Shown here: piece after piece, positions 1-64,000 of the stretch
Layout of the letters: every line of letters starts with the position of its first letter
How positions within the stretch are numbered: the first letter of the stretch is position 1
Source of the DNA: Candidatus Peribacteria bacterium
GTDB lineage: Bacteria; Patescibacteriota; Gracilibacteria; Peribacterales; Peribacteraceae
Length of the DNA: 64,000 bases
Assembly: GCA_023245865.1 (NCBI GenBank)
Contig: JAHFJN010000001.1
Location: forward strand, 398,587-462,586
Direction of reading: 5' to 3'
The notes under the pieces: generated by a model
Database searches by the model: none
The model's input: only the letters and a program-made list of their open reading frames with translations
What the model was told of the DNA's origin: nothing
Translations under genes and position numbers: made by a program

Positions 1-502
1 ATTGCTCGGTGCAGACGATCAGCAATACCGCGGGAGCGACGAGTGATCTTGCGGACAGCAATGGAGCGAGTGCGACGGCGAGCATGACTGCGACGTGTCC
101 GATCGTGAGCTCGAGCAGTTCAAGTGCTCCTTCGACTGCGGATCTTCTGATCGAGAAGAGCGGACCGACCTCGATCGTGCAGGGACAGAGTGTGACATAT
201 ACCATTCGCGTAGCGAATGCAGGACCGGGGAATGCGACGAATGTGGTCGTGAATGATCCCATTCCTGCAGGACTGACATATCAAACGAGCAATGGAGCGA
301 ATTGTAGTGTGGTGGGGGGTGCGGTGCGCTGCACGCTCGGGACGATTGCGAGCAATGATAATAGGACGTTTACGGTGACGTTCGGGACACCGGCACCGGG
401 AGCGAATTGCTCGGTGCAGACGATCAGCAATACCGCGGGAGCGACGAGTGATCTTGCGGACAGCAATGGAGCGAGTGCGACGGCGAGCATGACTGCGACC
501 TG
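1..502 (+). repeat. near-identical 405-bp tandem repeat inside the DUF11 gene
   Basis: Bases 1-94 are identical to bases 406-499, giving a repeat unit of 405 bp (135 codons). The copies diverge just after, at the junction to the next repeat. The unit encodes one DUF11 domain plus its Cys-rich border. Only one full unit and the end of the preceding one are visible, so the array continues upstream. Downstream DUF11 repeats share protein motifs but little DNA identity. Confidence 0.9.
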
Positions 503-3500
503 CCCACCACCGCAAACCGTCGAACTTCTTATTGAAAAGAGCGGTCCCACGAGCATCGTACAAGGACAAGACATCACCTACACCGTCCGCGCCGGAAACG
601 CCGGACCCGCGACAGCCACTAATGTTATTGTGACAGATACGATCCCGACAGGGCTCACGTACGTCAGAAGCAACGGTGCAACGTGCAGTTCTAACGGAAC
701 GCAAGTGCGCTGCACACTCGGCACGATCGCTGCGAACGGAAATACGACATTCACCCTCACATTTACGACACCGCAACCGAGTAACAGCTGCACGATCCAG
801 ACCATCAGCAATACTGCCTCGATCGCAAGTGATCAAGTGGACAGCAATCCAAGTACTGATCGTTCCACGGCCGTGATCACGGCTCTGTGCCCTCCTCCGC
901 AAACGGTTGAGCTCCTTATACAAAAGAGCGGCCCAAGCACTATTCCGCAAGGACAGAATCTGGTCTACACAATCCGCGTGGCGAATGCAGGACCGGCAAC
1001 TGCCACCAACGTGATCGTCACGGATCCGATTCCTTCGGGCCTCACCTACCTCGCATCAATCGGTGCAACCTGCAGCCCCGTTGGAACACAAGTGCGTTGC
1101 TTGCTTGGAACAATCTCGGCCAATGATAACCGCACCTTCGCTCTCACGTTCTCCACGTCCGCTCCTGGAAATAGCTGCACAGTGCAGACCATCAGCAATA
1201 CTGCTGCGATCGCAAGTGATCAAGTGGACAGCAATTCGAGCACCGATAGTTCTACGGCGGTGATCACGGCCACCTGTCCAACGGCAGATCTCGCAATCAC
1301 GAAAACGGGTGTCAACGCCGCACCGCGCAATTCCGCGATCGGCTACACCATAACAGTGACCAATAACGGTCCCGCAACTGCGACGAACGTCTCGGTTTCA
1401 GATCCGCTCCCCGCGCAGACAACCTTCAATGCCGCAAACTCCGACCCGAGCTGTTCGATAGTCGCCGGAGCGATCGTCTGTAATCTCGGCACGATTCTTC
1501 CCGGTCAACCGCGCAGCTTCTTCATAACGCTGAATATCAATGCAACGGCAACCTGTAACTCACAAATCCAGAACTTCGCGACCGTGGCAGGGGCGCAGAA
1601 CGATCCGAACACCGTCAATAACAGAAGCCAAATAGTCCCGACAACCGTGCAGTGCCCCGTGGATCAAGCGGATATTTCCATCCAAAAGTCAGGCCTTGCG
1701 ACCGTGCAGCGCGGCGACCAAATGACCTACGCGATCACGGTCGCAAACGCCGGTCCTCAGGCCGCTCAGAACGTCGTGATCTCCGATGTGCTGCCGACAC
1801 TCCTCACAAACGGGAACGTGTCAGTGGCTCCCTCGAGCACCGTGAATAACAGCAGCAGCAACGTCCAGTGTGGGGTCACGAGCGGCGTACTCACGTGTAC
1901 CGTCCTCAACTTCCCCGCAAACGGAACACTCGTGATCAATTTGTCCTTCACAGTGCCACTCATTGCAAACTGCACGCAGACGACGATGACGAATACCGCA
2001 CAAATCACGAGCAGTGGTACGAACGATCCGAACGCCGCCAATAACAGCAGTTCCTTCGCAACCACCGTCACGTGCCCTGCCATCCCGCTCGGCTGCATCG
2101 ACGTCATCAAAGAAGCCTACACAGATAATTCGCTCACGGTTCCTGTCACGCCCGTCCCCGCGTTCACCTTTACGCTCGACAATGCTTCGCAACTGCAAAA
2201 TGATGCGGCAGGCCGAACACGCTTCAATAATGTCCCTCTCGGAACGCATACGGTCATCGAGTCTGCCCTTGCCGGCTGGACGCCGAATCTGGTCAGCCCG
2301 GCCGGCGGCATCGTACAGGTCAACCAAACAAATTCCTGCTCGACCGTGACCTTCAAGAACGTACAGGTTCCGCCGCCACCTCAAACAGGATGCATCGACA
2401 TCACGAAACTGACATTCAACCCGCAAGGGCAGCCGCTCACTCCCGTGACGCAGTTCACCTATACGCTCGATGGCGCGAGCCCGACGACGAATGATTCCGC
2501 CGGTCGTGCGCGCTACAACTTCGTCGCCGTCGGCAATCATACCATCGCAGAAATTATTCCCTCGGGCTGGACGCAGACTGCGCTCACGCCCGCAGGCGGC
2601 GCTGTGACCGTGACGGCTTCTCCGAATAACACAGCATGTGCGCAAGTGAACATCAGCAACCGCCAGAACGCAGGACCGACCGTGGATGTGTCGATCACGA
2701 AGACCGCGACACCCACCACAGTCGTGCGCGGCAATAACGTTCAGTACACACTCACGGTTCTGAATACCGGGACGACGAACGCAACCAACGTGGTGGTGAC
2801 AGATTCGGTACCGGCAGGATTCCAATTTGTTGCCGCGGGCAGTGACGCAAGCTGTGCACTGCAGGCGACAGGCAACATTCTCTGCACGGTCGGAATACTG
2901 ACGCCCGCGACGCCACGAACACTTCTCGTAAATTTCACGGTTCCGACAGTCGCGTCCTGCACGCAAACGACCGCCACGAACACGGCATCTGTCAGCTCGA
3001 CGGAAATCGACAGCAATCCCGCCAACAATCAGAGCTCGGCGACGATCACCGTCAATTGTCCGCCTGTGCAGACCGGCTGTATTCAAATTACCAAGACCGC
3101 AAATGACGCGAATAATAATCCGATTGCGTCTGTCCCCGCCTTCACCTTCACGCTCGATGGCGGTACGCCCGTCTCGAATGCTGCGAACGGTCAAGCGCGT
3201 TTCGATAACGTGACCGTCGGCAACCACACTGTCGCTGAAATCCTCCCCTCCGGCTGGACGCAGACCTCGTTCACACCCGCAGGCGGTGTGGTAGCGGTCG
3301 CAGCCTCCGCCGGAAACGTCAGTTGCTCACAGGTGACCGCAAGTAACCGCCAGAACCCGATCACGACGAACGTTGATCTGAGTATCACGAAGACCGCGAA
3401 TCCAACAGCACTGCAGGGCGGCAGCAATGTGCAGTACACACTGAACGTGCAGAACCTCTCGTCCACAGGCGCAACGGCCATCGTCGTGACGGACACCATG

Positions 3501-4934
3501 CCAAATACCTTCACGTTCATCAGCAGCACCGATCCCCTCTGCACCCCGCAGGGCGGTTCGATCATCTGTAACTGGCCGAGCCTTGCTGCAATTGCTTCGC
3601 GCAGCGTCACGCTCACCTTCGCAACGCCCTCCGGCAGTAACTGTGCTCAAGGAAACGTCCTCAATACCGCATTCGTGCGGGCCTTGCAGACGGACAGTAA
3701 CCTGGCAAACAATCAGAGCTCTGCAACCGTTAATCTGAGCTGCTCAAACAGTCTCGGATGCATCCAAGTCACGAAACTCGCCTACGACACGAACGGCAAT
3801 CAGATCTTCTCTGTACCTTCCTTCAACTTCACGGTCGATAACGGACAGAATCAATCCAACAACAGCAACGGCCAAGCCCGCTTCGACAACGTCACCACGG
3901 GCAGGCACTCCGTGACTGAAAGCTTCCTCTCGGGATGGGTGCAGACCTCCGTGAACCCGAGCGACGGATCCGTGCAGGTAAACCCGGGCAACAGTTGTGC
4001 GACGATCACATTCTCCAATCGCCAGAACTTCAACCCGACGAACAATTTCACCATCAGCAAAACCGACGGACGCTCGACCGTGCGCCCGGGTGAAACACTC
4101 ACCTACACAATCACCGTACGTAACTCCAGCGGGATCGCCGCAAATAACGTCACAGTCACCGACACGGTTCCCGATGAAGAGACCGTACGTTTCGTTTCTG
4201 ACGGTGGCTACCGGTCGGGTCGCTTCGTGACATGGAGAAACCTCTACTTCGGACCATACGAAACAAAGACGCTCACACTGATCGCCGACGTGAACAGCGA
4301 CGCCGACGGCACGCTCGAAAACCGCGCGCAGGTCGCGGGACAGATCGCCAGAGATTTCACTACCATCGAAGGCGGCAGAAACGTCGGACTCGACCTCACA
4401 AAGTCCGCGAGTACCACCGAAGTACTGCCGGGCGGGATCATTGCCTACACCGTGCAACTGCGAAACACGAGCAATGATACGATCCGCAACCTTCGTGTAA
4501 CGGACAACCTGCCAAATCTCGTCTCCGTCATCGATGACGGCGGCGCGGACAGCCGCGGTACCAACCAGTTGACCTGGAACATCGGCTCGCTTAGCGGCAA
4601 TGCCAGTCGCACGATTCGCTATCGCGTGTCTGCGAACACCAATCTGCAAGTAGGCCAGATCATCCGCAACGATGTGCGTGCAACCGCGGACGGCAACATC
4701 GACGAGCACGAGGCTGTGACGGTCTTCGTGATCGGGACGCTGCCGCAGACCGGCGGCGAAAACTTAGCTGCGAATGTGAGCAATCTGCAAGCGATCAATC
4801 GCAATACACAGGTGCAGCAATCTTCAGATTCCAATGAAAACAGCACGCTGCCGCTCGCCGGTTGGATCGCCATAGCCGGCCTCGCAAGTGGTGCGGGTGC
4901 AGGATTTTTGAGGAGGATGATCGTTGGAATCTAA
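3..4934 (+). CDS. giant DUF11 / SpaA-like repeat surface protein (5' end outside window)
   Basis: The reading frame is already open at the first bases, so the N-terminus and any signal peptide lie upstream. The visible part (about 1,640 residues) holds nine DUF11-type repeats of about 120 residues, recognisable by K-S/T-G at the start, a V-x-Y-T-I-x-V-x-N strand and D-x-x-P near the middle. Four SpaA/Cna-B-like domains, each beginning GCI-(D/Q)-(V/I)-xK, alternate with the later repeats. The C-terminus has LPQTGG (about residues 1578-1583), a 30-residue Ser/Asn/Gln linker, a membrane helix (about 1617-1634) and RR, resembling a sortase-type anchor but with an unusually long gap before the helix. 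Likely an exported cell-surface adhesin or envelope protein; its ligand is unknown. Confidence 0.9.
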   Translation, partial: CSVQTISNTAGATSDLADSNGASATASMTATCPIVSSSSSSAPSTADLLIEKSGPTSIVQGQSVTYTIRVANAGPGNATNVVVNDPIPAGLTYQTSNGANCSVVGGAVRCTLGTIASNDNRTFTVTFGTPAPGANCSVQTISNTAGATSDLADSNGASATASMTATCPPPQTVELLIEKSGPTSIVQGQDITYTVRAGNAGPATATNVIVTDTIPTGLTYVRSNGATCSSNGTQVRCTLGTIAANGNTTFTLTFTTPQPSNSCTIQTISNTASIASDQVDSNPSTDRSTAVITALCPPPQTVELLIQKSGPSTIPQGQNLVYTIRVANAGPATATNVIVTDPIPSGLTYLASIGATCSPVGTQVRCLLGTISANDNRTFALTFSTSAPGNSCTVQTISNTAAIASDQVDSNSSTDSSTAVITATCPTADLAITKTGVNAAPRNSAIGYTITVTNNGPATATNVSVSDPLPAQTTFNAANSDPSCSIVAGAIVCNLGTILPGQPRSFFITLNINATATCNSQIQNFATVAGAQNDPNTVNNRSQIVPTTVQCPVDQADISIQKSGLATVQRGDQMTYAITVANAGPQAAQNVVISDVLPTLLTNGNVSVAPSSTVNNSSSNVQCGVTSGVLTCTVLNFPANGTLVINLSFTVPLIANCTQTTMTNTAQITSSGTNDPNAANNSSSFATTVTCPAIPLGCIDVIKEAYTDNSLTVPVTPVPAFTFTLDNASQLQNDAAGRTRFNNVPLGTHTVIESALAGWTPNLVSPAGGIVQVNQTNSCSTVTFKNVQVPPPPQTGCIDITKLTFNPQGQPLTPVTQFTYTLDGASPTTNDSAGRARYNFVAVGNHTIAEIIPSGWTQTALTPAGGAVTVTASPNNTACAQVNISNRQNAGPTVDVSITKTATPTTVVRGNNVQYTLTVLNTGTTNATNVVVTDSVPAGFQFVAAGSDASCALQATGNILCTVGILTPATPRTLLVNFTVPTVASCTQTTATNTASVSSTEIDSNPANNQSSATITVNCPPVQTGCIQITKTANDANNNPIASVPAFTFTLDGGTPVSNAANGQARFDNVTVGNHTVAEILPSGWTQTSFTPAGGVVAVAASAGNVSCSQVTASNRQNPITTNVDLSITKTANPTALQGGSNVQYTLNVQNLSSTGATAIVVTDTMPNTFTFISSTDPLCTPQGGSIICNWPSLAAIASRSVTLTFATPSGSNCAQGNVLNTAFVRALQTDSNLANNQSSATVNLSCSNSLGCIQVTKLAYDTNGNQIFSVPSFNFTVDNGQNQSNNSNGQARFDNVTTGRHSVTESFLSGWVQTSVNPSDGSVQVNPGNSCATITFSNRQNFNPTNNFTISKTDGRSTVRPGETLTYTITVRNSSGIAANNVTVTDTVPDEETVRFVSDGGYRSGRFVTWRNLYFGPYETKTLTLIADVNSDADGTLENRAQVAGQIARDFTTIEGGRNVGLDLTKSASTTEVLPGGIIAYTVQLRNTSNDTIRNLRVTDNLPNLVSVIDDGGADSRGTNQLTWNIGSLSGNASRTIRYRVSANTNLQVGQIIRNDVRATADGNIDEHEAVTVFVIGTLPQTGGENLAANVSNLQAINRNTQVQQSSDSNENSTLPLAGWIAIAGLASGAGAGFLRRMIVGI

Positions 4935-4971
4935 AAAGCGTTGAAGAGCACCTTGCGGCGAAGCCGCGCAA

Positions 4972-5514
4972 TTACAAAGAACAAAACTCCTTCACCATCT
5001 CCGGAATTTTTTCATACGCACTTTTCAATATCTTTTCTTCTTCTGAAGTCATCGCACTCAGGACCCACGCCGCAAGGTCAACGTTGTCCTGCTTCGGGCC
5101 TATGCCAATCCGCAACCTCGGGAAATCCTCTCCGAATGTTTCCACGATCGATTTGAGTCCGTTGTGCGTTCCTGCACTTCCGGTACGCCGCAAACGCAGT
5201 GTCCCCAGTGGCAAATCGATATCGTCGCAGAGGACGAGCAATTGCGCTTTGGGATCAAGCTTATAAAAATCCACGAGTGAGCGGATGCTCTGCCCGGAGA
5301 GATTCATGTACGTGTGCGGTTTGACGAGGAGGACCGGCACGGCCACGACTTTTCCTTCGGCAAGTTCCGCATCGAACTTGTCACTGCGCTTCGACGGACC
5401 CTGCCCGTACATCTCAGCAAGGACGTCAATCGCCTGGAAGCCTGCGTTATGGCGCGTGCGCGCATACTCCTTGCCCGGGTTCCCGAGGCCGATGATCACA
5501 AGAGATGGTTTCAC
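4972..5514 (-). CDS. pth: peptidyl-tRNA hydrolase
   Basis: Pth hydrolyses peptidyl-tRNA released from stalled ribosomes in the cytoplasm. At 180 residues it is of normal family length. The N-terminal GLGNPG motif (residues 10-15), catalytic His in RHNAGF (about residue 22), the DDIDLPLG strand-loop (about 95) and the NGLKS motif are all present. It is convergent with the surface-protein gene, leaving 37 bases between the stops. The next gene upstream on this strand begins a small membrane-protein pair, so Pth is probably expressed with them. Confidence 0.96.
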   Translation of the reverse strand: MKPSLVIIGLGNPGKEYARTRHNAGFQAIDVLAEMYGQGPSKRSDKFDAELAEGKVVAVPVLLVKPHTYMNLSGQSIRSLVDFYKLDPKAQLLVLCDDIDLPLGTLRLRRTGSAGTHNGLKSIVETFGEDFPRLRIGIGPKQDNVDLAAWVLSAMTSEEEKILKSAYEKIPEMVKEFCSL

Positions 5515-5529
5515 TGAAGGGAAGATAGC

Positions 5530-5922
5530 TCATCTCGCAACTTGGGCAAATGCATGCTGCAAGACAGACTGAAAATGATTCGCATCGGCGATGCTCGCGG
5601 TGGCCCCTTGCTGATGCGCGATGATGTTACGGAGCTTGTGGCATTTCCACAGTGCTTCCTTATTCGAAAAACGTGCGGCACCCTTCATCAACTTTTCCCC
5701 CGTTGTCCCTTGAAATCCGAGCTCCAGAAGTAATTGATCGAGAATTTTATCGTATTCGATGATGCGTAGCACCGGGTCTCCCGCCAGGTCCGCACGCTGA
5801 ATCATCGCTCGAATACGCGTCGACGCGGCGGCAGTCAAACGTCTGCGCAAACGTGCAATCGCGATCCACACGAGGCTTGCGAGCGCCAACAGAAGCAACA
5901 ACACGAAAACAACCCACAGCAT
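5530..5922 (-). CDS. small membrane-anchored HEPN-like protein
   Basis: A 130-residue protein with one N-terminal membrane helix (about residues 2-23), a basic RLRRR stop-transfer segment, then a helical soluble domain. The C-terminal part contains RNIIAH, which fits the R-x4-6-H signature of HEPN and DUF4145-type domains, preceded by a D-x-L-L-x-x-L-G-F helix. HEPN domains are often RNases in toxin or defence systems, but some are inactive, and this one lies between housekeeping genes. Lies 15 bases upstream of pth and 9 bases downstream of the PH-domain gene on the same strand, so a three-gene operon is likely. The family call rests on the motif and predicted helices only. Confidence 0.7.
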   Translation of the reverse strand: MLWVVFVLLLLLALASLVWIAIARLRRRLTAAASTRIRAMIQRADLAGDPVLRIIEYDKILDQLLLELGFQGTTGEKLMKGAARFSNKEALWKCHKLRNIIAHQQGATASIADANHFQSVLQHAFAQVAR

Positions 5923-5931
5923 GACGCCATC

Positions 5932-6552
5932 TTACTCCTCATCATCGCCGTCGTCCTCCCCACTCAATTCCTCCCGCTGCAAATGTTCGGCAACGATCGC
6001 GGATAAAATTTCCTGCACGTGCTTGGCGTCCTTCAGATTTTTCGTGTGCAAGTACGTTTCCATGCGATGTAAAATCAGTGACTCCACTTTCTTTGGCTGA
6101 GAGACGTATTCGAGTTCGATTTCCTCGCCATTCGAGATCTTCTCCACTGCGACCGTTCCGTAGCGAAGCAGCGTCCCGGCAACGCCATGAATTTCATAAC
6201 TCACCCCCTGAATATCGCTGTAGAGCACGCGTGCGGATTCGCGGTGAAACCACCCGAACCACTCAATGTCGATGATTCCATGGTCGGTGATGAGCCACGC
6301 ATCAAGATAGTAATCAAAAAAGCTGCGCAACCACCAGAGTACAATCGCGATGCTGAGCACCGCGCTGATCGTGATCATCGCGCGCGTCTGCGCGTAGGCA
6401 CTTAAGCTCCACACAAACGCAAACACGACCGTCGGCCAGAACAGCAACCGAAGTCCGAGCAGCCAGTGCTTGTGCACGACACGTACGAGCGTTTCGTCGT
6501 CCTCGAGATGCTTATGGAAGAAGAAGCGTCGCAGCACCTTTCCAGTATACAC
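5932..6552 (-). CDS. membrane protein with bacterial PH domain
   Basis: A 206-residue protein with two hydrophobic segments (about residues 30-75) followed by a bacterial PH-like domain. The run from YYLDAWLITDHGIID through SDIQGVSYE to YGTVAVE is typical of this fold: a new-strand motif, an internal helix-capping Asp and a terminal strand. The C-terminus is strongly acidic. The start codon appears to be GTG at 6552, since the nearby ATG is out of frame. Divergent from lepB with 28 bases between start codons, so both promoters must overlap the coding ends. Function unknown; such proteins are common in CPR genomes. Confidence 0.75.
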   Translation of the reverse strand: MYTGKVLRRFFFHKHLEDDETLVRVVHKHWLLGLRLLFWPTVVFAFVWSLSAYAQTRAMITISAVLSIAIVLWWLRSFFDYYLDAWLITDHGIIDIEWFGWFHRESARVLYSDIQGVSYEIHGVAGTLLRYGTVAVEKISNGEEIELEYVSQPKKVESLILHRMETYLHTKNLKDAKHVQEILSAIVAEHLQREELSGEDDGDDEE

Positions 6553-6580
6553 GCATCCGACTAATCGCTACACTCCCCGC

Positions 6581-7213
6581 ATGGCACAGGCGAAACAGCA
6601 CGGGGTGTGGTTTCATATTCTCGACGTTGTCTTTAACATCGTCGTGATCGTTGCGATCGTCGCGGGGATCCGCACGTTTTTAGTGTCGCCATTTCAAGTG
6701 GAAGGGAGCTCGATGGTGAACACGCTTGAAAACAACGAATACATCATCATCAATAAACTGGTGTACTTCATCGGCACACCGCAGCGCGGAGAGATCGTCG
6801 TCTTTCGTCCGCCGAATGATCCGAAGAAATACTACGTGAAACGCGTGATCGGGCTGCCTGGCGATGAAGTGATGATTCGCGGCGGCAACGTGTACATCAA
6901 AGCGGCAGGGAAAGACAAAGAGGAACGACTCGATGAGCCCTACCTGAATGCAAGCAACCAAGGAAAAACCTATCGCCACCCCCCCGGCAGCGGTGACCCG
7001 CGAGAAATCGACTACATCGTCCCGCCGGACCATTACTTCGTCATGGGAGACAATCGTCAGGGAAGCCTCGACTCTCGCAGTTTTATGCTGAGCGATGGTG
7101 AAGCATCCCCGTACGTCCAGAGAACCAGCATCAAGGGACGCGTATGGTTTGTCGCGCTGCCGATCACCAAAATCCACGCGTTTGAGGCGCCGAATTACCA
7201 TTTGGAACCGTAG
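6581..7213 (+). CDS. lepB: signal peptidase I
   Basis: Type I signal peptidase, which removes signal peptides from secreted proteins at the outer face of the membrane. 210 residues from the chosen ATG; an in-frame extension upstream would overlap the divergent gene and lacks similarity. One N-terminal membrane helix (about 12-32) precedes the catalytic Ser44 (GSSM). The general base Lys87 sits in KRVIGLPGDE, and the third conserved box is MGDNRQGSLDSR. Stands alone between the PH-domain gene and secE, with a hairpin terminator downstream. Confidence 0.95.
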   Translation: MAQAKQHGVWFHILDVVFNIVVIVAIVAGIRTFLVSPFQVEGSSMVNTLENNEYIIINKLVYFIGTPQRGEIVVFRPPNDPKKYYVKRVIGLPGDEVMIRGGNVYIKAAGKDKEERLDEPYLNASNQGKTYRHPPGSGDPREIDYIVPPDHYFVMGDNRQGSLDSRSFMLSDGEASPYVQRTSIKGRVWFVALPITKIHAFEAPNYHLEP

Positions 7214-7223
7214 TCAAAATCCC

Positions 7224-7278
7224 TTGCAGCATAGTATGATTCCTGTATTCTATTCATAGGCCCGCGACGGGCTTTTTT
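7224..7278 (+). promoter_or_regulatory. promoter followed at once by an intrinsic-terminator hairpin, ahead of secE
   Basis: TTGCAG (7224-7229) and TATTCT (7246-7251) are spaced by 16 bases and would start a transcript just before a GCCCG-CGA-CGGGC hairpin (7260-7272) with six T residues. The hairpin may simply end lepB transcription, or may attenuate secE-nusG, whose start codon is at 7291. Confidence 0.5.
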
Positions 7279-7290
7279 CAGAAAGTTCCT

Positions 7291-7479
7291 ATGAACGCCA
7301 TTACGAAGTACATCAATGAAGCCCTCGAGGAATTACACCACGTGCGCTGGCCCACGCGCCAGCAGGCCGTGCGATTTTCGATGGTCGTGATCGCCTTTAC
7401 CGCCGCATCGGCGGTCCTCTTCGGAGCGCTCGACTTCGCTCTGTCGCAACTGCTGAACCTCATTCTTCCTTCCGCGTAA
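7291..7479 (+). CDS. secE: preprotein translocase subunit SecE
   Basis: A 62-residue single-span SecE. The amphipathic region ending EELHHVRWPTR (residues 14-24) is the conserved segment that contacts SecY, and one membrane helix follows. It stabilises the SecYEG channel. The order secE-nusG, nine bases apart, is the common bacterial arrangement. The usual rplK-rplA genes do not follow. Confidence 0.95.
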   Translation: MNAITKYINEALEELHHVRWPTRQQAVRFSMVVIAFTAASAVLFGALDFALSQLLNLILPSA

Positions 7480-7488
7480 AAAAACTCT

Positions 7489-8034
7489 ATGGCAAAGCAA
7501 GACCCCAATGCAGGACGCAACTGGTACGTGGTACACACCTACGCCGGCTACGAGGACAGCGTGCGTCAATCGCTGCTGCAGCGCGTGGAAACGTTTGGCA
7601 TGCGCGACTACATTTTCGACGTGCAAGTGCCGAAGGAAAAACAACTAGTCTTCAAGAAAGGCAGCCCCGTCGAGGAGGAGCGCAAACTCTTCCCCGGGTA
7701 CGTGCTCGTGGACATGACCGTCACCGATGAATCGTGGTACCTCGTGCGTAACACTCCGAACGTCACCGGCTTCGTAGGGTCCGGCAACATCCCCGTCCCG
7801 GTCACACCCGAAGAATTCGGCGTCATCCAGCGCAGAGTCGGCGAGACCGAAGCGAAGTTCAAGAGCGACTTCCAAGTCGGCGACCTCGTTGTCATTGCGG
7901 ACGGTCCGTTCAAAAACTACGAAGGCTCAGTCGACAGCGTCGATGTCGACAAGGGCAAACTGACCGTGCTCGTCCTGATCTTCGATCGCGAAACGCCGGT
8001 GGAACTGGACTTCACACAAGTGAAGAAAAAGTAA
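7489..8034 (+). CDS. nusG: transcription termination/antitermination factor NusG
   Basis: 181 residues, normal length. The NGN domain starts NWYVVHTYAGYE and carries the LFPGYVLVDM and VRNTPNVTGFVG motifs. The C-terminal KOW domain begins FQVGDLVVIADGPF. NusG binds RNA polymerase and couples it to Rho or to the ribosome. Follows secE by nine bases in an operon. Confidence 0.97.
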   Translation: MAKQDPNAGRNWYVVHTYAGYEDSVRQSLLQRVETFGMRDYIFDVQVPKEKQLVFKKGSPVEEERKLFPGYVLVDMTVTDESWYLVRNTPNVTGFVGSGNIPVPVTPEEFGVIQRRVGETEAKFKSDFQVGDLVVIADGPFKNYEGSVDSVDVDKGKLTVLVLIFDRETPVELDFTQVKKK

Positions 8035-8048
8035 TCTACGTAAGCATT

Positions 8049-8975
8049 ATGAGTGATGACAATAGTGAAAAAGAGAGTATGACTCATCCGAACATTCCTG
8101 ATGGCAGTGATGATGATATCGAACAATTATTTCGCGCCTTCGTTTTCGAGGCATGCACTGACATCCTCGCACATTCGCAACCGGGAGTTCCGCGCGACGT
8201 GGATGAAAGTTTTCTGAATACTAATTTGAAGATCGGCACAGCTGAAATGCGAAACATTATCAGAAAAGCAAAATGTGATCCTGCAGTAATGCAAATGCTC
8301 CAAAATGGCTATCGAAATGAATTGGAAAGAAGAATACAATCGAGCACTATGGAAAAAGAGAGAATGCAAGATGCTCCGACATTGAGTACACGTGAACAAG
8401 AAATCATTTCTGTAACAATGCACGTGGAAGAAATAGCGGAGGAGCTAAAAAGAGCGTGGGAATTTTTGTCAGAGGAAAAAGATAGATGGGGCAAATCCTA
8501 CGACATACGAGGTCCGTTACGCTCAATGCTGAACAATACACCACCGAAAACCCGCCGCGGCCGTTTGAGCAAACAACAAAGAGCGGACGTCGAAGAAAGC
8601 AAAAACATTGCACAGCAAATACTTACTTTCGCTGCCGTTGATCAGAAAGCCGTGGCCCTCGGATTGGACGATCACCCGCACATTCAGGAACTGCTCGGTG
8701 AGGCGAGAAAAGATTGCCAAAATATTCTGAACGGATCATTCCTTTCGTATCCCGATGCCGACACGCTCGCTGGCGCAGAAAGCGCTATGAATGATATTTA
8801 CCCCACCTTAAACATCATGTCAGAAATCATACACGAACTCAAAGGAGGGAAAGGTCCAGCGAATGATATGTTCTCCACTGTAAACTCTAGGAAAGGAAAC
8901 ATGGGAAAATGGAAGAGAAGAAAACAAAAAAGACAACGAAACGAAGGCTCAATCGATGACAGAACAATTCTTTGA
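8049..8975 (+). CDS. hypothetical hydrophilic protein downstream of nusG
   Basis: 308 residues, starting 14 bases after nusG. I recognise no family. It is soluble, acidic at the N-terminus (DDNSEK, DGSDDD), largely helical, and ends in a very basic KRRKQKRQRN stretch that could bind nucleic acid. Base composition is visibly more AT-rich than the flanking genes, which may indicate low expression or acquisition. It takes the place where rplK normally follows nusG. Confidence 0.7.
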   Translation: MSDDNSEKESMTHPNIPDGSDDDIEQLFRAFVFEACTDILAHSQPGVPRDVDESFLNTNLKIGTAEMRNIIRKAKCDPAVMQMLQNGYRNELERRIQSSTMEKERMQDAPTLSTREQEIISVTMHVEEIAEELKRAWEFLSEEKDRWGKSYDIRGPLRSMLNNTPPKTRRGRLSKQQRADVEESKNIAQQILTFAAVDQKAVALGLDDHPHIQELLGEARKDCQNILNGSFLSYPDADTLAGAESAMNDIYPTLNIMSEIIHELKGGKGPANDMFSTVNSRKGNMGKWKRRKQKRQRNEGSIDDRTIL

Positions 8976-9187
8976 TGTACAACGAAAATTCGAGCTCATT
9001 CTATCATATATTAATATATGATAACGTGGTACCTCGGTACTTTTTTTATGATGTCACACTGAGTGAATTACGTGTCTGGTGCTTCGATACACCCAGCAAC
9101 TTTTCACGGAAAAAAGGTGCTGGTCACTCAGCATGACACGTAATTTGTATCGAAGTGCGGCATGACACGATCGGTGTACCGAGGCAC
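8976..9187 (+). repeat. intergenic region with a 22-bp perfect palindrome and hairpins
   Basis: Bases 9002-9023 form a perfect palindrome (TATCATATATT and its complement). Bases 9088-9123 fold as a hairpin with CCAGCA/TGCTGG closing arms. The segment 9063-9187 contains inverted and direct copies of CATGACACG and of a TGTATCGAAG-like word that recur near other palindromic repeats in this window. No gene is seen here. It separates two convergent genes. Confidence 0.6.
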
Positions 9188-10498
9188 TCAATTCCTAATT
9201 CCTCGTACCGCCCCCGGCAGCATCACTGCAAGTCCCACAAACGAAATCCCCTGCCCCGCGAGAAACCCGATCGGAATCGCGATGATGCCAAGGCTCGGCG
9301 TCAGCGTCCATGCAGTTGTGATCGCGACTGCACCGTTCAGCACGCTGAAGATCGCGGGAGTTGCCGTGCGATGGAGTGAGTAAAACGCACGCAAGTAGAG
9401 ATGATTGAGACTTTCAAACGGCACCGCGATCGCATACCAGAGAAGCATGGATCCAAAGAGTGCCTCGACACGTGTGAGGTGCACAAGCCACGCCGCAACA
9501 GGCGACGAGAAATATAAAATGATCGACGCCGGAATCGTGAGCGCGAGGACCCAGAAGACGCCTTTTTGCATGTAGAGCGAAAATCGATGACGATCGTTCG
9601 CTGCCGCGGACTCACTTAAATGTGCGAATGCCGATTGCGCGAGTGCGATGCCGATCACACCGACGACGAACGATTCGAAGTTGCGCGCGTTGCTGTTGAG
9701 CGTCACCGATCCCGCGGGCAAATGGGAAGCGACGCTGTCGAAGAGAAGGAGCTGCAGTTGAAGCGCGGCAAGCGCGAGCATCCGCGGGAGCATCAGCCAG
9801 CCCATCGTCGCAATGTCCGGATGCCACATGCGAACAGAAGGACGATACCCCGCATACACCGCACCGATCAGACGCAGGAGAACATACACGACTCCCCCAC
9901 TGAGTGTTCCGAGCATCGGTCCAAGTGCGCCATAGTCCTTTGTGAGGAAGAACGTACCGAGAATCGTACCCACGGTATAGAGGATCGGCGTGATTCCATA
10001 GATCCAGTAACGCTTGCGCACATTCAAGTATTGTCCGAGAGCATTGCCCGACACGAAGAGAAAATTCGTAAGGAGAGCGAGGCGCCCGAAGGTGATGTAG
10101 AGCGCAAGTTGATCACCCTGAAAGCCGACGAACTGCGGCGCGATCATGGGGAACAAGAACGCGAGCAGGAGCGCAAGACATCCGAAGAGAATGGAACCTA
10201 AACCAAGAACACTCGAGAGAAGTTCCGACGCCTCACTTTTTTCATCTTTGGCCAAGTGCCGCGCGAGCATCGGCAGCAGCACCGTGGAAATGCCCGACAT
10301 GATCGTGATCTGAAACAGAAGATCGGAAGGCCGAAAACTTGCGATGTATACATCAACCGTCCCAAGACCCGGAAAAGTGCGGTTCAGCATATTATCGCGA
10401 ACCAGTCCTGCGACCGATGCGCCCGCCTGTGTGAGCGCAAGGACAAGCGCACCGCCAAGGAGTCGGTGTTGCGAAAATGAGGAAAGAAGTCGTCGCAT
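9188..10498 (-). CDS. murJ: lipid II flippase MurJ (MviN family)
   Basis: About 436 residues with about a dozen hydrophobic segments. It resembles MurJ/MviN in the N-terminal run AGLVRDNMLNRTFP, in a central positively charged set of helices and in the length, though it is shorter than the 500-plus residues of many homologues. MurJ moves the peptidoglycan precursor lipid II across the membrane. An ATG three codons upstream (10507) is also possible; a TAGACT -10 element ten bases before 10498 favours the shorter form. Divergent from the SLH-like protein. Fits with murC, murE, murL and murD in the same window. Confidence 0.85.
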   Translation of the reverse strand: MRRLLSSFSQHRLLGGALVLALTQAGASVAGLVRDNMLNRTFPGLGTVDVYIASFRPSDLLFQITIMSGISTVLLPMLARHLAKDEKSEASELLSSVLGLGSILFGCLALLLAFLFPMIAPQFVGFQGDQLALYITFGRLALLTNFLFVSGNALGQYLNVRKRYWIYGITPILYTVGTILGTFFLTKDYGALGPMLGTLSGGVVYVLLRLIGAVYAGYRPSVRMWHPDIATMGWLMLPRMLALAALQLQLLLFDSVASHLPAGSVTLNSNARNFESFVVGVIGIALAQSAFAHLSESAAANDRHRFSLYMQKGVFWVLALTIPASIILYFSSPVAAWLVHLTRVEALFGSMLLWYAIAVPFESLNHLYLRAFYSLHRTATPAIFSVLNGAVAITTAWTLTPSLGIIAIPIGFLAGQGISFVGLAVMLPGAVRGIRN

Positions 10499-10553
10499 GC
10501 TTACCATCAGTCTAGCGGGAATGCTATGCTATGGCACCTTTCCACCCTCGACG

Positions 10554-11885
10554 ATGATCTCTCGCAAACGAACAATGCTGCGTGTTTCTGTTCCGGCACT
10601 CTTCTTCGTTCTTGCTCTTACGTGGACCATGCTCGCTCGGGCCGCAACCGGCGATACCGTCTCATCCGACTCGTCATCCTCCTCTGAGGCCAGCTCGAGT
10701 GCCTCCTCGGTCTTCAGCGGTATCGGCACCATTACGATTGAACAAAAAAATAGTACAGACAGCAATCAAATCGGTAAGTGGACACTGCTCAAACCCGCAA
10801 ACGAACAGCAAGCGAGTACGAATCCGACAACAACGATTGCAAGCTCGAAGGCAGGAATCTACACCATTATTCTCTCTCTTCCCCATGGAGCAAGTTCCAC
10901 GATCCGCGTGTATCGCGGTGACGTACTGCTGGCACTCGTCGAGCGGCCGCAGGCGACCTTCACACTCGGAAACGGCGAAAATATCCGAGTGGTCGTTCAC
11001 TACGTACTCACGCGCGTGGGCACGGTGGCGGCAGACAGCGACCCGACCGGAATGACATTCCGTATAGAAGGCCCCAACGGCGTCGTTCTCAAGGGCGAAA
11101 CACCGACATCGTTTGAAAACACTCCCGAGGGACAGTACAAAATCATCTATGACGCTCTGGCCGGCTGCAATGCACCAACGCCCAAAAGTCTCCGACTCGA
11201 GGCGGAGGGCCGCATCAACTTTTCGGTGAAAGTCGTCTGTGAGGAAGCGAATCGCATGCGCGACGAGCGGTCGCAGCAAAATGCTTCTGATGATACTCAC
11301 ATCACCGTGACAAATGGAAATGGCTCGGTCACGTTTGAGGATGTACCAAAAGATGCATGGTTTGCGACGTATGTCTTTACCGCAGCGAAGGCGGACATCC
11401 TCACCGGCTACCACGATGAGAAAGGAAATCCGACGGGACAGTTCGGCCCGGGCAACAACGTTACTGTTGCGGAGCTGGCGAAAATAGCGCACAAGATCAG
11501 CGGAAAAAGCGAGGAAGCGTTCGCATCGGCAGTCCCGGAAAATCCGCACGCGAGGCACGAGTGGTTTTCCCCGTTCCTTGCATCCGCCGAGCAGCGCGGA
11601 TGGACGATCTTTGCCGATGCCACTATCGATCCTGTCCGCCCCGCAACGAGAGGCGAAGTGCTCGTCACGCTCCTCCAAGCACTCGACGTTCCGCTCCAGT
11701 GGCAAAAAGGGACGATCTTCACCGACGTCACGCCACGCACGGCCTATGCAGGCGCGATCGAGACCGCGGCACAGGATGAGATCGTCGAGAAAAATGCGAC
11801 CTTCTTGCCCGGGAGCGCCATCAATCGCGCTGAAATGGCCAAGATCATCACGAAGGCGTTGGAGGTCTATCGAGACGTCAAATGA
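10554..11885 (+). CDS. exported protein with SLH-like C-terminal repeats
   Basis: About 443 residues. The chosen ATG gives a classic signal peptide (SRKRTM, then a hydrophobic helix, cleavage near ARAA-TG). A Ser-rich linker follows, then a beta-rich region (about 60-260). The C-terminal third has three S-layer-homology-like repeats, with motifs such as F-x-D-V-x-x-x-x-AYAGAIETA and INRAEMAKIITKAL. Such repeats anchor proteins to cell-wall polymers. The pyruvyltransferase at 16.8-17.8 kb could supply the pyruvylated wall polymer that SLH domains bind; that link is an inference. Its stop overlaps the end of convergent murC by eight bases. Confidence 0.8.
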   Translation: MISRKRTMLRVSVPALFFVLALTWTMLARAATGDTVSSDSSSSSEASSSASSVFSGIGTITIEQKNSTDSNQIGKWTLLKPANEQQASTNPTTTIASSKAGIYTIILSLPHGASSTIRVYRGDVLLALVERPQATFTLGNGENIRVVVHYVLTRVGTVAADSDPTGMTFRIEGPNGVVLKGETPTSFENTPEGQYKIIYDALAGCNAPTPKSLRLEAEGRINFSVKVVCEEANRMRDERSQQNASDDTHITVTNGNGSVTFEDVPKDAWFATYVFTAAKADILTGYHDEKGNPTGQFGPGNNVTVAELAKIAHKISGKSEEAFASAVPENPHARHEWFSPFLASAEQRGWTIFADATIDPVRPATRGEVLVTLLQALDVPLQWQKGTIFTDVTPRTAYAGAIETAAQDEIVEKNATFLPGSAINRAEMAKIITKALEVYRDVK

Positions 11886-13152
11886 GTAATCGGTCCGCGA
11901 GCGCGGTAACATCCCCCGCTCCCATGGTGATGACAACATCACCTGCTCGTGTCTCTGCGCGCACCGTCGCCTCTGTCCGGTCTGTCGATCTTCCGTTTCG
12001 TACGTCACACATGCTGCCCGCCGCGATGTCCGCAACGAATACATCGACATCCACTTCTTTCGTTTCGATCTCTGAACGGGCATTATAGATGTTGGGAATG
12101 ATCACGATATCGGCATCGCTGAACGCAGTCGTAAACGCATCATAGAGTTTGAGTGTCCGATCGTGCGTATGCGGCTGAAAGACACAGACAATGCGTTGCT
12201 GCGGATACGCCTCTCGCATGGCGGAGAGTGTCGCACGAATCTCGACCGGGTGATGCGCATAATCGTCGATCACCGTCGCACCGTTCTTCATGATGCCTTT
12301 TACCTCCATCCGCCGCCACGTTCCCGAAAATTCTGAGAGGCATTGTCTCGTTTTGGTTGCATCCAGTCCCAGATGATCCGCAAGCGCGAGGACCAATTGT
12401 GCGTTCTGGCGCATGTGAAGACCGGGAGTCGTAAGAGCGATAAGCGGGTAGCGATCAGCGTCCAGCATGGGGCGGCCGGATGCTTGAACAACTGCGGCAG
12501 ACGCCGGATCATCTCCATGTGTAATCACATTACCTTCCGGGGGAAGTCGCTTCAAAAAATCCACGAATGCCTGCCGGTAGTCCTCGATCGATGTAAACGC
12601 ATCGAAGTGATCGCCATCGATATTCGTCATGAGAACGATCGACGGATCGAGAAAATGAAATGATTTTCTGTATTCACATGCTTCAACGAGGAAAATATCA
12701 CTCGTGCCCTTGCGCCAGTTTCTGCCGTCGAGTTCTCTCACTTTCGTCCCCACCACAACTGTCGGATCCAGCCCCGCATCACCGAGCACGCGCGCGGCCA
12801 TCGCAGTCGTGGATGATTTGCCGTGTGTGCCGCAAACGGCGATGACGCGCTTGCCGCGGCTCAGTTGCCCGAGTGCCTGAAAGTAAGACTCCGATTGGAC
12901 TGCCAATTCCTCCGCCCGTCTGCGCTCCGGACTTTCTTTGGCAATAGCCTCGGAATACACAAAAAGATCCGCATCCGGCGGAATCGCAGACCCATCTTGC
13001 GTGAGCGTGACCGTTATCCCCTGCTTGCGTAGATCGTCGATGAGTACACTTCCCGATCGATCACTGCCGGTGACCTGGTGCCCCGCTGCGTGTTGCAACG
13101 CCGCATACGCACTGAGCCCTATGCCGCCGATGCCGCTGCAGAAAATCTTCAT
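11878..13152 (-). CDS. murC: UDP-N-acetylmuramate--L-alanine ligase
   Basis: 424 residues. MurC adds the first amino acid, L-Ala, to UDP-MurNAc in the cytoplasm. It has the N-terminal Rossmann motif GIGGIGLSA, the ATP P-loop CGTHGKSST (about residues 108-116), the LMTNIDGDHFDAF motif and the late DDYAHHP motif characteristic of MurC. The family is normally 450-490 residues, so this is compact. Convergent with the SLH-like gene and divergent from the DivIC-like gene, with only 30 bases between start codons. Confidence 0.95.
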   Translation of the reverse strand: MKIFCSGIGGIGLSAYAALQHAAGHQVTGSDRSGSVLIDDLRKQGITVTLTQDGSAIPPDADLFVYSEAIAKESPERRRAEELAVQSESYFQALGQLSRGKRVIAVCGTHGKSSTTAMAARVLGDAGLDPTVVVGTKVRELDGRNWRKGTSDIFLVEACEYRKSFHFLDPSIVLMTNIDGDHFDAFTSIEDYRQAFVDFLKRLPPEGNVITHGDDPASAAVVQASGRPMLDADRYPLIALTTPGLHMRQNAQLVLALADHLGLDATKTRQCLSEFSGTWRRMEVKGIMKNGATVIDDYAHHPVEIRATLSAMREAYPQQRIVCVFQPHTHDRTLKLYDAFTTAFSDADIVIIPNIYNARSEIETKEVDVDVFVADIAAGSMCDVRNGRSTDRTEATVRAETRAGDVVITMGAGDVTALADRLLI

Positions 13153-13170
13153 GGGAAGAATAAGAACCTC

Positions 13171-13176
13171 TATAGT
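13171..13176 (+). promoter_or_regulatory. -10 box six bases before the DivIC-like start (leaderless mRNA candidate)
   Basis: TATAGT lies six bases before ATG at 13183. With the usual seven-base distance from -10 to the first transcribed base, the mRNA would begin at or next to the start codon. An overlapping TATACT on the other strand can serve murC. Confidence 0.55.
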
Positions 13177-13182
13177 ATACCC

Positions 13183-13635
13183 ATGCCCTACAAGAAGGAC
13201 ATCGAGCCGCTCAGCAAACAGCTGACTATCGTCGTCGGCTTAACGGTCGTCGGATTCATGGCGTTCGGTCTCGCACTCTCGTTCTACCGCAATATACTGT
13301 TTGAAAAAACGTTGCAGGATCTCGCGGACCAAAATCATACGATCGCATCCACGATCGAACGGGGGTACGCGGACTTGGAGTACTACCGGTCGGACCAATA
13401 TCGCGACAAGTATGCGAAGGAAAATTTGGGGCGTCTCAATCGAGGTGAAAAATTGATCATCCTGCACCCGCGCACAACATCTGTGGAGGATGCCACGACA
13501 ACCGACGATGCTGCGGCGAAGGAAGAGCGCGAGGCGGCATACTTCGAAATTCTGCGTCAGATGCCCGTCATTGAACACTGGAAACTGTACCTCTTTGAGG
13601 GGAACAGAATTGAGGAGCTGAAGAGGGCTCTGTGA
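13183..13635 (+). CDS. septum-formation protein of the FtsB/DivIC type
   Basis: 150 residues: short basic N-terminus, one membrane helix (about 14-36), then a heptad-rich coiled coil (FEKTLQDLADQNHTIASTIE) and a conserved-looking Y-A-K-E-N-L-G-x-L-N-R-G-E-K segment. That order is the pattern of FtsB/DivIC, which joins the FtsL-FtsQ division subcomplex outside the membrane. The coding region ends exactly where the convergent tRNA-fMet gene begins. Family call from architecture and the short conserved box. Confidence 0.75.
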   Translation: MPYKKDIEPLSKQLTIVVGLTVVGFMAFGLALSFYRNILFEKTLQDLADQNHTIASTIERGYADLEYYRSDQYRDKYAKENLGRLNRGEKLIILHPRTTSVEDATTTDDAAAKEEREAAYFEILRQMPVIEHWKLYLFEGNRIEELKRAL

Positions 13636-13713
<78 letters not shown>

Positions 13714-13783
13714 CGATAGAGGCATTCTGAAGCAGAAAACTGCCACTTGCAAGCTGGAAACCGTTCGGTAAAATACTTCGGCT

Positions 13784-14077
13784 ATGGCACATAAGAAAGC
13801 AGGAGGTACCACCACCAACGGCCGTGACAGCAGAGCGAAGCGCCGCGGCGTGAAGCGTTTCGGCGGAGAGGCTGTGAACGCGGGTGAAGTTCTTATTCGT
13901 CAAAAGGGCTACTGGTATCGCCCGGGAAAGAACACGCACGTCGGCAGGGACTGGACGATCCACGCGTCAGTTCCGGGGATGGTGCACTTCAGCAAGAAAA
14001 AAATGACATCGTTCAGCGGATCACGTGCCTGGGCAACGCTGGTACATATCGTGCCGGCCGCTCCAACGCATGTTTGA
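13784..14077 (+). CDS. rpmA: 50S ribosomal protein bL27
   Basis: 97 residues. The start MAHKKAGGTTTNGRDS is nearly diagnostic; the N-terminus reaches the peptidyl-transferase centre. Also visible are KRRGVKRFGGE, IRQKGYWYRPGKN and the VHFSKKK segment. The usual upstream partner rplU is absent. The next gene overlaps its stop by eight bases. Confidence 0.97.
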   Translation: MAHKKAGGTTTNGRDSRAKRRGVKRFGGEAVNAGEVLIRQKGYWYRPGKNTHVGRDWTIHASVPGMVHFSKKKMTSFSGSRAWATLVHIVPAAPTHV

Positions 14078-14738
14078 CATATCAGGCCCATCGGAATCAG
14101 GCGCACCAGGCGAGGAGGGTGGAGGAGGAGGCGAAGTAGCCCGTGAGCAAGCGCGGGACGGATTTGCTGCGGCGCAACAAGCCAGCCTGCAACAACTGCA
14201 ACGCGATGAGAAGAAGTCGAAGAAGCGTGATGACGGCGTGGCGCAGATCATTTTGCAATTTCTCACCGATACCCAGAGAACGCACCTGGCCGTGCTGATC
14301 GCGCGCCTCGTTGCCATCAACTGTCCGACACCTTTCATCCTTGCAATCCTCTCCCTCATCAACGAACAATGTCGCGCGGGCGTCGAAGAATATTTGAAGG
14401 ACAAAAACGTACAGACGTCCGAAAATCAGTCACTGCCGATCATACTTCAGGGGGAACGCGGTCTCGATGCATCCGCGAATACCAAGCTCGTGATGTGGAT
14501 CGCTCGGATGGATCACGTGCTCCAAACCGATCCGGAGACTATCCTTGGCTCGCTCCTCATTGATCAAAACAACATCGACGGTACCGTCCTCCAACTTACG
14601 ACATTCGTTCTCCAAACATTTTTGACCGAGCACGGAAAAAATGCGGAGTTTGAAAATCTGCAGGCGCTCTCGGTCGGCGTTTTACAATCGCTGTTTACGT
14701 CGCATATGGGGGGAAACGCGCGAGATAAATTGGAGTAA
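14070..14738 (+). CDS. hypothetical helical protein overlapping rpmA
   Basis: 222 residues; the ATG at 14070 overlaps the rpmA stop, so the two are probably translationally coupled. The N-terminus is Gly/Glu-rich (GEEGGGGGE) and is followed by a charged coiled-coil-like helix, then mostly amphipathic and hydrophobic helices without clear membrane spans. I recognise no family. Coupling to L27 suggests stable co-expression with the ribosome but not a function. Confidence 0.65.
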   Translation: MFDISGPSESGAPGEEGGGGGEVAREQARDGFAAAQQASLQQLQRDEKKSKKRDDGVAQIILQFLTDTQRTHLAVLIARLVAINCPTPFILAILSLINEQCRAGVEEYLKDKNVQTSENQSLPIILQGERGLDASANTKLVMWIARMDHVLQTDPETILGSLLIDQNNIDGTVLQLTTFVLQTFLTEHGKNAEFENLQALSVGVLQSLFTSHMGGNARDKLE

Positions 14739-14744
14739 TGCATT

Positions 14745-14940
14745 CGATGGAGGAGCCCGCCGCCACGGGGGGTGAAGGGGAAGCCCTGTGCGAATGCAAC
14801 ATGACGAAACAAGCGCCGAAGCCCTGCCTGCCGGCAGGCAGGCTTGGAGGCGCTTGTGAGGAATGACAGGGCGGGCGGAGGAGGATTGGCGGCGGAGAAT
14901 TTTTGGTTCTTTTGTTTCGTATGACAAAAGAACAAATGTA
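14745..14940 (+). repeat. dispersed intergenic repeat, copy A, ending in a 10-bp hairpin
   Basis: Contains a CCTGCC/GGCAGG palindrome (about 14823-14843) nested in inverted arms (AAGCGCCGAAGC... and its near complement) and ends GGCGGAGAATT followed by a hairpin: GTTCTTTTGT at 14906-14915 and ACAAAAGAAC at 14924-14933. The final GGCGGAG-plus-hairpin module recurs at 34161-34202 and 49479-49526 with different but still perfectly paired arms. Confidence 0.8.
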
Positions 14941-14943
14941 AAA

Positions 14944-16791
14944 TTATCTCTTGAGTACAGATAAAAAAGCCTCCTGCGTCAGGGTCACCCTCCCCATTTT
15001 CTTCATTCTCTTTTTCCCCTTCTTCTGCTTTTCGAGAAGCTTTTTCTTGCGCGATACGTCGCCGCCATACAAATACCCCGTCACATCTTTTCGCATCGCG
15101 CCGACGGTTTCGCGCGCGACGATTTTGCCGCCGATCGCCGCCTGGATCGGAATTTCAAATTGTGCCTTGGGCAAGACTTCCTTGAGGCGCTTGCAAATGA
15201 TCGCGCCGACCGCGTGCGCCTCGCTTTTATGCACGACCGTGCTGAGCGCATCCGCAGGTTCTCCAAGGAGCAAGATCGCAAGCTTCACCAAATCCCCTGT
15301 CCGGTAGCCGAGCGGCTCATAGCTCATAGAGCCGTAGCCTTCGGTGCCGGATTTTAATTTGTCGAAGAAATCGAGCACGATCGCCTGGAGCGGCACATCG
15401 AACCGCAGCAAACATCGCCCCGCATCAAGATACTCCAGTGTGTGATAGATACCACGGCGCTCCTGCACCAGATTCATGGCGGCTCCGATATCCTGCGCAC
15501 GGCACACGATTTCAAGGTGCACCCAGGGTTCCCGCACCTCTGCAATGTACGCGGCATCGGGAAAATCCGCGGGATTCGAAATCCGCGCGACATCCGGTTC
15601 ATCCGGTTTCAGAAGACTCGCACGCACGACGCTCGCCGGTTGCCGGACATTGAGTTTCACTTCATAGAGCACGCTCGGTGCGGTCACCACGAGATCACAA
15701 TCGTACTCGCGCTCGAGACGTTCCTGAATGATGTCGAGGTGCAGAAGCCCCAGGAATCCGCAGCGAAACCCGTTTCCGAGCGCAGCATTCTGCTCAGGCT
15801 CGCTCGAAAGAGCGGAGTCATTCAGTGAGAGTTTCTCTATGGCTTCACGCAAATCCGGGTAACTGTCCGCCTCGGTCGGATACAGCCCCGCAAAGACCAT
15901 CGGCTGCACGTGCGCATATCCGGGAAGCATCGCCGCATCTGCACGCGACGCAACCGTATCACCAACCCGCACCAGCTTTACGTCTTTGAGACCCGTCACG
16001 ATGTAACCGATCTGGCCTTCGGCTAGCTCTTCATCGGGAATGAATTTTGGAGAAAAGAATCCGACTTCCAATATTTCGAACGGCGTTTTGGTGCCCAGGA
16101 AATGCGCTTGCATTCCTGCCTTGAGAGTTCCCCCCATCACACGCACGTACGCCACGACCCCGCGGTAACTGTCGACAACGGCATCGAAAATTAATGCACG
16201 TGTACTTGAGTCTTGCGTCTTGAGTCTTGAGTCCCGTGCATGCGGAGGAGGAATCCTTTCAATCACCGCATCCAGAAGTTCCCCCACTCCCCTCCCATCC
16301 TTCGCGGAAATTTGGAGAATGTCTTCCTTCTTGCAACCGATCAACTTGATCACTTCCTCACAGACTCTCTCGGGATCCGCCGCAGGCAGGTCGATCTTAT
16401 TGAGAACGGGGATGATGGTGAGGCTATGTTCAAGCGCCATCATGAGCACCGCAATTGTCTGCGCTTGGACCCCTTGCGATGCATCCACAAGTAAAATCGC
16501 CCCCTCACATGCAGCCAAACTTCTGCTCACTTCGTAGCGAAAATCCGTATGACCGGGTGTGTCGATAAGGTTCAATTCAAAAGCAGTGTCATCCTGAGCC
16601 CGACGAAGGACCATGCGGACTGGCGTGAGTTTGATCGTAATCCCGCGCTCACGCTCGAGGTCCATCATGTCGAGCGTTTGTTCCCGCATCTGACGTTTTT
16701 GCAACGTTCCCGTCAGCTCGATCATCCGATCACTGAGCGTCGATTTGCCATGATCAATATGCGCGATGATACAAAAGTTACGGATGTTCAT
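14944..16791 (-). CDS. lepA: elongation factor 4 (LepA), ribosome back-translocase
   Basis: 615 residues from MNIRNFCIIAHIDHGKST. GTPase boxes G1 (AHIDHGKST), G3 (DTPGH) and G4 (NKID) are clear, and the LepA-specific C-terminal domain is present to the end. The chosen start overlaps the end of the pyruvyltransferase gene by 14 bases; longer in-frame starts exist but lack similarity. Two repeat-derived stretches lie inside: RRAQDD, from a 23-bp palindromic repeat, replaces the loop before the G3 motif, and DSRLKTQDSSTR, from a heptamer array, lies near residues 197-208. Both keep frame. Confidence 0.97.
   Translation of the reverse strand: MNIRNFCIIAHIDHGKSTLSDRMIELTGTLQKRQMREQTLDMMDLERERGITIKLTPVRMVLRRAQDDTAFELNLIDTPGHTDFRYEVSRSLAACEGAILLVDASQGVQAQTIAVLMMALEHSLTIIPVLNKIDLPAADPERVCEEVIKLIGCKKEDILQISAKDGRGVGELLDAVIERIPPPHARDSRLKTQDSSTRALIFDAVVDSYRGVVAYVRVMGGTLKAGMQAHFLGTKTPFEILEVGFFSPKFIPDEELAEGQIGYIVTGLKDVKLVRVGDTVASRADAAMLPGYAHVQPMVFAGLYPTEADSYPDLREAIEKLSLNDSALSSEPEQNAALGNGFRCGFLGLLHLDIIQERLEREYDCDLVVTAPSVLYEVKLNVRQPASVVRASLLKPDEPDVARISNPADFPDAAYIAEVREPWVHLEIVCRAQDIGAAMNLVQERRGIYHTLEYLDAGRCLLRFDVPLQAIVLDFFDKLKSGTEGYGSMSYEPLGYRTGDLVKLAILLLGEPADALSTVVHKSEAHAVGAIICKRLKEVLPKAQFEIPIQAAIGGKIVARETVGAMRKDVTGYLYGGDVSRKKKLLEKQKKGKKRMKKMGRVTLTQEAFLSVLKR
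16206..16233 (-). repeat. four-unit heptamer array inside lepA
   Basis: Plus-strand units TTGAGTC, TTGCGTC, TTGAGTC, TTGAGTC, translated in frame within LepA. Same class as the heptamer arrays in eno, murE and murD. Confidence 0.85.
16588..16610 (-). repeat. palindromic repeat (GTCATCCTGAGC family) inside lepA
   Basis: GTCATCCTGAGC followed by CGACGAAGGA on the plus strand. Encodes RRAQDD in LepA. Net length change in the protein is about one residue compared with the usual loop. Confidence 0.8.
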
Positions 16792-17791
16792 GAAGGCCTG
16801 CATGGTACGCGAAAGCATCCCGCAGCGCATCTTCCCCGACAACAACAAGCGCACAAAGCTCCGCAGGATCTTTTTTTACATAATCCTTCAAGGCGTCCAA
16901 TTTATCACGTTCTGCTTGTGTGATGATCTCGACGGGAATCCCGAGTGCCAAGGCGGCAAGGGCGCCATGGTAACGCTCCGCGAGAACGAATCGTGCGTCG
17001 GACAATGATTCAGCCATTGCATCAATGGATCGAATGGAAATGGTTGTGGTGGGGATGGACAACTCAGACTGCAACGTACGTGCGTAGGAAACCTCCGCTT
17101 CATTGTCGGGCTGAAGGAGGAGGATCCGAATGGAATCAAATCGCTCTCGAACGAGAGCATTTTTCACATGCTCTCGGAGAGTTGCACCAGAATTATTTCG
17201 GGGTATGACAATGAGTACATTTTGTGAACTTTGTTGTCTGTTCTCTTTACGGAGTAATAAAAAGACAGGATCGAATGTTTGAACAATTTTTGTACTCAAT
17301 GACCATCTATGCACTCGATCGTACGAGACATGGTCACGGACAGAAATGAATGCGGCCCTCCGACACACCCACCTCGTTATCCACTCCCCCCTCCTCGTCC
17401 TCAAAGGACCAATTCCTTGAAATGCCAGTAGAATTGGCTTACCCAGTGCCCACGCAAAAAACGCATGCCACCCCCACAGAAAGCATGCAAACAACGATTC
17501 GCTGTCGGTAAAGAGCGATCCCCCGCCAAACACAACCGCATCGGCTCTGTAAAACGCCTTTATTGTCTTCCACCAAGGAGTAAAGAGAGAGCAAAAGCCG
17601 AATGGAAGGCGGGGCACGAGTGTCATGCCAAGTGAAAAACGTGTCGACCCTTCGACGAGCTCAGGATGACACGTTTTTTGTACCGAGGTAACCGTCCACT
17701 CCACCTCCGGAAACGTACCCAAAAAGTACTCCTTCAGTGCTTCATCGCCGAAGTTCCCCACGCCAAAGTTCCCGATCAGCACACAGCGCAT
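16778..17791 (-). CDS. polysaccharide pyruvyl transferase (CsaB/WcaK-like)
   Basis: 337 residues. The start MRCVLIGNFGVGNFGDEALKE, the AVVFGGGSLFTD motif, IGPLRT and the late LAERYHGALAALALGIPV block are the family hallmarks. CsaB-type enzymes add pyruvate to wall polysaccharides, which SLH domains then bind; the SLH-like protein at 10.5 kb is a possible user. A palindromic repeat encodes CHPELVEGSTRFSLGM near residues 41-56, in the surface region after the first strands. Its 3' end overlaps lepA by 14 bases. A TATACT box sits six bases before the ATG, suggesting a leaderless mRNA. Confidence 0.88.
   Translation of the reverse strand: MRCVLIGNFGVGNFGDEALKEYFLGTFPEVEWTVTSVQKTCHPELVEGSTRFSLGMTLVPRLPFGFCSLFTPWWKTIKAFYRADAVVFGGGSLFTDSESLFACFLWGWHAFFAWALGKPILLAFQGIGPLRTRRGEWITRWVCRRAAFISVRDHVSYDRVHRWSLSTKIVQTFDPVFLLLRKENRQQSSQNVLIVIPRNNSGATLREHVKNALVRERFDSIRILLLQPDNEAEVSYARTLQSELSIPTTTISIRSIDAMAESLSDARFVLAERYHGALAALALGIPVEIITQAERDKLDALKDYVKKDPAELCALVVVGEDALRDAFAYHAGLHEHP
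17647..17672 (-). repeat. palindromic repeat inside the pyruvyltransferase gene
   Basis: Plus strand reads ACCCTTCGACGAGCTCAGGA then TGACAC; encodes CHPELVEGS in frame. Followed by a short TACCGAGG word that also occurs beside the repeat cluster at 9.05-9.19 kb. Confidence 0.9.
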
Positions 17792-17797
17792 AGAGAG

Positions 17798-17803
17798 AGT
17801 ATA
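17798..17803 (-). promoter_or_regulatory. -10 box (TATACT) six bases before the pyruvyltransferase start
   Basis: On the minus strand TATACT, then CTCTCT, then ATG at 17791. No Shine-Dalgarno sequence fits between, supporting a leaderless transcript. Confidence 0.6.
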
Positions 17804-17810
17804 GCACCAG

Positions 17811-18272
17811 CTATTTGACCTCTATTGCCGGTTCCTCGGCAGCTTGAGCCTGGGGCTCGGCGGCTTGAGCCTGAGAATCTGGCGTCACCTCTGGCGCAAC
17901 CACCCCAAACTCGTCCTCGGTCGTGAACCGCTCAATCATGCGGGCAGATTTACCGGCCCGACCGCGGATAAAGAAGAGCTTCGCACGACGCGTTTTGGCC
18001 ACCTTTTTAACCTCAATCTTCTCAATAACGGGGCTTAAGAGCGCAAACACTTTCTCTACCCCAATACCCGAGACAATTTTGCGAACTGTGAAAGACCGAT
18101 CCATGGGCACATGGCCTTTATGGACGGAGATCACGAGACCCGAAAACACCTGAATACGCTCTTTGCCTCCTTCTTGGATCTTCTCATGCACGCGCACTGT
18201 ATAACCAGGGAGGATCTCCGGAACGGTCTTGAGGGCACCTTTCGCCTGGGATTGAATGAGGAGAGACGTCAT
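17811..18272 (-). CDS. rplS: 50S ribosomal protein bL19
   Basis: 153 residues. The core (PGYTVRVHEKIQEGGKERIQ, FSGLVISVHKG, SFTVRKI, GVEKVF, then RRAKLFFIRGR) is typical bL19. A 35-residue C-terminal tail rich in Ala, Gln and Glu (QAQAAEPQAQAAEEPA) extends beyond the usual end and is itself a short internal repeat. Located at the 50S-30S interface. Lies 19 bases upstream of the pyruvyltransferase gene on the same strand. Confidence 0.96.
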   Translation of the reverse strand: MTSLLIQSQAKGALKTVPEILPGYTVRVHEKIQEGGKERIQVFSGLVISVHKGHVPMDRSFTVRKIVSGIGVEKVFALLSPVIEKIEVKKVAKTRRAKLFFIRGRAGKSARMIERFTTEDEFGVVAPEVTPDSQAQAAEPQAQAAEEPAIEVK

Positions 18273-18315
18273 AAGGTGGCGGTAGGGTACCGAGGGAAGC
18301 CGATGCTGTAAAGCT

Positions 18316-18909
18316 TCATTTCTGAGCCTCCTCGATCTGCTTCTGGAGTAGGTTCAATACAATCAAATGTCGTGGATCATTGAGAATCTCAAGGACGAAG
18401 CGATCCTTCAGGCTCAGGCGATACAGGAAATCCGCCTCGGAGAAGATGGAATACTTCACGTATTTAAGGCTCGGATCTTGGGCGAGCAGGGCCTCCAGAA
18501 CTTCTTTTTTGATGTCGCCGACAAGGAGCAGGTCGACTTTGCTCTCTGTCCCGCAAAGATTGCCCGCAAGCAGGACCAGTTTGACATGGGGCAAACTCTT
18601 GAGGCTTGTGACAAAGGGGCTCTCGCCCTGAACCGCCTTACTAAAGAGGCTGCGAAGATCTCCATAGAGAGCGAATTCGGTATCGATGCGGTAGTATTTC
18701 TTACGATTCTTGTGACGCGCTTTCACGAGCCCCACGCGGCGCAGGTTTTCAAGTTCGCGGCGAATCGAGTTAATCTGCTCATTGAGGAGGCGTGTAAGCT
18801 CACGAATAAAATATTCCTCCTCGGGGTGGAGCAGGAACGTCGAGAGCAACTTCACACGGGTTTGTGAACTGAAAAGCGCCTTGAGAACAGAAGCAGAAGA
18901 CATGTTCAC
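18316..18909 (-). CDS. winged-helix regulator fused to a degenerate nucleotidyltransferase-like domain
   Basis: 197 residues. The N-terminal half (VLKALFSSQTRVKLLSTFLL, then FIRELTRLLN, then RRELENLRRVGLV) is an ArsR-like winged helix. The second half resembles a minimal nucleotidyltransferase: VKLVLLAGNLCG followed by VDLLLVGDI, but the catalytic GSxARG-x-D-x-D pattern is not intact, so enzyme activity is unlikely. Such fusions are frequent in archaea and CPR. Divergent from the large membrane protein across 243 AT-rich bases. Possibly an autoregulator. Confidence 0.8.
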   Translation of the reverse strand: MNMSSASVLKALFSSQTRVKLLSTFLLHPEEEYFIRELTRLLNEQINSIRRELENLRRVGLVKARHKNRKKYYRIDTEFALYGDLRSLFSKAVQGESPFVTSLKSLPHVKLVLLAGNLCGTESKVDLLLVGDIKKEVLEALLAQDPSLKYVKYSIFSEADFLYRLSLKDRFVLEILNDPRHLIVLNLLQKQIEEAQK

Positions 18910-19152
18910 AAACAGTATTCAGGAACACACGGATAGTGCAAGAAAAGTACTCAAGAATATGATCAATATTTGTATACAGAATAATTGGCTATAGGAAGCT
19001 AAAATTGATTGATTTTGACCATTATATTTTTATTCATTGAACAAAATTTATACTCGCATAAAAAGTGATTTCATGGTGTAAGAATACTTTGCATGTTCGT
19101 CGTTCGCTTCTCTCCATTGAGAAAAATACCTAAAAATGGTACAATAGTCGGA
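18910..19152 (+). promoter_or_regulatory. AT-rich divergent promoter region
   Basis: A strikingly AT-rich stretch between two divergent genes. A good promoter faces right: TTGAGA (19117-19122), 17-base spacer, TACAAT (19140-19145), seven bases before the ATG at 19153. No gene is seen inside. Confidence 0.6.
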
Positions 19153-20922
19153 ATGCCTTCTCGTCAATCCTACAGGCAAACAGGAATAATTCTCGTGACT
19201 CTGCTGCTCGTGCTTTTTGTCGTACCGGAGCCAGCTTTCGCAGCCGGCAAACCCTTTGGTCCATCGTTTGTTTCGGGAATAGCAAAGGCAGTCTCAATGC
19301 TCATTACAGGACTTAACATGCTGACGTGGGTGATGTTTATCTTCCTGAATTTCTTAATGGACCCCAGCTTCATGTTCGATATCAAAACAGATGGAACGCC
19401 GCAGTTCCTCAATATTCTTAACAGCATCTGGGTTCTCTCGCGAGACCTCATGAACTTGGTCTTCGCGCTGATCCTCATTGCAGCAGCGATCTACACGATC
19501 GTAACCGCGAAGAAGGACTTCATCATCGAGCACTATAAAAAATTCATCCTTGCGGTGATCCTTGTGAACTTTTCATGGTTCCTGCCGAGAATTGTTATCG
19601 ACGTTGCAAACATATCCGCTGCGTCCGTGTACGGCATTCCGTCGCTGATCGGCAATCAATTTGATATCGCAAAGTGTAAAGTCAAAGGCGCCACCTGTAA
19701 GGCTGTCGTCGACGCAGAGATGCTCATGGATGACCGGCGCGTAACGGAACTAAAGGGATTGGGCTGGGATTGCAGGCTCGGCAATTTACTCTGCGTAAAA
19801 TTGGAGGATCTCGATGCAAATTCAGTTGCCGGGCACAGTGCTATCCTTAACGGACTTATTATCAATCATGCGAAGCTGCAAAGCTTGGCCCAAGTACCAC
19901 CTCCCATCAACGCCGACGACGTAGGGCAAATCATCGTATTCATGATGCGTGAGGCGCTGATTTTGGTTCTGCACGTCGCGCTCTTCTTCCCCCTGCTTGC
20001 GATGGTCGTAGCATTTGCGATACGAATCCCCGTACTCTGGATCACGATCGCGTTCATGCCGTTTTACTTCCTGGGGTTCGTGTACGAAAAACTGAGCCTC
20101 GGCGGTGAAACGGAGAAGATTCTCAAGCATTTCCTGAAGGCCGCGTTCCTTCCCGCCATCGTCGCGATTCCCCTCTCGATCGGCTTCATTATGATCAATG
20201 CGGGGTCTCAACTGACGGATCCCGGTCTCGGCGGCATAAAAATTCGCCTGCTCGACCAGGTCGGCAACTTCTGGGAACTGCTGTGGCTCGGCATGAGCCT
20301 CGGGGTCATGTGGGCGGGGGTCTTCACCGCACTCTCCAAGATCGAGTTCGCCGCGAAGATCAGTGAGACGATCAAAAACATCGGTCAGGCCACCGGCAGA
20401 CTCGTCCTCAAAGCTCCCCTCGCTCTGCCGATCATTCCGGGTCCGGGAGGCATGACAAGCCCGCTCTTCGCGCTCAAAACCATGGACCCGCGTAATCTCG
20501 AACACACGATCGAAGGCAAAAAAGGGCTCGGCGAAGTGCTCGATAAATGGAGGGGCGCACCGGGGGCGGGGGGCAAAGGGCATGCGGAAGAACTCAGCAA
20601 GGGCAGCCGTGAGAGCCTTACCAAATTAAGTGAACTCCATAAAGACTTGCAAGATCTGAAAAACCTCCCGCGCGGAGCGGATCCATCTGCCATTCTCGCA
20701 AAAATCAACTCAACGACCGGAAGAAGTGACAATGCTTCAACAATCCATGAAGGGATAAAGACGTTCATTTCCGGTTTGAAAGAAGGAGTCGGCAGAAATA
20801 CGGACGCGGCTGCGGCAGCGAAAGTGAGAATAGAGATAGGCAAAATTGAAGCAGCTGCACCTATTGCACCGCCACCTCCTCCCGCCGCCGCTCCCGCAGC
20901 CGGCGCAGCCCCCGCAGCACCA
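19153..20922 (+). CDS. large polytopic membrane protein, secretion-channel-like
   Basis: About 590 residues ending at the TGA 20923-20925. Signal peptide-like N-terminus (cleavage near AFAAG), then about eight membrane helices over residues 35-430, and a Pro/Ala-rich soluble tail (APPPPPAAAPAAGAAPAAP). The layout of a long lipid-embedded core plus a cytoplasmic tail recalls VirB6/TrbL components of type IV secretion channels, and a VirB2/TrbC-like small pilin occurs at 52.6 kb, but no signature residue secures this. The stop overlaps the next start as ATGA, so the two genes are coupled. Preceded by a good promoter, probably leaderless. Confidence 0.7.
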
Positions 20923-22127
20923 TGACCACTGCCCATACCAATGAACAGCCGCAAGGCACACTCTCTCTGGAACAAACAAAGGAGAATACAAACCGAAAGA
21001 CGAACACCCTGAACGGGCTCGTGATGGGCTCAGAGACAGAGCGAGCGGCGAGGCTCGGGAATAATCCGCAGGAAATGGAGGCGGCGGTGACGAATGCGCT
21101 GGGGCCTAGGATGCTCCTGCAACTATCCGGTATCATCGAGAGTAACAAATCGATCGTCGATAGAGGATTACGTACGCAACTGAACATCATCACGAAGAAT
21201 GATCCGATCAAGTTTCAAAAAACCATCGATGATATTCTGAGTGCTCTGACAGATGACGTATATGGCAACTTGAAAAAGCATCGGTACCTCTACCGGGACA
21301 ACATACCGAAGAAGAATGAATCGCAGGACACCGCCACCTACGGCATACTTTTTGGCAAATGCGAGGAGGATTATGATTTTTTGCAGGAGTTGATCGCGAT
21401 GCACCCTGACAAGTCTGAGGAATTGCGCCAACTGCAATCAATGATCAACCGCTTTGTGCAGGTGGACCCGCGAAACCTCGGCATGTACCAAGTCGCGCGG
21501 AGCCGCAACAGCGGTTACGGGACCCAAGGACTGAAACAAATGGGAAAAATGTCATTGTTTCTTGCGGGAACCGGCCTCGCGGTCATCACCGGCATCATGT
21601 CGATATCCCAGAAAAAATTCTCCGCGGCCCCCTTCCTCTATGCCGCGGTTGCAGGGCTCGTCGCAAGCCCCAGCCTGCGGCGACTGCTCTTCAGTCCGCA
21701 GCAAGAGATTCAATTACATGAAATCAATACCGTCCTCAATGACCGGCAGTTCCTCATCGCCTCACAAACTTACAACATTCAGGGTGCGAGGTGGAGAGCG
21801 CTCGCCGATCAATTGATGAACAGTCGCAACAACAAGACTCTGAAACAATTCGTGGAAAGCCTTCGCAAAGACACTGCAACCGATACGGAGAAGGAGACAT
21901 TTGTCAAAAATATGACGCTAGACGCCGCTGAGCAGGAGCAACTGAAAAACATGATCAACCAGAAAAAATTTGTGTATTTTGCGGATCAGCTCATGAGTGT
22001 CGGCACGAAAGATGCCAAAAGCGTCATCGGCGACTACATCGAACGAGGCGCGGCAAAGTACGCGAAAGAAATACGCAGTGTGGAAGATGTTCTTGAGGAA
22101 TCTCAGCAAAACCAAAGAAATACCTAA
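20922..22127 (+). CDS. hypothetical protein coupled to the polytopic membrane protein
   Basis: 401 residues; the ATG overlaps the previous TGA. Mostly helical and charged, with two adjacent hydrophobic helices in the middle (MSLFLAGTGLAVITGIM and APFLYAAVAGLVASPSL), so probably membrane-associated with both ends on the same side. I recognise no family. Coupling implies a partner role for the upstream membrane protein. Its 3' end overlaps convergent infB by four bases. Confidence 0.65.
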   Translation: MTTAHTNEQPQGTLSLEQTKENTNRKTNTLNGLVMGSETERAARLGNNPQEMEAAVTNALGPRMLLQLSGIIESNKSIVDRGLRTQLNIITKNDPIKFQKTIDDILSALTDDVYGNLKKHRYLYRDNIPKKNESQDTATYGILFGKCEEDYDFLQELIAMHPDKSEELRQLQSMINRFVQVDPRNLGMYQVARSRNSGYGTQGLKQMGKMSLFLAGTGLAVITGIMSISQKKFSAAPFLYAAVAGLVASPSLRRLLFSPQQEIQLHEINTVLNDRQFLIASQTYNIQGARWRALADQLMNSRNNKTLKQFVESLRKDTATDTEKETFVKNMTLDAAEQEQLKNMINQKKFVYFADQLMSVGTKDAKSVIGDYIERGAAKYAKEIRSVEDVLEESQQNQRNT

Positions 22128-24364
22128 GCTTCTTTTTTCTTAAACTCCCGGTGGAAGACCTCGAGGATATCGCCCGGTTCGATCGGCATCGTTGTCTCCA
22201 CCCGCATACCGCACTCGCTGTCTGCTTTGGCCTCCTTGATGTCCTGATCGACTTTCTTGAGGGATAAGATTCGCCCTGTTCCTACCGTTGTCTCAGCCCT
22301 CTGGAGCCGGAACATCACGCGCTTCACAACCCCATCTGTCACGCGTCCGCCGATGATCTGCTCGCTCTTTTTCGTCAGGAATACTTGCTTCACTTCGAGG
22401 TGGCCGAGGATTTTCTCCTGCTCCTCCGGAATCAGCAGTCCTTCGAGGAGTCCCTGTACATCCTCGAGTAGGCTGTAGATGACATCGTACTCACGAATCT
22501 TCACTCCTTCTCTCTCCGCAGTGCGGGCGACCGCCGCAGGGACAGGGGCGCGGAAACTCATGACGAGCGCGCTGCTCGCCGATGCCATCATCACGTCACT
22601 TTCGGAGACGGCTCCAACGGCGGAGTGGATCACCTTCACTTGTACCTTGTCGCTCCCCTGCTTCTCGAGTGCGGACTGCAGAGCCTCGAGTGACCCTTGT
22701 GCGTCAGCCTTGAGCACGATTTTAAGCTGGAGAAGTTTGCCTTCGTGCAGCATGCTGACAAGATCGCCAAGGCCTCGCTTCACCTGCTGTCCCTCATTTT
22801 CGAGCAGCAGCTTCTGCAGATCGCGCGCCTCGCGCTCGCTTCCCACCACTTGCAAAATATCACCGACCTGCGGAACGTCGGAAAATCCTGAGATGCGAAC
22901 CGCCCCCGACGGTGGAACATCATCGAGTCGCTGCGCTTCGGCATCACTCATGGAACGCACTTTTCCAACAGTCTTTCCGCACACGAACGCTTCACCGACC
23001 TTGAGCGTCCCGGCATTCACGATGACCGACGCAAGCGCTCCGAGCGAAGGATCCAGGTGACTTTCGATGACGGTCGCAACCGCCATGCGTTTTGGGTTCG
23101 CTCTGAGGTTCGCAATCTCCGCGACGATCAAAATGTGGTCAAGAAGTTCGGGAATTCCGAGCTTGGTCACTGCGCTGCAGAGCACGTACGGCACCGTGCC
23201 ACCCCACTCCTCGGGCTGGAGTCCTGCACCGGCCAATTCGCCCTTCACACGCTCGGGGTCGGCGTTGGGTCGGTCCATCTTGTTGATGGCGACGATGATC
23301 GGCACATTCGCCTCCTTCGCATGCGCAATCGCTTCCGTGGTCGTCTCCTTCACGCCCTCCTCCGCCGATACGACGAGGATCGCAATGTCGGTCACCTGAG
23401 CACCGCGCGCGCGCATGGCAGTGAATGCTTGATGGCCCGGAGTGTCGAGGAACGTGATCGGCTTACCATCATGGATCACTTGATATGCTCCGATGTGCTG
23501 GGTGATGCCACCGGACTCCTTGGCAACGACATCGGTATGACGAATGGCATCGAGAATGGAAGTTTTCCCGTGGTCCACGTGGCCCATCACAACAACAATG
23601 GGCGGACGCGACACCATGTTCTCAGGTTCATCGTGCAGCAACGCATCGAGGTTTTTGCTCAGCAGTGATTCGACGCTCGCCACCGCTTGCTCCCGCTCGA
23701 CCGTCACCCCCAGCTCCGCCGCGACGATCGCCGCGGTATCATAGTCGATCGATTGCGTCACCGTCGCCATGACGCCATTTTTCATGAGTGCTTGAATGAT
23801 TTTGGGTACTTGGACGCCCGCCTTCTCGGCAAATTCTTTGACGGAAATTTGTGACGGCAGCGCGACAATCCCCTCCTTCTTTTTGATTTGCTCCTGCAAA
23901 CTGCCCGATGCGCTTGTGCGTCGGGCGAGTGCAGCCGCCTCGCGCTCCTCACGGAGTTTCTCTTCCTTTTCCTCCTTGCTTACCCTCACGTCCACCGTCT
24001 GCTTGGCAATCGCCTCTTTGGAGACATCATCGAGCGTGAGTTTACGAAGAACATGGAGTCCCGCATCGGTCTGCTTGTGAACACCGGCGGTTGGATGTGG
24101 GTCGGGGTTTGGGCTTGGTGCTGCGGGCTCACCGCTCTCAGAAATTTCTTTTTCCTCTTTCTCTTCCTCTACTTGTGTCATTCCGAGAGTTTCGAAATCC
24201 ACGGTGATGCCGTGTTTGCGCGCGACGAAGCGGATGATGCCAAGCGCAAGATTATCGGGAATCTCGCGATCGGTCGGCTTGATGCCGAAATCAACAGACG
24301 TCAGTTCGTGACGAAGCTGCTGTCCGGTCATACCCAATGCTTTTGCCACCTGCACGAGGCGCAT
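22124..24364 (-). CDS. infB: translation initiation factor IF-2
   Basis: 746 residues. N-terminal IF2N-type segment (LVQVAKALGMTGQQLRHEL), a linker with E/K runs, a second IF2N-type domain, then the G domain: MGHVDHGKTSILD, DTPGHQAF, NKMDR. Domains II-IV follow to a normal end. IF-2 delivers initiator tRNA to the 30S subunit. Lies 27 bases downstream of the phosphoesterase gene on the same strand, a common association (nusA-infB-rbfA-nrnA region), though nusA and rbfA are not here. Confidence 0.97.
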   Translation of the reverse strand: MRLVQVAKALGMTGQQLRHELTSVDFGIKPTDREIPDNLALGIIRFVARKHGITVDFETLGMTQVEEEKEEKEISESGEPAAPSPNPDPHPTAGVHKQTDAGLHVLRKLTLDDVSKEAIAKQTVDVRVSKEEKEEKLREEREAAALARRTSASGSLQEQIKKKEGIVALPSQISVKEFAEKAGVQVPKIIQALMKNGVMATVTQSIDYDTAAIVAAELGVTVEREQAVASVESLLSKNLDALLHDEPENMVSRPPIVVVMGHVDHGKTSILDAIRHTDVVAKESGGITQHIGAYQVIHDGKPITFLDTPGHQAFTAMRARGAQVTDIAILVVSAEEGVKETTTEAIAHAKEANVPIIVAINKMDRPNADPERVKGELAGAGLQPEEWGGTVPYVLCSAVTKLGIPELLDHILIVAEIANLRANPKRMAVATVIESHLDPSLGALASVIVNAGTLKVGEAFVCGKTVGKVRSMSDAEAQRLDDVPPSGAVRISGFSDVPQVGDILQVVGSEREARDLQKLLLENEGQQVKRGLGDLVSMLHEGKLLQLKIVLKADAQGSLEALQSALEKQGSDKVQVKVIHSAVGAVSESDVMMASASSALVMSFRAPVPAAVARTAEREGVKIREYDVIYSLLEDVQGLLEGLLIPEEQEKILGHLEVKQVFLTKKSEQIIGGRVTDGVVKRVMFRLQRAETTVGTGRILSLKKVDQDIKEAKADSECGMRVETTMPIEPGDILEVFHREFKKKEA

Positions 24365-24391
24365 AGAAATAAGGAAAAGGCCACCGGCACT

Positions 24392-25744
24392 TTACGCCTT
24401 CGTGATGTCTTTCACAATATCCTTCCCATGCCCATCCCCATTCTCTCCCACTGCCTTGAGAACGTCGATTTCCTTTACAGACGGGACCACGGAAGACGCA
24501 GGCGTCTTCTCCATTTCCTTCGATATTGGTTTCGGAGCAACGGAGACGCCCGATGCGGGCGTCTCTACAGACGACACGCTTTCTTCCGCATGCTGTTCCT
24601 GCATCCCCTCCTTCAGTTTTTGCACGCACTCGATGACTTGCAGCTGAAAATTATCGTACTGCTTCACACGGAATCCCGATGCACGCGCATGTCCCCCGCC
24701 CCCGTACGTCCTGCCCGCGAGGCGGCTCACATCCACCGCAGCGGAACTGCGCATACTGGCCTTCAGCCCACCCTCCTCCACCTCGGTGAAAAGCACGTAC
24801 ACGTCTGCATCGGGGATGGTGGAAATCAATTCGTCGAGAATGCCATGCGTTTCTTTGCTTGTAGCATTCATCTCGGCAAGATCTTCGCGACTGACCGCCG
24901 ACCAGACGATGCGTGCGTGCGCGTCGATTTGAATACGATTCAATGCTCTGCCCCAAATCTTCAAGGTGCTGAGAGGTTTTGTCTTGTAAATGTGTTGGAT
25001 AATCTCCTGCTGGCGCGCGCCCTTTTCGAGCAACTCCGCGGCGACCTCGAGGCTGCGCGGGGTGGTGTTGGGGTTCTGGAAACTGCGGGTGTCCGTGATG
25101 AGGCCGGTGAGCAGCAGGGTAGCCAGATCCGGCGTCAACTGTTCCTTAAACTTCGGCACCTGCATGAACCAGTTGTAGAGCACCTCGGTGGCACTTGCAC
25201 AGACCGGGTCGATCAATTGGATCTGTCCGAACTGGGTGTTGCTGATATGATGGTCGATATTGAGGATCGGCACTTCCGAAAAAAGTTCGCTGTGGTCTGT
25301 ATAGAGCGACCCGAGGAGTGCAAGGTCGGCAGTATCCACAATCACGAGGAGATCGTACGCGGGTCGACCTTCCGCGAGGCTGAAATGCTCCGGCCGAATC
25401 CGTCCGGTCTTTGGCACCACGATGATATTCACCTTATGGTCCTCGACGGTATAGCGGAGCTTGTCGACCTCGACCCCCTCGTTCAAATTGATCGTCACAA
25501 CGAATTCCTTGTTCTCCTTCAATTCTTCTTCCAGCTTCTCAAAGCCCGGGAGGAAATTGAGACTCTCGGGCTTCGTATCGGGGCAAATCACCGTCACATC
25601 CTTGCCGAGAGCCGAAAAGACCTGAAAGCAGGCAAGGGCACTGCTGAGTCCATCGGGGTCTACATTCGCATGCGGACACACGAGGAGCCTCTGATGGCCT
25701 TCGATGGCCTTGAGGGCTGCCTGGATGGATTGGGGGGAAAGCAT
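24392..25744 (-). CDS. DHH-family phosphoesterase (NrnA-like) with repeat-derived tail
   Basis: 450 residues. DHH motifs: HANVDPDG (about residues 24-31), VDTAD, NIDHH and GLITDT; the DHHA1 part ends with GGGGHARASGF. NrnA-type enzymes degrade nanoRNA or pAp. After about residue 370 the protein carries a low-complexity extension in which VETPASGVS and EKTPASSV are encoded by two GC-rich palindromes. Such a tail is absent from ordinary NrnA. Upstream of infB in the same transcription direction. Confidence 0.9.
   Translation of the reverse strand: MLSPQSIQAALKAIEGHQRLLVCPHANVDPDGLSSALACFQVFSALGKDVTVICPDTKPESLNFLPGFEKLEEELKENKEFVVTINLNEGVEVDKLRYTVEDHKVNIIVVPKTGRIRPEHFSLAEGRPAYDLLVIVDTADLALLGSLYTDHSELFSEVPILNIDHHISNTQFGQIQLIDPVCASATEVLYNWFMQVPKFKEQLTPDLATLLLTGLITDTRSFQNPNTTPRSLEVAAELLEKGARQQEIIQHIYKTKPLSTLKIWGRALNRIQIDAHARIVWSAVSREDLAEMNATSKETHGILDELISTIPDADVYVLFTEVEEGGLKASMRSSAAVDVSRLAGRTYGGGGHARASGFRVKQYDNFQLQVIECVQKLKEGMQEQHAEESVSSVETPASGVSVAPKPISKEMEKTPASSVVPSVKEIDVLKAVGENGDGHGKDIVKDITKA
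24492..24565 (-). repeat. two perfect palindromes in the tail of the phosphoesterase gene
   Basis: GAAGACGC-AG-GCGTCTTC at 24492-24509 and GAGACGCCCG-ATG-CGGGCGTCTC at 24543-24565. Both encode TPAS-type peptides in the non-conserved C-terminal tail. Confidence 0.9.
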
Positions 25745-25852
25745 AACTAATTATTATAACATATTTTATAGTTTTTGCAATAGTTCACTCATATTGTCAA
25801 AAGAGGGGTATGGAAGCAGAGAAAGAGCTCGATGGCAAGAGATCCCCACCTT

Positions 25853-27445
25853 TTACAGATCCGCAATCTGGATGCAGGGACGCACCTTGCGATCGAGACC
25901 TGTGAGTTCACTGACTTGCTTCTCGGTCAAACTGACAAGATCCTGCTCCCATTCCTTCTCATCGTACGAAATTCTATAGATCTCGGGCATCAGCGGATGC
26001 ATAGCTTCGCCGATGGTGATCTGTCGGCTCATCTGCATGAGGCGATCCCACGTATCGGATTTCCCATAGAGAATCAAATCAATACCACTTGCGAGCGCCA
26101 CTCTCCCTCCGTCGTATCCGAGGAACGCAAACGTGAGTCCGTCACAAATCTCCTTGGTTTGGGCGCGCGCACAGACCTCGATGCTGCGGTAGTTCCCGAG
26201 ATCGACATTCATCTTGATGTAAGCATTCTTCATCGCAGTGAGATAATTCACCTGATTGAATCCTCCGAGGCACTTGAGTCCGTAGTAGAAACTGATGGTG
26301 ATGAAATTGAGCAATAGCCCTGGGATCAGTTCACGCTTCTGCATCGCTTCCCGAAGGGCTTCCGGATGAAGCTCCACTCGGTACGAACCGTCCTTTGTCT
26401 CCAGGTACCTGCCCTTGCGCCACAACTGCTGATTGATCTTCGCCCCTTTGGGAAGCGCCCAAAACAAATACGTACCCGCCTGGTCCGCACGAGAGAATGA
26501 TCCGAAAATTCCCTCGAAATACTGCTCGATGAACGTTTCACTCGCAGGATCAAAGAGAAGACGGTTGATCACCGTATCGTGCGTGAGATGATACTTGGTG
26601 AGCAAACGCACGACGATATCTTCTTGATCCAAATAGAGCAGTTGCGGCACCCGAACATCACTCGCAGCGAAGAAACGACTCCACAGATCACGATTGGTGC
26701 GCGCAACCTGATCGCGGTAACTCTCACAGGCAAGAATCTCGGGACGGTCATAGACTTCCTCCATGAGCATATGGAGCCGATCTGCGATCGCCCGCGGTAC
26801 ATCGCCCTCCTGCGTCATCTCCCGCAAGCGTCGCTGCACTTTGACGATTTCCTCCTTCGTGAATGGGCGAAAATTGTACGCGGAGCACGAGTGAGCGTTG
26901 CTCGGCAAAAACGAAAGTCGATGCTGGCGGAGTGCTCCGTCGCGGCAAGTGTTGAAGAGCAGACCCCGCGGGAATGAGGAATTATTGAGGGAAACATTGG
27001 CGCACGCGAGCACGGGCACAAACTGAAGCAACGGATCGGTGTGCGTATGGAGTGCAAGAGCGGTCAGGAGATTGGAATTTACAAAGAACGGGTGCGTCAC
27101 CGGCCCCGTATGATCCGCGGTTGAGACGAAGTAATACTTCTCCAATTGAGCACGCAGGCCATCGGCTACTTCTGAGCCAAAACGCTCAGACGCGGCTTCG
27201 TGAATCGTCGTCAAGCATTCATGCTGTCGCCGCACGATGGGAGGATTCAAGTTCACATCGACGTACTCATTCGCATAATCCAGCAGTGCCTTGCCACCGT
27301 GCTTTGTGAGGATTTCACGAAGAACAGGCCGTTTGCGAAGCACCTGCTCTTGGAGGCGCAAAAAGCGCTCAGAGAGAGAAGAAGTGTCCGGAACCGGGGC
27401 TGAAGATCGCTGCTGACGATCCACGAGCAAAGCGGAGGGATCCAT
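25853..27445 (-). CDS. hypothetical conserved-looking 530-residue protein
   Basis: Soluble protein from ATG 27445; a TTG 18 codons upstream is possible but less likely. I recognise no family. It is rich in His, Arg and aromatic residues, with enzyme-like segments such as YFVSTADHTGPVTHPFFVN, VSLNNSSFPRG, YLFWALPKGAKIN and FLGYDGGRVALASG. The density of His-Thr-Gly and Asn-Ser motifs suggests a catalytic or ligand-binding protein rather than a scaffold. No clear operon partner: 108 bases separate its stop from the upstream end of the phosphoesterase gene. Confidence 0.7.
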   Translation of the reverse strand: MDPSALLVDRQQRSSAPVPDTSSLSERFLRLQEQVLRKRPVLREILTKHGGKALLDYANEYVDVNLNPPIVRRQHECLTTIHEAASERFGSEVADGLRAQLEKYYFVSTADHTGPVTHPFFVNSNLLTALALHTHTDPLLQFVPVLACANVSLNNSSFPRGLLFNTCRDGALRQHRLSFLPSNAHSCSAYNFRPFTKEEIVKVQRRLREMTQEGDVPRAIADRLHMLMEEVYDRPEILACESYRDQVARTNRDLWSRFFAASDVRVPQLLYLDQEDIVVRLLTKYHLTHDTVINRLLFDPASETFIEQYFEGIFGSFSRADQAGTYLFWALPKGAKINQQLWRKGRYLETKDGSYRVELHPEALREAMQKRELIPGLLLNFITISFYYGLKCLGGFNQVNYLTAMKNAYIKMNVDLGNYRSIEVCARAQTKEICDGLTFAFLGYDGGRVALASGIDLILYGKSDTWDRLMQMSRQITIGEAMHPLMPEIYRISYDEKEWEQDLVSLTEKQVSELTGLDRKVRPCIQIADL

Positions 27446-27548
27446 AATTTGGCCTACCCTAGTCTCACGGCAGAAAAATGCAAGGGCGGAAATCTGCAAA
27501 AATGACAGTAGCCTCTCTATTCTTTATTGCGTACCATGCATGAAGTCT

Positions 27549-27625
27549 CGGGATGTAGCTCAGTTGGCCAGAGCGCATGCATGGGGTGCATGAGGTCGCA
27601 GGTTCAAGTCCTGTCATCCCGACCA
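27549..27625 (+). tRNA. tRNA-Pro (GGG)
   Basis: 77 bases including CCA. Acceptor CGGGATG pairs with CATCCCG; the anticodon stem CATGC/GCATG encloses ATGGGGT, giving GGG. Convergent with eno, five bases from its stop. Confidence 0.97.
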
Positions 27626-27630
27626 TCAAT

Positions 27631-28956
27631 TCAAAAAGCATTCTCAAATCTCGCATCCCCGCCCAACTCCTCCTCAATCCTCAGCAACTCATTATATTTA
27701 CACACTCTGTCCGTCCGCGAGAGCGAGCCGGTTTTTATCTGCCCGGTGCCGAGCCCCACTGCCAAGTGCGCGATGAAGGTATCCTCGGTTTCGCCGCTGC
27801 GGTGGCTGACCACTGCGCGCCAGCCGTTTTTTTGAGCAAGTTGGATGGCATCGACGGTTTCACTGACCGTTCCTATTTGATTGAGCTTGATCAGGACCGC
27901 ATTCGCCGCTTTTTTCTCAATTGCTTTGGAAATGCGTTCGGTATTGGTCACGAGCAAATCGTCCCCGACAAGCTGCACGTTCTTGCCAAGTTTTTGCATC
28001 ATTCTTTGGAACCCCTCCCAGTCGTCTTCACTATGGCTGTCCTCGATGCTGACGATCGGAAATTTTTTGCAGAGGGCGACGTAGTAATCGACGAGTTCAG
28101 CCGAGGAAAGCTTTTTGCCATCAACGTGGTAGCTATCCGCTTGTCGCTTATCGCTATTCGCTATCATAAATTCCGAAGCAGCCGCATCGATCGCGAGTTG
28201 TACCTTCCCTTCATAGCCTGCAGCACTGATCGCTTCGACGAGGAGCGTGAGCGCTTCGTCACTGCTGGAAAGATGCGGCGCAAACCCACCTTCATCCCCG
28301 ACCGAAGTCACCATGCCGCGCTTCGTGAGAATATTTTTGAGCGTGTGAAAAATTTCCGCACCGGCGCGAAGCGCATCGGAAAATTGAGAAAACCCTGTCG
28401 GCACAATCATGCACTCCTGGAAACTCAAACCCGAGTCCGCGTGCTTCCCACCATTGAGGACGTTCATGAGCGGAATAGGGAGTAGCGAAGGATTTTTCAC
28501 ATCATATTGTTCTGCCAATGATCGATAGAGGGGTTTTCCTTCACTCACTGCACGCGCGCAGCAGACCGCCATCGAGACGCCGAGAATCGCGTTCGCACCG
28601 AGCTTGGACTTATTCGGCGTTCCATCGAGATCAAGCAACATTTGATCGATCGTGCGCTGATCGGACACGCTCGCTCCTGTGAGTTTTTTTGCAATCACCG
28701 TATTCACATTCAAAACCGCGCTCTCCACGGATAGCCCACCGTACTTTTTCTTGTTTCCATCGCGAAGCTCGAGTGCTTCATGGGTTCCGGTCGACGCCCC
28801 CGATGGGACCGCTGCACGACCAAGAACTTGTCCTGAGCCTTCCCTACCGGCAGGCAGGCCTGCCGAAGGTTCATCCAGTGTGCAATCGACTTCCAGGGTC
28901 GGGTTCCCGCGCGAATCAAGAATCTGGCGCGCGTGGAGGGATGTGATGGCAGACAT
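27631..28956 (-). CDS. eno: enolase
   Basis: 441 residues from MSAITSLHARQILDSRGNP. Enolase converts 2-phosphoglycerate to phosphoenolpyruvate. GRAAVPSGASTG, the catalytic Lys in VLIKLNQIGT and the VSHRSGETED motif are intact. Two additions are encoded by repeats: SAGLPAGREGSGQVLG, before GRAAVPSG, comes from a CTGAGC-type repeat with a nested GGCAGG palindrome, and ANSDKRQADSYH comes from a heptamer array. Both lie where homologues have surface loops. Start chosen by similarity; the upstream region holds an inverted array and no clear ribosome-binding site. Confidence 0.97.
   Translation of the reverse strand: MSAITSLHARQILDSRGNPTLEVDCTLDEPSAGLPAGREGSGQVLGRAAVPSGASTGTHEALELRDGNKKKYGGLSVESAVLNVNTVIAKKLTGASVSDQRTIDQMLLDLDGTPNKSKLGANAILGVSMAVCCARAVSEGKPLYRSLAEQYDVKNPSLLPIPLMNVLNGGKHADSGLSFQECMIVPTGFSQFSDALRAGAEIFHTLKNILTKRGMVTSVGDEGGFAPHLSSSDEALTLLVEAISAAGYEGKVQLAIDAAASEFMIANSDKRQADSYHVDGKKLSSAELVDYYVALCKKFPIVSIEDSHSEDDWEGFQRMMQKLGKNVQLVGDDLLVTNTERISKAIEKKAANAVLIKLNQIGTVSETVDAIQLAQKNGWRAVVSHRSGETEDTFIAHLAVGLGTGQIKTGSLSRTDRVCKYNELLRIEEELGGDARFENAF
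28134..28165 (-). repeat. heptamer array inside eno
   Basis: Plus-strand units TATCCGC, TTGTCGC, TTATCGC, TATTCGC and a partial TATC. Translated in frame in enolase. Confidence 0.85.
28829..28876 (-). repeat. palindromic repeat with nested CCGGCAGG palindrome inside eno
   Basis: A TTGTCCTGAGCCTTCC half and a GCCGAAGGTTCATCC half are separated by TACCGGCAGGCAGGCCT. Encodes about 16 residues near the N-terminus of enolase. The GGCAGGCAGG core also occurs at 14.83 kb. Confidence 0.85.
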
Positions 28957-28969
28957 CGCTGCGATGATA

Positions 28970-29035
28970 GTTTGAAAGTTGAAAAGTAGAAAGTTGAAAA
29001 GAGATGAGCAAAAACCTTCTACCTTCAAACTTTGG
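28970..29035 (+). repeat. inverted heptamer arrays upstream of eno
   Basis: Left arm 28970-29001 repeats GAAAGTT/GAAAAGT-type heptamers; the right arm 29014-29035, read on the other strand, gives CAAAGTT, TGAAGGT, AGAAGG. The arms can pair as one long imperfect hairpin. It lies between eno and the upstream gene, with the right arm inside the last codons of that gene. Confidence 0.75.
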
Positions 29036-29825
29036 AACCACACGATCGTTGCCTCGCCCTCAGATGAATCACCCCGCAGTACCCCGCCAGCATCGTAAGC
29101 ACCAGCAACTCCACCCCCATCCCCGACGAAGGCAAATGCGGCGGAGAAGAAGAAATCAGAACGCTGTCTTTCGCACTATGTACAGGAACAATCAGATCCC
29201 CTGTTGCTGCACGCGATACGATCCTCACTTGCCTGCGCTCCTGGTTTCGCAATTTCATGCGCCACTGCTCCTCTGCCGGAATGGAAGAATGCGTGAGATT
29301 TGTTTCGCTTGCGGTGAGTAGGGGGTTCCATGGTTGGCGCTCTGAAAGAACTCCGAGAATGGCAAACGGGACAAAAAGAGCAGCCAGCATCAGGCTCCGC
29401 GCGCCGCGCTGCCGCAAGATCTGCACGCAGAAGAGCAAAAGCAAGAGCAATGCAAAGGCCACCGGCAAGAGCGACCAACCCCACGTGTACACCGTGAATG
29501 CCTTCTGCACGGCCGGTCGGAGCGTGGAAAACAGTTGCAGGAGTAATGCGCCAAGAAGTATCAGCAGCGGCAAAACGTGGAGCAAACGAAATGCATTGTC
29601 CGCTCTGCGCATACGAAAAAATGGAGAGAGGATCATCGGATACAGAGCAGCAACAATGAGAACTGACACCCACGGCAATGGGCTCAGGGCGAAGCGTGGC
29701 AAGACAGCACCAGCAACACCGGCAAGCACCATGCTCAAGGCCAGCAGACACACCATGAACGTTTCCGTCGAATGCTTGAGGGGCATAGGAAGGGATATGG
29801 TTGCTGAATTTTGAATTTGTGTCAA
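29025..29825 (-). CDS. hypothetical membrane protein
   Basis: Up to 266 residues (an ATG at 29786 is also plausible). Six or so hydrophobic segments: four between about residues 20 and 160, and one near the C-terminus. A soluble loop of about 70 residues precedes the last span. I recognise no family. The last codons fall in an inverted heptamer array. Confidence 0.6.
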   Translation of the reverse strand: MTQIQNSATISLPMPLKHSTETFMVCLLALSMVLAGVAGAVLPRFALSPLPWVSVLIVAALYPMILSPFFRMRRADNAFRLLHVLPLLILLGALLLQLFSTLRPAVQKAFTVYTWGWSLLPVAFALLLLLLFCVQILRQRGARSLMLAALFVPFAILGVLSERQPWNPLLTASETNLTHSSIPAEEQWRMKLRNQERRQVRIVSRAATGDLIVPVHSAKDSVLISSSPPHLPSSGMGVELLVLTMLAGYCGVIHLRARQRSCGSKV

Positions 29826-29843
29826 TCAGTGCCTTTCATGCTT

Positions 29844-30752
29844 TTATAACCACTTCTTCCATAAGAAATACCCGAAGAAACTTGCGATGATGGCAAGCAT
29901 TCCTACAAGGAGCAGATAGAACATCTCGGGATTCGTCTGGTATGGAATCGGAACGTTCATACCATAGAGACCGGTGATCACCGTGAGCGGGAGCATGGTC
30001 ACCGAGAAGGTGGTGAGAATGCGGATGATGGAGTTTGTCTTGTGTGTAAGCCACGATTCGTGCGTATCTTGGAGAGCCTCACTCATTTCCTTCGCAGTTT
30101 CAAGCAGCGACCATTGCCGCTCGACGGCATCGTGCACGTCATCGAAGTAGAGATCCAACTCCTTCGGAATCAGTTCCTTGTTCTTGTGCTGCAGAAGCAC
30201 GATCACGGCGCGCTGCGGGAAGAGGATACTGCGCATCGTGATGATATTGCGCTTGAGGGTCAGAATGTCACGCAGGATGTTGATCTTGTGCTCCTCTTTC
30301 TCGAAGAGTTCGATCTCGATTCGGCGCAATTCCTTCACCATTGTTTCGATGAGGTGAAAGCCACGATCGAAGAGGGCATCCATGAGCTTGTAGAGGAAGA
30401 ACCCCGTACCCTGGTGAAAATACTGCTCACGCTTCGTTCGGGAATCGCGCAGCACGTTCCAGAGTTCCTCAAGCACATCCGTTCTTCCCTCGTGCAACGT
30501 GACAATGAAATCTTTGCCGAGGAACACGTTCACCTCCTCCTTGACGATACGTCCTCCGGCCTTCACGGGAACGTGGAACACGCAAAAGATGTAGCCGGGA
30601 TATTCCTCGATCTTCGGCCGTTCGTGCTCGCTCAGGCAGTCTTCAATGTCCAGTTTATGAAAATGATATTTGCGCTGTAGCATGAGCAAATCCTGCTCTG
30701 CAAACGTCGAAGAATTGAACCACGTGATGCCGTTGACAACAATGGATTGCAT
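29844..30752 (-). CDS. corA: CorA-type Mg2+/Co2+ channel
   Basis: 302 residues. Long soluble N-terminal domain with the HFHKLDIEDCL and RPKIEEYPGYIF stretches, an extended helical stalk, then two C-terminal membrane helices with the signature YGMNVP between them. The C-terminus ends in a basic KKWL, as usual. CorA pentamers carry divalent cations into the cell. Start at ATG 30752; a longer start would overlap the preceding gene. Confidence 0.95.
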   Translation of the reverse strand: MQSIVVNGITWFNSSTFAEQDLLMLQRKYHFHKLDIEDCLSEHERPKIEEYPGYIFCVFHVPVKAGGRIVKEEVNVFLGKDFIVTLHEGRTDVLEELWNVLRDSRTKREQYFHQGTGFFLYKLMDALFDRGFHLIETMVKELRRIEIELFEKEEHKINILRDILTLKRNIITMRSILFPQRAVIVLLQHKNKELIPKELDLYFDDVHDAVERQWSLLETAKEMSEALQDTHESWLTHKTNSIIRILTTFSVTMLPLTVITGLYGMNVPIPYQTNPEMFYLLLVGMLAIIASFFGYFLWKKWL

Positions 30753-30756
30753 ACGA

Positions 30757-31170
30757 TCAGCGCCGGGATTTCGGTAAATACTTCGCACGCGGATCGAAAC
30801 CCCCGATCTTCGGCAGCACTTCGTAGTACCGCATGCGAAACACTTTCACTTGGAAAAAGAGGTACAGTGCCGCACAGAGGATCCATACCACCCACCAGAG
30901 TCGCATCGCAACATACTGAATCTGCTCCACCCGAGCGACGGTGAGGAAGATACCTGTGAGCCCGAACCAAAACGAAACGGAAGACCACGACGAACTGAGT
31001 CGTCGCAATTGTTCCGATTGTCGCTTGCGCCAGAAGGACAGGAAAAACGAGAGAAGAATGAGAAGCGCGCAGAAGAGGAGAAGCCCCGATGCCTTGGGGC
31101 TGCCATACGAGGCATTACCAGGGTTCGGCCAGAAGAGGTACGTGAAGAGTTGGAGGAATTGTTGCTGCAT
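30757..31170 (-). CDS. small three-span membrane protein
   Basis: 137 residues from MQQQFLQLFTYLFWPN. Three hydrophobic segments (about 29-49, 66-86 and 92-112) and a basic C-terminus (PKIGGFDPRAKYLPKSRR). I recognise no family. Five bases from corA downstream and five from the Lgt-like gene upstream, so all three form one operon. Confidence 0.65.
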   Translation of the reverse strand: MQQQFLQLFTYLFWPNPGNASYGSPKASGLLLFCALLILLSFFLSFWRKRQSEQLRRLSSSWSSVSFWFGLTGIFLTVARVEQIQYVAMRLWWVVWILCAALYLFFQVKVFRMRYYEVLPKIGGFDPRAKYLPKSRR

Positions 31171-31175
31171 ATCAA

Positions 31176-32105
31176 TCAAAGATGGGGGTGTCGACGTCGG
31201 TGGACCACAACGTACACCACGGTCGCGAGGAGCGCCAGTATCGCGAGCAGCTGCGAGAAGCGTAGTTCCACGATATCGAGTGTGAGCCAGGACCGAACGA
31301 ACAAATACACCGCGCACACCACCGTCGTACACGCTTCGATGATCACGATTGTCCGCTGTGTGAGCATGATCTCCACTGTGGCAAACACACCAAGACTCAT
31401 GAAAAGCAGGAGAAGAAGAATGAAATCCAGTTTCGTCGCAAAGACGAGAATGGCAAAGTCTCCGCGGAAATATTCGAAGAAAAACGTCGCGATGGAGGCG
31501 AGCGCGATGCCCGCGAGCGTCTCGGCTCCCGCGCGTTTTGCGTGCTTACGCACGATGAGCAGTACGAACGTCAGCAGGAAAAAGAAGAGGGCATAGTAGA
31601 GTTGGACAGGGTGTACGGGGACCGCGAAACGAACGTTTGCCGCATCATACGTCACGCCCCAGAACATGTCGGTCGGCTTGCCGTAGGCCTGGCCGGCAGC
31701 GAATTTCCCGAGCCAGTTGAAGCCGAGTCCGAAACACGTCGCCGGCAAGAGTACATCAAGCCACTGCAAAAACGTCGTCCGCGATGCGCCGCGAAACAGA
31801 TAGAGCACCACCGCGATGCCGGTCGCAGCGCCGAGGAAACTGAAATTCCCATCGTGGACGAAGAGGAACCTCAGCGGATCATCACCGCGCAAGTACACGC
31901 GGTACTGCTCCATGACTGCAAACAGCCTTCCACCGACGAGGGCCGCAAGCAGATGCCACCGCGCATGATCCTGAAAATGTTGGAGCGAGAGGCCTGCCGT
32001 CTCCGCGAGGCGGAAGAAAAATTCCGCTGCGGCCCAGAGTCCGATCAGCAGAAACAGCAAATGAATCCAGATGATGAACGGGCCGATCTCGAAGGCTTCG
32101 AACAT
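31176..32105 (-). CDS. divergent paralogue of prolipoprotein diacylglyceryl transferase
   Basis: 309 residues, polytopic. Segments line up with Lgt: LVGGRLFAVMEQYR, HDGNFSFLGAATG and PVHPVQLYYALF. However, the family signature G-L-G-R-I-G-N-F-I-N is replaced by GLGFNWLGKFAAGQ, removing the Arg-Asn pair expected in Lgt. A canonical Lgt is encoded at 50.0-50.8 kb, so this copy is probably not the main lipoprotein enzyme. It may have a new substrate or be inactive. Starts just after thrS in the same direction. Confidence 0.75.
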   Translation of the reverse strand: MFEAFEIGPFIIWIHLLFLLIGLWAAAEFFFRLAETAGLSLQHFQDHARWHLLAALVGGRLFAVMEQYRVYLRGDDPLRFLFVHDGNFSFLGAATGIAVVLYLFRGASRTTFLQWLDVLLPATCFGLGFNWLGKFAAGQAYGKPTDMFWGVTYDAANVRFAVPVHPVQLYYALFFFLLTFVLLIVRKHAKRAGAETLAGIALASIATFFFEYFRGDFAILVFATKLDFILLLLLFMSLGVFATVEIMLTQRTIVIIEACTTVVCAVYLFVRSWLTLDIVELRFSQLLAILALLATVVYVVVHRRRHPHL

Positions 32106-32119
32106 GGGCTGAGGATACT

Positions 32120-33934
32120 CTATCCAATCGACGCCTCCAACTTCCTCTGTGCCACATCACTCGTAACGGACGCAAAGAATTCCTCGAACGAGAGAGTCAC
32201 TTGTTTCTTGGTCTTCACATTGCGAACCGTGACGGCATTCTCGGACGCTTCACGATCCCCCACCACGAGGAGATACGGAATGCGATGCATCTCACCATCG
32301 CGGATGCGTTTGCCAAGCGATTCCTCCGCGTTCCTATACTCTGTCCGAATCCCCTTCTCGAGAAGCTTTGCTCCAAGCTGAGCGGCATAGTCTTCATGCG
32401 CGCTCGCGACGGGTAACAGGGCGACTTGCACGGGCGCGAGCCAGAGAGGGAAAAGCCCCTTGAAGTGCTCGATGAGAAGTCCGATGAACCGCTCAAAGGA
32501 TCCGAAAATCGCACGGTGCATCATGATAGGCCTTTGCTTCTGGCCGGTTTCATCGATGTAGTACAAATCAAAACGTTCCGGCATGTTGTAATCAACTTGG
32601 GGGATGGTCCCGAGCTGCCACTCGCGCCCGAAGTCGTCGCGCACGATCAGATCGATCTTCGGTCCATAGAACGCCGCCTCCCCCACTCCTTCCACAAACG
32701 GCAATTCCATCTTCTGAAGCGTGGTACGAAGAGCGGACTCCGCCTTCTGCCAATTTTCATCCGTGCCGATATACTTTTCGCGATTGCTTGGATCGTGCAG
32801 GCTGAGCCGCAGTAAAAAATCTTCAAAACCAAGCGTACGGTAAATAAAGAATGCGAGATCAAGAATACCCGCAATCTCCTGCTCCATCTGATCGGGACGC
32901 ATAAAGAGATGCGCGTCGTCTTGGGTAAAACCGCGAACGCGCGTGAGTCCCCCCACCTGCCCGCTCTTTTCGTAGCGATACACCGTCCCGAATTCTGCGA
33001 TCCGCACGGGCAGTTGCCGATAGCTATGCTGCTCACTGCGATACACCTCCATGTGATGCGGGCAGTTCATGGGTTTCAAGATGTAGTCACTGTCCTGCGC
33101 CTTGATGGCAGGGAAAATATCGTCGGAAAAATGCGAAAGATGGCCGGATTTCTTGTACAGATCCGCGCGTCCGATATTCGGTGTGTAGGCAAAGCTGTAG
33201 CCGCGGCGCTTCAATTCCTCACGGATCCAGTTCTCAAGCTCCTGACGAATGATCGCTCCTTTGGGCGCGAGCATGGGCAGACCCGGGCCTACGATATCGG
33301 AGATCACGAACAGATTCATTTCACGCCCGAGGACCCGGTGATCGTACAGAGCAGCTTCCTCGCGCTGGTGCACAAAGTGATCGAGTTCTTCCTTCGTTGC
33401 AAACGCTGCGATGTAGATGCGCGTCAGTTGCTCACGCTTCTCATCACCACGCCAGTACGCCCCCGCCAGACTCATAATTTTGAATCCATCGACAGGAATC
33501 TCGCGCAGATTCTCCACGTGTCCCCCACGGCAGAGATCCGTGAATGTTTCTGCTCCACCGGGCCCGATGTTCACGTAGTGCGTGACTGTCTTCACACCGT
33601 CGTTTTTCTCGAGATCCTCGATCAATTCCACCTTGAACGGCTGCTTGGCTTTTTTCCAGTACGACTTGGCATCCTTCGCTGAGAGTTCGTCCCGACGAAA
33701 CGTTTGGCCTTGGTGAATGATTTTCTTCATCTCCTTCTCGATCGCAGGAAAATCCTCGCTGGAGATGGACGCGGAAAAAAGGAAATCGTAGTAACAGCCG
33801 TACTCGATCGGCGGGCCGATGGTGATCTTCGTGTCGGGCCAGAGCTTCGTCACCGCCTGCGCAAGCACGTGGGCAAGGCTGTGACGCATTTTTGCAAGAT
33901 CGTCGGGTGCCTGCGCTGGTTTGATGGAAGACAT
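32120..33934 (-). CDS. thrS: threonyl-tRNA synthetase lacking the TGS domain
   Basis: 604 residues from MSSIKPAQAPDDLAKMRHSLAHVL. The protein begins directly at the editing domain (HSLAHVLAQAV, later the GGHVENL box), so the usual N-terminal TGS domain is missing. Class II motifs follow: KPMNCPHH, the RVRGFTQDDAH motif 2 loop and HRAIFGSFERFIG motif 3, then the anticodon-binding domain. An ATG at 33967, behind a purine-rich stretch, could add 11 residues. The longer frame running through the upstream intergenic repeat is not credible as protein. Confidence 0.95.
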   Translation of the reverse strand: MSSIKPAQAPDDLAKMRHSLAHVLAQAVTKLWPDTKITIGPPIEYGCYYDFLFSASISSEDFPAIEKEMKKIIHQGQTFRRDELSAKDAKSYWKKAKQPFKVELIEDLEKNDGVKTVTHYVNIGPGGAETFTDLCRGGHVENLREIPVDGFKIMSLAGAYWRGDEKREQLTRIYIAAFATKEELDHFVHQREEAALYDHRVLGREMNLFVISDIVGPGLPMLAPKGAIIRQELENWIREELKRRGYSFAYTPNIGRADLYKKSGHLSHFSDDIFPAIKAQDSDYILKPMNCPHHMEVYRSEQHSYRQLPVRIAEFGTVYRYEKSGQVGGLTRVRGFTQDDAHLFMRPDQMEQEIAGILDLAFFIYRTLGFEDFLLRLSLHDPSNREKYIGTDENWQKAESALRTTLQKMELPFVEGVGEAAFYGPKIDLIVRDDFGREWQLGTIPQVDYNMPERFDLYYIDETGQKQRPIMMHRAIFGSFERFIGLLIEHFKGLFPLWLAPVQVALLPVASAHEDYAAQLGAKLLEKGIRTEYRNAEESLGKRIRDGEMHRIPYLLVVGDREASENAVTVRNVKTKKQVTLSFEEFFASVTSDVAQRKLEASIG

Positions 33935-33982
33935 CGAATGAAGAGTATCATACTTTGTTTCATTCATTCCACCCTTCTCCCT

Positions 33983-34202
33983 CCCCCCTCTCCCCATGTG
34001 GAGAGGGGGGAAATAATGTGCCGACTGTTCTTGAACCAAGGAGGCATGTTCCATGCTTCAGCATGTCCTTCGACTACGCTCAGGATGACACGAGGAGTAG
34101 ACGGAGGGGAACCCGCCAGTGCCGCGGGGGTGTTGCGGCCGGCGGAGTGTGGCGCCACCTGGCGGAGCGCTTTTGGTTCTTTTCTGGCCCTGAGAAAAGA
34201 AC
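33983..34202 (+). repeat. dispersed ~185-bp intergenic repeat, copy B
   Basis: A CTCTCC/GGAGAG hairpin (about 33987-34012) precedes GTGCCGACTG at 34018. From there to 34202 the sequence matches copy C at 49336-49526 almost throughout. It includes TTCTTGAACCAAGGAGGCAT, a GTCATCC-type palindrome half (34066-34091), the GCGGGGGTGTTGCGGCCGG block and GGCGGAG. It ends in a 10-bp hairpin: GTTCTTTTCT (34176-34185) and AGAAAAGAAC (34193-34202). Lies between dnaA and thrS. Confidence 0.9.
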
Positions 34203-34235
34203 AAGTAATGGGAACAAGATTGCCCTGCCACACCA

Positions 34236-35696
34236 TCAAACAAAATCCAGTTCTTTCTCCAGTGACCTCACTTCCCGCAAAAACTGGGCATCGCTCTGCA
34301 ATTTATCCTCAATCTTGCGCACCGCATTCATCACCGTCGTGTGATCGCGTCCTTCAAAAACCTCCCCGACGCGCTCGTGGCTCATGCGCACGTATTTCTT
34401 GAGGAGGAACATCGCGATCTGGCGTGGGATCAGAATCTCTCGCACGCGCGACTGCCCGACCATGTCTTGCACCGACACGGAGTAGTACCGGCTGACCGCC
34501 TCCATCACGTCTTGGAACGTCGCACTGCGCTTGGCGGGCAGATCGAAGCCAACGGATTCCTCTTCCCCATGCGGATCTTTGTTCAATTTACACATGATCT
34601 CCGCAATACTCTTGACGGTGGGTACCCGCTGCTCGAGCTCATACTGCGCGACCGCCTGCATCAAAATCCCCTCCAGTTCGCGGATGTTCTGTGTCGCATG
34701 TTCTGCGATGAACTGGAGCACCGACATATCGATGAAGAGTTCATACTCTTGCGCTTTGCCAATGAGAATTGCCAGCCGTGTTTCGTAATCGGGCAAGCTG
34801 ACATCGGCGATCATTCCTCGTTCAAATCGCGACGTAAGGCGATCTTCCAGTTGCAGTTCCTGCGGTGGTCGATCGGCGGAAATGATCACCTGCTTGTGGT
34901 CCTCGTAGAGCGTGTTGAATGTGTGAAAAAATTCCTCCTGCGTGCGCTCCTTGTTTGCCAGGAACTGCACGTCATCGATGATCAGCACATCGACGACGCG
35001 ATAGCGCTTGCGAAACTGTTCCATCCGCTGTTGCGAAATCGCCTCGATCACCTGATTCGTAAAATCCTCCGTCGTCGTGTACACCACCGTGGCCCGCGGC
35101 ATCTGTTTGAGGATCGCATTACCGGTTGCTTGGAGGAGATGCGTTTTTCCGAGTCCCACACCCCCATAGAGAAAGAGCGGGTTATATTTTCCCCCCGGTT
35201 GCAGCGACACCGATTGGCACGCCGCGTACGCAAGGCGATTATTCGCACCCACCACGAAATTATCCAACGAGTAGCGCGGGCTGAGGATCTTGCTCACGAT
35301 ACCCTCCGCCAACTTCACCTCCTGCTTACCGGGAAGTTTCCGCCGCTTCGGCTCGGGAAAAGCCGTGAGTAAATCGAATGTCCGGAGCGGATCATCTTTG
35401 AGTGCGCCGTCGACCTTGTACACGACCTGATGAATGGTGGGATCAAGCTCCTGCGCTGTCTGGAGCGTGAGGGCCCGGTAGTGCTCCAGGTGCCAGTTGA
35501 GCGACATCGGGAGCGGAAGCCCCACCACGAGTGTGCCCTCTTCGTGCCCGAGAATCGCGGTGTCGCGAAACCAGGTAATGAACTGACTGCGCTGCACTTT
35601 GGGTTCGATTTTCCTCAGAATCTCCAACCACAAGTCGCGCTTGGAGATTGTCGGATAGACGCGGACGTCTTCAAGAGAAGAGACGGAGGATATCAT
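34236..35696 (-). CDS. dnaA: chromosomal replication initiator DnaA
   Basis: 486 residues. The N-terminal domain resembles the DnaA oligomerisation domain, with W-x-x-F-R-D-x-x-I at about residue 35. Walker A (GGVGLGKTH), Walker B (LIIDDVQFL) and the box RLTSRFERG are present. The C-terminal DNA-binding helix carries GRDHTTVMNAV. The ATG lies inside the last codons of rseP (26-base overlap), coupling the two. A paired set of DnaA-box-like nonamers lies upstream of rseP. Confidence 0.97.
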   Translation of the reverse strand: MISSVSSLEDVRVYPTISKRDLWLEILRKIEPKVQRSQFITWFRDTAILGHEEGTLVVGLPLPMSLNWHLEHYRALTLQTAQELDPTIHQVVYKVDGALKDDPLRTFDLLTAFPEPKRRKLPGKQEVKLAEGIVSKILSPRYSLDNFVVGANNRLAYAACQSVSLQPGGKYNPLFLYGGVGLGKTHLLQATGNAILKQMPRATVVYTTTEDFTNQVIEAISQQRMEQFRKRYRVVDVLIIDDVQFLANKERTQEEFFHTFNTLYEDHKQVIISADRPPQELQLEDRLTSRFERGMIADVSLPDYETRLAILIGKAQEYELFIDMSVLQFIAEHATQNIRELEGILMQAVAQYELEQRVPTVKSIAEIMCKLNKDPHGEEESVGFDLPAKRSATFQDVMEAVSRYYSVSVQDMVGQSRVREILIPRQIAMFLLKKYVRMSHERVGEVFEGRDHTTVMNAVRKIEDKLQSDAQFLREVRSLEKELDFV

Positions 35697-36777
35697 AGAA
35701 CGTGACGAGGATGATGACGAGCAGGAGCACCGCAAACCCCACCGTGTTGGTCACAATCTCAAAACGACGACTCCCCGGGCGTACGAAGAGTTCACTGAGA
35801 ACAAACAGTAACCGCCCTCCATCGAGTGCGGGGAACGGGAGAATATTGAGCACCGCGAGACTGAGGCTCAGAAGCGCCACGAGGCGCAAGTACACCATGA
35901 ATCCTTTCTGCACCGAGGTGTACGTAAGCTGTGCGATCCCCACGATCCCCGTCACCCCCTGCGGGACGGCACCGTGCTGCGCAAGCGACGAAAACAATTT
36001 CACGATCCCGAGCACCGTTTGATCGGTGACGACCGCGGTCTCACGGAGCGATAATTTCACCGCATGCAGCAGATCGCGTTTGGGCGCCGAGAGATCGAGC
36101 GGCGTCGAACGCAAATACACCCCCGTCTTTCCATCTTGTACCGAGACACGCACGGTCTGCGGTTCCGCGTCACCTTTGGCGAGATACGTATAGCTCACGC
36201 GTGTTTTTCCACGTTGGATTCTGACCACGTCTTCCGGATGCATCACCGCGATGTCATTGACCTTCAGGAGAATGCTGCCGACAGGAATCTTGGCCTCGAT
36301 GGCGGTCCCACCCATGAGCACATCCTCAATCACGACCCCCAGACGCAGATGAATTTCTCCATCGGCCGCCGCTTGCTCCATCGCGGGGAGTGACAAGTAC
36401 GTTGGGATCCACTGACCGTAGGAAAACCCAAAAATGAAAATGAGAATCGCAAGCAAGAAATTCATCGCAACCCCCGCAACGAGGATCACGCAACGCGCAG
36501 GAATGCCGGCATGGGAAAAACTGCCGGGTTCCCGTCGCTCCCCTCCCTCCGCGTTCTCACCCTTGAGCCTCACGAAGCCTCCGAACGGAATCCAGTTCAG
36601 CGAAAACTGCGTCCCCCCGGAACGAAAGAGCTTCAAAAACCGTGGCGGCAGGCCGAATCCGAATTCCTCAACCGTGACCCCCAGCTTTCGCGCCGCGAAG
36701 AAGTGTCCGCATTCGTGAATGAGAATCAGCCCCGTAATGAGGACAAAGAATGCGATGGCGGAAATCAAAAGCACCAT
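35671..36777 (-). CDS. rseP: site-2 intramembrane metalloprotease (RseP/RIP family)
   Basis: 368 residues from MVLLISAIAFFVLITG. Zinc motif HECGH (HExxH) sits in the first membrane helix. A PDZ-like domain spans about residues 150-230 (EDVLMGGTAIEAKIPVG), and the second metal-ligand region LNILPFPALDGGRLLF is near the C-terminus. It cleaves membrane-bound regulators or signal-peptide remnants. Directly upstream of dnaA with overlapping ends. Confidence 0.94.
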   Translation of the reverse strand: MVLLISAIAFFVLITGLILIHECGHFFAARKLGVTVEEFGFGLPPRFLKLFRSGGTQFSLNWIPFGGFVRLKGENAEGGERREPGSFSHAGIPARCVILVAGVAMNFLLAILIFIFGFSYGQWIPTYLSLPAMEQAAADGEIHLRLGVVIEDVLMGGTAIEAKIPVGSILLKVNDIAVMHPEDVVRIQRGKTRVSYTYLAKGDAEPQTVRVSVQDGKTGVYLRSTPLDLSAPKRDLLHAVKLSLRETAVVTDQTVLGIVKLFSSLAQHGAVPQGVTGIVGIAQLTYTSVQKGFMVYLRLVALLSLSLAVLNILPFPALDGGRLLFVLSELFVRPGSRRFEIVTNTVGFAVLLLVIILVTFYDILRLFS

Positions 36778-36813
36778 GCGTGTGTGGGAAGTGGAGATGC
36801 ATGCTAGCGCGAA

Positions 36814-36839
36814 TGTGGAAAACGCAAAACTTTTCCACA
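36814..36839. promoter_or_regulatory. inverted pair of DnaA-box-like nonamers upstream of rseP-dnaA
   Basis: TGTGGAAAA (36814-36822) and TTTTCCACA (36831-36839) form a perfect 9-bp inverted repeat with an 8-base spacer. TTTTCCACA differs by one base from the DnaA box TTATCCACA. It precedes the rseP-dnaA operon, so DnaA autoregulation is a natural guess. Confidence 0.5.
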
Positions 36840-36921
36840 CAGATTGAATTGCGCTTCCGCGTGAGACGATGTGAAGGGATAGAAGGTATGAAACGTTCGA
36901 CTTGGCGAGTATTTTTTTTGA

Positions 36922-37560
36922 TCACCCCTGCGCGATCACGAGTGCCTCCACATGCTGCGCTCCCGCATCTTTCAGAGCCTTCGCACACGCATCGAGCGTC
37001 GCGCCGGTTGTCGCGATGTCATCAACAAGAACAATGTGTGCGGGCACCGGTGACGCGGTGACGCGGAACATTCCGTGCATTGCAGTCAACCGTTCCTTGC
37101 GTGGACGGTGCGCTTGATGACCGGTCGGGCGGGTTCGCACGAGGAAATTCTGCATTGGCCACCCGCGCGCAGTACTCACGACCATCGCAAGCAACTGCGA
37201 TTGATTGAATCCGCGTGAAAATCTGCGCGTCCAGTGGAGCGGCACCGGGCAGAGGACAGTGTCGGTGTATTCCGTGAGAAGCTTGGACGCTTCGACGAGG
37301 AGCAAACCCAATGGGTTTTGGAGAGCCGAGACTTTTCCATACTTGAACCGCTGCACGGCAGTGCGGAGCATCGGCGAGGCATCGTACGTACTCGCGGCGA
37401 CAATGCGATCGAGGGAACGAAGTCTGCGTTCCCGCAAAACATTCTGCTCGATCCTGATCGGGTAGCTGCGAATCTCGGCCATCTCCTCACTCGTCACCCA
37501 CTCACCCTCCCTGCCACTCAGGGAGACCTTGGGGAAGAGGAGATCGAGGAGGGAGAACAT
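36922..37560 (-). CDS. ComF-type phosphoribosyltransferase-like protein
   Basis: 212 residues. The C-terminal half is a type I PRTase fold with the PRPP loop IVLVDDIATTGATL, preceded by CPVPLHWTRRFSRGFNQSQLLA, the ComF hallmark. The N-terminal region lacks the Cys pairs that form a zinc finger in many ComF proteins. ComF helps DNA import during natural competence. Flanked on the upstream side by the DUF559 cassette. Confidence 0.9.
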   Translation of the reverse strand: MFSLLDLLFPKVSLSGREGEWVTSEEMAEIRSYPIRIEQNVLRERRLRSLDRIVAASTYDASPMLRTAVQRFKYGKVSALQNPLGLLLVEASKLLTEYTDTVLCPVPLHWTRRFSRGFNQSQLLAMVVSTARGWPMQNFLVRTRPTGHQAHRPRKERLTAMHGMFRVTASPVPAHIVLVDDIATTGATLDACAKALKDAGAQHVEALVIAQG

Positions 37561-37579
37561 AGAGATGATCGAGTACGAA

Positions 37580-37951
37580 TTATACCTCCTCTCCCCGAGG
37601 GAGAGGATTGAGGTGAGGGGTCCTAAGATATTTCACAATCACTTCGATGACCACATGAATATCTTCCTTCAATTCATGATTTTCAAAATGCAGAATGCGA
37701 TGCCCGCATTTCTTCAAAAATTGTTCTCTTTTTTGATCATAAGCAACTTGCAATGCATGGATTCCGCCATCAAGCTCGATAATGAGGTTCGCTTCTCTAC
37801 AAAAGAAATCAACGATGTAGCAACCGATGGGAACTTGTCGGCGAAATTTGTAATCGCAGAGTTGCCTGTTCTTCAATTTTTTCCAGAGCAACTTCTCCAC
37901 AGGCGTTTGCTGTTTGCGAAGAGTCCGTGCGAATACAATGTTCTCTTTCAT
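37580..37951 (-). CDS. DUF559 (Vsr-like) endonuclease
   Basis: 123 residues. The fold signature is present: TPVEKLLWKKLKNR, then YKFRRQVPIGCYIVDFFC, then LIIELDGGIH, then a C-terminal RILHF strand. These contain the Asp, Glu and Gln/Asp residues of a PD-(D/E)XK-type nuclease related to very-short-patch repair enzymes. The last 15 or so residues are encoded by a palindromic repeat that also flanks the other side of the gene in inverted orientation. This suggests the gene travels with the repeats. Confidence 0.88.
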   Translation of the reverse strand: MKENIVFARTLRKQQTPVEKLLWKKLKNRQLCDYKFRRQVPIGCYIVDFFCREANLIIELDGGIHALQVAYDQKREQFLKKCGHRILHFENHELKEDIHVVIEVIVKYLRTPHLNPLPRGEEV

Positions 37952-38006
37952 GGAAGATTCATTCTACCCCTCACCCTAACCCTCTCCCTATAGGAGAGGG
38001 GTACCA
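37586..38006. mobile_element. DUF559 nuclease cassette framed by inverted palindromic repeats
   Basis: Left frame (37588-37623): a CCTCTCCCCGAGGGAGAGG hairpin, then GAGGTGAGGGGTCC. Right frame (37970-38000): ACCCCTCACCCTAACC-like start, then a CTCTCCCTATAGGAGAGG hairpin. The frames are inverted relative to each other with hairpins outermost, and the only content is a DUF559 gene whose C-terminal LRTPHLNPLPRGEE is encoded by the left frame. A gene-free version of the same frame lies at 45834-45936. Confidence 0.8.
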
Positions 38007-38054
38007 TGTGTTGCATCTCTTCGTTAATCCTCTTACACTTTCACTCTCTTCACC

Positions 38055-38130
38055 GGGCAATTAGCTCAGCTGGGTCGAGTCCACCTTGGCGGACGAGCAA
38101 TCAGAAAAGCGCCACTGGCGCTCTAGCCAG
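38055..38130 (+). repeat. fold-back tRNA-Val fragment with inserted core (upstream of tRNA-Val)
   Basis: 38055-38073 equals the first 19 bases of tRNA-Val. Next comes an insert forming a hairpin (GTCCACC/GGCGGAC, one mismatch) and the word ACGAGCAATCAGA. Then AAGCGCCAC resumes the tRNA around positions 24-31, and 38116-38130 (TGGCGCTCTAGCCAG) is the perfect reverse complement of tRNA-Val bases 38178-38192. The same design with the same core precedes tRNA-Ile. No anticodon or 3' half is present, so it is not a tRNA gene. Confidence 0.85.
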
Positions 38131-38162
38131 ACGGTTGAGAAGCTGTCATTATTTATACATTC

Positions 38163-38239
38163 GGGCAATTAGCTCAGCTGGCTAGAGCGCCACATTGACA
38201 TTGTGGAGGTCACTGGTTCAAGTCCAGTATTGCCCACCA
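38163..38239 (+). tRNA. tRNA-Val (GAC)
   Basis: 77 bases with CCA. Acceptor GGGCAAT pairs with ATTGCCC; anticodon stem CCACA/TGTGG encloses TTGACAT, giving GAC. Immediately preceded by a fold-back fragment of itself. Confidence 0.97.
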
Positions 38240-38332
38240 TTCGACCTTTCACATCCTCAGAAGCAGGTATGCATCTGGGCTCATGGCGAGCCTAGATTCC
38301 CTACCTGTTTTCTCACGAAAAGGAGACTGATT

Positions 38333-38881
38333 ATGTGGCCTTGGTATGTCATCTGCGGTGTTGCATTGGTATTGGGCATAGGAATCTGGAACCTTCTCAA
38401 ATGGGCCTTGAGTGAGGCCTTTCCTGACGTTGTCGACATCTTTTCGCTCGAACGCCAAGCAACACAGGATCTCCTGCAACACCTTGGACCGGAAATTGCG
38501 ATTGGGCGAAGCAACGGAGCCATGCGGTGGCTCATGAAAAATGGCATGCGGGTATCCGGCAGCTATCACTTTTTTTCACTGAAGGACGGCGTCGTGTACG
38601 GACACCTCGGCGCATGGCCGGAAGAGGTGGTCGTCGATGCTGAAGGCACTATCTACCCTGATGGCGGAAGCGAAAGACGGAATCGAGAACACTTGATCGC
38701 TCGCCTCGGGCCGGAGTACTGCTTCCGAAAGAAAGATAAACTGTGGTACCTCACACATGTGATGAACACAGTGAGTGAGGGATACAACGAATTCCATCTC
38801 CATGGAAACAGGGTCATGGCAATCAGATACTCAGAACATGTGGAGATTGCAATACCTTGCCCAGAAGAAGCACTCCGCTAG
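38333..38881 (+). CDS. hypothetical protein with N-terminal membrane helix
   Basis: 182 residues. ATG at 38333 follows AAAAGGAGACTGATT, one of the few strong Shine-Dalgarno sequences in the window. One membrane helix (about residues 4-22) precedes a soluble alpha/beta domain that ends by residue 180. I recognise no family. It is monocistronic: tRNA-Val upstream, an intrinsic terminator downstream. The strong ribosome-binding site and terminator resemble the tiny membrane-protein operon at 49.6-49.9 kb more than the other genes here, so it may be acquired. Confidence 0.65.
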   Translation: MWPWYVICGVALVLGIGIWNLLKWALSEAFPDVVDIFSLERQATQDLLQHLGPEIAIGRSNGAMRWLMKNGMRVSGSYHFFSLKDGVVYGHLGAWPEEVVVDAEGTIYPDGGSERRNREHLIARLGPEYCFRKKDKLWYLTHVMNTVSEGYNEFHLHGNRVMAIRYSEHVEIAIPCPEEALR

Positions 38882-38913
38882 AGAACCACTCCCTCTTGTG
38901 AGAAAACAAACGA

Positions 38914-38941
38914 CGCCCAGGTCACTGATCTGGGCGCTTTA
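38914..38941 (+). terminator. intrinsic terminator
   Basis: CGCCCAG - TCACTGAT-type loop - CTGGGCG, followed by a short T-rich run; ends the 38333-38881 transcript. Confidence 0.65.
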
Positions 38942-38999
38942 TTGAGCATTTCTCCTGCATACCATACAAAAAACTATTTGTAATTCCTCGCAACTCCTC

Positions 39000-39036
39000 C
39001 CCGCTGCCAAAAAGCGGGTTTTTCCGCTATAATAGA
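39000..39036 (+). terminator. terminator hairpin followed by a promoter -10
   Basis: CCCGCT (39000-39005) pairs with AGCGGG (39013-39018), followed by five T residues. A TATAAT box follows at 39028-39033, ahead of the gene at 39061. Confidence 0.6.
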
Positions 39037-39060
39037 AGGATTTCTCATACACAAAAAACC

Positions 39061-39555
39061 ATGTCAACTTCCGATCTTCCGCCAACGCCCCAACCGCAGG
39101 TATTGATGAGCTGGCAGGCACCGATTCAGGCATATCACGAACGCTCCAAGCGCTGGTACACGATCGGCGGCGGTGTGGTGCTCCTTGGGGTTGTGTATGG
39201 GATCCTCACCGATTCCTGGCCACTCTCGATCGTGATACTGCTCACGGGCGCGATGTATTTTTTGCTGCGCGGGCACCGGCCACCGCTCCGGCAGATCATC
39301 ATCACCACCGAGGGTTTTTTCTTAGAAAATATCTTTACCCGTTTCGATGCGTTCAGTGGATTTTGGCTGCTCCCGACCCCCGAGTACACGGAGCTGCACT
39401 TCAGCCCAAAAAGCGCACGCAGCCCCGATATCATCATTCAAACGGGTGCAACCGACCCCGCAGAGCTGCGCGCGATCCTGAGTGAATGCCTCCCCGAACT
39501 CCCCGACAAACAGGAAGGTTTGCTTGACATTTTACTTCGCCTCACTAAACTCTAA
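39061..39555 (+). CDS. two-span membrane protein with PH-like domain
   Basis: 164 residues. After a Pro-rich N-terminus with AYHERSKRWY there are two close membrane helices (about 36-54 and 57-72), then a small beta-rich domain (IIITTEGFFLENIFTRFDAFSGFW) ending in an amphipathic helix. The arrangement resembles small bacterial PH-like membrane proteins; the role is unknown. The stop TAA is directly followed by the next ATG, so the genes are coupled. Confidence 0.65.
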   Translation: MSTSDLPPTPQPQVLMSWQAPIQAYHERSKRWYTIGGGVVLLGVVYGILTDSWPLSIVILLTGAMYFLLRGHRPPLRQIIITTEGFFLENIFTRFDAFSGFWLLPTPEYTELHFSPKSARSPDIIIQTGATDPAELRAILSECLPELPDKQEGLLDILLRLTKL

Positions 39556-42153
39556 ATGGTGCCTTTGCGAAAGCTTCGGCACTTCGCACCTCAAACGGTC
39601 CCCGAAAGGGAGAACCGTCTTTTGGCGTTTGCCAAATCCCCCGGTACTCCGGGAACGAACAATGACGATGAAAATAATGTGCTGAATCCACAGCCTATTG
39701 TTGTATCTGCAAATCCGAATGCAAAGACCTCTGCCCCTGGAACAAAAGCAAAAACAATCGGAGAAGAAGTAAAAGAAGCAATTGTAGAGGCATTTAAACA
39801 GCAGAAAGCATCGGAAAGTGCCGAAGCAAAAGCCAAGAAAGAAGAGGAAGCTGCCGCAGCAGAGGCCGAGAGAGCGCGAAAGGCACAAGAAGAAATGGAG
39901 GAGCAAAAAAAGAAGAAACGTGAGGCGAGGATCGAACGCATAAAAAAAATTGCAGATAATGCAAAAAAGCAGATTGATGAATTGGAAACACTCAAAATGC
40001 AATTAGGTGACAAAGGGAAAATCCAAACGCTCCGAACGTACGGCACTCCCGAATTGCTGCGTCAATGGGAGGCTCTCCTTTCACTGGTTGATAGAGAAAT
40101 AGAAAGCGGTACTGTGGATCATCTGATCCTACGGGACATACTGTGTCTGGCTGAAGGCACAGATTCTGCAAATACCTTTGTAGCGAAATTTAAAAATGAC
40201 TTGGAAACGAGCACTAATCAAGTGTACGGATTTAAAGATGCAGGCTTAGCTGTCATTGAAGGTATTGAACATGATCCGGACAGACCTGCAGATATTACGG
40301 ACGCACTACTCGCAATAGAAGCAAGCAGCACATCGAGCCCTGGGAGCGAAGAAGAACGATTGAAAGCTGTTGAGTATGTCCTCGAGAGAGGAAATTTGAA
40401 TCATTGGATGACGAACGTGGAGAAGTACAACGAAGCATTTTCAAAAGGTCTGGAGGAAGAAAAAAAATGGGTGGAGCGCGTGGAAAAATCGCTCGGTAGC
40501 GCAGAGGCCATGGCGGAAAATGAGGCAAATGACGGGATACTTGAAAAACTGAGAGGAATGCGTTTTTACTCCGTGCTGGATTACTACAATGCAGCGAAGA
40601 AGTACTGGGATGCCGTGAAAAAAACATGGGATACCCGCGGCGAGCGACACAGTGCCGATATTGCAGGTATGATCGGCAGAGCACTCAAGTTCATCCCCAT
40701 CTACGGCACGGAAGTAGACCGTATCTTGGACCAAGAACTGGAAAGCAAACGCAGCGAAGAAACAGAGGCCATGAAGAAATATCTGGAACGCAAAAATGCG
40801 AAGTGGGAGGATCTCTTCGGTGCAGAAAGAGGTGAATTCAAACTTTTTGCACGTTCCAACCCGAACAAAGCGCGCGGCATTCTGGAATACGCGGCAGAGC
40901 ACGGTTTCCTGTATGACATTGATGACGCGGTGGTGCACGGGTCTCAAGCTTACATTTACGGGGTAAAGCTGAGCAGTATTTGTTCCGATTGGCAATCTGC
41001 TGGTGAAACCATCAAGATCAACAACTACTTCACAACACTGCGCGGTAAAAACTCACAGGGACGCGAACACGAAATGGAGCACGGTTATAAGAAAGAATTC
41101 GACTGTGAATTCGTACCGCGATTCATTGAACTGTTGGAAGAAGCAATGGACGAACACAACCTCTGGGAAGCGGCCGGCATCTGTAAACGTGCGATGGAGC
41201 GTGGTTTTCAGGGAGAGGTCGCGGCGTGGCTGTTTACCACTATCATGGGAAAACTGCGACAGTACCCGGAACTGCGCAAAGTGACGCCCGTCAGCTTCTT
41301 CGATATCGTTGGAAAACTCAGCATGTACACCACCGCCTTCACGCTGGGACTCGCCAAGGGATACCGCAAAGAACTGCGCGAATGGGCAAAGAGCGGAGGT
41401 GACCAGCCGGACGAATCGATCCTCGAAAGAAAAACCCAGCTGCATCGACTCAAAATCATCGAGGATTACATCAAAGACAAAAGCGATTCGGACAAGGATT
41501 ACACAACTCCGAAAGGTAAGACAAAAATGCGCCATCTGGTTGCGCAAGTACTCGCCGGGCAAATCGTCGAACTCGACAACGGCAATTATATTCACATCTA
41601 CGAAACTAAATTCAACGCATACCGTGGCATTGTCAAAACCATGTTCTTTGACATTCACAAACCTCTGTCTGAAGACCCCGACTTCGCAACTCAAACGACA
41701 GAAAAAAGCATGCTTACCGAGGAATCTTATAAAAAGATTCTCGCCTATCGTTCGCAGTTCGATTACGAAAATGCATCATGGACACTCGCGTTTATGAGCA
41801 ACTTACTTACTACAGCCGAGGGGCTCTCCAAAATACCTCAACTCTCAGATGCATACACGAACTACATCAAGGAAGTACGTCCCAAATTCGACGCACACAT
41901 TCGTACGACCCTGAGGGAGTCACGCTTTATTCGCTTGCTTGAGACAAAAGATCCAAATAGAACAGGCAAATCGTCATTTGCAGCGCTCGTTGCGGGAAAA
42001 CTCATCTCATGGGATGTTATTAAAAAAGCAAGCTATATCGACACCCTCAAAATCCAGCTCAAAGATGAATTCCCTGATTTTTGGGATGGCTTAAGCACTG
42101 AAGATAAAGTAATTGACACAGCAAAAGTTGAAGCTGCGAAAAAAGGCGAGTAG
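39556..42153 (+). CDS. large hypothetical coiled-coil protein
   Basis: 865 residues, starting on the base after the previous stop. The N-terminal 120 residues are disordered, followed by a Lys/Glu/Ala-rich coiled coil (about 75-160). The rest is a long helical soluble protein without membrane spans. I recognise no domain. Together with the genes at 8.0, 14.1 and 20.9 kb it belongs to a set of sizeable lineage-only proteins. Position after a membrane protein suggests a cytoplasmic partner. Confidence 0.6.
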   Translation: MVPLRKLRHFAPQTVPERENRLLAFAKSPGTPGTNNDDENNVLNPQPIVVSANPNAKTSAPGTKAKTIGEEVKEAIVEAFKQQKASESAEAKAKKEEEAAAAEAERARKAQEEMEEQKKKKREARIERIKKIADNAKKQIDELETLKMQLGDKGKIQTLRTYGTPELLRQWEALLSLVDREIESGTVDHLILRDILCLAEGTDSANTFVAKFKNDLETSTNQVYGFKDAGLAVIEGIEHDPDRPADITDALLAIEASSTSSPGSEEERLKAVEYVLERGNLNHWMTNVEKYNEAFSKGLEEEKKWVERVEKSLGSAEAMAENEANDGILEKLRGMRFYSVLDYYNAAKKYWDAVKKTWDTRGERHSADIAGMIGRALKFIPIYGTEVDRILDQELESKRSEETEAMKKYLERKNAKWEDLFGAERGEFKLFARSNPNKARGILEYAAEHGFLYDIDDAVVHGSQAYIYGVKLSSICSDWQSAGETIKINNYFTTLRGKNSQGREHEMEHGYKKEFDCEFVPRFIELLEEAMDEHNLWEAAGICKRAMERGFQGEVAAWLFTTIMGKLRQYPELRKVTPVSFFDIVGKLSMYTTAFTLGLAKGYRKELREWAKSGGDQPDESILERKTQLHRLKIIEDYIKDKSDSDKDYTTPKGKTKMRHLVAQVLAGQIVELDNGNYIHIYETKFNAYRGIVKTMFFDIHKPLSEDPDFATQTTEKSMLTEESYKKILAYRSQFDYENASWTLAFMSNLLTTAEGLSKIPQLSDAYTNYIKEVRPKFDAHIRTTLRESRFIRLLETKDPNRTGKSSFAALVAGKLISWDVIKKASYIDTLKIQLKDEFPDFWDGLSTEDKVIDTAKVEAAKKGE

Positions 42154-42196
42154 ATAGTGTGATGACAGGTGCGTATGGGATCGGTAGTGTGTTTGC

Positions 42197-42634
42197 ATGC
42201 ACGTCCAGATCCAACGCATCGATCCGACCCTCCCCCTCCCCTCCTACCAGACCAAAGGTGCGGTGGGATTCGACGTGATCACGCGCGAGACGACCATGAT
42301 AGAACCGGGCCAGATCGCCCTCGTACCCGGCAATGTGATTGTGAAAGTTCCGGATGGGTATGCGCTGCTCCTCGTTCCGCGTTCTTCGTTACCACGTAAA
42401 AAAGGCCTCATCTGCCCCCACTCACTCGGTGTGATCGATCAAGATTACCACGGAGAAAAAGACGAACTGATGGTGCAGGTGCAAAATATTTCAGAGGCAA
42501 CGGTCACCGTCGAGCGCGGCGAACGGATCGCCCAGGGGTTATTCGTAAAAATCGAGCAAGCGGCATGGGAAGAAGTGACGAGTCACAATGCTACAAGTAG
42601 GGGCGGATTCGGTAGCACCGGGGGTCACAGTTAA
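42197..42634 (+). CDS. dut: dUTP diphosphatase
   Basis: 145 residues. All five trimeric dUTPase motifs are visible: GAVGFDV, PRSSL, GVIDQDYHGE, RGERIAQGLF and RGGFGSTGG. Hydrolyses dUTP to dUMP, protecting DNA from uracil and feeding thymidylate synthesis. Followed within two bases by the four-helix-bundle cassette. Confidence 0.95.
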   Translation: MHVQIQRIDPTLPLPSYQTKGAVGFDVITRETTMIEPGQIALVPGNVIVKVPDGYALLLVPRSSLPRKKGLICPHSLGVIDQDYHGEKDELMVQVQNISEATVTVERGERIAQGLFVKIEQAAWEEVTSHNATSRGGFGSTGGHS

Positions 42635-42635
42635 C

Positions 42636-43082
42636 GTTGCTGGTTGCTCGTTTACTCGTTGCTCGAACGTGCAATCGGATCACGGTGCAGATGCTCCTGA
42701 AGATACGCCATAAGCTTTGCAAGTTGTGCCCCGATTTTTCTTGTTCGTTCTGCAGCATCCTTGAATTCGGGCTCTGTCATATATCCTTCATCGACACCAT
42801 AATACAAATGTGAACGAACCTCGGCACTAGATCGTTTCGCATAGCCCAAAAACATTACAAATTCAGGATTTGTCGTTGCATCATTTCCTTCCGCAATATT
42901 TGCCATGATCGACAATGCTGCGCGTGAAATTTGATCAGCCCATCCCCAATCTTTCCTTTCAACTGCCTTCTTGCAAAACAACCGGACCATGCGAGTAAGA
43001 TCTCGAGCTTCCTGCCATGCAGCAATCTCCTCGAAAGTTTTAAATTGCATAGCGAGAAACGAGAAACCAGTGAACCAGCAAC
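42636..43082. mobile_element. four-helix-bundle gene cassette framed by inverted heptamer arrays
   Basis: Left array (42636-42665) reads GTTGCTG, GTTGCTC, GTTTACTC, GTTGCTC. The right array (43052-43082), read on the minus strand, gives GTTGCTG, GTTCACTG, GTTTCTC, GTTTCTC. The arrays are inverted, and the 447-bp unit fits exactly between the ends of dut (42634) and ftsZ (43084). The gene's start and stop lie at the inner edges of the arrays, with its last codons inside the left one. Confidence 0.75.
42652..43050 (-). CDS. four-helix-bundle protein (23S rRNA intervening-sequence / Avd-like family)
   Basis: 132 residues. The family motif FEEIAAWQEARDLTRMVRLFC at the start, DQISRAALSIMANIAEG, the FLGYAKRSSAEVRSHLY segment and a C-terminal helix are typical. 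Members are found in 23S rRNA intervening sequences and are related to the accessory protein Avd of diversity-generating retroelements; they are small basic oligomers that bind nucleic acid. No ribosome-binding site precedes the ATG; the heptamer array is directly upstream. The stop codon and the last residues (SSNE) come from the other array. Confidence 0.9.
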   Translation of the reverse strand: MQFKTFEEIAAWQEARDLTRMVRLFCKKAVERKDWGWADQISRAALSIMANIAEGNDATTNPEFVMFLGYAKRSSAEVRSHLYYGVDEGYMTEPEFKDAAERTRKIGAQLAKLMAYLQEHLHRDPIARSSNE

Positions 43083-43083
43083 A

Positions 43084-44337
43084 TTATTTACTGATCGGCT
43101 TCCTCATGAACGCCGGAACCTCCAGTTCCTCTTCATCGAGCTTGGGGGCAGTGGACTTCGCAGCGGGTTCGACCTTGTCCTCTTTGAATCCTCGCATGTC
43201 GCGTTCGTTGCGCGCGGGTGGTGTTCCCGCTTTGCTGAGGTAGCGCTGCGCCGGAGTGCTGTACCCTGCCGGTGAACTCATGTCCGGTGCATCGAAACCC
43301 GTCGCGATGACGGTACACTTCACTTGTCCCGTGTAGTTTTCATCGATGACGGCACCGAAGATGATCGTGGCCTCGGGTGCGGCGGTCTCCGTGATGATGC
43401 GCGCAGCCTCGTCGACTTCGAACATGCTGAGATCATTGCCACCCGTGATATTAAAGAGAATCCCCTTCGCTCCGCTGATGCTGAGATCGAGCAGCGGACT
43501 GTCGATCGCTGCTCTGGCCGCCTCGGCAGCGCGGCTGTCGCCCGTACCGTAGCCGATACCCATGAGCGTGGTTCCGCCGTCTTGCATGATGGTCCGGACG
43601 TCCGCGAAGTCGACGTTCACGAGACCGTGCTGTGTGATGAGGCTGCTGATCCCTTCGATGGCATGCTGCAGCACTTCATCGACGACCTCGAAGGCTTCCG
43701 TGAGAGGCGTGGTTTTATCGATGATGGAGAGAATTTTATCGTTTGGAATCGTAATCAACGTATCAACCTTGCCCTTGAGCAGTTCCAGCGCTTCCTCGGC
43801 ATTCTTGCGACGCTTGAGACCCTCGAAACTAAACGGCTTCGTGACGACCCCGACCGTGAGGATCCCCATGCTGCGCGCCAGCTCCGCAATGATATGGAGC
43901 GCGCCGCTCCCCGTGCCGCCACCGAGGCCCGCCGTGAGGAAAAGCATATCCGTGCCCTCGAGTTCTTTTTTGATCTCCTCCGTGCTCTCCTCCGCCGCAC
44001 GCTTGCCGATTTCGGGGTTTGCCCCCGCGCCGAGCCCCCGTGTGGTGCCGCGACCGATCGTGATCTTCTTTGGTGCAGGATTGTGGTAAAGAGCCTGCAA
44101 ATCGGTATTCACGGCAATAAACTCCACTCCCTGCACTTTGCCGGTCACCATACGCGCGACAGCGTTCGATCCGCCTCCGCCCGCACCGAGCACACGAATG
44201 ACGGCACCGGGCAGAGCGTCGGGCCGCACCTCGCGCACGGACGCTTGCGTTGTGTCATCATCTCCTTTTCCCGTACCTGTACCGGTGCCAGTGGTGGGCC
44301 GTTGATTCGAGAACAGTGAGCGGAAGGTATCGGACAT
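43084..44337 (-). CDS. ftsZ: cell division GTPase FtsZ
   Basis: 417 residues. Tubulin-type nucleotide motifs: GAGGGGSNAV (about residues 51-60) and GGGTGSGA (139-146). The C-terminal linker is short and ends in the conserved peptide EELEVPAFMRKP, which docks FtsA. An N-terminal Thr/Gly repeat (TGTGTGTGKG) lengthens the disordered start. Lies 18 bases downstream of ftsA, the usual ftsA-ftsZ order. Confidence 0.97.
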   Translation of the reverse strand: MSDTFRSLFSNQRPTTGTGTGTGKGDDDTTQASVREVRPDALPGAVIRVLGAGGGGSNAVARMVTGKVQGVEFIAVNTDLQALYHNPAPKKITIGRGTTRGLGAGANPEIGKRAAEESTEEIKKELEGTDMLFLTAGLGGGTGSGALHIIAELARSMGILTVGVVTKPFSFEGLKRRKNAEEALELLKGKVDTLITIPNDKILSIIDKTTPLTEAFEVVDEVLQHAIEGISSLITQHGLVNVDFADVRTIMQDGGTTLMGIGYGTGDSRAAEAARAAIDSPLLDLSISGAKGILFNITGGNDLSMFEVDEAARIITETAAPEATIIFGAVIDENYTGQVKCTVIATGFDAPDMSSPAGYSTPAQRYLSKAGTPPARNERDMRGFKEDKVEPAAKSTAPKLDEEELEVPAFMRKPISK

Positions 44338-44355
44338 AAAAGGAGAGGAAAAAAA

Positions 44356-45588
44356 TTACGGAAGTAAACTCTTGAACCACGTGCCGACGCTGACCATCGC
44401 ACGCTTCATTTGGAAGTTGGCCATCCCCCCCGCTTGATCCCCTTCCCTCAGGCCCCAGATCAACGTCCCGAGTGCGGTTGCGTACGCGGGATCATCCACT
44501 TTTTCGATCACGCCTCCGATGTCGACGGGGAATCCCATCTGCACGGGGAGACCAAGGACATCGCGCGCGAGATCAAGGACACCGGGAGCTTTGACAGCGG
44601 CTCCCGTGAGTACCGCGCCGGCAGGGAGCATCCCGCTGCGAGCGATGCGCGTGAGCTCGGCCTTGACGAGCGAGAAGATCTCGAAGTAACGCGCCTGCAT
44701 GATCTCCGCCATGTAGCGCTTGCTGACGGTTTGGGTATCGACGCGACTGACCGACGACAGGTCGATCATCTCGCGTTCATTGATCTCCTGCGGGAGCACC
44801 GAACCAAATTCGATCTTGATCCGCTCCGCGGTGTCCACCGATGTGCGAAGGCCGATCGCAATGTCGTTCGTGACCATCTCGCCGGCAACAGGCAGCCCCA
44901 CCGAGTGCAGGATTGTCCCCTCTTCAAAGACCGACACGCTCGTGCAACCGGCTCCGATGTCGATCACCACCACTCCGAGTTCCTTCTGACGCTTGCTTAA
45001 GGTCGCCTCCGCCGCGGCGATTGTACTCGGCACGAGAGCGTCGATATCGACCCCCGCCTGCGAAATACACTTCTCGATATTCTTCACATGCTGAACGTGG
45101 CCCGTGATGATGTGCGCCTCGACCTCCAGGCGAATACCCGTCATGCCGATGGGATTTTTAATGCCGCGCTGCTCATCGACGCTATAGGCCTTGGGCTCGA
45201 TATGGAGAATTCTGCGGTTGGGAGGAATGCTGACGGCCTGCGCCGCCTCGAGCACACGCGCGACGTCGTCCATCGTGATTTCACTGCCGGAGATCGCGAT
45301 GACCCCGCGGCTGTCGAACGCCTCGATGTGTGACCCGCTCATCCCTACAAATACATGGTTCACCGGCACACCCGCCATGCGCTCCGCGTCTTCGAGCGAG
45401 GAAATGATGTTGTGAATCAGCTCCTCCACGTCGATCACCTGCCCCTTGCGAATACCGAGCGAAGGCGAAACGCCGACACCGATGATATTCGGAACACGCT
45501 GTTCCTGTCCTCCATCTGCTATGGCAACGACGGTCCGGATTTTACTACTTCCGATATCCAGACTAGCGAGCACTCGTTCCTTGGGCAT
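44356..45588 (-). CDS. ftsA: cell division protein FtsA
   Basis: 410 residues, actin-like. Begins ERVLASLDIGSSKIRTVVA (phosphate 1 motif), has VVIDIGAGCTS (phosphate 2), an adenosine motif near VLTGAAVKAPG and a C-terminal amphipathic membrane anchor (MVSVGTWFKSLLP). FtsA tethers FtsZ filaments to the membrane. No ftsQ or mur genes precede it; the upstream 350 bases hold repeats and no convincing gene. Confidence 0.96.
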   Translation of the reverse strand: MPKERVLASLDIGSSKIRTVVAIADGGQEQRVPNIIGVGVSPSLGIRKGQVIDVEELIHNIISSLEDAERMAGVPVNHVFVGMSGSHIEAFDSRGVIAISGSEITMDDVARVLEAAQAVSIPPNRRILHIEPKAYSVDEQRGIKNPIGMTGIRLEVEAHIITGHVQHVKNIEKCISQAGVDIDALVPSTIAAAEATLSKRQKELGVVVIDIGAGCTSVSVFEEGTILHSVGLPVAGEMVTNDIAIGLRTSVDTAERIKIEFGSVLPQEINEREMIDLSSVSRVDTQTVSKRYMAEIMQARYFEIFSLVKAELTRIARSGMLPAGAVLTGAAVKAPGVLDLARDVLGLPVQMGFPVDIGGVIEKVDDPAYATALGTLIWGLREGDQAGGMANFQMKRAMVSVGTWFKSLLP

Positions 45589-45939
45589 AAAACTGAAGGG
45601 TAATAGGGAAGCAAAACATACTCCGACCGCTGCATTCGTTGATGGAAATCAGTCTACGGATGATGCATACGCCATTGCAAGGGCACTACGACTACCTTTC
45701 GTGTACAGAATTGCGAAACGAGTGCACAAAATATGTTCAGAACTTTTGGCTCACCTTCAAGGGAAAGACAAAAATGTATTCAGGAGAAAACGGGGCGAAT
45801 TATTAGTGTATACGGATTGTATACAGAAATTTCCTCTCCTTGAGGGAGAGGACTGAGGTGAGGGGTCCACAAAAATTTCCACAAATTGAATTTGCTCCAA
45901 CCCCTCACCCTAACCCTCTCCCGCGGGGAGAGGGAAGAA
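45589..45939. other. 351-bp gap upstream of ftsA: weak ORF and empty DUF559-type repeat frame
   Basis: 45589-45830 presumably contains the ftsA promoter. A plus-strand frame runs through it to 45856 but has no start codon clear of ftsA and no recognisable family. GTATAC words form an imperfect palindrome near 45809-45825. 45834-45936 is a palindromic repeat pair, described separately. Confidence 0.5.
45834..45936. repeat. empty version of the DUF559 cassette frame (inverted palindrome pair)
   Basis: CCTCTCCTTGAGGGAGAGG hairpin plus GAGGTGAGGGGTCC (45834-45870), then about 30 AT-rich bases, then ACCCCTCACCCTAACC and a CTCTCCCGCGGGGAGAGG hairpin (45900-45933). Same order and orientation as the frame around the DUF559 gene at 37.6-38.0 kb. 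Confidence 0.85.
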
Positions 45940-46893
45940 CTAGAACAACGCCATCTGCTTCTGCTCAACCGCACCCACGAAGAGGTGCTGCTGCGACACA
46001 TCCATTGCAGCAAAAATCTTCTTCCCGTAGTCCGTGCTACAAAATTCCCGCAATCTCCTTGTCAGCAGCGTGAACTCCGTCTGCGCAAAAAAATCGATGA
46101 TGTTCTGTGCCGGCAAATCGTGAAGCGTAATTTCCTCAAGCGTTGGGTGGAGCGGAATATCGCAAATGAGCACCGCCATGCGCTGACAAAAGAAGGCCTG
46201 CTCGCGATCACGCTCGAGCTTCGCTCGCACTGCAGGACGAATATCGGCGAGGTTCTCGTACACACCTTCGAGTGTCTGGTAACGCTGTAAAAGATCTGCC
46301 GCGGTAACAGGGCCGATGCCAATCACTCCCGGCAAGTTATCGGAACTGTCACCGACGAGCCCCTTGTAGGCGGCAACCTGATCGGGGCGGATGCCATACT
46401 TCGCCTCGATTTCGGCCGGTCCCAAATACTCCGCCTGCAGGTAGCCCTTATGGGGAATAGCAATACGCGTACGATCCGTCGCAAGTTGGAATGCATCACG
46501 ATCGCCCGTCACGATCGTCACCTTCATGTCATTCGCCTCACCGGCTCGTGCATATGCGCAAAGGAAATCATCCGCCTCGTATTGCTTGTCACTCACATGT
46601 GAGAGTCCCATTGCCGTCACCAATTGCATGACCCGCGGAATCTGCACGTAAAAATCATCCGGTGTTTCCGCACGTCCTTCCTTATACGTGGCATTCTCCT
46701 GGTGGCGAAATGTCTCGTCACCGGCATCGAAACAGAGAATCATATGGGTCGGCTCCTCCGTACGCAAAATATGCAGGAGCATCGAAGCCATGCCAAAGAC
46801 GGTATTCACCTGCTCCCCCGCCTTCGTTTTGAGGGTCCGGGGAATGGCCCAGTACGCCCGGTACATGAGGTGGTGGCCATCGATTAAGACCAA
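45940..46893 (-). CDS. stand-alone 5'-3' exonuclease (PolI N-domain / flap endonuclease)
   Basis: 317 residues. Matches the N-terminal nuclease of DNA polymerase I: LIDGHHLMYRAYWA, CFDAGDETFRHQ, YEADDFLCAYA, VTGDRDAFQLA, KGLVGDSSDNLPGV and the helix-hairpin-helix GIGPVTAADLL. The acidic metal ligands are in place. It stops after the nuclease domain, so there is no polymerase fusion. It removes RNA primers and flaps. Upstream of it lie inverted hexamer arrays. Confidence 0.93.
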   Translation of the reverse strand: MVLIDGHHLMYRAYWAIPRTLKTKAGEQVNTVFGMASMLLHILRTEEPTHMILCFDAGDETFRHQENATYKEGRAETPDDFYVQIPRVMQLVTAMGLSHVSDKQYEADDFLCAYARAGEANDMKVTIVTGDRDAFQLATDRTRIAIPHKGYLQAEYLGPAEIEAKYGIRPDQVAAYKGLVGDSSDNLPGVIGIGPVTAADLLQRYQTLEGVYENLADIRPAVRAKLERDREQAFFCQRMAVLICDIPLHPTLEEITLHDLPAQNIIDFFAQTEFTLLTRRLREFCSTDYGKKIFAAMDVSQQHLFVGAVEQKQMALF

Positions 46894-46931
46894 GTGTGAT
46901 ATACGCGCACTTTAGCATAGATATCGGTACG

Positions 46932-47010
46932 CGGGTTCGGGTTCGGGTTCGGACTTTACTTGTAATTAAATAGTTTCCTAATCCTAACCCAAACCCTAGC
47001 CCGAACCCTC
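46932..47010. repeat. inverted hexamer arrays
   Basis: Left arm repeats GGGTTC three times (46933-46950). The right arm, read on the minus strand, gives GGGTTC, GGGCTA, GGGTTT, GGGTTA, GGATTA (to about 46978). About 25 AT-rich bases separate them. Period 6 in both arms. Confidence 0.85.
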
Positions 47011-47035
47011 AATTTCCGCTATACTGAGGGGAAAT

Positions 47036-47623
47036 ATGAATACCTCCATCGCCCGCCCCTACGACATCCATTCCCTCGAACAAAAGGTCAACAATAAGGT
47101 TGCCCTGCAGGAGGAACTCGGTTGGACTCCGGAACCCAAGCGCGCAATGGTGTGCCTCCCGACCGGGATCAGCGAGAAGCTCGGCGGGGAACTGTTGAAG
47201 GAAGTACTTCCGGGACTCCTGATGCTCCCGATCGAGATCGTGATTCTTGGGAAAGGTTCCTCCTCCTACGGCGCGTACATCACGGAGATCGCAAAGAAAC
47301 ATCAGCACCGCGTAGCGATCATCAATAACGACGAAGGGAGTGTGCGCAAGATGTTTGCCGCAGCAGATATGTCGCTCTTCCTCGCGGAGAGCGTAACGAT
47401 GCCGGAGTTGCAGGAAAGTTTGCGGTACGGGACGATCCCGGTATGTCCGGCGAATAAAATCCTCACGTCGTACGATCCGAATCAGGAGAGCGGCGAAGCA
47501 TTCGTGTTTGAAAAAATGTCACCGTGGCTCTGCTTCGCGGCAATCGTTCGCGCACTTGAGACCTACCGGTTTCCGTTCGACTGGAGGACCATACAGAAGC
47601 ATTGTATGGAGAAAATCGCATGA
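47036..47623 (+). CDS. orphan GT-B C-terminal half, glycogen-synthase-like
   Basis: 195 residues. Aligns by eye with the C-terminal Rossmann half of glycogen/starch synthase: NKVALQEELGW, IVILGKGSSSYGAYI, RVAIINNDEGSVRKMFAAADMSLF, then ESLRYGTIPVCPAN and GEAFVFEKMSP. The N-terminal half that binds the acceptor is absent, and the family's E-x-x-E-type acidic pair is replaced by ESVTMPE. Either a truncated relic or a protein that works with another subunit. A TATACT box ten bases before the ATG implies a short leader. Confidence 0.75.
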   Translation: MNTSIARPYDIHSLEQKVNNKVALQEELGWTPEPKRAMVCLPTGISEKLGGELLKEVLPGLLMLPIEIVILGKGSSSYGAYITEIAKKHQHRVAIINNDEGSVRKMFAAADMSLFLAESVTMPELQESLRYGTIPVCPANKILTSYDPNQESGEAFVFEKMSPWLCFAAIVRALETYRFPFDWRTIQKHCMEKIA

Positions 47624-47630
47624 CGCTGCA

Positions 47631-47714
47631 GAAGGTATGGAAGGTATCGGAGGTACGGGAGGTATTGGAAGTCACTTTCCTTACATCCATTACATTCCTT
47701 ACCTTCCTTACTTC
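47631..47714. repeat. inverted nonamer arrays
   Basis: Left arm units GAAGGTATG, GAAGGTATC, GGAGGTACG, GGAGGTATT. The right arm (47675-47714), on the other strand, gives GAAGTAAGG, AAGGTAAGG, AATGTAATG, GATGTAAGG. Only three bases separate the arms. Period 9. Confidence 0.88.
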
Positions 47715-48152
47715 ATTGCTATACTGAATACTCTGAACCAGCACCTCTCCTTCTCCGCCCACACCGTTCCCGGCTCCGGCCGCGGTAAAACACTCGGCGT
47801 CCCGACGATCAATCTGGATCTTGCTGATGTTCCGACTGCAATGGAGGAAGGTATTTATGCATGCCGTGTCACGATTGAAGATCGCATCTATCCCGCCGCA
47901 CTCCACTACGGTCCGCGGCCTGTTTTTGGCGATACTCCTTCGTGCGAAGTGCATCTCATCGATGCTGGTGCGGGGTTGGCCGAGCTCACCATGACACAAG
48001 TGGAAATTGAGATCATAGAGCGCGTTCGCCCCGTGCAAGATTTTGACTCCCCTCATGCTTTGATCGAACAAATGCTGCGCGACATCGCTGCCTGCCGTGC
48101 TATCCTAGCCACTCATGGCAATCATTCGGACCATCAAAAAACTGATTCCTGA
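47637..48152 (+). CDS. stand-alone riboflavin kinase domain (start uncertain)
   Basis: Matches the C-terminal flavokinase half of RibF: GSGRGKTLGVPTINLDL, GIYACRV, PAALHYGPRPVFG, CEVHLID and a terminal FDSPHALIEQMLRD helix. It phosphorylates riboflavin to FMN; the FAD-synthetase half is absent. The conserved part begins near 47740. The nearest in-frame ATG (47637) lies inside the nonamer array and would give a nonsense Gly/Ile/Tyr-rich leader, so a non-ATG start such as CTG 47733, just after a TATACT box (47720-47725), is more likely. Its end overlaps murE by 38 bases. Confidence 0.75.
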   Translation: MEGIGGTGGIGSHFPYIHYIPYLPYFIAILNTLNQHLSFSAHTVPGSGRGKTLGVPTINLDLADVPTAMEEGIYACRVTIEDRIYPAALHYGPRPVFGDTPSCEVHLIDAGAGLAELTMTQVEIEIIERVRPVQDFDSPHALIEQMLRDIAACRAILATHGNHSDHQKTDS

Positions 48153-49323
48153 GCAGCATCCCCTGCGCCTGCTGTGGCACAGAAGCAGATCTTTACTCGC
48201 GGCGCTGCGATACGGTTTTCCAGCGCGGCACGTGACCGTGATCGGTGTCACCGGCACCGATGGAAAAACGACGACCGTGGGGATGATCGCCCACATTCTC
48301 CATGCAAACGGAATTCGCGTCGGCGCGCTCAGCACAGCATTCTTTCAAATCGATGGAGACATCCGATGGAACGCAACACAAAAGACCTCCCCCTCTCCTT
48401 TTGTGGTTCAAAAATTCCTGCGCAATCTCGTCCGGCGAGGCTGCACGCATGCGGTCCTTGAGTATTCATCGCACGGGCTCGTGCAGGGGCGCACACTCTT
48501 CACGTGGCCGAGTGTCGCCGCGATCACAAACCTGAGCGAAGAACATCTCGATTATCACGGCAACATGGAAGAATATCTGCGTGCGAAGAGTTTGCTTTTT
48601 TTGATGCTTCGCAAAAACGGAACGAAGGTGCTGAATAGAGACGATCGTTCGTATGAAACGCTGAACCAAATCCCCTCTGCACGTACAGCGATCTACTCGC
48701 TCATCGCTCACCGCTATTCGCTGCGATTAAGGATCCCTGGTTCCTTCAATATCGAAAATGCCCTCTGTGCCATCACGTGCGCCGAGGCAGTTGGCATCGC
48801 ACCCGAGAAATCCATCGCAGCTCTCGCAACATTTCCGGGCGTCCCCGGCCGCATGGAACAAATCTCCGAAGGACAACCCTTCACGGTGATCATCGACTTC
48901 ACCGTAACGCCGAAATCGTACGAAGCTACTCTCTCGACTCTCCGAGAATCACTCGCGATCGGATCGAAACTCCTCGTGCTCATGGGCAGCTGCGGCGACC
49001 GCATGAAGGAGAAACGCCCCATCATCGGAAACATCGCGAGTACCTATGCAGATATCATCGTCGTCACGAACGAAGACCCGTACACGGAGGATCCGGAAAA
49101 AATCATCGATGAGGTCTGGGCAGGGATTGATCATGCTCGCGTGCAGGCGCATCGCATCTCCGATCGAAAATCCGCGATTGAATTTTTACTGAAATCGGCG
49201 ACTCCCGGCGACACCGTGATCTTCTGTGGCAAGGGATCGGACACGACGATGATGACAGCGAACGGGCAGGTCCCCTGGGACGAAAGAGAGATTGTTCGTT
49301 CTTTATTGGAGGCCCGCCGCTAA
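48115..49323 (+). CDS. murE: MurE-like Mur ligase lacking the N-terminal domain
   Basis: 402 residues, about 90 fewer than typical MurE. Starts almost directly at the ATP-binding central domain: VTGTDGKTTT, then the LEYSSHGLVQGR and TNLSEEHLDYHG motifs. The substrate-binding N-terminal domain is missing, and a stretch of about 40 residues before GSFNIENALCAI is also lost where a heptamer array sits. The C-terminal domain has TNEDPYTEDP, near the position of the DNPR amino-acid-specificity loop, and FCGKGSD. Probably adds the third stem residue; specificity cannot be read. Confidence 0.8.
   Translation: MAIIRTIKKLIPEQHPLRLLWHRSRSLLAALRYGFPARHVTVIGVTGTDGKTTTVGMIAHILHANGIRVGALSTAFFQIDGDIRWNATQKTSPSPFVVQKFLRNLVRRGCTHAVLEYSSHGLVQGRTLFTWPSVAAITNLSEEHLDYHGNMEEYLRAKSLLFLMLRKNGTKVLNRDDRSYETLNQIPSARTAIYSLIAHRYSLRLRIPGSFNIENALCAITCAEAVGIAPEKSIAALATFPGVPGRMEQISEGQPFTVIIDFTVTPKSYEATLSTLRESLAIGSKLLVLMGSCGDRMKEKRPIIGNIASTYADIIVVTNEDPYTEDPEKIIDEVWAGIDHARVQAHRISDRKSAIEFLLKSATPGDTVIFCGKGSDTTMMTANGQVPWDEREIVRSLLEARR
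48697..48724 (+). repeat. heptamer array inside murE
   Basis: Units TCGCTCA, TCGCTCA, CCGCTAT, TCGCTGC, translated in frame as SLIAHRYSL. Confidence 0.8.
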
Positions 49324-49335
49324 TAATACAACAAA

Positions 49336-49526
49336 GTGCCGACTGTTCTTGAACCAAGGAGGCATGTTCCTTTTTAATGGAATATCCTTCGACTACGCTC
49401 AGGATGACACAAGAAATTGATGGAGGGGTACCGCTAGTGCCGCGGGGGTGTTGCGGCCGGTGGAGTGGGGCGCCACCTGGCGGAGAATTTCTTTGGTCCT
49501 TTCTTGTTGCCCTGACAAGAAAGGAC
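49336..49526 (+). repeat. dispersed ~185-bp intergenic repeat, copy C
   Basis: Closely matches copy B (34018-34202) throughout, including GTGCCGACTGTTCTTGAACC, a palindrome half at 49386-49410 and the GCGGGGGTGTTGCGGCCGG block. Ends in a 12-bp perfect hairpin: GTCCTTTCTTGT (49496-49507), loop TGCCCTG, ACAAGAAAGGAC (49515-49526). Arms differ from copies A and B but remain fully paired. Located 3' of murE. Confidence 0.92.
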
Positions 49527-49544
49527 ACACTAGAAAAACAGCAC

Positions 49545-49587
49545 CATAAAAAGACCGTCCCCACACATAGTGGGCGCAGGGACGGTC
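49545..49587 (-). terminator. intrinsic terminator of the tiny membrane-protein operon
   Basis: On the minus strand GACCGTCCC (from 49587) pairs with GGGACGGTC (to 49553) around an 17-base loop, followed by TTTTTATGG. Lies 16 bases after the stop of the second tiny gene. Confidence 0.8.
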
Positions 49588-49603
49588 ATTGGACTTAAAG
49601 GGG

Positions 49604-49738
49604 TCAGGAACGCTTGCGGCGCTTGCGCCAACGCCGGCGCCATTCCACCAATTGATCAAAGACCAACAACATGATGGTCAACGTCAGGCAGATTACGACC
49701 GCAAATTCTTTGTGCAACCAGTAGAGACTATTGAACAT
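49604..49738 (-). CDS. tiny membrane protein, second of a pair
   Basis: 44 residues: MFNSLYWLHKEF, one membrane helix (about 12-29), then a strongly basic tail (EWRRRWRKRRKRS). The ATG follows AAAGGAGACGACAAGG, a clear Shine-Dalgarno. It overlaps the preceding tiny gene by 11 bases. The design of one helix plus a polybasic end fits a membrane-bound regulator, toxin-like peptide or subunit; I recognise no family. A longer in-frame start upstream would overlap the first gene completely and is not used. Confidence 0.7.
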   Translation of the reverse strand: MFNSLYWLHKEFAVVICLTLTIMLLVFDQLVEWRRRWRKRRKRS

Positions 49739-49874
49739 CCTTGTCGTCTCCTTTCGTGAATTGCCACTCGATGTACGCGACATAGAGAATTGCTCCAAGC
49801 CACGCAACAACGAGCAGGGCCAAGTGGAACGTGTCGCGATCACTCGTGAGATCATTCCAGAAGGTTTTCCACAT
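49728..49874 (-). CDS. tiny membrane protein, first of a pair
   Basis: 48 residues: MWKTFWNDLTSDRDTFHL, one membrane helix (LALLVVAWLGAILYVAYI) and a charged end with KGDDKD. The ATG follows GAAAGGAACCTAAGAC, a good Shine-Dalgarno. It is the first gene after a consensus promoter at 49995-50022 and is coupled to the second tiny gene. I recognise no family. The pair, with its own promoter, ribosome-binding sites and terminator, is a complete small operon. Confidence 0.72.
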   Translation of the reverse strand: MWKTFWNDLTSDRDTFHLALLVVAWLGAILYVAYIEWQFTKGDDKDVQ

Positions 49875-49994
49875 GTCTTAGGTTCCTTTCATAAGGCACC
49901 CCCCTAAGTACACGTGGTAACAGCAGCGAGCATCCAAACTCTCTGCAATGTCACCATCGTGGACTCAGTGCTATGCTGAAAAAGACCTTCTATA

Positions 49995-50022
49995 ATTATA
50001 TTCCAATATAGAAATTTGTCAA
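49995..50022 (-). promoter_or_regulatory. consensus sigma-70-type promoter for the tiny-protein operon
   Basis: On the minus strand TTGACA (50022-50017), 16-base spacer, TATAAT (50000-49995): both hexamers perfect. Predicted leader of about 110 bases to the ATG at 49874, which contains no obvious riboswitch. Confidence 0.85.
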
Positions 50023-50037
50023 ACATCGCAAAAACGT

Positions 50038-50808
50038 TCATTTTCTCCTCCATAACCACACCCCTGCCACTACGATCGGTATCGTCAACCACTGCCCCTC
50101 GGAGAGTCCCCACCAAAAAACCCCATGCTGCTCGCGAATGAACTCGAGGAGAAATCTCACGATGCCATAGAGGAGAAGGAAGAGGGCACAATTTTTTCCG
50201 TCCTTCGACGAGCTCAGGATGACACGTGATGAATATTTCAGATTCCAAAAGAGAATCGCTGCAATGATCATCATCAAGCCAAAATCATAGAGTTGAATCG
50301 GGTGCCGCAGCCCCTCTGCGCCGGGAAATTGCATCCCCCACGAAAGCCGCGTTACGGTTCCGTAGAGTTCTTGATTGATGAAGTTGCCGATGCGCCCGAG
50401 GCCAAGACCAATGGTGATCGGAATGACAACGACATCCGCAATGCGCAGGGTTACGTCGTTGGTTTTGCCACGCAAACTCCAGAGGAGTGCGACCGTGACC
50501 CCAATGAACCCTCCATGTGAGGCCATCCCTCCTTTCCAAACTTGCAAGATCTCGATCAGGTGAGTGGCATAGTACCGCGGATCATAGAAGAAGACGTACC
50601 CGAGCCGCCCGCCGACGACGACGCCGATAATGGCAGCGGCGATGAGATCGGACCATTCATCACGCGTGAGGTTGAGATCGCGGTAGCGCTGGAGCCTCGG
50701 TAACATCCAAAATGCGAGGAGAAAGGAAGCGAGGTACAGGAGTCCGTACCAATGCACTCCGAAGCCAAAAAGCTCGAAAGCGACGGCGCGGGAGGGAAAG
50801 AGAGACAT
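50038..50808 (-). CDS. lgt: prolipoprotein diacylglyceryl transferase
   Basis: 256 residues from MSLFPSRAVAFELFG, polytopic. Canonical Lgt segments: GGRLGYVFFYDP, GGMASHGGFIGV (with the catalytic-region His) and GLGRIGNFINQELYG, followed by RHPIQLYDF. It transfers diacylglycerol to the lipobox Cys of prolipoproteins. A palindromic repeat at 50201-50225 encodes RVILSSSKDG in a loop between the last two membrane helices. Its start codon shares a 20-bp palindrome with the divergent tsaD start. Confidence 0.95.
   Translation of the reverse strand: MSLFPSRAVAFELFGFGVHWYGLLYLASFLLAFWMLPRLQRYRDLNLTRDEWSDLIAAAIIGVVVGGRLGYVFFYDPRYYATHLIEILQVWKGGMASHGGFIGVTVALLWSLRGKTNDVTLRIADVVVIPITIGLGLGRIGNFINQELYGTVTRLSWGMQFPGAEGLRHPIQLYDFGLMMIIAAILFWNLKYSSRVILSSSKDGKNCALFLLLYGIVRFLLEFIREQHGVFWWGLSEGQWLTIPIVVAGVWLWRRK
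50201..50225 (-). repeat. palindromic repeat inside lgt
   Basis: TCCTTCGACGAGCTCAGGA followed by TGACAC on the plus strand; in frame within a cytoplasmic or periplasmic loop of Lgt. Confidence 0.9.
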
Positions 50809-50825
50809 GCTATGATCATAGCATG
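50806..50825. promoter_or_regulatory. 20-bp perfect palindrome holding both start codons and both -10 boxes (lgt/tsaD)
   Basis: CATGCTATGA and its complement. TATGAT occurs on each strand (50811-50816 plus; 50820-50815 minus). Each is followed by six bases and then ATG (tsaD 50823; lgt 50808). Symmetric, and probably gives two leaderless transcripts. Confidence 0.7.
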
Positions 50826-51932
50826 CATATTCTCGCACTCGAAACCTCCTGTGATGAAACCGCGGTGGCGATTGTCGAAGATGGCACCAAGGTCCTCAGC
50901 AATGTGATCGCAAGCTCAAGCGACGCATTCAATGCCGCGGGCGGCGTGATCCCCGAGGAGGCAGCCCGCAAACAAGTGCAGTGCATTCTGCCGGTCATCC
51001 ATCAAGCCCTGAAAAAAGCAGACTGCACCTGGAAGCAGATCGATGCCCTCGCCGTCACGCGCGGACCGGGGTTACTTGGCTCGCTCCTCGTCGGCACGAC
51101 CGCCGCCCGCGCGCTCGCCTCGCTTCATCAACTCCCTCTTATAGGAGTTCACCACACGCTCGGCCACTTAAGTTCCACATGTCTTGATAGTGATCCATGC
51201 GATGGTGTCATGGTGAGCGTAGTCGAACCACAATTCCCTGTCCTGTCCCTCTCCGCCTCCGGCGGCCACACGGAACTGTGGCTGCGCACTGCGCACACCA
51301 AAGGAACGCTCCTCGGTCGCACGCGCGATGACGCAGCCGGCGAGGCGTTTGATAAAGGCGCGAGCCTGCTTGGGCTCCCCTACCCCGGCGGCCCCGCCAT
51401 CAGCAAAGCTGCAGAGAGCGGTGACCCCGACGCATTCCCCTTTCCTCTTCCTCTCAAAAACGAAGACACGCTTGATTTCAGTTTTTCGGGACTCAAGACA
51501 GCCTTGCGCTATACGATTCGGGATGCAATGCAGTGTCATCCTGAGCACAGTCGAAGGACGACACACGGTGTCCATGGTTCGACCGTGCTCACCATGACAC
51601 CGTTACCTATTGCCGACCTCGCCGCCTCCTACCAAGCCGCCCTCTGTCTGCATCTTTGTGATCGCATCAAACGAGCACTCGAGGCTCACTCGGAGATCCG
51701 TGAAATCCACATTGTCGGCGGCGTCTCAGCCAATACGTTCCTCCGTTCGCTCGTGCAGTCGATCGTGCCGGCACACATCATCCTACGTTTCCCGAAAAAA
51801 ATCTCGTACTGCACCGACAACGCCGCGATGATCGGCAGTGCCGCATATTGGATGGCGCAAGAACTCCGCGAGGAAGCGTATGCATCGTTTGAGACAATGG
51901 CATCACTACCCTTGGCAGCCGCATTGTCATAG
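50823..51932 (+). CDS. tsaD: tRNA N6-adenosine threonylcarbamoyltransferase
   Basis: 369 residues, about 30 longer than usual. Makes the t6A37 modification of tRNAs reading ANN codons. MHILALETSCDETAVA, the metal motif HHTLGH, SASGGHTEL, DDAAGEAFDKGA and GGVSANTFLR are in place. Extra residues come from palindromic repeats: VSVVEPQF after the metal motif and a 22-residue piece (CHPEHSRR ... STVLTM) encoded by an inverted repeat pair. Both keep frame and lie outside the active-site motifs. Confidence 0.95.
   Translation: MHILALETSCDETAVAIVEDGTKVLSNVIASSSDAFNAAGGVIPEEAARKQVQCILPVIHQALKKADCTWKQIDALAVTRGPGLLGSLLVGTTAARALASLHQLPLIGVHHTLGHLSSTCLDSDPCDGVMVSVVEPQFPVLSLSASGGHTELWLRTAHTKGTLLGRTRDDAAGEAFDKGASLLGLPYPGGPAISKAAESGDPDAFPFPLPLKNEDTLDFSFSGLKTALRYTIRDAMQCHPEHSRRTTHGVHGSTVLTMTPLPIADLAASYQAALCLHLCDRIKRALEAHSEIREIHIVGGVSANTFLRSLVQSIVPAHIILRFPKKISYCTDNAAMIGSAAYWMAQELREEAYASFETMASLPLAAALS
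51207..51598 (+). repeat. one single and one paired palindromic repeat inside tsaD
   Basis: Single copy at 51207-51230 (GTCATGGTGAGCGTAGTCGA plus ACCA). Inverted pair at 51535-51558 (GTCATCCTGAGCACAGTCGA plus AGGA) and 51576-51598 (its near complement), separated by 17 bases, able to form a long hairpin. Confidence 0.92.
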
Positions 51933-51942
51933 AATACCCACC

Positions 51943-52497
51943 ATGGCCATCACCCTCAGCTGGGACCTCATCGTCATCGTGTTCTTCGCCCTCGTCATGG
52001 CGTACAGCTTCATCGTAGGTAAAGATGAATCGGTCAAAATCATCATCGCCAGTTACATCGCAATCGTCGCCGTGCAGGCATTCGGAAATTTGCTCGAGAT
52101 AGGGCTCGGCACATCGGGAGCATCGTCCCTTGGCTTCGGGCTCGACAAAAATATTCTCTCGACCGTGAAGCTCGTGCTGTTTGTCGCCACCATCATCTTC
52201 CTCGCGATCCGCGGCGGGTTTGAGATGGACTACGCAAAAGACATCGATGGCATCTGGAACACCGTCCTCACGGGAGCATTTGGATTTGCAACCGCGGGTC
52301 TGCTCCTTGCGGCGCTGCTCACGTACATCGCGGGAAAACCGCTTCTCGACGTCACGCTTGGGGGCGCACCACTGCTCCTGCCGCTTCTCGAAAAAAGCAC
52401 GCTTGTCCCGCTCATGGTCGCCTACCAAAATCTCTGGTTCACCCTGCCCGCGGTACTCCTCGTTGGAGTCGGGTTCTTTGCCCAAAGAAAGGAATAA
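51943..52497 (+). CDS. hypothetical four-span membrane protein
   Basis: 184 residues from MAITLSWDLIVIVFF. Four to five hydrophobic helices, with short charged loops and a basic C-terminus (AQRKE). Overall pattern recalls CvpA-like proteins, but I see no decisive motif. Ten bases after tsaD, so probably co-transcribed. Confidence 0.6.
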   Translation: MAITLSWDLIVIVFFALVMAYSFIVGKDESVKIIIASYIAIVAVQAFGNLLEIGLGTSGASSLGFGLDKNILSTVKLVLFVATIIFLAIRGGFEMDYAKDIDGIWNTVLTGAFGFATAGLLLAALLTYIAGKPLLDVTLGGAPLLLPLLEKSTLVPLMVAYQNLWFTLPAVLLVGVGFFAQRKE

Positions 52498-52616
52498 TAT
52501 TCCATACTAATCTCCTCTATCAATCAATCCGATGTCGCATCGTGTGTGCATGAATAGCTTGCATGAAGGCCTCGCATAGACAAAACTGAGACACGTTTCC
52601 CCTTCCACTTCTTTCT

Positions 52617-52982
52617 ATGAAACAAGTACTAAAGAACTTCGGTCGGTCTGTAGCCTGCGCAAGCATCACCTCGATGGCCTACGCCTCGACAGCTCTTGCT
52701 GCTTTCGGCGGCAACCTGCCGGATCTCAATGGAGTACCAAACTCCACAGACCCGCGCGACACCATCACAAAGATCCTGAATGCAGTGCTCAACTTCTTGG
52801 CCTTGATCGCCGTCGTCGTCATCGTCATCGCCGGTATCCGCCTGATCGTCTCGCAAGGAGAAGAGGAGCAGAAAGACAAGGCAAAGAAGACGATCTTCTA
52901 CGCAGTTATCGGTCTGATTATCATCCTGTTCTCGAAGGTCATTGTTTCGCTCATCACGAACTACCTCGCTGCACAGATTTAG
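52617..52982 (+). CDS. VirB2/TrbC-like small pilin
   Basis: 121 residues. Signal peptide with cleavage near ALAAF, a short Asn/Pro/Asp-rich segment, then two long hydrophobic helices separated by a charged loop (SQGEEEQKDKAKK). That order is the pattern of VirB2/TrbC conjugative pilins, which CPR genomes often encode next to no other secretion gene. Monocistronic, ending in a strong terminator. The polytopic protein at 19.2-20.9 kb could belong to the same apparatus, by inference. Confidence 0.78.
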   Translation: MKQVLKNFGRSVACASITSMAYASTALAAFGGNLPDLNGVPNSTDPRDTITKILNAVLNFLALIAVVVIVIAGIRLIVSQGEEEQKDKAKKTIFYAVIGLIIILFSKVIVSLITNYLAAQI

Positions 52983-53014
52983 TGAACATTGTCCGTACGT
53001 TGATTTGTACAAAG

Positions 53015-53039
53015 CAGGGACCTTCGGGTCCCTGTTTTT
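53015..53039 (+). terminator. strong intrinsic terminator after the pilin-like gene
   Basis: CAGGGACC-TTC-GGGTCCCTG followed by TTTTT. Confidence 0.92.
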
Positions 53040-53063
53040 GAGCGTAGCGAACCCTCCGTAGCT

Positions 53064-53597
53064 TTATGCGAAGGAAGGTGCACTCTCCTTCAATACCACC
53101 TCCGCCGCCGTCACCGTCGGCACGGGAAGAGTGGGGTCACGGACGATGACCGCTTCCTTCGTCACACGGAGAATGGACGATGCGGGAATTGGCGTCCCCC
53201 ACCGAAACCACTTTTTTGGAAACAACCACTCGAGACGAAACAGTTTCGTATCAAATTGAACATCCTCGCAATGCCCGAGCACACGCCCCGACTCTGTGAG
53301 CATGCGTTGATGGATCATGCGCCGCCCTTCATGAAAAAGTGCCTGTAAACGAACATGATCCTCCATCGGGAAAAGCACATCGGAGCTTCTCACGCGGACC
53401 CGCACCCCCCAATGCGCTATGTCCACACACGCAAGAAACAAGCGCTCCGTATGGAAAAAACCGGGGATGCGTACGAAAAATCCCTCCACGGTGCCGGTTT
53501 CGGGATTCAGGAATATATCCTCGAGAAAGCCGATCGCACCATCCATGAATGGATCGGTCACAGGCAGTCCGCGGGCAGTGGAGAATCGCACGTGCAT
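53064..53597 (-). CDS. PRC-barrel-like protein
   Basis: 177 residues. Two beta-rich halves resemble PRC-barrel domains: ARGLPVTDPFMDGAIGFLEDIFLNPETGTVEGFFVR and ESGRVLGHCEDVQFDTKLFRLEWLF are the typical 'setting plus beta-barrel' stretches, here shown as separate blocks. Such domains bind RNA or photosynthetic and ribosome-maturation partners. The role here is unknown. Divergent from prs with overlapping -10 boxes and start codons 20 bases apart. Confidence 0.7.
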   Translation of the reverse strand: MHVRFSTARGLPVTDPFMDGAIGFLEDIFLNPETGTVEGFFVRIPGFFHTERLFLACVDIAHWGVRVRVRSSDVLFPMEDHVRLQALFHEGRRMIHQRMLTESGRVLGHCEDVQFDTKLFRLEWLFPKKWFRWGTPIPASSILRVTKEAVIVRDPTLPVPTVTAAEVVLKESAPSFA

Positions 53598-53602
53598 GTG
53601 CT

Positions 53603-53612
53603 ATACTATAGT
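53603..53612. promoter_or_regulatory. overlapping divergent -10 boxes for the PRC-barrel gene and prs
   Basis: TATAGT (53607-53612, plus) lies five bases before the prs ATG. TAGTAT (53608-53603, minus) lies five bases before the PRC-barrel ATG. Both mRNAs would be leaderless or nearly so. Confidence 0.55.
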
Positions 53613-53617
53613 GCAGA

Positions 53618-54544
53618 ATGCACTTCTTTGCGGGAACATCCCATCCGGCGCTTGGAACGAGCCTCGCCAAGCAGTTAGGAATGCATCCGGGCAAGATCCA
53701 GCTCAAGAAGTTTTCCTGCGGGGAATCGTACGTTCGCTTCATGGAATCGGTACGGGGTCAGGATGTGTATCTGCTGCAAGCCCCGGGGATCGACCCGCAC
53801 GACGCCCTCTTCGAGCTTTTCCTTATGTGTCAGGCGGCGAAACTCAGCTTCGCCTCACGCGTGCACATCATCCTCCCCTACTTTCCCTACGCACGCCAAG
53901 ACCGCGTGAGTGAGCCGCGGGAACCCGTTTCCGCAAAACTCATGGCAAGCCTTCTCGAAGAAGCGGGTGCCGACCACGTGATCACCATGAACCTGCACAG
54001 CGATCAGATTCAAGGATTCTTCTCAGTGCCGGTCGATGTTTTAGATACACGGCCGATTTTCGCGGAGTATTTTGGAAAGAAACTCAAACGACCGGTCGTT
54101 ATTTCTCCCGATATCGGCGGGTCCAAGCAAGCCAAGAAATTCGCGGACGCACTGGGTGCCGATCTCGCGATCATGCATAAAACGCGCAGCGCTCACCACA
54201 AGGCGGAGATCGTCGACGTCGTCGGTGAGGTTAAGGGCCGCGACTGCATCCTCTTTGACGACATGATCGACACGGCCGGCACACTCATCAGCGCCAAAGA
54301 TGCACTTCTGCGACGCGGCGCGAACAAAGATGTCTATGCAGCCGCAACCCATGCGCTCTTCTCCGGCCCCGCGATCGAGCGCCTGAAGAAGGCAAAGTTT
54401 AAAGAGGTCGTCGTGACCGACAGTATCCCGCACGCATTCCACTACGCATGGCTGAAAGTCCTCCCTATCGCCCCGCTGCTCGCACAGGTCATTGAACACA
54501 TAGAAAGTAAACAGAGCGTCACAGACATTTACAAAAAGAAATGA
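53618..54544 (+). CDS. prs: ribose-phosphate pyrophosphokinase
   Basis: 308 residues. Makes PRPP for nucleotide, His and Trp synthesis. FSCGESYVRF, ILPYFPYARQDR (ATP-binding flap), VITMNLHSDQIQGFF, and the PRPP loop CILFDDMIDTAGTL are intact. Follows a -10 box by five bases. The next gene encodes an unrelated small exported protein with its own start region. Confidence 0.97.
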   Translation: MHFFAGTSHPALGTSLAKQLGMHPGKIQLKKFSCGESYVRFMESVRGQDVYLLQAPGIDPHDALFELFLMCQAAKLSFASRVHIILPYFPYARQDRVSEPREPVSAKLMASLLEEAGADHVITMNLHSDQIQGFFSVPVDVLDTRPIFAEYFGKKLKRPVVISPDIGGSKQAKKFADALGADLAIMHKTRSAHHKAEIVDVVGEVKGRDCILFDDMIDTAGTLISAKDALLRRGANKDVYAAATHALFSGPAIERLKKAKFKEVVVTDSIPHAFHYAWLKVLPIAPLLAQVIEHIESKQSVTDIYKKK

Positions 54545-54586
54545 CGTGGTAGACTCCGTCTGCTTATTCATTCACCACTTTTTGTT

Positions 54587-55006
54587 ATGAAAAAATCCAT
54601 TGCCCTGATGGCAGCTCTCTCCACAGTCGCCATCTCTCTCCCGCTCGCATTTGCGCAGGACCAAATGAGCTCTTCCTCCGCTTCTTCTGCCGTGAGTAGT
54701 GTCAGTTCGAGCTCTGTTTCTTCAGAAACAGGACCCTGTGCAGGGATGAAGGACACCGAAAAACTCACCTGTCTCGGCAATCAACGTATGATGAACAAAG
54801 AGCCCGTGCGCAGTGTTCGCCAGAACACCGCCGCCCACGCGCGCATTGCAGCTTGTAGCGATAAGACGGGACTGAATAAGACACAGTGCCTGCGCAGCAT
54901 GCAAATCGGCAACAAAGTAATGAAGGAAACGAAGTCGATGCAAAAGGCGGGGAAAATGATGAATAAAGTAGATAAGTTGAAAGGAAGAATGGGCTCCGGT
55001 TACTGA
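54587..55006 (+). CDS. small exported Ser-rich protein
   Basis: 139 residues. Signal peptide with cleavage near AFAQD, a 30-residue Ser/Val/Ala-rich linker, then a helical basic domain with four Cys (PCAGMKD, LTCLG, IAACSDK, TQCLR) that could form two disulfides. The end is Lys/Met-rich. I recognise no family. Ends in an intrinsic terminator shared with the convergent tRNA-Ile. Confidence 0.65.
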   Translation: MKKSIALMAALSTVAISLPLAFAQDQMSSSSASSAVSSVSSSSVSSETGPCAGMKDTEKLTCLGNQRMMNKEPVRSVRQNTAAHARIAACSDKTGLNKTQCLRSMQIGNKVMKETKSMQKAGKMMNKVDKLKGRMGSGY

Positions 55007-55030
55007 TTCCCCTCTTTTGAGAAAACGAAA

Positions 55031-55053
55031 AACGCCCGCAAGGGCGTTTTTTT
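55031..55053. terminator. bidirectional intrinsic terminator
   Basis: AACGCCC-GCAA-GGGCGTT with a T run on the plus side and an A run on the other, so it can serve both the exported-protein gene and tRNA-Ile. Confidence 0.9.
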
Positions 55054-55066
55054 ATGCGTATAAGGT

Positions 55067-55142
55067 TGGTGGGCGATGATGGATTTGAACCATCGACCTC
55101 GACATTATCAGTGTCGCGCTCTAACCCCTGAGCTAATCGCCC
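55067..55142 (-). tRNA. tRNA-Ile (GAU)
   Basis: 76 bases with CCA. Acceptor GGGCGAT pairs with ATCGCCC; anticodon stem CGACA/TGTCG encloses CTGATAA, giving GAU. Preceded, in its direction of transcription, by a fold-back fragment of itself. Confidence 0.97.
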
Positions 55143-55164
55143 GTTTAATGATGGAAAGATTCTA

Positions 55165-55243
55165 TCAGGGGTTAGAGCGCAAGTCGCGCTCATCTGATTG
55201 CTCGTACGCCTCAGGCGTACTCAACCCCCTGAGCTAATCGCCC
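55165..55243 (-). repeat. fold-back tRNA-Ile fragment with inserted core (upstream of tRNA-Ile)
   Basis: On the minus strand, 55243-55225 equals the first 18-19 bases of tRNA-Ile (GGGCGATTAGCTCAGGGGG). Then a hairpin GTACGCC-TGA-GGCGTAC and ACGAGCAATCAGA, then GAGCGCGAC resuming the tRNA. It ends with a 16-base perfect antisense of the tRNA D-arm (55180-55165 against 55131-55116). Core, order and insertion point match the tRNA-Val element at 38055-38130. Confidence 0.87.
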
Positions 55244-55283
55244 ATAAAATACCTCGCAAGGGTACGGAAATTGATGTCCGTGG

Positions 55284-56579
55284 TCAATTCTTGTGCATCC
55301 ACTCCACATACTTGCTCAATTCCAACGCATACGGCAGCACGGTGCCATCCTTCTGAATCGCACGGACTGCAAGAGTGGAAGGATCAAAGAGGAATGTGAC
55401 AAGTTGATCGCCCGTCCCACCACCAATCACCGCATCGCGAACACGAACGGAGCCCTCTTCTGGTTGCCAGGCGGTCTCGGATGTAAACATGAATCCTGCG
55501 GCTTGGAGGAGGGATTTTGCCTGGGCGATGAGGATGGTGGGGTCGATGGAGGAATGGGAGGAGCTACTCTGTATATTGTTCTCATCCCCTCTCCCTATGG
55601 AAGAGGGAAGTACATCCTTGAGAGCAACGATCTCCTGCAATGTTTTTGCCGCCTCCGGCGCAAGGTAGCGCTGATATGGCTGAGCGATCTTTTGAACAGC
55701 ATTGATATATCTCTCCAGACGTTCCGGGGAGCGATCACTGTCGATCTGCTGCATCTGCTGCTTGAAGATCGGAAGCAGCACGGTGAGATATTTCCCAAAA
55801 GGATCTTTGCGCGAGGCGAGGAGCACACTCCACCCCTGCTGCCACTGACGAACAGCCAATGCAGAAACAGCATCAGGCAATGTGTCACTTGGAATCAACA
55901 TGTGAAGCCGCAGCATCCTTTGCTCCTCCGTGACGCCTACAGGTTCGGGCAACACCCACGCGTAATCGCGAAGTTCAGGATGGAACGATGCAAGCAGCCA
56001 CCGATCGGGGGTATGCACAAAAAGAGGAAGGGACAGAGCGGTTTTGCCCGCGCGCATATCCTCGTGCAAGGCCAGATCATCCGTACGTGTGCTTGAAGAT
56101 GCGGCATCAAGATCACTCATGAGATGCGAGACAACCATCAGTCGATCGCGCAGATAACTCTCAGGGAGACCCTGCAGTGCCTGCGGTGCATCGGAGAACG
56201 TGCTCTGCGACTGCGCGGGAACGATGATGCTCCGGCCACCTTCGGTAAGCAGCACCGGCGTCGTGAGAGCTGCGACCGTGAGGGAAGAAGCGTCCCGCGT
56301 GATTTCAAACCCGCCGGAAAATCCTTGGAGAACCCGCTCTCCCGCTGTGACTCTCACGAGGCCTTTGCTCACGATCAACGCCGTCCCCTGACGAAAATCA
56401 ATCGTTGCGCCCGATGCCGAGAGCAGCGTTCCGGGCGTCGATTGCAGGGCTACGGTTGGAGCAGCCTGCAGAACATGTGCAGACGCAGGAAAAAACACAT
56501 CGTGGAGCGACACACCAAAGACCATCACGGCGAGCGGCAAAGCGACGAAGAGCCGATGGGAGGGGGTAGATGTACGCAT
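55284..56579 (-). CDS. hypothetical exported protein, FecR-like N-terminal region
   Basis: 431 residues from MRTSTPSHRLFVALPL. One N-terminal membrane helix or signal peptide, then a beta-rich stretch (ATIDFRQGTALIVSKGLVRVTAGERVLQG) that resembles FecR-type domains. A long helical region follows, then a C-terminal beta segment. A palindromic repeat encodes VLPSSIGRGD around residue 330. I cannot assign a function. Divergent from ruvC across a nonamer-array hairpin. Confidence 0.65.
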   Translation of the reverse strand: MRTSTPSHRLFVALPLAVMVFGVSLHDVFFPASAHVLQAAPTVALQSTPGTLLSASGATIDFRQGTALIVSKGLVRVTAGERVLQGFSGGFEITRDASSLTVAALTTPVLLTEGGRSIIVPAQSQSTFSDAPQALQGLPESYLRDRLMVVSHLMSDLDAASSSTRTDDLALHEDMRAGKTALSLPLFVHTPDRWLLASFHPELRDYAWVLPEPVGVTEEQRMLRLHMLIPSDTLPDAVSALAVRQWQQGWSVLLASRKDPFGKYLTVLLPIFKQQMQQIDSDRSPERLERYINAVQKIAQPYQRYLAPEAAKTLQEIVALKDVLPSSIGRGDENNIQSSSSHSSIDPTILIAQAKSLLQAAGFMFTSETAWQPEEGSVRVRDAVIGGGTGDQLVTFLFDPSTLAVRAIQKDGTVLPYALELSKYVEWMHKN

Positions 56580-56616
56580 GAAAAGAGGATTTCTCACTAT
56601 TATAGCAGAATTTATG

Positions 56617-56690
56617 ATAGTAAGGAAGGTACGGGAGGTAAGGGAGGTGCCTCCAGTACTTTCTATACCTTCGTTACTTTCCTTACCGTA
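56617..56690. repeat. inverted nonamer arrays upstream of ruvC
   Basis: Left arm units GTAAGGAAG, GTACGGGAG, GTAAGGGAG. The right arm (56651-56690), on the other strand, gives GGTAAGGAA, AGTAACGAA, GGTATAGAA, AGTACTGGA. Two bases separate the arms. It also contains the ruvC -10 box (TATCAT, 56689-56694). Confidence 0.85.
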
Positions 56691-56694
56691 TCAT
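56689..56694 (+). promoter_or_regulatory. -10 box (TATCAT) six bases before ruvC
   Basis: TATCAT, then CCCCCC, then ATG. No ribosome-binding site; leaderless mRNA likely. Confidence 0.55.
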
Positions 56695-56700
56695 CCCCCC

Positions 56701-57201
56701 ATGCGCATTCTCGGTATCGATCCCGGCCTTGCCACCATTGGACTTGGGATTATTGACCGATCCGAGAACGGCGATATGACTGCCGTGGACTGGCTCACCA
56801 TCAAGACGAAAGCAGGACTACCCATTGCGGAACGCTTGTGTGAGATTGCAGAGGATTTGAAAGGATTTCTGAGGACCATAAAACCCGATCTTGCGGTCAT
56901 CGAACGACTTTTCTTTGCGACGAACGAAAAAACCGCCCTCGATGTCGCTCACGCACGCGGCGTGATCGTGCACACGGTCGCATCGGCCCGAGTTCCCATG
57001 CTCGAACCCACTCCCCTGCAATTGAAACTGGGAATCACCGGCGACGGCGGCGCCGACAAAGTACAGATGCAGACGATGCTCGTGCACCTCCTCTCCCTCT
57101 CAGAAATTCCTACGCCCGATGATGCTGCAGATGCGCTTGCATTGGCAGTGTATGGAGCTCTGCATGCACCTCACCCGGCGGTACTCGCACCGCAGTCATG
57201 A
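56701..57201 (+). CDS. ruvC: Holliday junction resolvase RuvC
   Basis: 166 residues. Catalytic acids: Asp7 (GIDPGLA), Glu in LAVIERLFF (about residue 66) and the late pair in PDDAADALALA. It cuts Holliday junctions during recombination. TATCAT lies six bases before the ATG, so the mRNA is probably leaderless. The last 92 bases overlap recF tail to tail. Confidence 0.95.
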   Translation: MRILGIDPGLATIGLGIIDRSENGDMTAVDWLTIKTKAGLPIAERLCEIAEDLKGFLRTIKPDLAVIERLFFATNEKTALDVAHARGVIVHTVASARVPMLEPTPLQLKLGITGDGGADKVQMQTMLVHLLSLSEIPTPDDAADALALAVYGALHAPHPAVLAPQS

Positions 57202-58219
57202 TCACTTGATGCTCCCGGCAAGCACCGAGAAGTGCGCGCTGGTGAGTATCATCAAGCTCGGAAAAAGCATCATCGAGGAGAATCACCGGTTTCTCGCCAC
57301 GCCGCAGTTCGAGGTACGACACCTGCAGCATCAGAAGTGCCAAGATGGCGGTTCGCTCCTGACCGCGCGAGGCGAAGGTGGAGAGCTCGCGCTCATCGCA
57401 GACAACCTGCCAATCTTCACGATGCGGGCCAATGCTCGTCGTCTCGAGAATAACATCCCGCTCCTGATGCTGCGTGAGTAATGTGCGATACTCCTGCTCG
57501 AGCGCACTCTCCGTTTGCGCGCTCGTGCGGCGTTCGTAATGGAGCACCGGTGCTCTCCATGTTTCCCCGAGCCTGCGGACTTCTGCGCCAAATGTGAGGT
57601 TCAGTGCAGAAATCAGTTCCAAACGCGCGAGCGTGATCCGCGCAGCCCTAACCGCAAGCTCGCCGTCCCAGACTGCGAGCATGGAAAGCTCTTCCTCGCC
57701 GGCCTTGATACGTTTCAAGAGAGCGTTACGCTGCTGCAGGACTTTGTGATACTCCGAAAGATCCTGAAAGTAGACGGACGATAACTGGCAGAGGAATTGA
57801 TCGAGCCATCGTCGACGCTCACTCGGCGGCCCGCTGAAAAGCGTCATGTCTTCCGGCAGGAAAATGACGGTGGGAAACCTCCCCGGAACGCCACCGACGG
57901 GAGTCCGTACATCATTGAGAAAATACGCTTTACGTTTGCGGGGTGCGAGTTCACTTACGATCTCCATACAGAGCCGCTCGCCCGCGTCACTTTGGAGATC
58001 CGCACGAACGCGGTAAAAAGGATGCGTCCACTGCACCATGTCCTGTTCGTCTTTGTCCCGGCAAGATTTGGTAAGCGAGAGCAGCCCAATGGATTCGAGG
58101 AGATTCGTTTTGCCGCTGCCGTTTTCCCCGACAAACAGGTGAATGGGATCCGGCGAAAAATCGACCGTTTGTGCGGTGTAATTGCGAAAATGCTCGAGAG
58201 TGAGGGTGAGGAGACGCAT
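57110..58219 (-). CDS. recF: DNA replication/repair protein RecF
   Basis: 369 residues from MRLLTLTLEHFRNY. Walker A FVGENGSGKTNLLE, the ABC-like signature FASRGQERTAILAL and Walker B VILLDDAFSELDD are present. RecF loads RecA at gaps. The start overlaps the Nudix stop as TGATG. The C-terminal 30 codons run over the end of convergent ruvC and look non-conserved (HTLPMQAHLQHHRA), so a stop was probably lost. It is not next to dnaA, unlike in many bacteria. Confidence 0.95.
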   Translation of the reverse strand: MRLLTLTLEHFRNYTAQTVDFSPDPIHLFVGENGSGKTNLLESIGLLSLTKSCRDKDEQDMVQWTHPFYRVRADLQSDAGERLCMEIVSELAPRKRKAYFLNDVRTPVGGVPGRFPTVIFLPEDMTLFSGPPSERRRWLDQFLCQLSSVYFQDLSEYHKVLQQRNALLKRIKAGEEELSMLAVWDGELAVRAARITLARLELISALNLTFGAEVRRLGETWRAPVLHYERRTSAQTESALEQEYRTLLTQHQERDVILETTSIGPHREDWQVVCDERELSTFASRGQERTAILALLMLQVSYLELRRGEKPVILLDDAFSELDDTHQRALLGACREHQVIMTAVRVPPGEVHAELHTLPMQAHLQHHRA

Positions 58220-58677
58220 CAAATGAGGGTGAACGCTTCTTCCACCAATTTCTGGACCAAGTGAAGGTACTCCTTGCGTTTCACGAACTTCGGAATCTCG
58301 CCCGGCTTCACCCACATACACTTGTCTACTTCCTTGTTATCAACCACGACCGCGGTGTCGAGGGGGCAAAGAGCGAACACAAATCCGATCTGTTGGCCAC
58401 AGATGTGATCGGGACGAAAGCGACGGTATGATGGTGGGAAACGATACTCGTACACGAGCGCGCTCTGCCCATGCACCTGCACATCGGAAATCCCCGCCTC
58501 CTCGTGGAGTTCTCGTACCGCCGCCTCGGCGAGAGTTTCGCCCTCTTCGATTCCCCCTTGGGGTAATTGCCACGCATCGCGCTTGCGGGGTTTATGCAGA
58601 AGTAATAAGGAATAGCTCCCGTCTGTTTCCGGACGAAGGAGCACCATCGAGGCCGCTTGGCGAAAGATGTCGTTCAT
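58219..58677 (-). CDS. Nudix hydrolase, RppH-like
   Basis: 152 residues from MNDIFRQAASMVLLRP. The Nudix box GIEEGETLAEAAVRELHEEAG-type motif is complete (written here without its first residue), preceded by RDAWQLPQGG as in RppH. RppH removes pyrophosphate from mRNA 5' ends. A C-terminal FVKRKEYLHLVQKLVEEA helix completes the fold. Coupled to recF by TGATG. An inverted octamer array lies directly upstream. Confidence 0.9.
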   Translation of the reverse strand: MNDIFRQAASMVLLRPETDGSYSLLLLHKPRKRDAWQLPQGGIEEGETLAEAAVRELHEEAGISDVQVHGQSALVYEYRFPPSYRRFRPDHICGQQIGFVFALCPLDTAVVVDNKEVDKCMWVKPGEIPKFVKRKEYLHLVQKLVEEAFTLI

Positions 58678-58683
58678 GGGTGA

Positions 58684-58749
58684 AGAATAACAGAATATCG
58701 GAATAACAGAATAACAGGCCCTGTTACTCCGATACTCCGACTCTAATTC
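58684..58749. repeat. inverted octamer arrays upstream of the Nudix gene
   Basis: Left arm units GAATAACA, GAATATCG, GAATAACA, GAATAACA. The right arm (58719-58749), on the other strand, gives GAGTCG, GAGTATCG, GAGTAACA, GG. The arms are adjacent with no spacer. Period 8. The right arm overlaps the last codons of the bL33-like gene. Confidence 0.87.
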
Positions 58750-58955
58750 GACGAATGCTTCTCTTCCTTCAACTTTACCGCAACACGCTTGCGCGCAGTG
58801 GGGCAGTACTTCTCGAGTTTTGCAGCATGCTCCTTCCACGATTTTCCCATTTTGTCTTGCTTATGAAACCGCATGCTCCCGAGCCGCTCACCGCTATGAG
58901 GGCAAGAGGGTTCATTGCAGAAGACGCCGAAAACAGTGCGCTTACCACGGGGCAT
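58743..58955 (-). CDS. rpmG: probable 50S ribosomal protein bL33
   Basis: 70 residues. The C-terminal half LEKYCPTARKRVAVKLKEEK matches the bL33 ending (L-x-K-Y-C-P-x-x-R-K), and the small basic character fits. The N-terminal half has CNEPSCPHSGERLG, with a Cys pair that could bind zinc together with the late Cys, and is longer than in the standard protein. Located between trxB and the Nudix gene. Family call is by eye. Confidence 0.65.
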   Translation of the reverse strand: MPRGKRTVFGVFCNEPSCPHSGERLGSMRFHKQDKMGKSWKEHAAKLEKYCPTARKRVAVKLKEEKHSSN

Positions 58956-58976
58956 TGCGGTGAGTGTACATAGATT

Positions 58977-59948
58977 TTAGCTCGATGCAAGTGTCTGCAC
59001 GTACTGAAACACACTATTCGCCGCGACCGTGGCCTCCCCTGCCGCGGTTGTAAATTGGGCAAAGTGATTGCTCGCACTCGTGACATCTCCGGCGCCGTAC
59101 ACTCCCGGAACGCTCGTTTGCATCGTATTGTCGACCTTGAGGAAGCCACGATCATCGAGCGCACAACCAAGTTGCAGAGGAAGACGTACCTCTGGATCGG
59201 ACCCTATTTCGATGAAGACGCCATCGACCGTGAGGGTATCGCTCCCCTGAAACGGAGTATCGAGCTTGATGCCTGTTACCTTGCTTGTTCCAAGAACCTC
59301 CACCGTTTGATGTCCGAGTACGAAGGTCACATTTTCCTTCGCTTTCACGCGGTCGACCCAGTAGGGCTCCGCCCGAAACTGATCGCGCCGATGGACAAGG
59401 TACACCTTCCGCGCGACCTGCGCCGCGATCGCGGCGCCCTCGACCGCACTGTCCCCTCCACCGATCACCGCGACATCTTTGCCGCGGTAGAAAAACGCAT
59501 CGCATGTCGCGCAGTACGTCACCCCTTTACCCGAAAATTCCTCCTCTCCCGGGATCCCGAGATGTCGCTTGCTACTGCCCGTCGCGATGATGATTGTCTT
59601 TGCTTCGTACGTTTCCCCGCCCTCGAGCGTGAGTTGAAAACCCCTTGCTTCCCCCGTGTCATTCCGAGCATTCATTTGTGTGTCATTCCGAGCGTAGTCG
59701 AGGAACGACACCCGATCAATCTTGTACGTCACCGTATCACCAAAGCTGAGTGCATGCTTCTTGAACTTCTCCATCAAATCAGGGCCTTTGATTTCGATCT
59801 CTCCCGGCCAATTACCCACCTCCGCCGCGGTGTTGCCCATCCCCCCCTCCTCGAGTCCAACGAGCAGCGTGCTCAATTTATACCGCGCCGTATACACAGC
59901 AGCGGTGTACCCCGCACATCCAAGCCCAATAATTGCAACATCGAACAT
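58977..59948 (-). CDS. trxB: thioredoxin reductase
   Basis: 323 residues. FAD motif GLGCAGYTAA (with Cys where Pro is usual in GxGPAG), redox pair C146-A-T-C149 in YCATCDAFF, NADPH motif IGGGDSAVEGA and the late GAGDV. It passes electrons from NADPH to thioredoxin. About ten residues extra relative to E. coli TrxB before the redox pair are encoded by palindromic repeat DNA (DYARNDTQMNARNDTGEA), which contains a tandem ARNDT. The start follows GGAGGC. Confidence 0.95.
   Translation of the reverse strand: MFDVAIIGLGCAGYTAAVYTARYKLSTLLVGLEEGGMGNTAAEVGNWPGEIEIKGPDLMEKFKKHALSFGDTVTYKIDRVSFLDYARNDTQMNARNDTGEARGFQLTLEGGETYEAKTIIIATGSSKRHLGIPGEEEFSGKGVTYCATCDAFFYRGKDVAVIGGGDSAVEGAAIAAQVARKVYLVHRRDQFRAEPYWVDRVKAKENVTFVLGHQTVEVLGTSKVTGIKLDTPFQGSDTLTVDGVFIEIGSDPEVRLPLQLGCALDDRGFLKVDNTMQTSVPGVYGAGDVTSASNHFAQFTTAAGEATVAANSVFQYVQTLASS
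59656..59712 (-). repeat. palindromic repeat with partial tandem duplication inside trxB
   Basis: GTGTCATTCCGAGCATTC, then GTGTGTCATTCCGAGCGTAG, then TCGAGGAACGACAC. The GTCATTCCGAGC half occurs twice 29 bases apart, translated as ARNDT twice. Confidence 0.9.
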
Positions 59949-59973
59949 GCCTCCATTGTATCATATGAAGGGA

Positions 59974-60059
59974 TGGTGCCATGGGAGGGACTTGAACCCT
60001 CAATCCCTTTCGGGAACACGATTTTGAGTCGCGCGCGTATACCATTCCGCCACCATGGC
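59974..60059 (-). tRNA. tRNA-Leu (CAA)
   Basis: 86 bases with CCA and a long variable arm. Acceptor GCCATGG pairs with CCATGGC; the anticodon loop CTCAAAA gives CAA. Divergent from the GT-C gene. Confidence 0.93.
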
Positions 60060-60098
60060 CTAGACGCATCATAACGCTTCTCGCTACGCTGCGGAAGA

Positions 60099-61532
60099 AT
60101 GCATAAACGACACTCTTCTCTCCTTCTCCTCTGTATCCTTCTCGGCGGCGTCCTTGCACGGATCCTCGCGATGCATCACGAACTCCTCTTCGACGAAGTG
60201 TGGAGTATGGAGCTTGCGATGCGGATCAAGCATCCACTCGATGTCTTCACAACGATCCACCACGACAATAATCACTACCTGAATACCTTATACCTCTTGT
60301 TGGTTGGACCTGCGCAACCGTTCTGGATGTATCACATTCCTTCGGTCATCGCAGGGTCACTGCTTATCATCCTCGTTTCCCTGTGGGCGTGGCGCAGAAA
60401 CAAAACCCAGGGACTCATCGTCGCACTTCTTCTTAGTAATTCCTATATCTTCATCCGCTACAGCGTCGAGGCGCGCGGATTTATGCCGATGATGCTCTTT
60501 GGATTTCTGTCATTCCTCAGCCTCGATCGATTTTTGCGCAAGCACCCCGCGAAGTCCGCCTCAGGCGGACGAAGTGGGGTTCTCATACTCTTCTGGCTCA
60601 CCGCTCTCACCGCCTTCCTCTGGCACCTCACGTACATGGAGTGGTACCTGGTCTTGATCGTGTGGTCGGGACTGCGGCTCTACAGCCAAAAGCGCCGGCA
60701 CTGCATTACAGATTTCGCCCTGCTGCACCTGCCGATCCTGCTGTTCTTACTGCTGCTACTCATCGTCGATATCCGATCCATGGATGTTGGCGGCGTTGCG
60801 AAATTTGGCATATTCGCAGAGACACTCATTGCGGGACTTGCGATGCTGCTTGGTACGGAAACCATCTGGCAACCAAGCTCGTGGATGGCATGGGCGAGTG
60901 GCGGAGCACTGTTTCTGTATCTCCTGATGCTTCTCAGAACATGTATGCGCCGGACCATCCGAGACCCGGGACTTCGCGTCCTTTTGTGGCTCCTCGCAAT
61001 TCCCTGCGGACTCTTTGTCCTCTCCGCCCTCACGATTCTCACCGCACGATTGTTCTTTCCCTTTCTGCTTTTTCTGCTGCTTCTTCTTGCGCAGCAATGG
61101 CATCATCACCTTTCTTCAAAAAGCTCTGTCCGCCGCGTGGTCGCAGGGCTGCTCTTACTCTGCATGCTCAGCACCAATGCACTGCAGATTCTGCACCTGA
61201 TCCGTTTCGGCGATCCTAGGTACGTAGAAACACTTGCCTACATTGTCGCCCATGATCCTGCAGATCCAATCACGGTATCATCGAACAGCAATCTGCGCGC
61301 ACAGAAACTGCTCCGGTTTTATGTGCCCCGCCTTCACACCTCAAAAACCATAACCTACGTGCGAGATCCCGAGCAATCGGCCCTATCACCCGCCTGGCTG
61401 CTCCTCGAAAACGACATCGTCGAGACGCCCCCGACCTACATGATCGGGAAAGCCACATACGACCGTATGCACATCAATGATAGGCCGGGACAGTTCTGGT
61501 CGTTATACCGTGGTTCGTCGGGTTCACCATGA
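60099..61532 (+). CDS. GT-C type membrane glycosyltransferase
   Basis: 477 residues with about eleven membrane helices. The first extracytoplasmic loop has the acidic motif ELLFDEVWSMELA and later HHDNNHYLNT, as in ArnT/PMT-like (GT39/GT83) enzymes that use polyprenyl-phosphate sugars. A CCGCCT/AGGCGG palindrome (about 60557-60574) encodes SASGGRSG in a loop. Probably glycosylates a wall or surface polymer. Placed 24 bases before murL. Confidence 0.8.
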   Translation: MHKRHSSLLLLCILLGGVLARILAMHHELLFDEVWSMELAMRIKHPLDVFTTIHHDNNHYLNTLYLLLVGPAQPFWMYHIPSVIAGSLLIILVSLWAWRRNKTQGLIVALLLSNSYIFIRYSVEARGFMPMMLFGFLSFLSLDRFLRKHPAKSASGGRSGVLILFWLTALTAFLWHLTYMEWYLVLIVWSGLRLYSQKRRHCITDFALLHLPILLFLLLLLIVDIRSMDVGGVAKFGIFAETLIAGLAMLLGTETIWQPSSWMAWASGGALFLYLLMLLRTCMRRTIRDPGLRVLLWLLAIPCGLFVLSALTILTARLFFPFLLFLLLLLAQQWHHHLSSKSSVRRVVAGLLLLCMLSTNALQILHLIRFGDPRYVETLAYIVAHDPADPITVSSNSNLRAQKLLRFYVPRLHTSKTITYVRDPEQSALSPAWLLLENDIVETPPTYMIGKATYDRMHINDRPGQFWSLYRGSSGSP

Positions 61533-61556
61533 CATCTTCAGGTATGCTGGTCATCC

Positions 61557-62858
61557 ATGAAAGAGTTCCAATCCTTCATCTTCGACTCTTATTCCTTCGA
61601 TGCTTCGACGGGAAAGATTACGCTGAACTACAGCCTGGATGATGAGGTGAAGTTTACAGAAACTCTCGAGGTGCCTGTGTCTAGTCTTCGACAGGCTCAG
61701 ACTGACACACTCGAAGCTCTGCTTTTCGCACTCCACCTCATCGGCGGCATCAGCTACTACAAAACCTGTCTGCCCAAAAACATTGTCATTCGCTCGGGAA
61801 CACTCACAAAAGAGCAGGCAACATTTTGGAATACCGTGTACGAGGAGGGGCTCGGGGAATTTTTCTTTAAGAACAAGATTGATTTTCGGGGTCGTATCGA
61901 CTTTCCAAACAATCCGATTGCGTGTCACATTGAGCCTGTCGAAATGTCGACACGCAAGTCTATGCTTCGACAGGCTCAGCATGACAAAAAAATCCTCGTC
62001 CCCCTCGGTGGCGGCAAGGACTCCCTTGTGACCGTGGAACTGCTCAAAGCACAGGGCCACCCGATCACACTGCTACGCCTCGGTGCACATCCTCTCATTG
62101 ACGAACTTGCCAAGATCGCAGGGCTCCCACTCCTGAACGTGAAACGCTGCCTCTCTCCCGAACTCTTCCGCTTGAATGAAGAGGGCGCACTGAACGGACA
62201 CGTTCCGATCACCGCTTACCTCAGCATTCTCTCGATTGTGATCGCAGAACTCACGGGACACACCGACGTCGTCATGAGCAATGAAGTGAGCGCCAACGAA
62301 GGCAACGTGATTTTCCACGATAAAGAGATCAATCACCAGTGGAGCAAGAGCGCGGAATTTGAAACAATGCTGCAGGAATACATCGGCGGGATCGGAAGCG
62401 ACGTTCGGTATTCCAGTTTGCTTCGGCCTTACACGGAGCTGCAGATCGTGGAAATGTTTTGCCACTACCCGCAGTACTTCGAGCATTTCACGAGTTGTAA
62501 CAAAAACTGGAAAATTCGCTCATCTCCAAAGAGTAGTGGCTTGCCACGCGAAGCTCTGAGCACAGCGAAGAGCGAAGTGTGGTGCGGCTCCTGCCCCAAA
62601 TGTGCATTCGCCTTCTGCTTGTTCGCCGCCTATCTTCCGCTCTCGACACTACTGAAAATCTTTCGCAAGAATCTCTTCGAAGATGTCTCGCTCCTCCCCC
62701 TGTATCGAGAGTTGCTTGGCCTCGAAGGCTTCAAGCCGTTTGAATGCGTAGGCACCAAAGAAGAAACCCGCGAAGCCTTTCGCCTCGCCCACGTGCGTGG
62801 GGAATTGGAAGGAACGCCTGTCATGGACATGTTTCTCAATGCATATGCACATTCGTGA
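61557..62858 (+). CDS. murL: UDP-N-acetylmuramoyl-L-alanyl-L-glutamate epimerase
   Basis: 433 residues. Resembles MurL in order: LHLIGGISYYKTCLP, LVPLGGGKDSLVTVELLK (ATP-binding PP-loop-like), ALNGHVPITAYLS, NEVSANEGN, INHQWSKSAEFE, YSSLLRPYTEL, HFTSCNKNWKI and WCGSCPKCAF. MurL inverts the terminal L-Glu of UDP-MurNAc-L-Ala-L-Glu to D-Glu, replacing glutamate racemase. Three stretches are repeat-encoded: SSLRQAQTDT, a 22-residue piece with HIEPVEMS and MLRQAQHD, and GLPREALSTAKSEV. Overlaps murD by 14 bases. Confidence 0.85.
   Translation: MKEFQSFIFDSYSFDASTGKITLNYSLDDEVKFTETLEVPVSSLRQAQTDTLEALLFALHLIGGISYYKTCLPKNIVIRSGTLTKEQATFWNTVYEEGLGEFFFKNKIDFRGRIDFPNNPIACHIEPVEMSTRKSMLRQAQHDKKILVPLGGGKDSLVTVELLKAQGHPITLLRLGAHPLIDELAKIAGLPLLNVKRCLSPELFRLNEEGALNGHVPITAYLSILSIVIAELTGHTDVVMSNEVSANEGNVIFHDKEINHQWSKSAEFETMLQEYIGGIGSDVRYSSLLRPYTELQIVEMFCHYPQYFEHFTSCNKNWKIRSSPKSSGLPREALSTAKSEVWCGSCPKCAFAFCLFAAYLPLSTLLKIFRKNLFEDVSLLPLYRELLGLEGFKPFECVGTKEETREAFRLAHVRGELEGTPVMDMFLNAYAHS
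61684..62582 (+). repeat. three palindromic repeat insertions inside murL
   Basis: 61684-61709 is a single half (TCTTCGACAGGCTCAG plus ACTGACAC). 61922-61988 is an inverted pair: GTGTCACATTGAGCCTGTCG ... CTTCGACAGGCTCAGCATGA. 62544-62582 is a different nested palindrome (CCACGC..GCTCT..AGAGC..GTGTGG). All keep frame. Confidence 0.9.
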
Positions 62859-64000
62859 ATTAAGCGGCAAACGCATCTGCATCCTCGGCTACGGCAAGGA
62901 GGGACAGGCGATGGTCAGAGCACTAGAAAAGTACGCACCGGGGTGTGAGATCACGATTGCGGATCGAGAGACGAAGATCCAAGAAACAAGATACAAGATG
63001 CAAACAGGGGAAAAATATCTCGAAAATCTCGATCGTTTCGACGTGATCATCAAATCCCCGGGGGTACCCCCAACGAAGATGCAAGATGCAAGATGCAAGA
63101 TGCAAACAACACCGACGCAAATATTTTTCGACTCCATCGCCAACTCCGGCGTCATTGTCATCGGTGTGACCGGAAGCAAAGGCAAAAGCACCACGGCAAG
63201 TTTGATTCATCACATTTTATCAGCTCGAAGCTTTCTCGTAGGAAATATTGGGGAGCCAGCTATCGCACATCTAGAAGACGCAAAGAAGGGAACCATCTTT
63301 GTGATGGAGCTCAGCAGCTATCAACTTCTGGGTCTGAAGATCTCCCCACACATCGCTGTCATCACAAGCTTCTTTCCGGAGCACCTCGATTACCATGCCT
63401 CGACTCCGCTCGGCACAGGTTCAACTCCTTTGGAAAATTATATGGATGCGAAGAAAAATATCACCCGATTCCAAGGGGAAGATGACATTGTCTTCTTCTG
63501 TGCAGATTCGCACGGTGCCGCCGAGATCGCAAAGGAAGGACTCGGCCGCAAAATACCCTTCTCGGCATCCGATGCCCCCGTACACATCGAAGAGACGCAC
63601 TTGCTCGGCACTCATAACTTGAGCAATATCGCAGCGGCCTTCGCAGTTGCGCGTGAACTTGGGGTAGATGACAATGCTGCGATCGCAGCGATCAAAACCT
63701 TCCACGGACTCCCCCACCGCCTCCAATCGCTTGGGGTCCATCACGGCTGCGAATGGATCGACGATGCAATCTCGACGACCCCCGAGTCCACGATCGCGGC
63801 CCTTGATGCTCTGGGTGATCGCGTCCACACCATCATCCTCGGGGGGCAGGATCGCGGGAATGACTTCACTGAGCTCGGCAAACGGATCGCCGAGTCCTCC
63901 ATCAAACAGGTCATTCTCTTCCCTGGCAGCGGCCCGCGGATCCGCAAAGCGATTGAAGACGCGGGAGCAGATGTTACGTTCTTCGAGGCAAATTCGATGG
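62845..64000 (+). CDS. murD: Mur ligase of the MurD type (3' end outside window)
   Basis: 385 residues visible. The ATG at 62845 overlaps the murL stop region by 14 bases. Begins GKRICILGYGKEGQAMV, has GVTGSKGKST (ATP loop), MELSSYQL, SFFPEHLDYH and, late, IILGGQDRG, all typical of MurD. It adds glutamate to UDP-MurNAc-L-Ala. Next to murL it may be the L-Glu-specific MurD2 form. Repeat-derived stretches: two heptamer arrays (IQETRYKMQ and KMQDARCKMQ) and STPLGTGSTP in the HLDYH loop. Frame intact to the window edge. Confidence 0.9.
   Translation, partial: MHIRELSGKRICILGYGKEGQAMVRALEKYAPGCEITIADRETKIQETRYKMQTGEKYLENLDRFDVIIKSPGVPPTKMQDARCKMQTTPTQIFFDSIANSGVIVIGVTGSKGKSTTASLIHHILSARSFLVGNIGEPAIAHLEDAKKGTIFVMELSSYQLLGLKISPHIAVITSFFPEHLDYHASTPLGTGSTPLENYMDAKKNITRFQGEDDIVFFCADSHGAAEIAKEGLGRKIPFSASDAPVHIEETHLLGTHNLSNIAAAFAVARELGVDDNAAIAAIKTFHGLPHRLQSLGVHHGCEWIDDAISTTPESTIAALDALGDRVHTIILGGQDRGNDFTELGKRIAESSIKQVILFPGSGPRIRKAIEDAGADVTFFEANSM
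62974..63103 (+). repeat. two direct heptamer arrays inside murD
   Basis: 62974-63001: AAGATCC, AAGAAAC, AAGATAC, AAGATGC. 63076-63103: AAGATGC four times. Both are followed by AAAC and both are translated in frame. Confidence 0.92.

What the first reader, a model, noticed from the sequence alone, without database searches (positions are those of the whole stretch)
45834..45936. Empty copy of the DUF559 cassette frame
Both frames occur in the same order and orientation as around the DUF559 gene, but with only about 30 AT-rich bases between them. This looks like a non-autonomous (MITE-like) derivative, or the ancestral pair before gene capture. It sits between convergent-looking ends upstream of ftsA.
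Basis: seen in the sequence. Interest (0 to 1): 0.7.

Follow-up and report, generated by a model that had tools for sequence, protein, structure and literature searches.

The report
Gene-less twin of a DUF559 cassette
A 104-base pair of mirror-folding DNA repeats beside a cell-division gene looks like a gene-less member of a widespread repeat family whose ends also bracket a small nuclease gene (DUF559), which makes that nuclease the first candidate driver for repeats that until now had none.

Summary
At 45832-45935 two hairpin-plus-tail units face each other across a 35-nt AT-rich spacer, in the same order and orientation as the two units around the only DUF559 gene of this 1.1-Mb genome (37587-38000). 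The left ends share a variant that only one solo copy has. The units match a published repeat, the class II intrastrand-triplex motif (TM/PIT; 23 copies in E. coli, five inverted pairs), for which that study found no link to mobile elements. New here: DUF559 genes across the phylum, and in Deinococcus, cyanobacteria and alphaproteobacteria, sit inside inverted pairs of such units (66% of 89 loci versus about 2% of controls; 27 of 27 classifiable pairs inverted). TM copy number tracks DUF559 presence (5 or more copies: 27/73 versus 3/307 genomes). The tail mirrors the hairpin arm across 73 arm sequences. Relatives carry multi-copy empty pairs with homologous spacers, and 29 relatives lack this element at the conserved exonuclease-ftsA site. 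Best reading: a non-autonomous, REPIN/MITE-like member of a DUF559-linked mobile repeat family. Derivation from this particular cassette is weakly supported, no target-site duplication was found, and DUF559 activity on these ends is inferred.

The parts
45832..45865 (+). Left TM unit of the empty pair: hairpin, 3-nt linker, inward purine tail AGGTGAGGGG (variant with the outermost C-G-G triad replaced by T-A-A, as in the cassette's left end)
45866..45900 (.). AT-rich spacer (35 nt); left part weakly similar to the 3' end of the DUF559 gene (p = 0.017)
45901..45935 (-). Right TM unit, inverted; fits the TM_ECO consensus 24/24 (type A, TTA linker)
45832..45935 (.). Whole empty inverted pair; predicted to fold end to end (-58.3 kcal/mol with RNA parameters)
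37587..37620 (+). Left TM unit of the DUF559 cassette (3' side of the gene; the ORF reads through it to its stop at 37580)
37580..37951 (-). DUF559 gene, 123 aa, Vsr-like/EDxHD nuclease fold, the only DUF559 of the genome
37967..38000 (-). Right TM unit of the DUF559 cassette (5' side of the gene)
45940..46893 (-). 5'-3' exonuclease gene; its stop codon abuts the empty pair (context)
44356..45588 (-). ftsA, downstream neighbour on the same strand (context)

Best explanation
The feature is a non-autonomous mobile repeat: two intrastrand-triplex-motif (TM) units facing each other, the same kind of ends that bound the one-gene DUF559 cassette 8 kb away. SHOWN: the TM identity, the strictly inverted arrangement around DUF559 genes, co-occurrence of TM copies with DUF559, covariation of hairpin arm and tail, presence or absence at orthologous sites, and multi-copy empty pairs in relatives. 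INFERRED: the DUF559 protein (Vsr/EDxHD-type nuclease) recognises the folded end, probably on single-stranded DNA at the replication fork, and cuts there, so that cassettes move themselves and empty pairs and single units are moved or copied in trans into intergenic sites. This would work like REPIN/RAYT with an unrelated nuclease. The copy after the exonuclease stop codon would be one such insertion, probably with no function for the cell.
For: Same order, orientation and left-end variant as the cassette. 89 DUF559 loci: locus-matched inverted hairpins in 66%, versus 14% for mismatched flanks, 1.7% for shuffles and 1.6-1.7% for two control sets of intervals. 27 of 27 classified flanking pairs are inverted. 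TM >= 5 copies in 27/73 genomes with DUF559 versus 3/307 without, p = 1.3e-18; 16/60 versus 3/304 outside the own family. The tail mirrors the purine arm at 95% versus 76% when tails are permuted, 0 of 1000 permutations, 73 distinct arms. Same architecture on Deinococcus, cyanobacterial, Azospirillum and Sphingomonas plasmids. Sites without the cassette in D. radiodurans, D. ficus, D. deserti and Deinococcus sp. QL22. 29 relatives lack the element at the exonuclease-ftsA site. Empty pairs with homologous spacers in G135 and G389. No Y1 (RAYT-type) transposase in this genome. DUF559 catalytic-type residues invariant, and fold like 3hrl and the homing endonuclease I-Bth0305I.
Against: No target-site duplication or precise junction was found; the same-genus site in G377 is too diverged to resolve. 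The empty pair is single-copy here and its right end is closer to solo copies than to the cassette. Some genomes rich in TM lack a detected DUF559: G389 (84% complete), G143, G145, and G068 with only a weak hit. E. coli ycjD and the Neisseria, Sinorhizobium and Photobacterium DUF559 loci tested lack paired TM flanks. The co-occurrence test does not correct for phylogeny or G+C, and flanking units themselves add to low counts. Nothing here shows that DUF559 binds or cuts TM DNA.
Confidence: 0.55

Rival explanations
1. TM units are the landing or boundary sites and DUF559 is a free-standing homing-type endonuclease: it cuts sites that lack the cassette and is copied in by recombination. The empty pair is a vacant site (pair before gene capture) rather than a derivative.
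For: The closest solved folds include the homing endonuclease I-Bth0305I. Empty pairs and cassettes share end types.
Against: The Deinococcus sites without DUF559 have no TM pair at all, so the cassette arrived there as a unit with its ends. Empty pairs in G135 and G389 are themselves multi-copy with homologous spacers.
Confidence: 0.17
2. TM repeats spread by another route (for example replication slippage, host recombination, or a transposase not in this genome), and DUF559 is only a passenger that was once bracketed by them.
For: TM-rich genomes without a detected DUF559 exist. Holder et al. 2015 attribute the variability of TM sites to replication trouble (PMC4666352). The E. coli fepB-entC pair is polymorphic with ycjD unflanked.
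Against: Locus-matched, strictly inverted flanking of many diverged DUF559 genes and co-occurrence in 380 genomes are hard to get from a passenger. No RAYT-type Y1 gene in this genome.
Confidence: 0.2
3. The hairpins serve the host as transcription terminators or mRNA 3'-end protectors after the exonuclease gene.
For: The element lies immediately after a stop codon and folds strongly.
Against: Twenty-nine relatives do without it at the same site. The tail covaries with the arm, which a terminator does not need. Holder et al. report an earlier test that found no promoter or terminator activity for the E. coli motif, and state that purine-type triplexes do not form in RNA (PMC4666352).
Confidence: 0.06

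Closest known systems
TM/PIT intrastrand-triplex repeats (Hoyne et al. as cited in Holder et al. 2015, PMC4666352), including E. coli type A + type B inverted pairs
   Same: Same class II motif (pyrimidine arm, purine arm, 3-nt linker, mirror tail GGGTGAGGG); the same inverted pairs, 98-100 nt for three E. coli pairs against 104 nt here, with two different end types; intergenic.
   Different: The paper reports no association with mobile elements and no partner gene; here the motif brackets DUF559 genes across phyla.
REPIN / BIME with RAYT (Bertels and Rainey 2011, PMC3116915; GTAG/CGTC repeats 2013, PMC3733652)
   Same: Two inverted hairpin repeats with a short spacer, solo copies, and a single-gene version in which the same repeats bracket a nuclease gene.
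   Different: No GTAG or CGTC tag; the nuclease is DUF559 (Vsr/EDxHD fold) and not a Y1 HUH transposase, which this genome lacks; the unit is a triplex motif and not a plain palindrome.
EDxHD/Vsr-like homing endonucleases (I-Bth0305I, 3r3p) and Vsr (1cw0)
   Same: Predicted fold of the DUF559 protein.
   Different: Not inside an intron; flanked by inverted TM units; no target site known.
MITEs
   Same: Short, non-coding, inverted ends shared with a coding element.
   Different: No target-site duplication shown; ends are structured hairpins with tails; the spacer is mostly unrelated to the coding cassette.

Membership tests
TM/PIT class II intrastrand-triplex repeat | Consensus CCCTCNCCC-N3-6-GGGNGAGGG-N3-GGGNGAGGG | tested here: met
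   Right unit 24/24 fixed positions, left unit 20/24; random windows mean about 13 mismatches
TM/PIT class II intrastrand-triplex repeat | Third strand mirrors the purine arm (triplex-compatible) | tested here: met
   95.5% mirror match versus 76.4% with permuted tails, 0/1000, 73 distinct arms in related loci
TM/PIT class II intrastrand-triplex repeat | Folds as a triplex physically | not testable with these tools
   Shown in vitro for the E. coli sequence in PMC4666352, which found no stable triplex in duplex DNA or by in vivo footprinting; not shown for this element
REPIN mobilised by RAYT | Two inverted hairpin repeats with short spacer | tested here: met
REPIN mobilised by RAYT | Cognate Y1 HUH transposase (RAYT) in the genome | tested here: not met
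   No PF01797 match in G000, 99.7% complete
REPIN mobilised by RAYT | GTAG (or CGTC) tag next to the stem | tested here: not met
   Absent by inspection of the unit sequences
MITE of a DUF559 element | Ends shared with a coding element | tested here: met
   Left ends 41/50 identical, the closest match; right ends 36/50, with solo copies up to 39/50
MITE of a DUF559 element | Multiple dispersed copies with related spacer | tested here: inconclusive
   One pair only in this genome; met in relatives G135 and G389
MITE of a DUF559 element | Target-site duplication | tested here: inconclusive
   None evident by eye in the window; no sufficiently close empty site
DUF559 (PF04480) | Pfam gathering score and conserved E-x-D-G...H residues | tested here: met
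   127.8 bits versus cut-off 20.6; D43, E54, D56, H60 of the aligned domain invariant

The most novel reading that the evidence does not exclude
Probability: 0.4. Interest if true: 0.85.

Novelty: new variant of a known kind. Interest (0 to 1): 0.66.

Why it matters
TM/PIT repeats have been known as abundant, unstable, orphan sequences in bacteria including E. coli, with no partner gene in the study read here, and DUF559 is a very widespread family of unknown function. Linking the two would give both a function and a testable mechanism, and would be a case of a Vsr-type nuclease doing the job that HUH transposases do for REP sequences. It also offers a natural DNA triplex whose three strands covary.

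Tried and rejected
(2) The first phylum pattern for empty pairs was mis-specified and missed the known site; it was corrected after a check in the window. (3) The built-in reversed-pattern control is useless for this motif because it is nearly mirror-symmetric; the comparison with DUF559-negative genomes was used instead. (4) A direct deletion derivative of the neighbouring cassette: only the left inner edge gave p = 0.017 and the right end did not fit, so it is not claimed. (5) A RAYT (Y1) driver in this genome: none found. (6) DUF559 remnants near solo or empty copies: none in the fetched loci apart from the cassette itself. (7) Target-site duplication by same-genus comparison, G135 versus G377: alignment too diverged. 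(8) The E. coli fepB-entC TM pair as a clean insertion: the indel is 186 bp and larger than the pair, so it does not show a TM-pair-only event. (9) No paper found linking DUF559 with inverted repeats or REP, within an open-access library only. (10) The genome-contig scan with one protein gave only 7 loci.

Full report
WHAT IS THERE. The window is G000:C3:398587-462586 of a 1.1-Mb genome with one DUF559 gene. At 45832-45935 two units face each other: hairpin TCCTCTCC..GGAGAGGA with tail AGGTGAGGGG on the left, and its inverted counterpart CCCCTCACCC-TAA-CCCTCTCCC..GGGGAGAGGG on the right, with 35 nt of AT-rich spacer. The same two frames in the same order bracket the DUF559 ORF at 37587-38000. 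The pair is 104 nt long and is predicted to fold end to end. It starts 4 nt after the stop of a 5'-3' exonuclease gene and lies upstream of ftsA, both genes on the minus strand, so the neighbours are co-directional and not convergent.

CENSUS IN THE GENOME. About 15 copies of the unit are found. Only two form close inverted pairs, the cassette and this one; the others are solo, on both strands. The left end of the empty pair is most similar to the left end of the cassette (41 of 50 positions; the next best are 34), and both carry the variant in which the outer C-G-G triad is T-A-A; one solo (L025) has it too. The right end is closest to solo copies (39 of 50) and less so to the cassette's right end (36 of 50). 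All four paired ends continue with T after the tail, while most solo copies continue with C. So the pair is the same kind of object as the cassette frame, but not provably a deletion copy of this cassette. The spacer resembles the DUF559 3' end only weakly (p = 0.017; the other comparisons are not significant).

WHAT THE UNIT IS. It matches the class II intrastrand-triplex motif, called TM or PIT (Holder et al. 2015, PMC4666352): pyrimidine arm, purine arm, 3-nt linker, and a tail that mirrors the purine arm. The right unit fits the E. coli consensus at 24 of 24 fixed positions and the left at 20 of 24. In units from related loci with 73 distinct arms, the tail mirrors its own arm at 95% of positions and permuted tails at 76% (0 of 1000 permutations reach the observed value). 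This is what a three-strand constraint predicts. According to that paper, purine-type triplexes form in DNA and not in RNA, it found no stable triplex in duplex DNA or by in vivo footprinting, and an earlier test found no promoter or terminator activity for the E. coli motif. The paper lists five inverted pairs in MG1655, always type A with type B; three of them are 98-100 nt long by its coordinates, the same build as the element here. It reports no association with mobile elements.

LINK TO DUF559. DUF559 occurs in 101 of 380 genomes drawn from the phylum, with up to 8 copies. In 89 loci, the upstream and downstream flanks share a locus-matched inverted hairpin in 66%, against 14% for flanks of different loci, 1.7% for shuffled flanks, and 1.6-1.7% for control intervals. 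Where both flanking units could be typed, all 27 pairs are inverted, 21 with tails inward and 6 with tails outward, none direct. Genomes with a good DUF559 match carry 5 or more TM copies in 27 of 73 cases, against 3 of 307 without; this holds outside the window's own family (16/60 versus 3/304), but it is not corrected for phylogeny or G+C, and flanking units add to low counts. The same build is seen on plasmids of Deinococcus, cyanobacteria, Azospirillum and Sphingomonas, while the E. coli, Neisseria, Sinorhizobium and Photobacterium DUF559 loci tested lack paired flanks. DUF559 is predicted to have a Vsr-like nuclease fold: nearest solved structures 3hrl, the homing endonuclease I-Bth0305I (3r3p) and, weaker, Vsr (1cw0); the E-x-D-G...H residues are invariant.

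SIGNS OF MOBILITY. The exonuclease-ftsA neighbourhood is kept in 29 related genomes, none of which has the element there; several carry other repeat families right after the exonuclease stop. In Deinococcus, hpaB and an NAD(P)-dependent oxidoreductase gene are adjacent in D. radiodurans, D. ficus and D. deserti but separated by a TM-bounded DUF559 cassette in D. proteolyticus and by a degraded one in D. wulumuqiensis; paaD and paaZ are adjacent in strain QL22 but separated by a cassette in D. psychrotolerans. Empty pairs exist in relatives: G135 (two, with spacers homologous over their length), G389 (four, with visibly related spacers), G260, and Sphingomonas parapaucimobilis, where two empty pairs share both ends with the cassette of the same strain. 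By exact pattern, however, the empty pair is unique to this genome among 380 phylum genomes. No target-site duplication could be read.

MECHANISM. Most likely the DUF559 nuclease recognises the folded end and cuts it, moving its own cassette and, in trans, empty pairs and single units, in the way RAYT is thought to serve REPINs. Only the arrangement, the association and the presence/absence patterns are shown; binding, cutting and movement are inferred. This genome has no Y1 transposase. The main rivals are homing into pre-existing pairs, and DUF559 as a passenger of repeats spread by other means; genomes rich in TM but without detected DUF559 (G389, G143, G145; G068 has only a weak hit) keep the second alive.

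VERDICT. A real feature: a new member of the known TM-pair kind, and evidence for a new variant of the REPIN/RAYT kind of system in which a DUF559 nuclease takes the place of the HUH transposase. The literature search covers open-access papers only, so novelty of the DUF559-TM link is provisional.

Noticed in passing
window 16578-16611, 17641-17680, 34063-34091, 49382-49411, 50200-50227, 51204-51232, 51533-51601, 59679-59706, 61677-61710, 61922-61989: A second dispersed inverted repeat family, GTGTCATCCTGAGC..TCGAAGGAC, with many copies in the window; related copies lie directly after the exonuclease stop codon in relatives L058 and L062, the same site as the finding.
   Followed up: partly
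window 34012-34167 and 49330-49485: Two copies of a block of about 155 nt, roughly 86-95% identical, that contains the GTCATCCTGAGC-type repeat.
   Followed up: no
window 38056-38240 and 55116-55250: Partial tRNA-like segments (GGGCAATTAGCTCAGCTGG repeated at short distance) next to the DUF559 cassette, with inverted copies near 55.2 kb; possibly tRNA duplication remnants.
   Followed up: no
window 46938-47012: Inverted, telomere-like repeats (GGGTTCGGGTTCGGG ... CCCAAACCCTAGCCCGAACCC) at the other side of the exonuclease gene.
   Followed up: no
window 62971-63108; L065, L069: AAGATACAAGATGCAAG-type repeats in the window; similar runs sit after the exonuclease stop codon in relatives L065 and L069, suggesting that this spot tolerates many repeat insertions.
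   Followed up: no
L351 (E. coli MG1655 fepB-entC), L353, L354: The TM pair between fepB and entC is polymorphic: at least 80% of the query is covered in 2752 of 5375 matching E. coli genomes; two of the others aligned here lack 186 bp, more than the pair itself.
   Followed up: partly
L145 (G252:C13:33253-34138): Two DUF559 genes in direct tandem 565 nt apart with identical scores, as if the cassette had duplicated recently.
   Followed up: no
G068 (whole genome handle; no locus fetched): A phylum member with 101 matches to the TM pattern but only a weak DUF559 hit (E = 1.6e-5); either a diverged driver or a counter-example.
   Followed up: no

What the first reader, a model, noticed from the sequence alone, without database searches (positions are those of the whole stretch)
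55067..55243. Second fold-back element at tRNA-Ile with the same core but tRNA-Ile-specific arms
On the minus strand the tRNA-Ile 5' end (18-19 bases), the core hairpin and ACGAGCAATCAGA, then GAGCGCGAC and a 16-base perfect antisense of the Ile D-arm precede the tRNA. The core hairpin differs from the Val copy by paired changes (GTACGCC/GGCGTAC against GTCCACC/GGCGGAC), while both antisense arms match their own tRNA. Independent arms with a shared core argue for a recurring mechanism rather than one old duplication.
Basis: seen in the sequence. Interest (0 to 1): 0.9.

Follow-up and report, generated by a model that had tools for sequence, protein, structure and literature searches.

The report
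Self-templated switch element at tRNA genes
In one family of ultra-small uncultured bacteria (Peribacteria), many tRNA genes are preceded by a roughly 80-base cassette that carries a copy of the tRNA's own front end, a shared hairpin core and a stretch antisense to the tRNA, so that a read-through transcript is predicted to misfold the tRNA into a chimera; no described RNA or DNA element found here looks like it.

Summary
Covariance models built from it find two core classes: about 77 class-1 and 75 class-2 hits in up to 49 of 74 genomes of one family (Candidatus Peribacteria). None occur in 279 other genomes of the class. Of 118 fetched hits, 107 lie just upstream of a same-strand tRNA, across about 15 isotypes. 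Each unit is: copy of tRNA nt 1-19; hairpin core; sense copy of nt ~24-31; antisense of nt ~30-13 (class 1) or ~29-21 (class 2); spacer with a -10 box; tRNA. Arms match their own tRNA far beyond permutation. The antisense tracks the real tRNA's nt 20-21 (33 exact matches), not the element's own D-loop. Where leaders have diverged, the copy stays >=0.88 identical from +1 to +18 against ~0.25 upstream of -4: the boundary is the mature tRNA 5' end. Predicted folds of element plus tRNA replace the native acceptor stem by element:tRNA pairing. Cores resemble each other by genome, not by isotype, so the element spreads and is re-fitted to each tRNA. Best explanation: a cis-acting alternative tRNA 5' half that redirects read-through transcripts into a tRNA-like chimera. 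Rival: a DNA-level element shaped by template switching. No Rfam match or description was found. Mechanism inferred; no transcript data.

The parts
55226..55243 (-). copy of tRNA-Ile(gat) nt 1-18 (acceptor 5' strand and D-arm 5' half)
   Evidence: sequence; family-wide the copy is bounded at mature nt +1
55204..55220 (-). core hairpin GTACGCC-TGA-GGCGTAC (class 1)
   Evidence: covariation; 327 of 336 stem pairs Watson-Crick over 55 elements
55193..55205 (-). conserved ACGAGCAATCAGA (GAGC followed by the A-rich AU-N-R-A-A motif)
   Evidence: class-1 alignment
55183..55191 (-). sense copy of tRNA nt 22-30 (D-stem 3' strand and anticodon-stem 5' strand)
   Evidence: family-wide test
55165..55180 (-). 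antisense of tRNA nt 12-27, 16 bases, perfect
55143..55164 (-). spacer between element and tRNA; holds a -10-like TAGAAT at -22
55067..55142 (-). tRNA-Ile(gat)
38055..38073 (+). copy of tRNA-Val(gac) nt 1-19
38079..38094 (+). core hairpin GTCCACC-TT-GGCGGAC
38093..38105 (+). conserved ACGAGCAATCAGA
38108..38115 (+). sense copy AGCGCCAC of tRNA-Val (D-stem 3' end and anticodon-stem 5' strand)
38116..38130 (+). antisense of tRNA-Val nt 16-30, 15 bases, perfect
38131..38162 (+). spacer before tRNA-Val
38163..38239 (+). tRNA-Val(gac)

Best explanation
The element is a cis-acting RNA module that acts as an alternative 5' half for the tRNA gene behind it. Transcription from the promoter in front of the element (kept in many copies) yields an RNA whose front end equals the mature tRNA front end (nt 1-19), with a hairpin inserted in the D-arm (core), an A-rich linker and a copy of the anticodon-stem 5' strand. 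In the read-through transcript the antisense arm pairs with the real tRNA's 5' half as soon as that half is made. The later 3' half then pairs with the element's copies (acceptor 1-7 with 66-72; 27-31 with 39-43). The result is a tRNA-like chimera with the T-arm and CCA end but an expanded D-arm, and no normal tRNA. Transcription from the second promoter, between element and tRNA, gives normal tRNA. The locus thus either makes two RNAs from one 3' half or uses the element to throttle the tRNA. The core spreads among tRNA genes that share the GCTCAG D-arm and is re-fitted to each. Shown: anatomy, arm specificity, mature-end boundary, conservation, distribution. Inferred: transcription, chimera in vivo, its role, the way it spreads.
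For: Arms map to tRNA 1-19 sense, ~21-33 sense and ~13-30 antisense and to almost nothing in the 3' half: each native helix that uses a 5'-half strand gets a competitor. Antisense tracks the real tRNA's nt 20-21 in 33 elements over five sequence types and never the element's own GUC. In 42 elements with diverged leaders, identity to the tRNA jumps at the mature 5' end (0.21-0.43 at -8 to -3; 0.57 and 0.76 at -2 and -1; 0.88-1.00 at +1 to +18; 0.17 at nt 20). A -10 box is kept upstream of the copy and upstream of the tRNA. Orthologous pairs: copy 0.87 and core flanks 0.83 against spacer 0.61 and leader 0.53. Predicted native acceptor probability falls from 0.95 to 0.11 (class 1) and 0.94 to 0.06 (class 2), below swapped or shuffled elements. 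Four loci carry the same core inside the D-arm of a second tRNA copy with its own 3' half and no antisense arm, as expected if the antisense only serves to hide a competing 5' half.
Against: No transcript data. Single differences in the copy's nt 1-7 mostly break pairing with the 3' strand (16 of 20), and about 30% of copies in diverged loci have lost match or been invaded by palindromes. The element is scattered over isotypes and patchy between sister species, unlike most regulators. The four interrupted tRNA copies show damage. The class-2 antisense arm is short, and its prefix folding barely exceeds the controls (0.56 own, 0.48 swapped). Very few G-U pairs in the hairpin (2 of 336) fit DNA-level hairpin repair as well as RNA selection. 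Equilibrium folding ignores proteins and tRNA modification.
Confidence: 0.45

Rival explanations
1. A small non-autonomous mobile or recombinogenic DNA element that targets the D-loop of tRNA genes. Tandem duplication of leader plus tRNA 5' part keeps the gene intact; hairpin and antisense arm are kept perfect by replication template switching, not by RNA function.
For: Cores cluster by genome not isotype; G120 Ile and Arg loci share an almost identical core with different arms; tandem arrays at 11 loci; leader homogenisation in about a third; patchy presence at orthologous tRNAs; nearly no G-U pairs. Template switching is known to make and repair perfect stems (PMC8794818).
Against: It does not predict a sharp boundary at mature tRNA nt +1 in loci whose leaders have diverged, nor better conservation of copy and core than of spacer in orthologues. 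Y1 transposases are absent from the own genome and from other element-rich ones. No longer, gene-carrying form was seen.
Confidence: 0.3
2. A short antisense RNA from the element's own promoter that acts in trans, or on the nascent transcript, to hold back its tRNA, without forming a chimera with the 3' half.
For: Own -10 box; 15-16 base perfect antisense in both window copies; T-runs after the core in a few loci.
Against: Only 8 of 94 elements have a T5 run between core and tRNA; it does not explain the copy of tRNA nt 1-19 ending exactly at +1, nor the sense copy of nt 24-31.
Confidence: 0.12
3. Scars of tRNA gene duplication and template switching with no function.
For: Degenerate copies, palindrome insertions and interrupted tRNA copies exist.
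Against: Two conserved core classes over dozens of genera, with wholesale but compensated stem replacement; lineage restriction; conserved promoter and boundary.
Confidence: 0.08

Closest known systems
T-box riboswitch
   Same: cis RNA that pairs with parts of one specific tRNA and switches folds
   Different: a T-box sits upstream of amino-acid genes and reads the anticodon and CCA end of a separate tRNA; this sits upstream of the tRNA gene itself, is antisense to the D-arm and copies the 5' half
yjdF riboswitch with tRNA-like fold (PMC9142559)
   Same: a regulatory RNA that adopts a tRNA-like shape
   Different: small-molecule aptamer in front of a protein gene; no tRNA-specific arms
Permuted, split or intron-containing tRNA genes (PMC3978253, PMC3218864); group I introns in CPR tRNAs (PMC8172020)
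   Same: tRNA genes whose 5' and 3' halves are not in the simple order, or are interrupted
   Different: here the complete tRNA is intact and an extra, altered 5' half precedes it; no intron core; four rare copies interrupt a second tRNA in the D-arm
tmRNA
   Same: tRNA-like ends with an expanded middle, as the predicted chimera would have
   Different: no tag frame or pseudoknots identified; the 3' half is borrowed from a normal tRNA gene
REP/RAYT palindromic elements and other MITEs
   Same: short hairpin elements spread through a genome
   Different: arms match the tRNA at each site; Y1 transposases absent from the own genome

Membership tests
Rfam RNA families (any of 4227) | covariance-model match above the gathering score, other than tRNA | tested here: not met
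   over the elements no family is reached; only the tRNAs match
T-box riboswitch | Rfam T-box match (stem I, specifier loop, antiterminator) | tested here: not met
   no T-box match or 43
REP element mobilised by a RAYT (Y1_Tnp) | Y1 transposase encoded in the genomes that carry the element | tested here: not met
   none in the own genome (5 elements) or G022 (8); Y1 present in 18 of 33 element genomes against 35 of 41 without
REP element mobilised by a RAYT (Y1_Tnp) | hairpin with conserved foot, dispersed in intergenic DNA | tested here: inconclusive
   hairpin with conserved flanks yes, but tied to tRNA genes in 107 of 118 hits
Group I or II intron in tRNA | intron covariance-model match | tested here: not met
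   no intron match or 43
Permuted or split tRNA gene | mature tRNA can only be made by joining separated halves | tested here: not met
   an intact tRNA gene follows the element
Structured RNA under selection | compensatory changes in stems with conserved unpaired core | tested here: met
   template switching could also give compensatory changes (PMC8794818)
Structured RNA under selection | transcribed in vivo | not testable with these tools
   no RNA-seq held

The most novel reading that the evidence does not exclude
Overlapping tRNA genes: one tRNA 3' half serves two promoters and two 5' halves, giving a normal tRNA and a second tRNA-like RNA with a hairpin in its D-arm, with an antisense arm that decides co-transcriptionally which 5' half is used.
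Probability: 0.35. Interest if true: 0.95.

Novelty: categorically new. Interest (0 to 1): 0.86.

Why it matters
If the RNA reading is right, bacteria have a form of tRNA control or of tRNA-like RNA production that works by strand exchange within a tRNA transcript, and an element that re-fits its arms to each tRNA it settles on. It makes testable how tRNA supply is set in ultra-small bacteria that appear to have few regulators. If the DNA reading is right, it is a tRNA-D-loop-targeting element of a new type. Either way it is a described, searchable family (two covariance models) that current tRNA and Rfam annotation misses.

Tried and rejected
Hammerhead or other small ribozyme: hairpin flanks look alike by eye, but there is no Rfam match and the conserved strands differ. 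RNase P substitute: RNase P RNA is present in 38 of 40 relatives. RAYT/REP mobility: Y1 transposases do not track the element. Integron attC sites, IS110 bridge RNA and retron were considered from memory; motif order did not fit and no enzyme was seen adjacent. A single 13-base pattern was useless: mostly chance matches. Own-genome pattern hits L003 and L004 were not at tRNAs. Ten hits of the genome-wide pattern outside Peribacteria and two viral hits have no tRNA beside them and are taken as chance matches. G-U counting as an RNA-versus-DNA test was inconclusive. R2 hit L161 is a false positive (no tRNA).

Full report
1. Observation. The Ile element is present as described. On the minus strand the order is: copy of tRNA-Ile nt 1-18 (55243-55226), core hairpin (55220-55204), ACGAGCAATCAGA, sense copy of nt 22-30, 16-base antisense of nt 12-27 (55180-55165), 22-base spacer, tRNA-Ile. 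The Val locus has the same layout with Val-specific arms. The claim of paired hairpin changes is half right for these two copies: one pair is compensated, one is broken.

2. How many there are. In the own genome the core pattern alone finds only the two window copies at tRNAs. A model from the two copies (R1) already hit related elements at other tRNAs in relatives. A second model from 15 copies (R2) gives about 77 hits in 35 of 74 genomes of the same family, five of them in the own genome: Val, Ile(gat), Arg(tcg), Ile(tat) and one inside a second tRNA-Pro copy. While looking at orthologous tRNAs I met a second core class, CC-Y-A-[hairpin]-G-(T/TG)-ATAAAAA; its model R3 gives 75 hits in 37 of the 74 genomes. 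Together up to 49 of the 74 genomes have one or the other, counting weak hits. Neither model hits any of 279 genomes of the class outside this family, nor does R2 hit any other family in a phylum-wide sample of 380 genomes. An exact-pattern scan of 85,000 species finds true copies only in Candidatus Peribacteria or Peregrinibacteria records (plus one record titled only 'bacterium', which is genome G017); ten other hits and two viral hits have no tRNA beside them.

3. Where they lie. Of 118 fetched hits, 107 have a tRNA downstream on the same strand, 5 end at a contig end, 4 have a tRNA only upstream and 2 have none listed (one is a tandem array at a contig end, one a false positive). The distance from the end of the core match to the tRNA is 47 +/- 7 (class 1) and 38 +/- 4 bases (class 2). 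Isotypes: Pro, Ala, Ile, Val, His, Arg, Asp, Thr, Gly, Trp, Lys, Met, Asn, Phe, mostly tRNAs with the GCTCAG D-arm. Eleven loci have tandem units of about 90-110 bases.

4. Arm specificity. Antisense run to own tRNA 10.1 against 6.9 +/- 0.23 permuted. Copy nt 1-9: 7.2 of 9 to own, 4.6 to other isotypes. A scan of the tail against the whole tRNA shows antisense to nt 13-30 and sense to nt 21-33 in class 1 (z up to 10.8), antisense around nt 21-29 in class 2, and little else (controls). Where the antisense can be read across nt 20-21 of the tRNA, 33 elements match the real tRNA exactly (CTA, TTA, CCA, TCA, TA) and none match the element's own GUC. So the arm is fitted to the real tRNA.

5. Signs of function. 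In 42 elements whose leaders no longer resemble the tRNA's leader, identity between element and tRNA is about 0.25 upstream of -4, 0.57 at -2, 0.76 at -1, 0.88-1.00 from +1 to +18, and 0.17 at nt 20. These 42 were selected for a good match over nt 1-15, but that selection does not place a boundary at +1. The boundary is the mature tRNA end, an RNA-level landmark. A -10 box is kept both upstream of the copy and upstream of the tRNA. In orthologous pairs the copy (0.87) and core flanks (0.83) are better kept than tail (0.69), spacer (0.61) and leader (0.53) (some pairs are imperfectly parsed, which lowers the first two). Stems are sometimes replaced wholesale with pairing kept. On 15 copies the hairpin has covariation 0.199 against 0.091 shuffled, 0 of 500.

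6. Folding. Alone, the Ile element folds well (z -3.8 to -4.3) and the Val element does not. Element plus tRNA folds into a chimera in both (z -8.5 and -3.9). Over the family the native acceptor stem drops from 0.95 to 0.11 (class 1) and 0.94 to 0.06 (class 2), and the element captures the 3' acceptor strand at 0.71 and 0.88; swapped or shuffled elements do less (class 1). These are equilibrium predictions. A prefix ending at tRNA nt 35 shows nt 13-28 already paired with the element (0.72 own, 0.63 swapped, 0.36 shuffled in class 1), but class 2 hardly exceeds its controls.

7. Interrupted tRNA copies. In four loci (own genome Pro, L096; G070 Met, L278; G117 Thr, L287; G016 Thr, L301) an intact tRNA is followed by a second copy in which the D-arm after nt 19 is replaced by the core and which continues into its own 3' half, with no antisense arm. 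This is the predicted chimera in one piece, though these copies show damage.

8. Spread. Cores are more alike within a genome at different isotypes than permuted (p 0.004 and 0.0125), and not more alike at the same isotype across genomes (p 0.72 and 0.23). In G120 the Ile and Arg loci share an almost identical 34-base core with different arms. Within one genus different species carry the element at different tRNAs, with empty orthologous sites. Y1 transposases do not track it. How it moves is unknown. Template switching in replication (PMC8794818) could re-fit the arms and keep stems perfect.

9. Verdict. A real, large, lineage-restricted family. RNA function in cis is the best-supported reading (0.45) because of the mature-end boundary, the match to the real tRNA and the conserved promoter; a DNA-level element (0.3) is the main rival, and the two can both be true (spread at DNA level, function at RNA level). 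Literature searches found no description; the library is open-access only, so novelty is stated with that limit.

Noticed in passing
L122, L124, L125, L146, L100, L095, L118: A palindrome of the type CCTGCCTGCCGGCAGGCAGG sits in the 5' tRNA copy of several elements, often exactly between GTAGC and TCAG; in these loci it is not in the real tRNA.
   Followed up: partly
L212 vs L237 (Pro), L209 vs L231 (Thr): The tRNA (with its element or element relic) appears inverted relative to flanking genes between species of one genus.
   Followed up: no
L096 (own genome C3:362450-363000): Intact tRNA-Pro(tgg) followed by a second, damaged tRNA-Pro copy with the core in its D-arm.
   Followed up: yes
L202, L211, L227 and L276-L315: Second core class (CC-Y-A hairpin G-T-(G)ATAAAAA) with the same overall layout and a shorter antisense arm.
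   Followed up: yes
L105, L138, L144, L155, L309: Recurrent change GCTC to GCTT in the D-stem of the 5' copy but not in the real tRNA.
   Followed up: no
L225 (G068): Two tRNA-Trp(cca) genes in opposite orientation about 0.6 kb apart.
   Followed up: no
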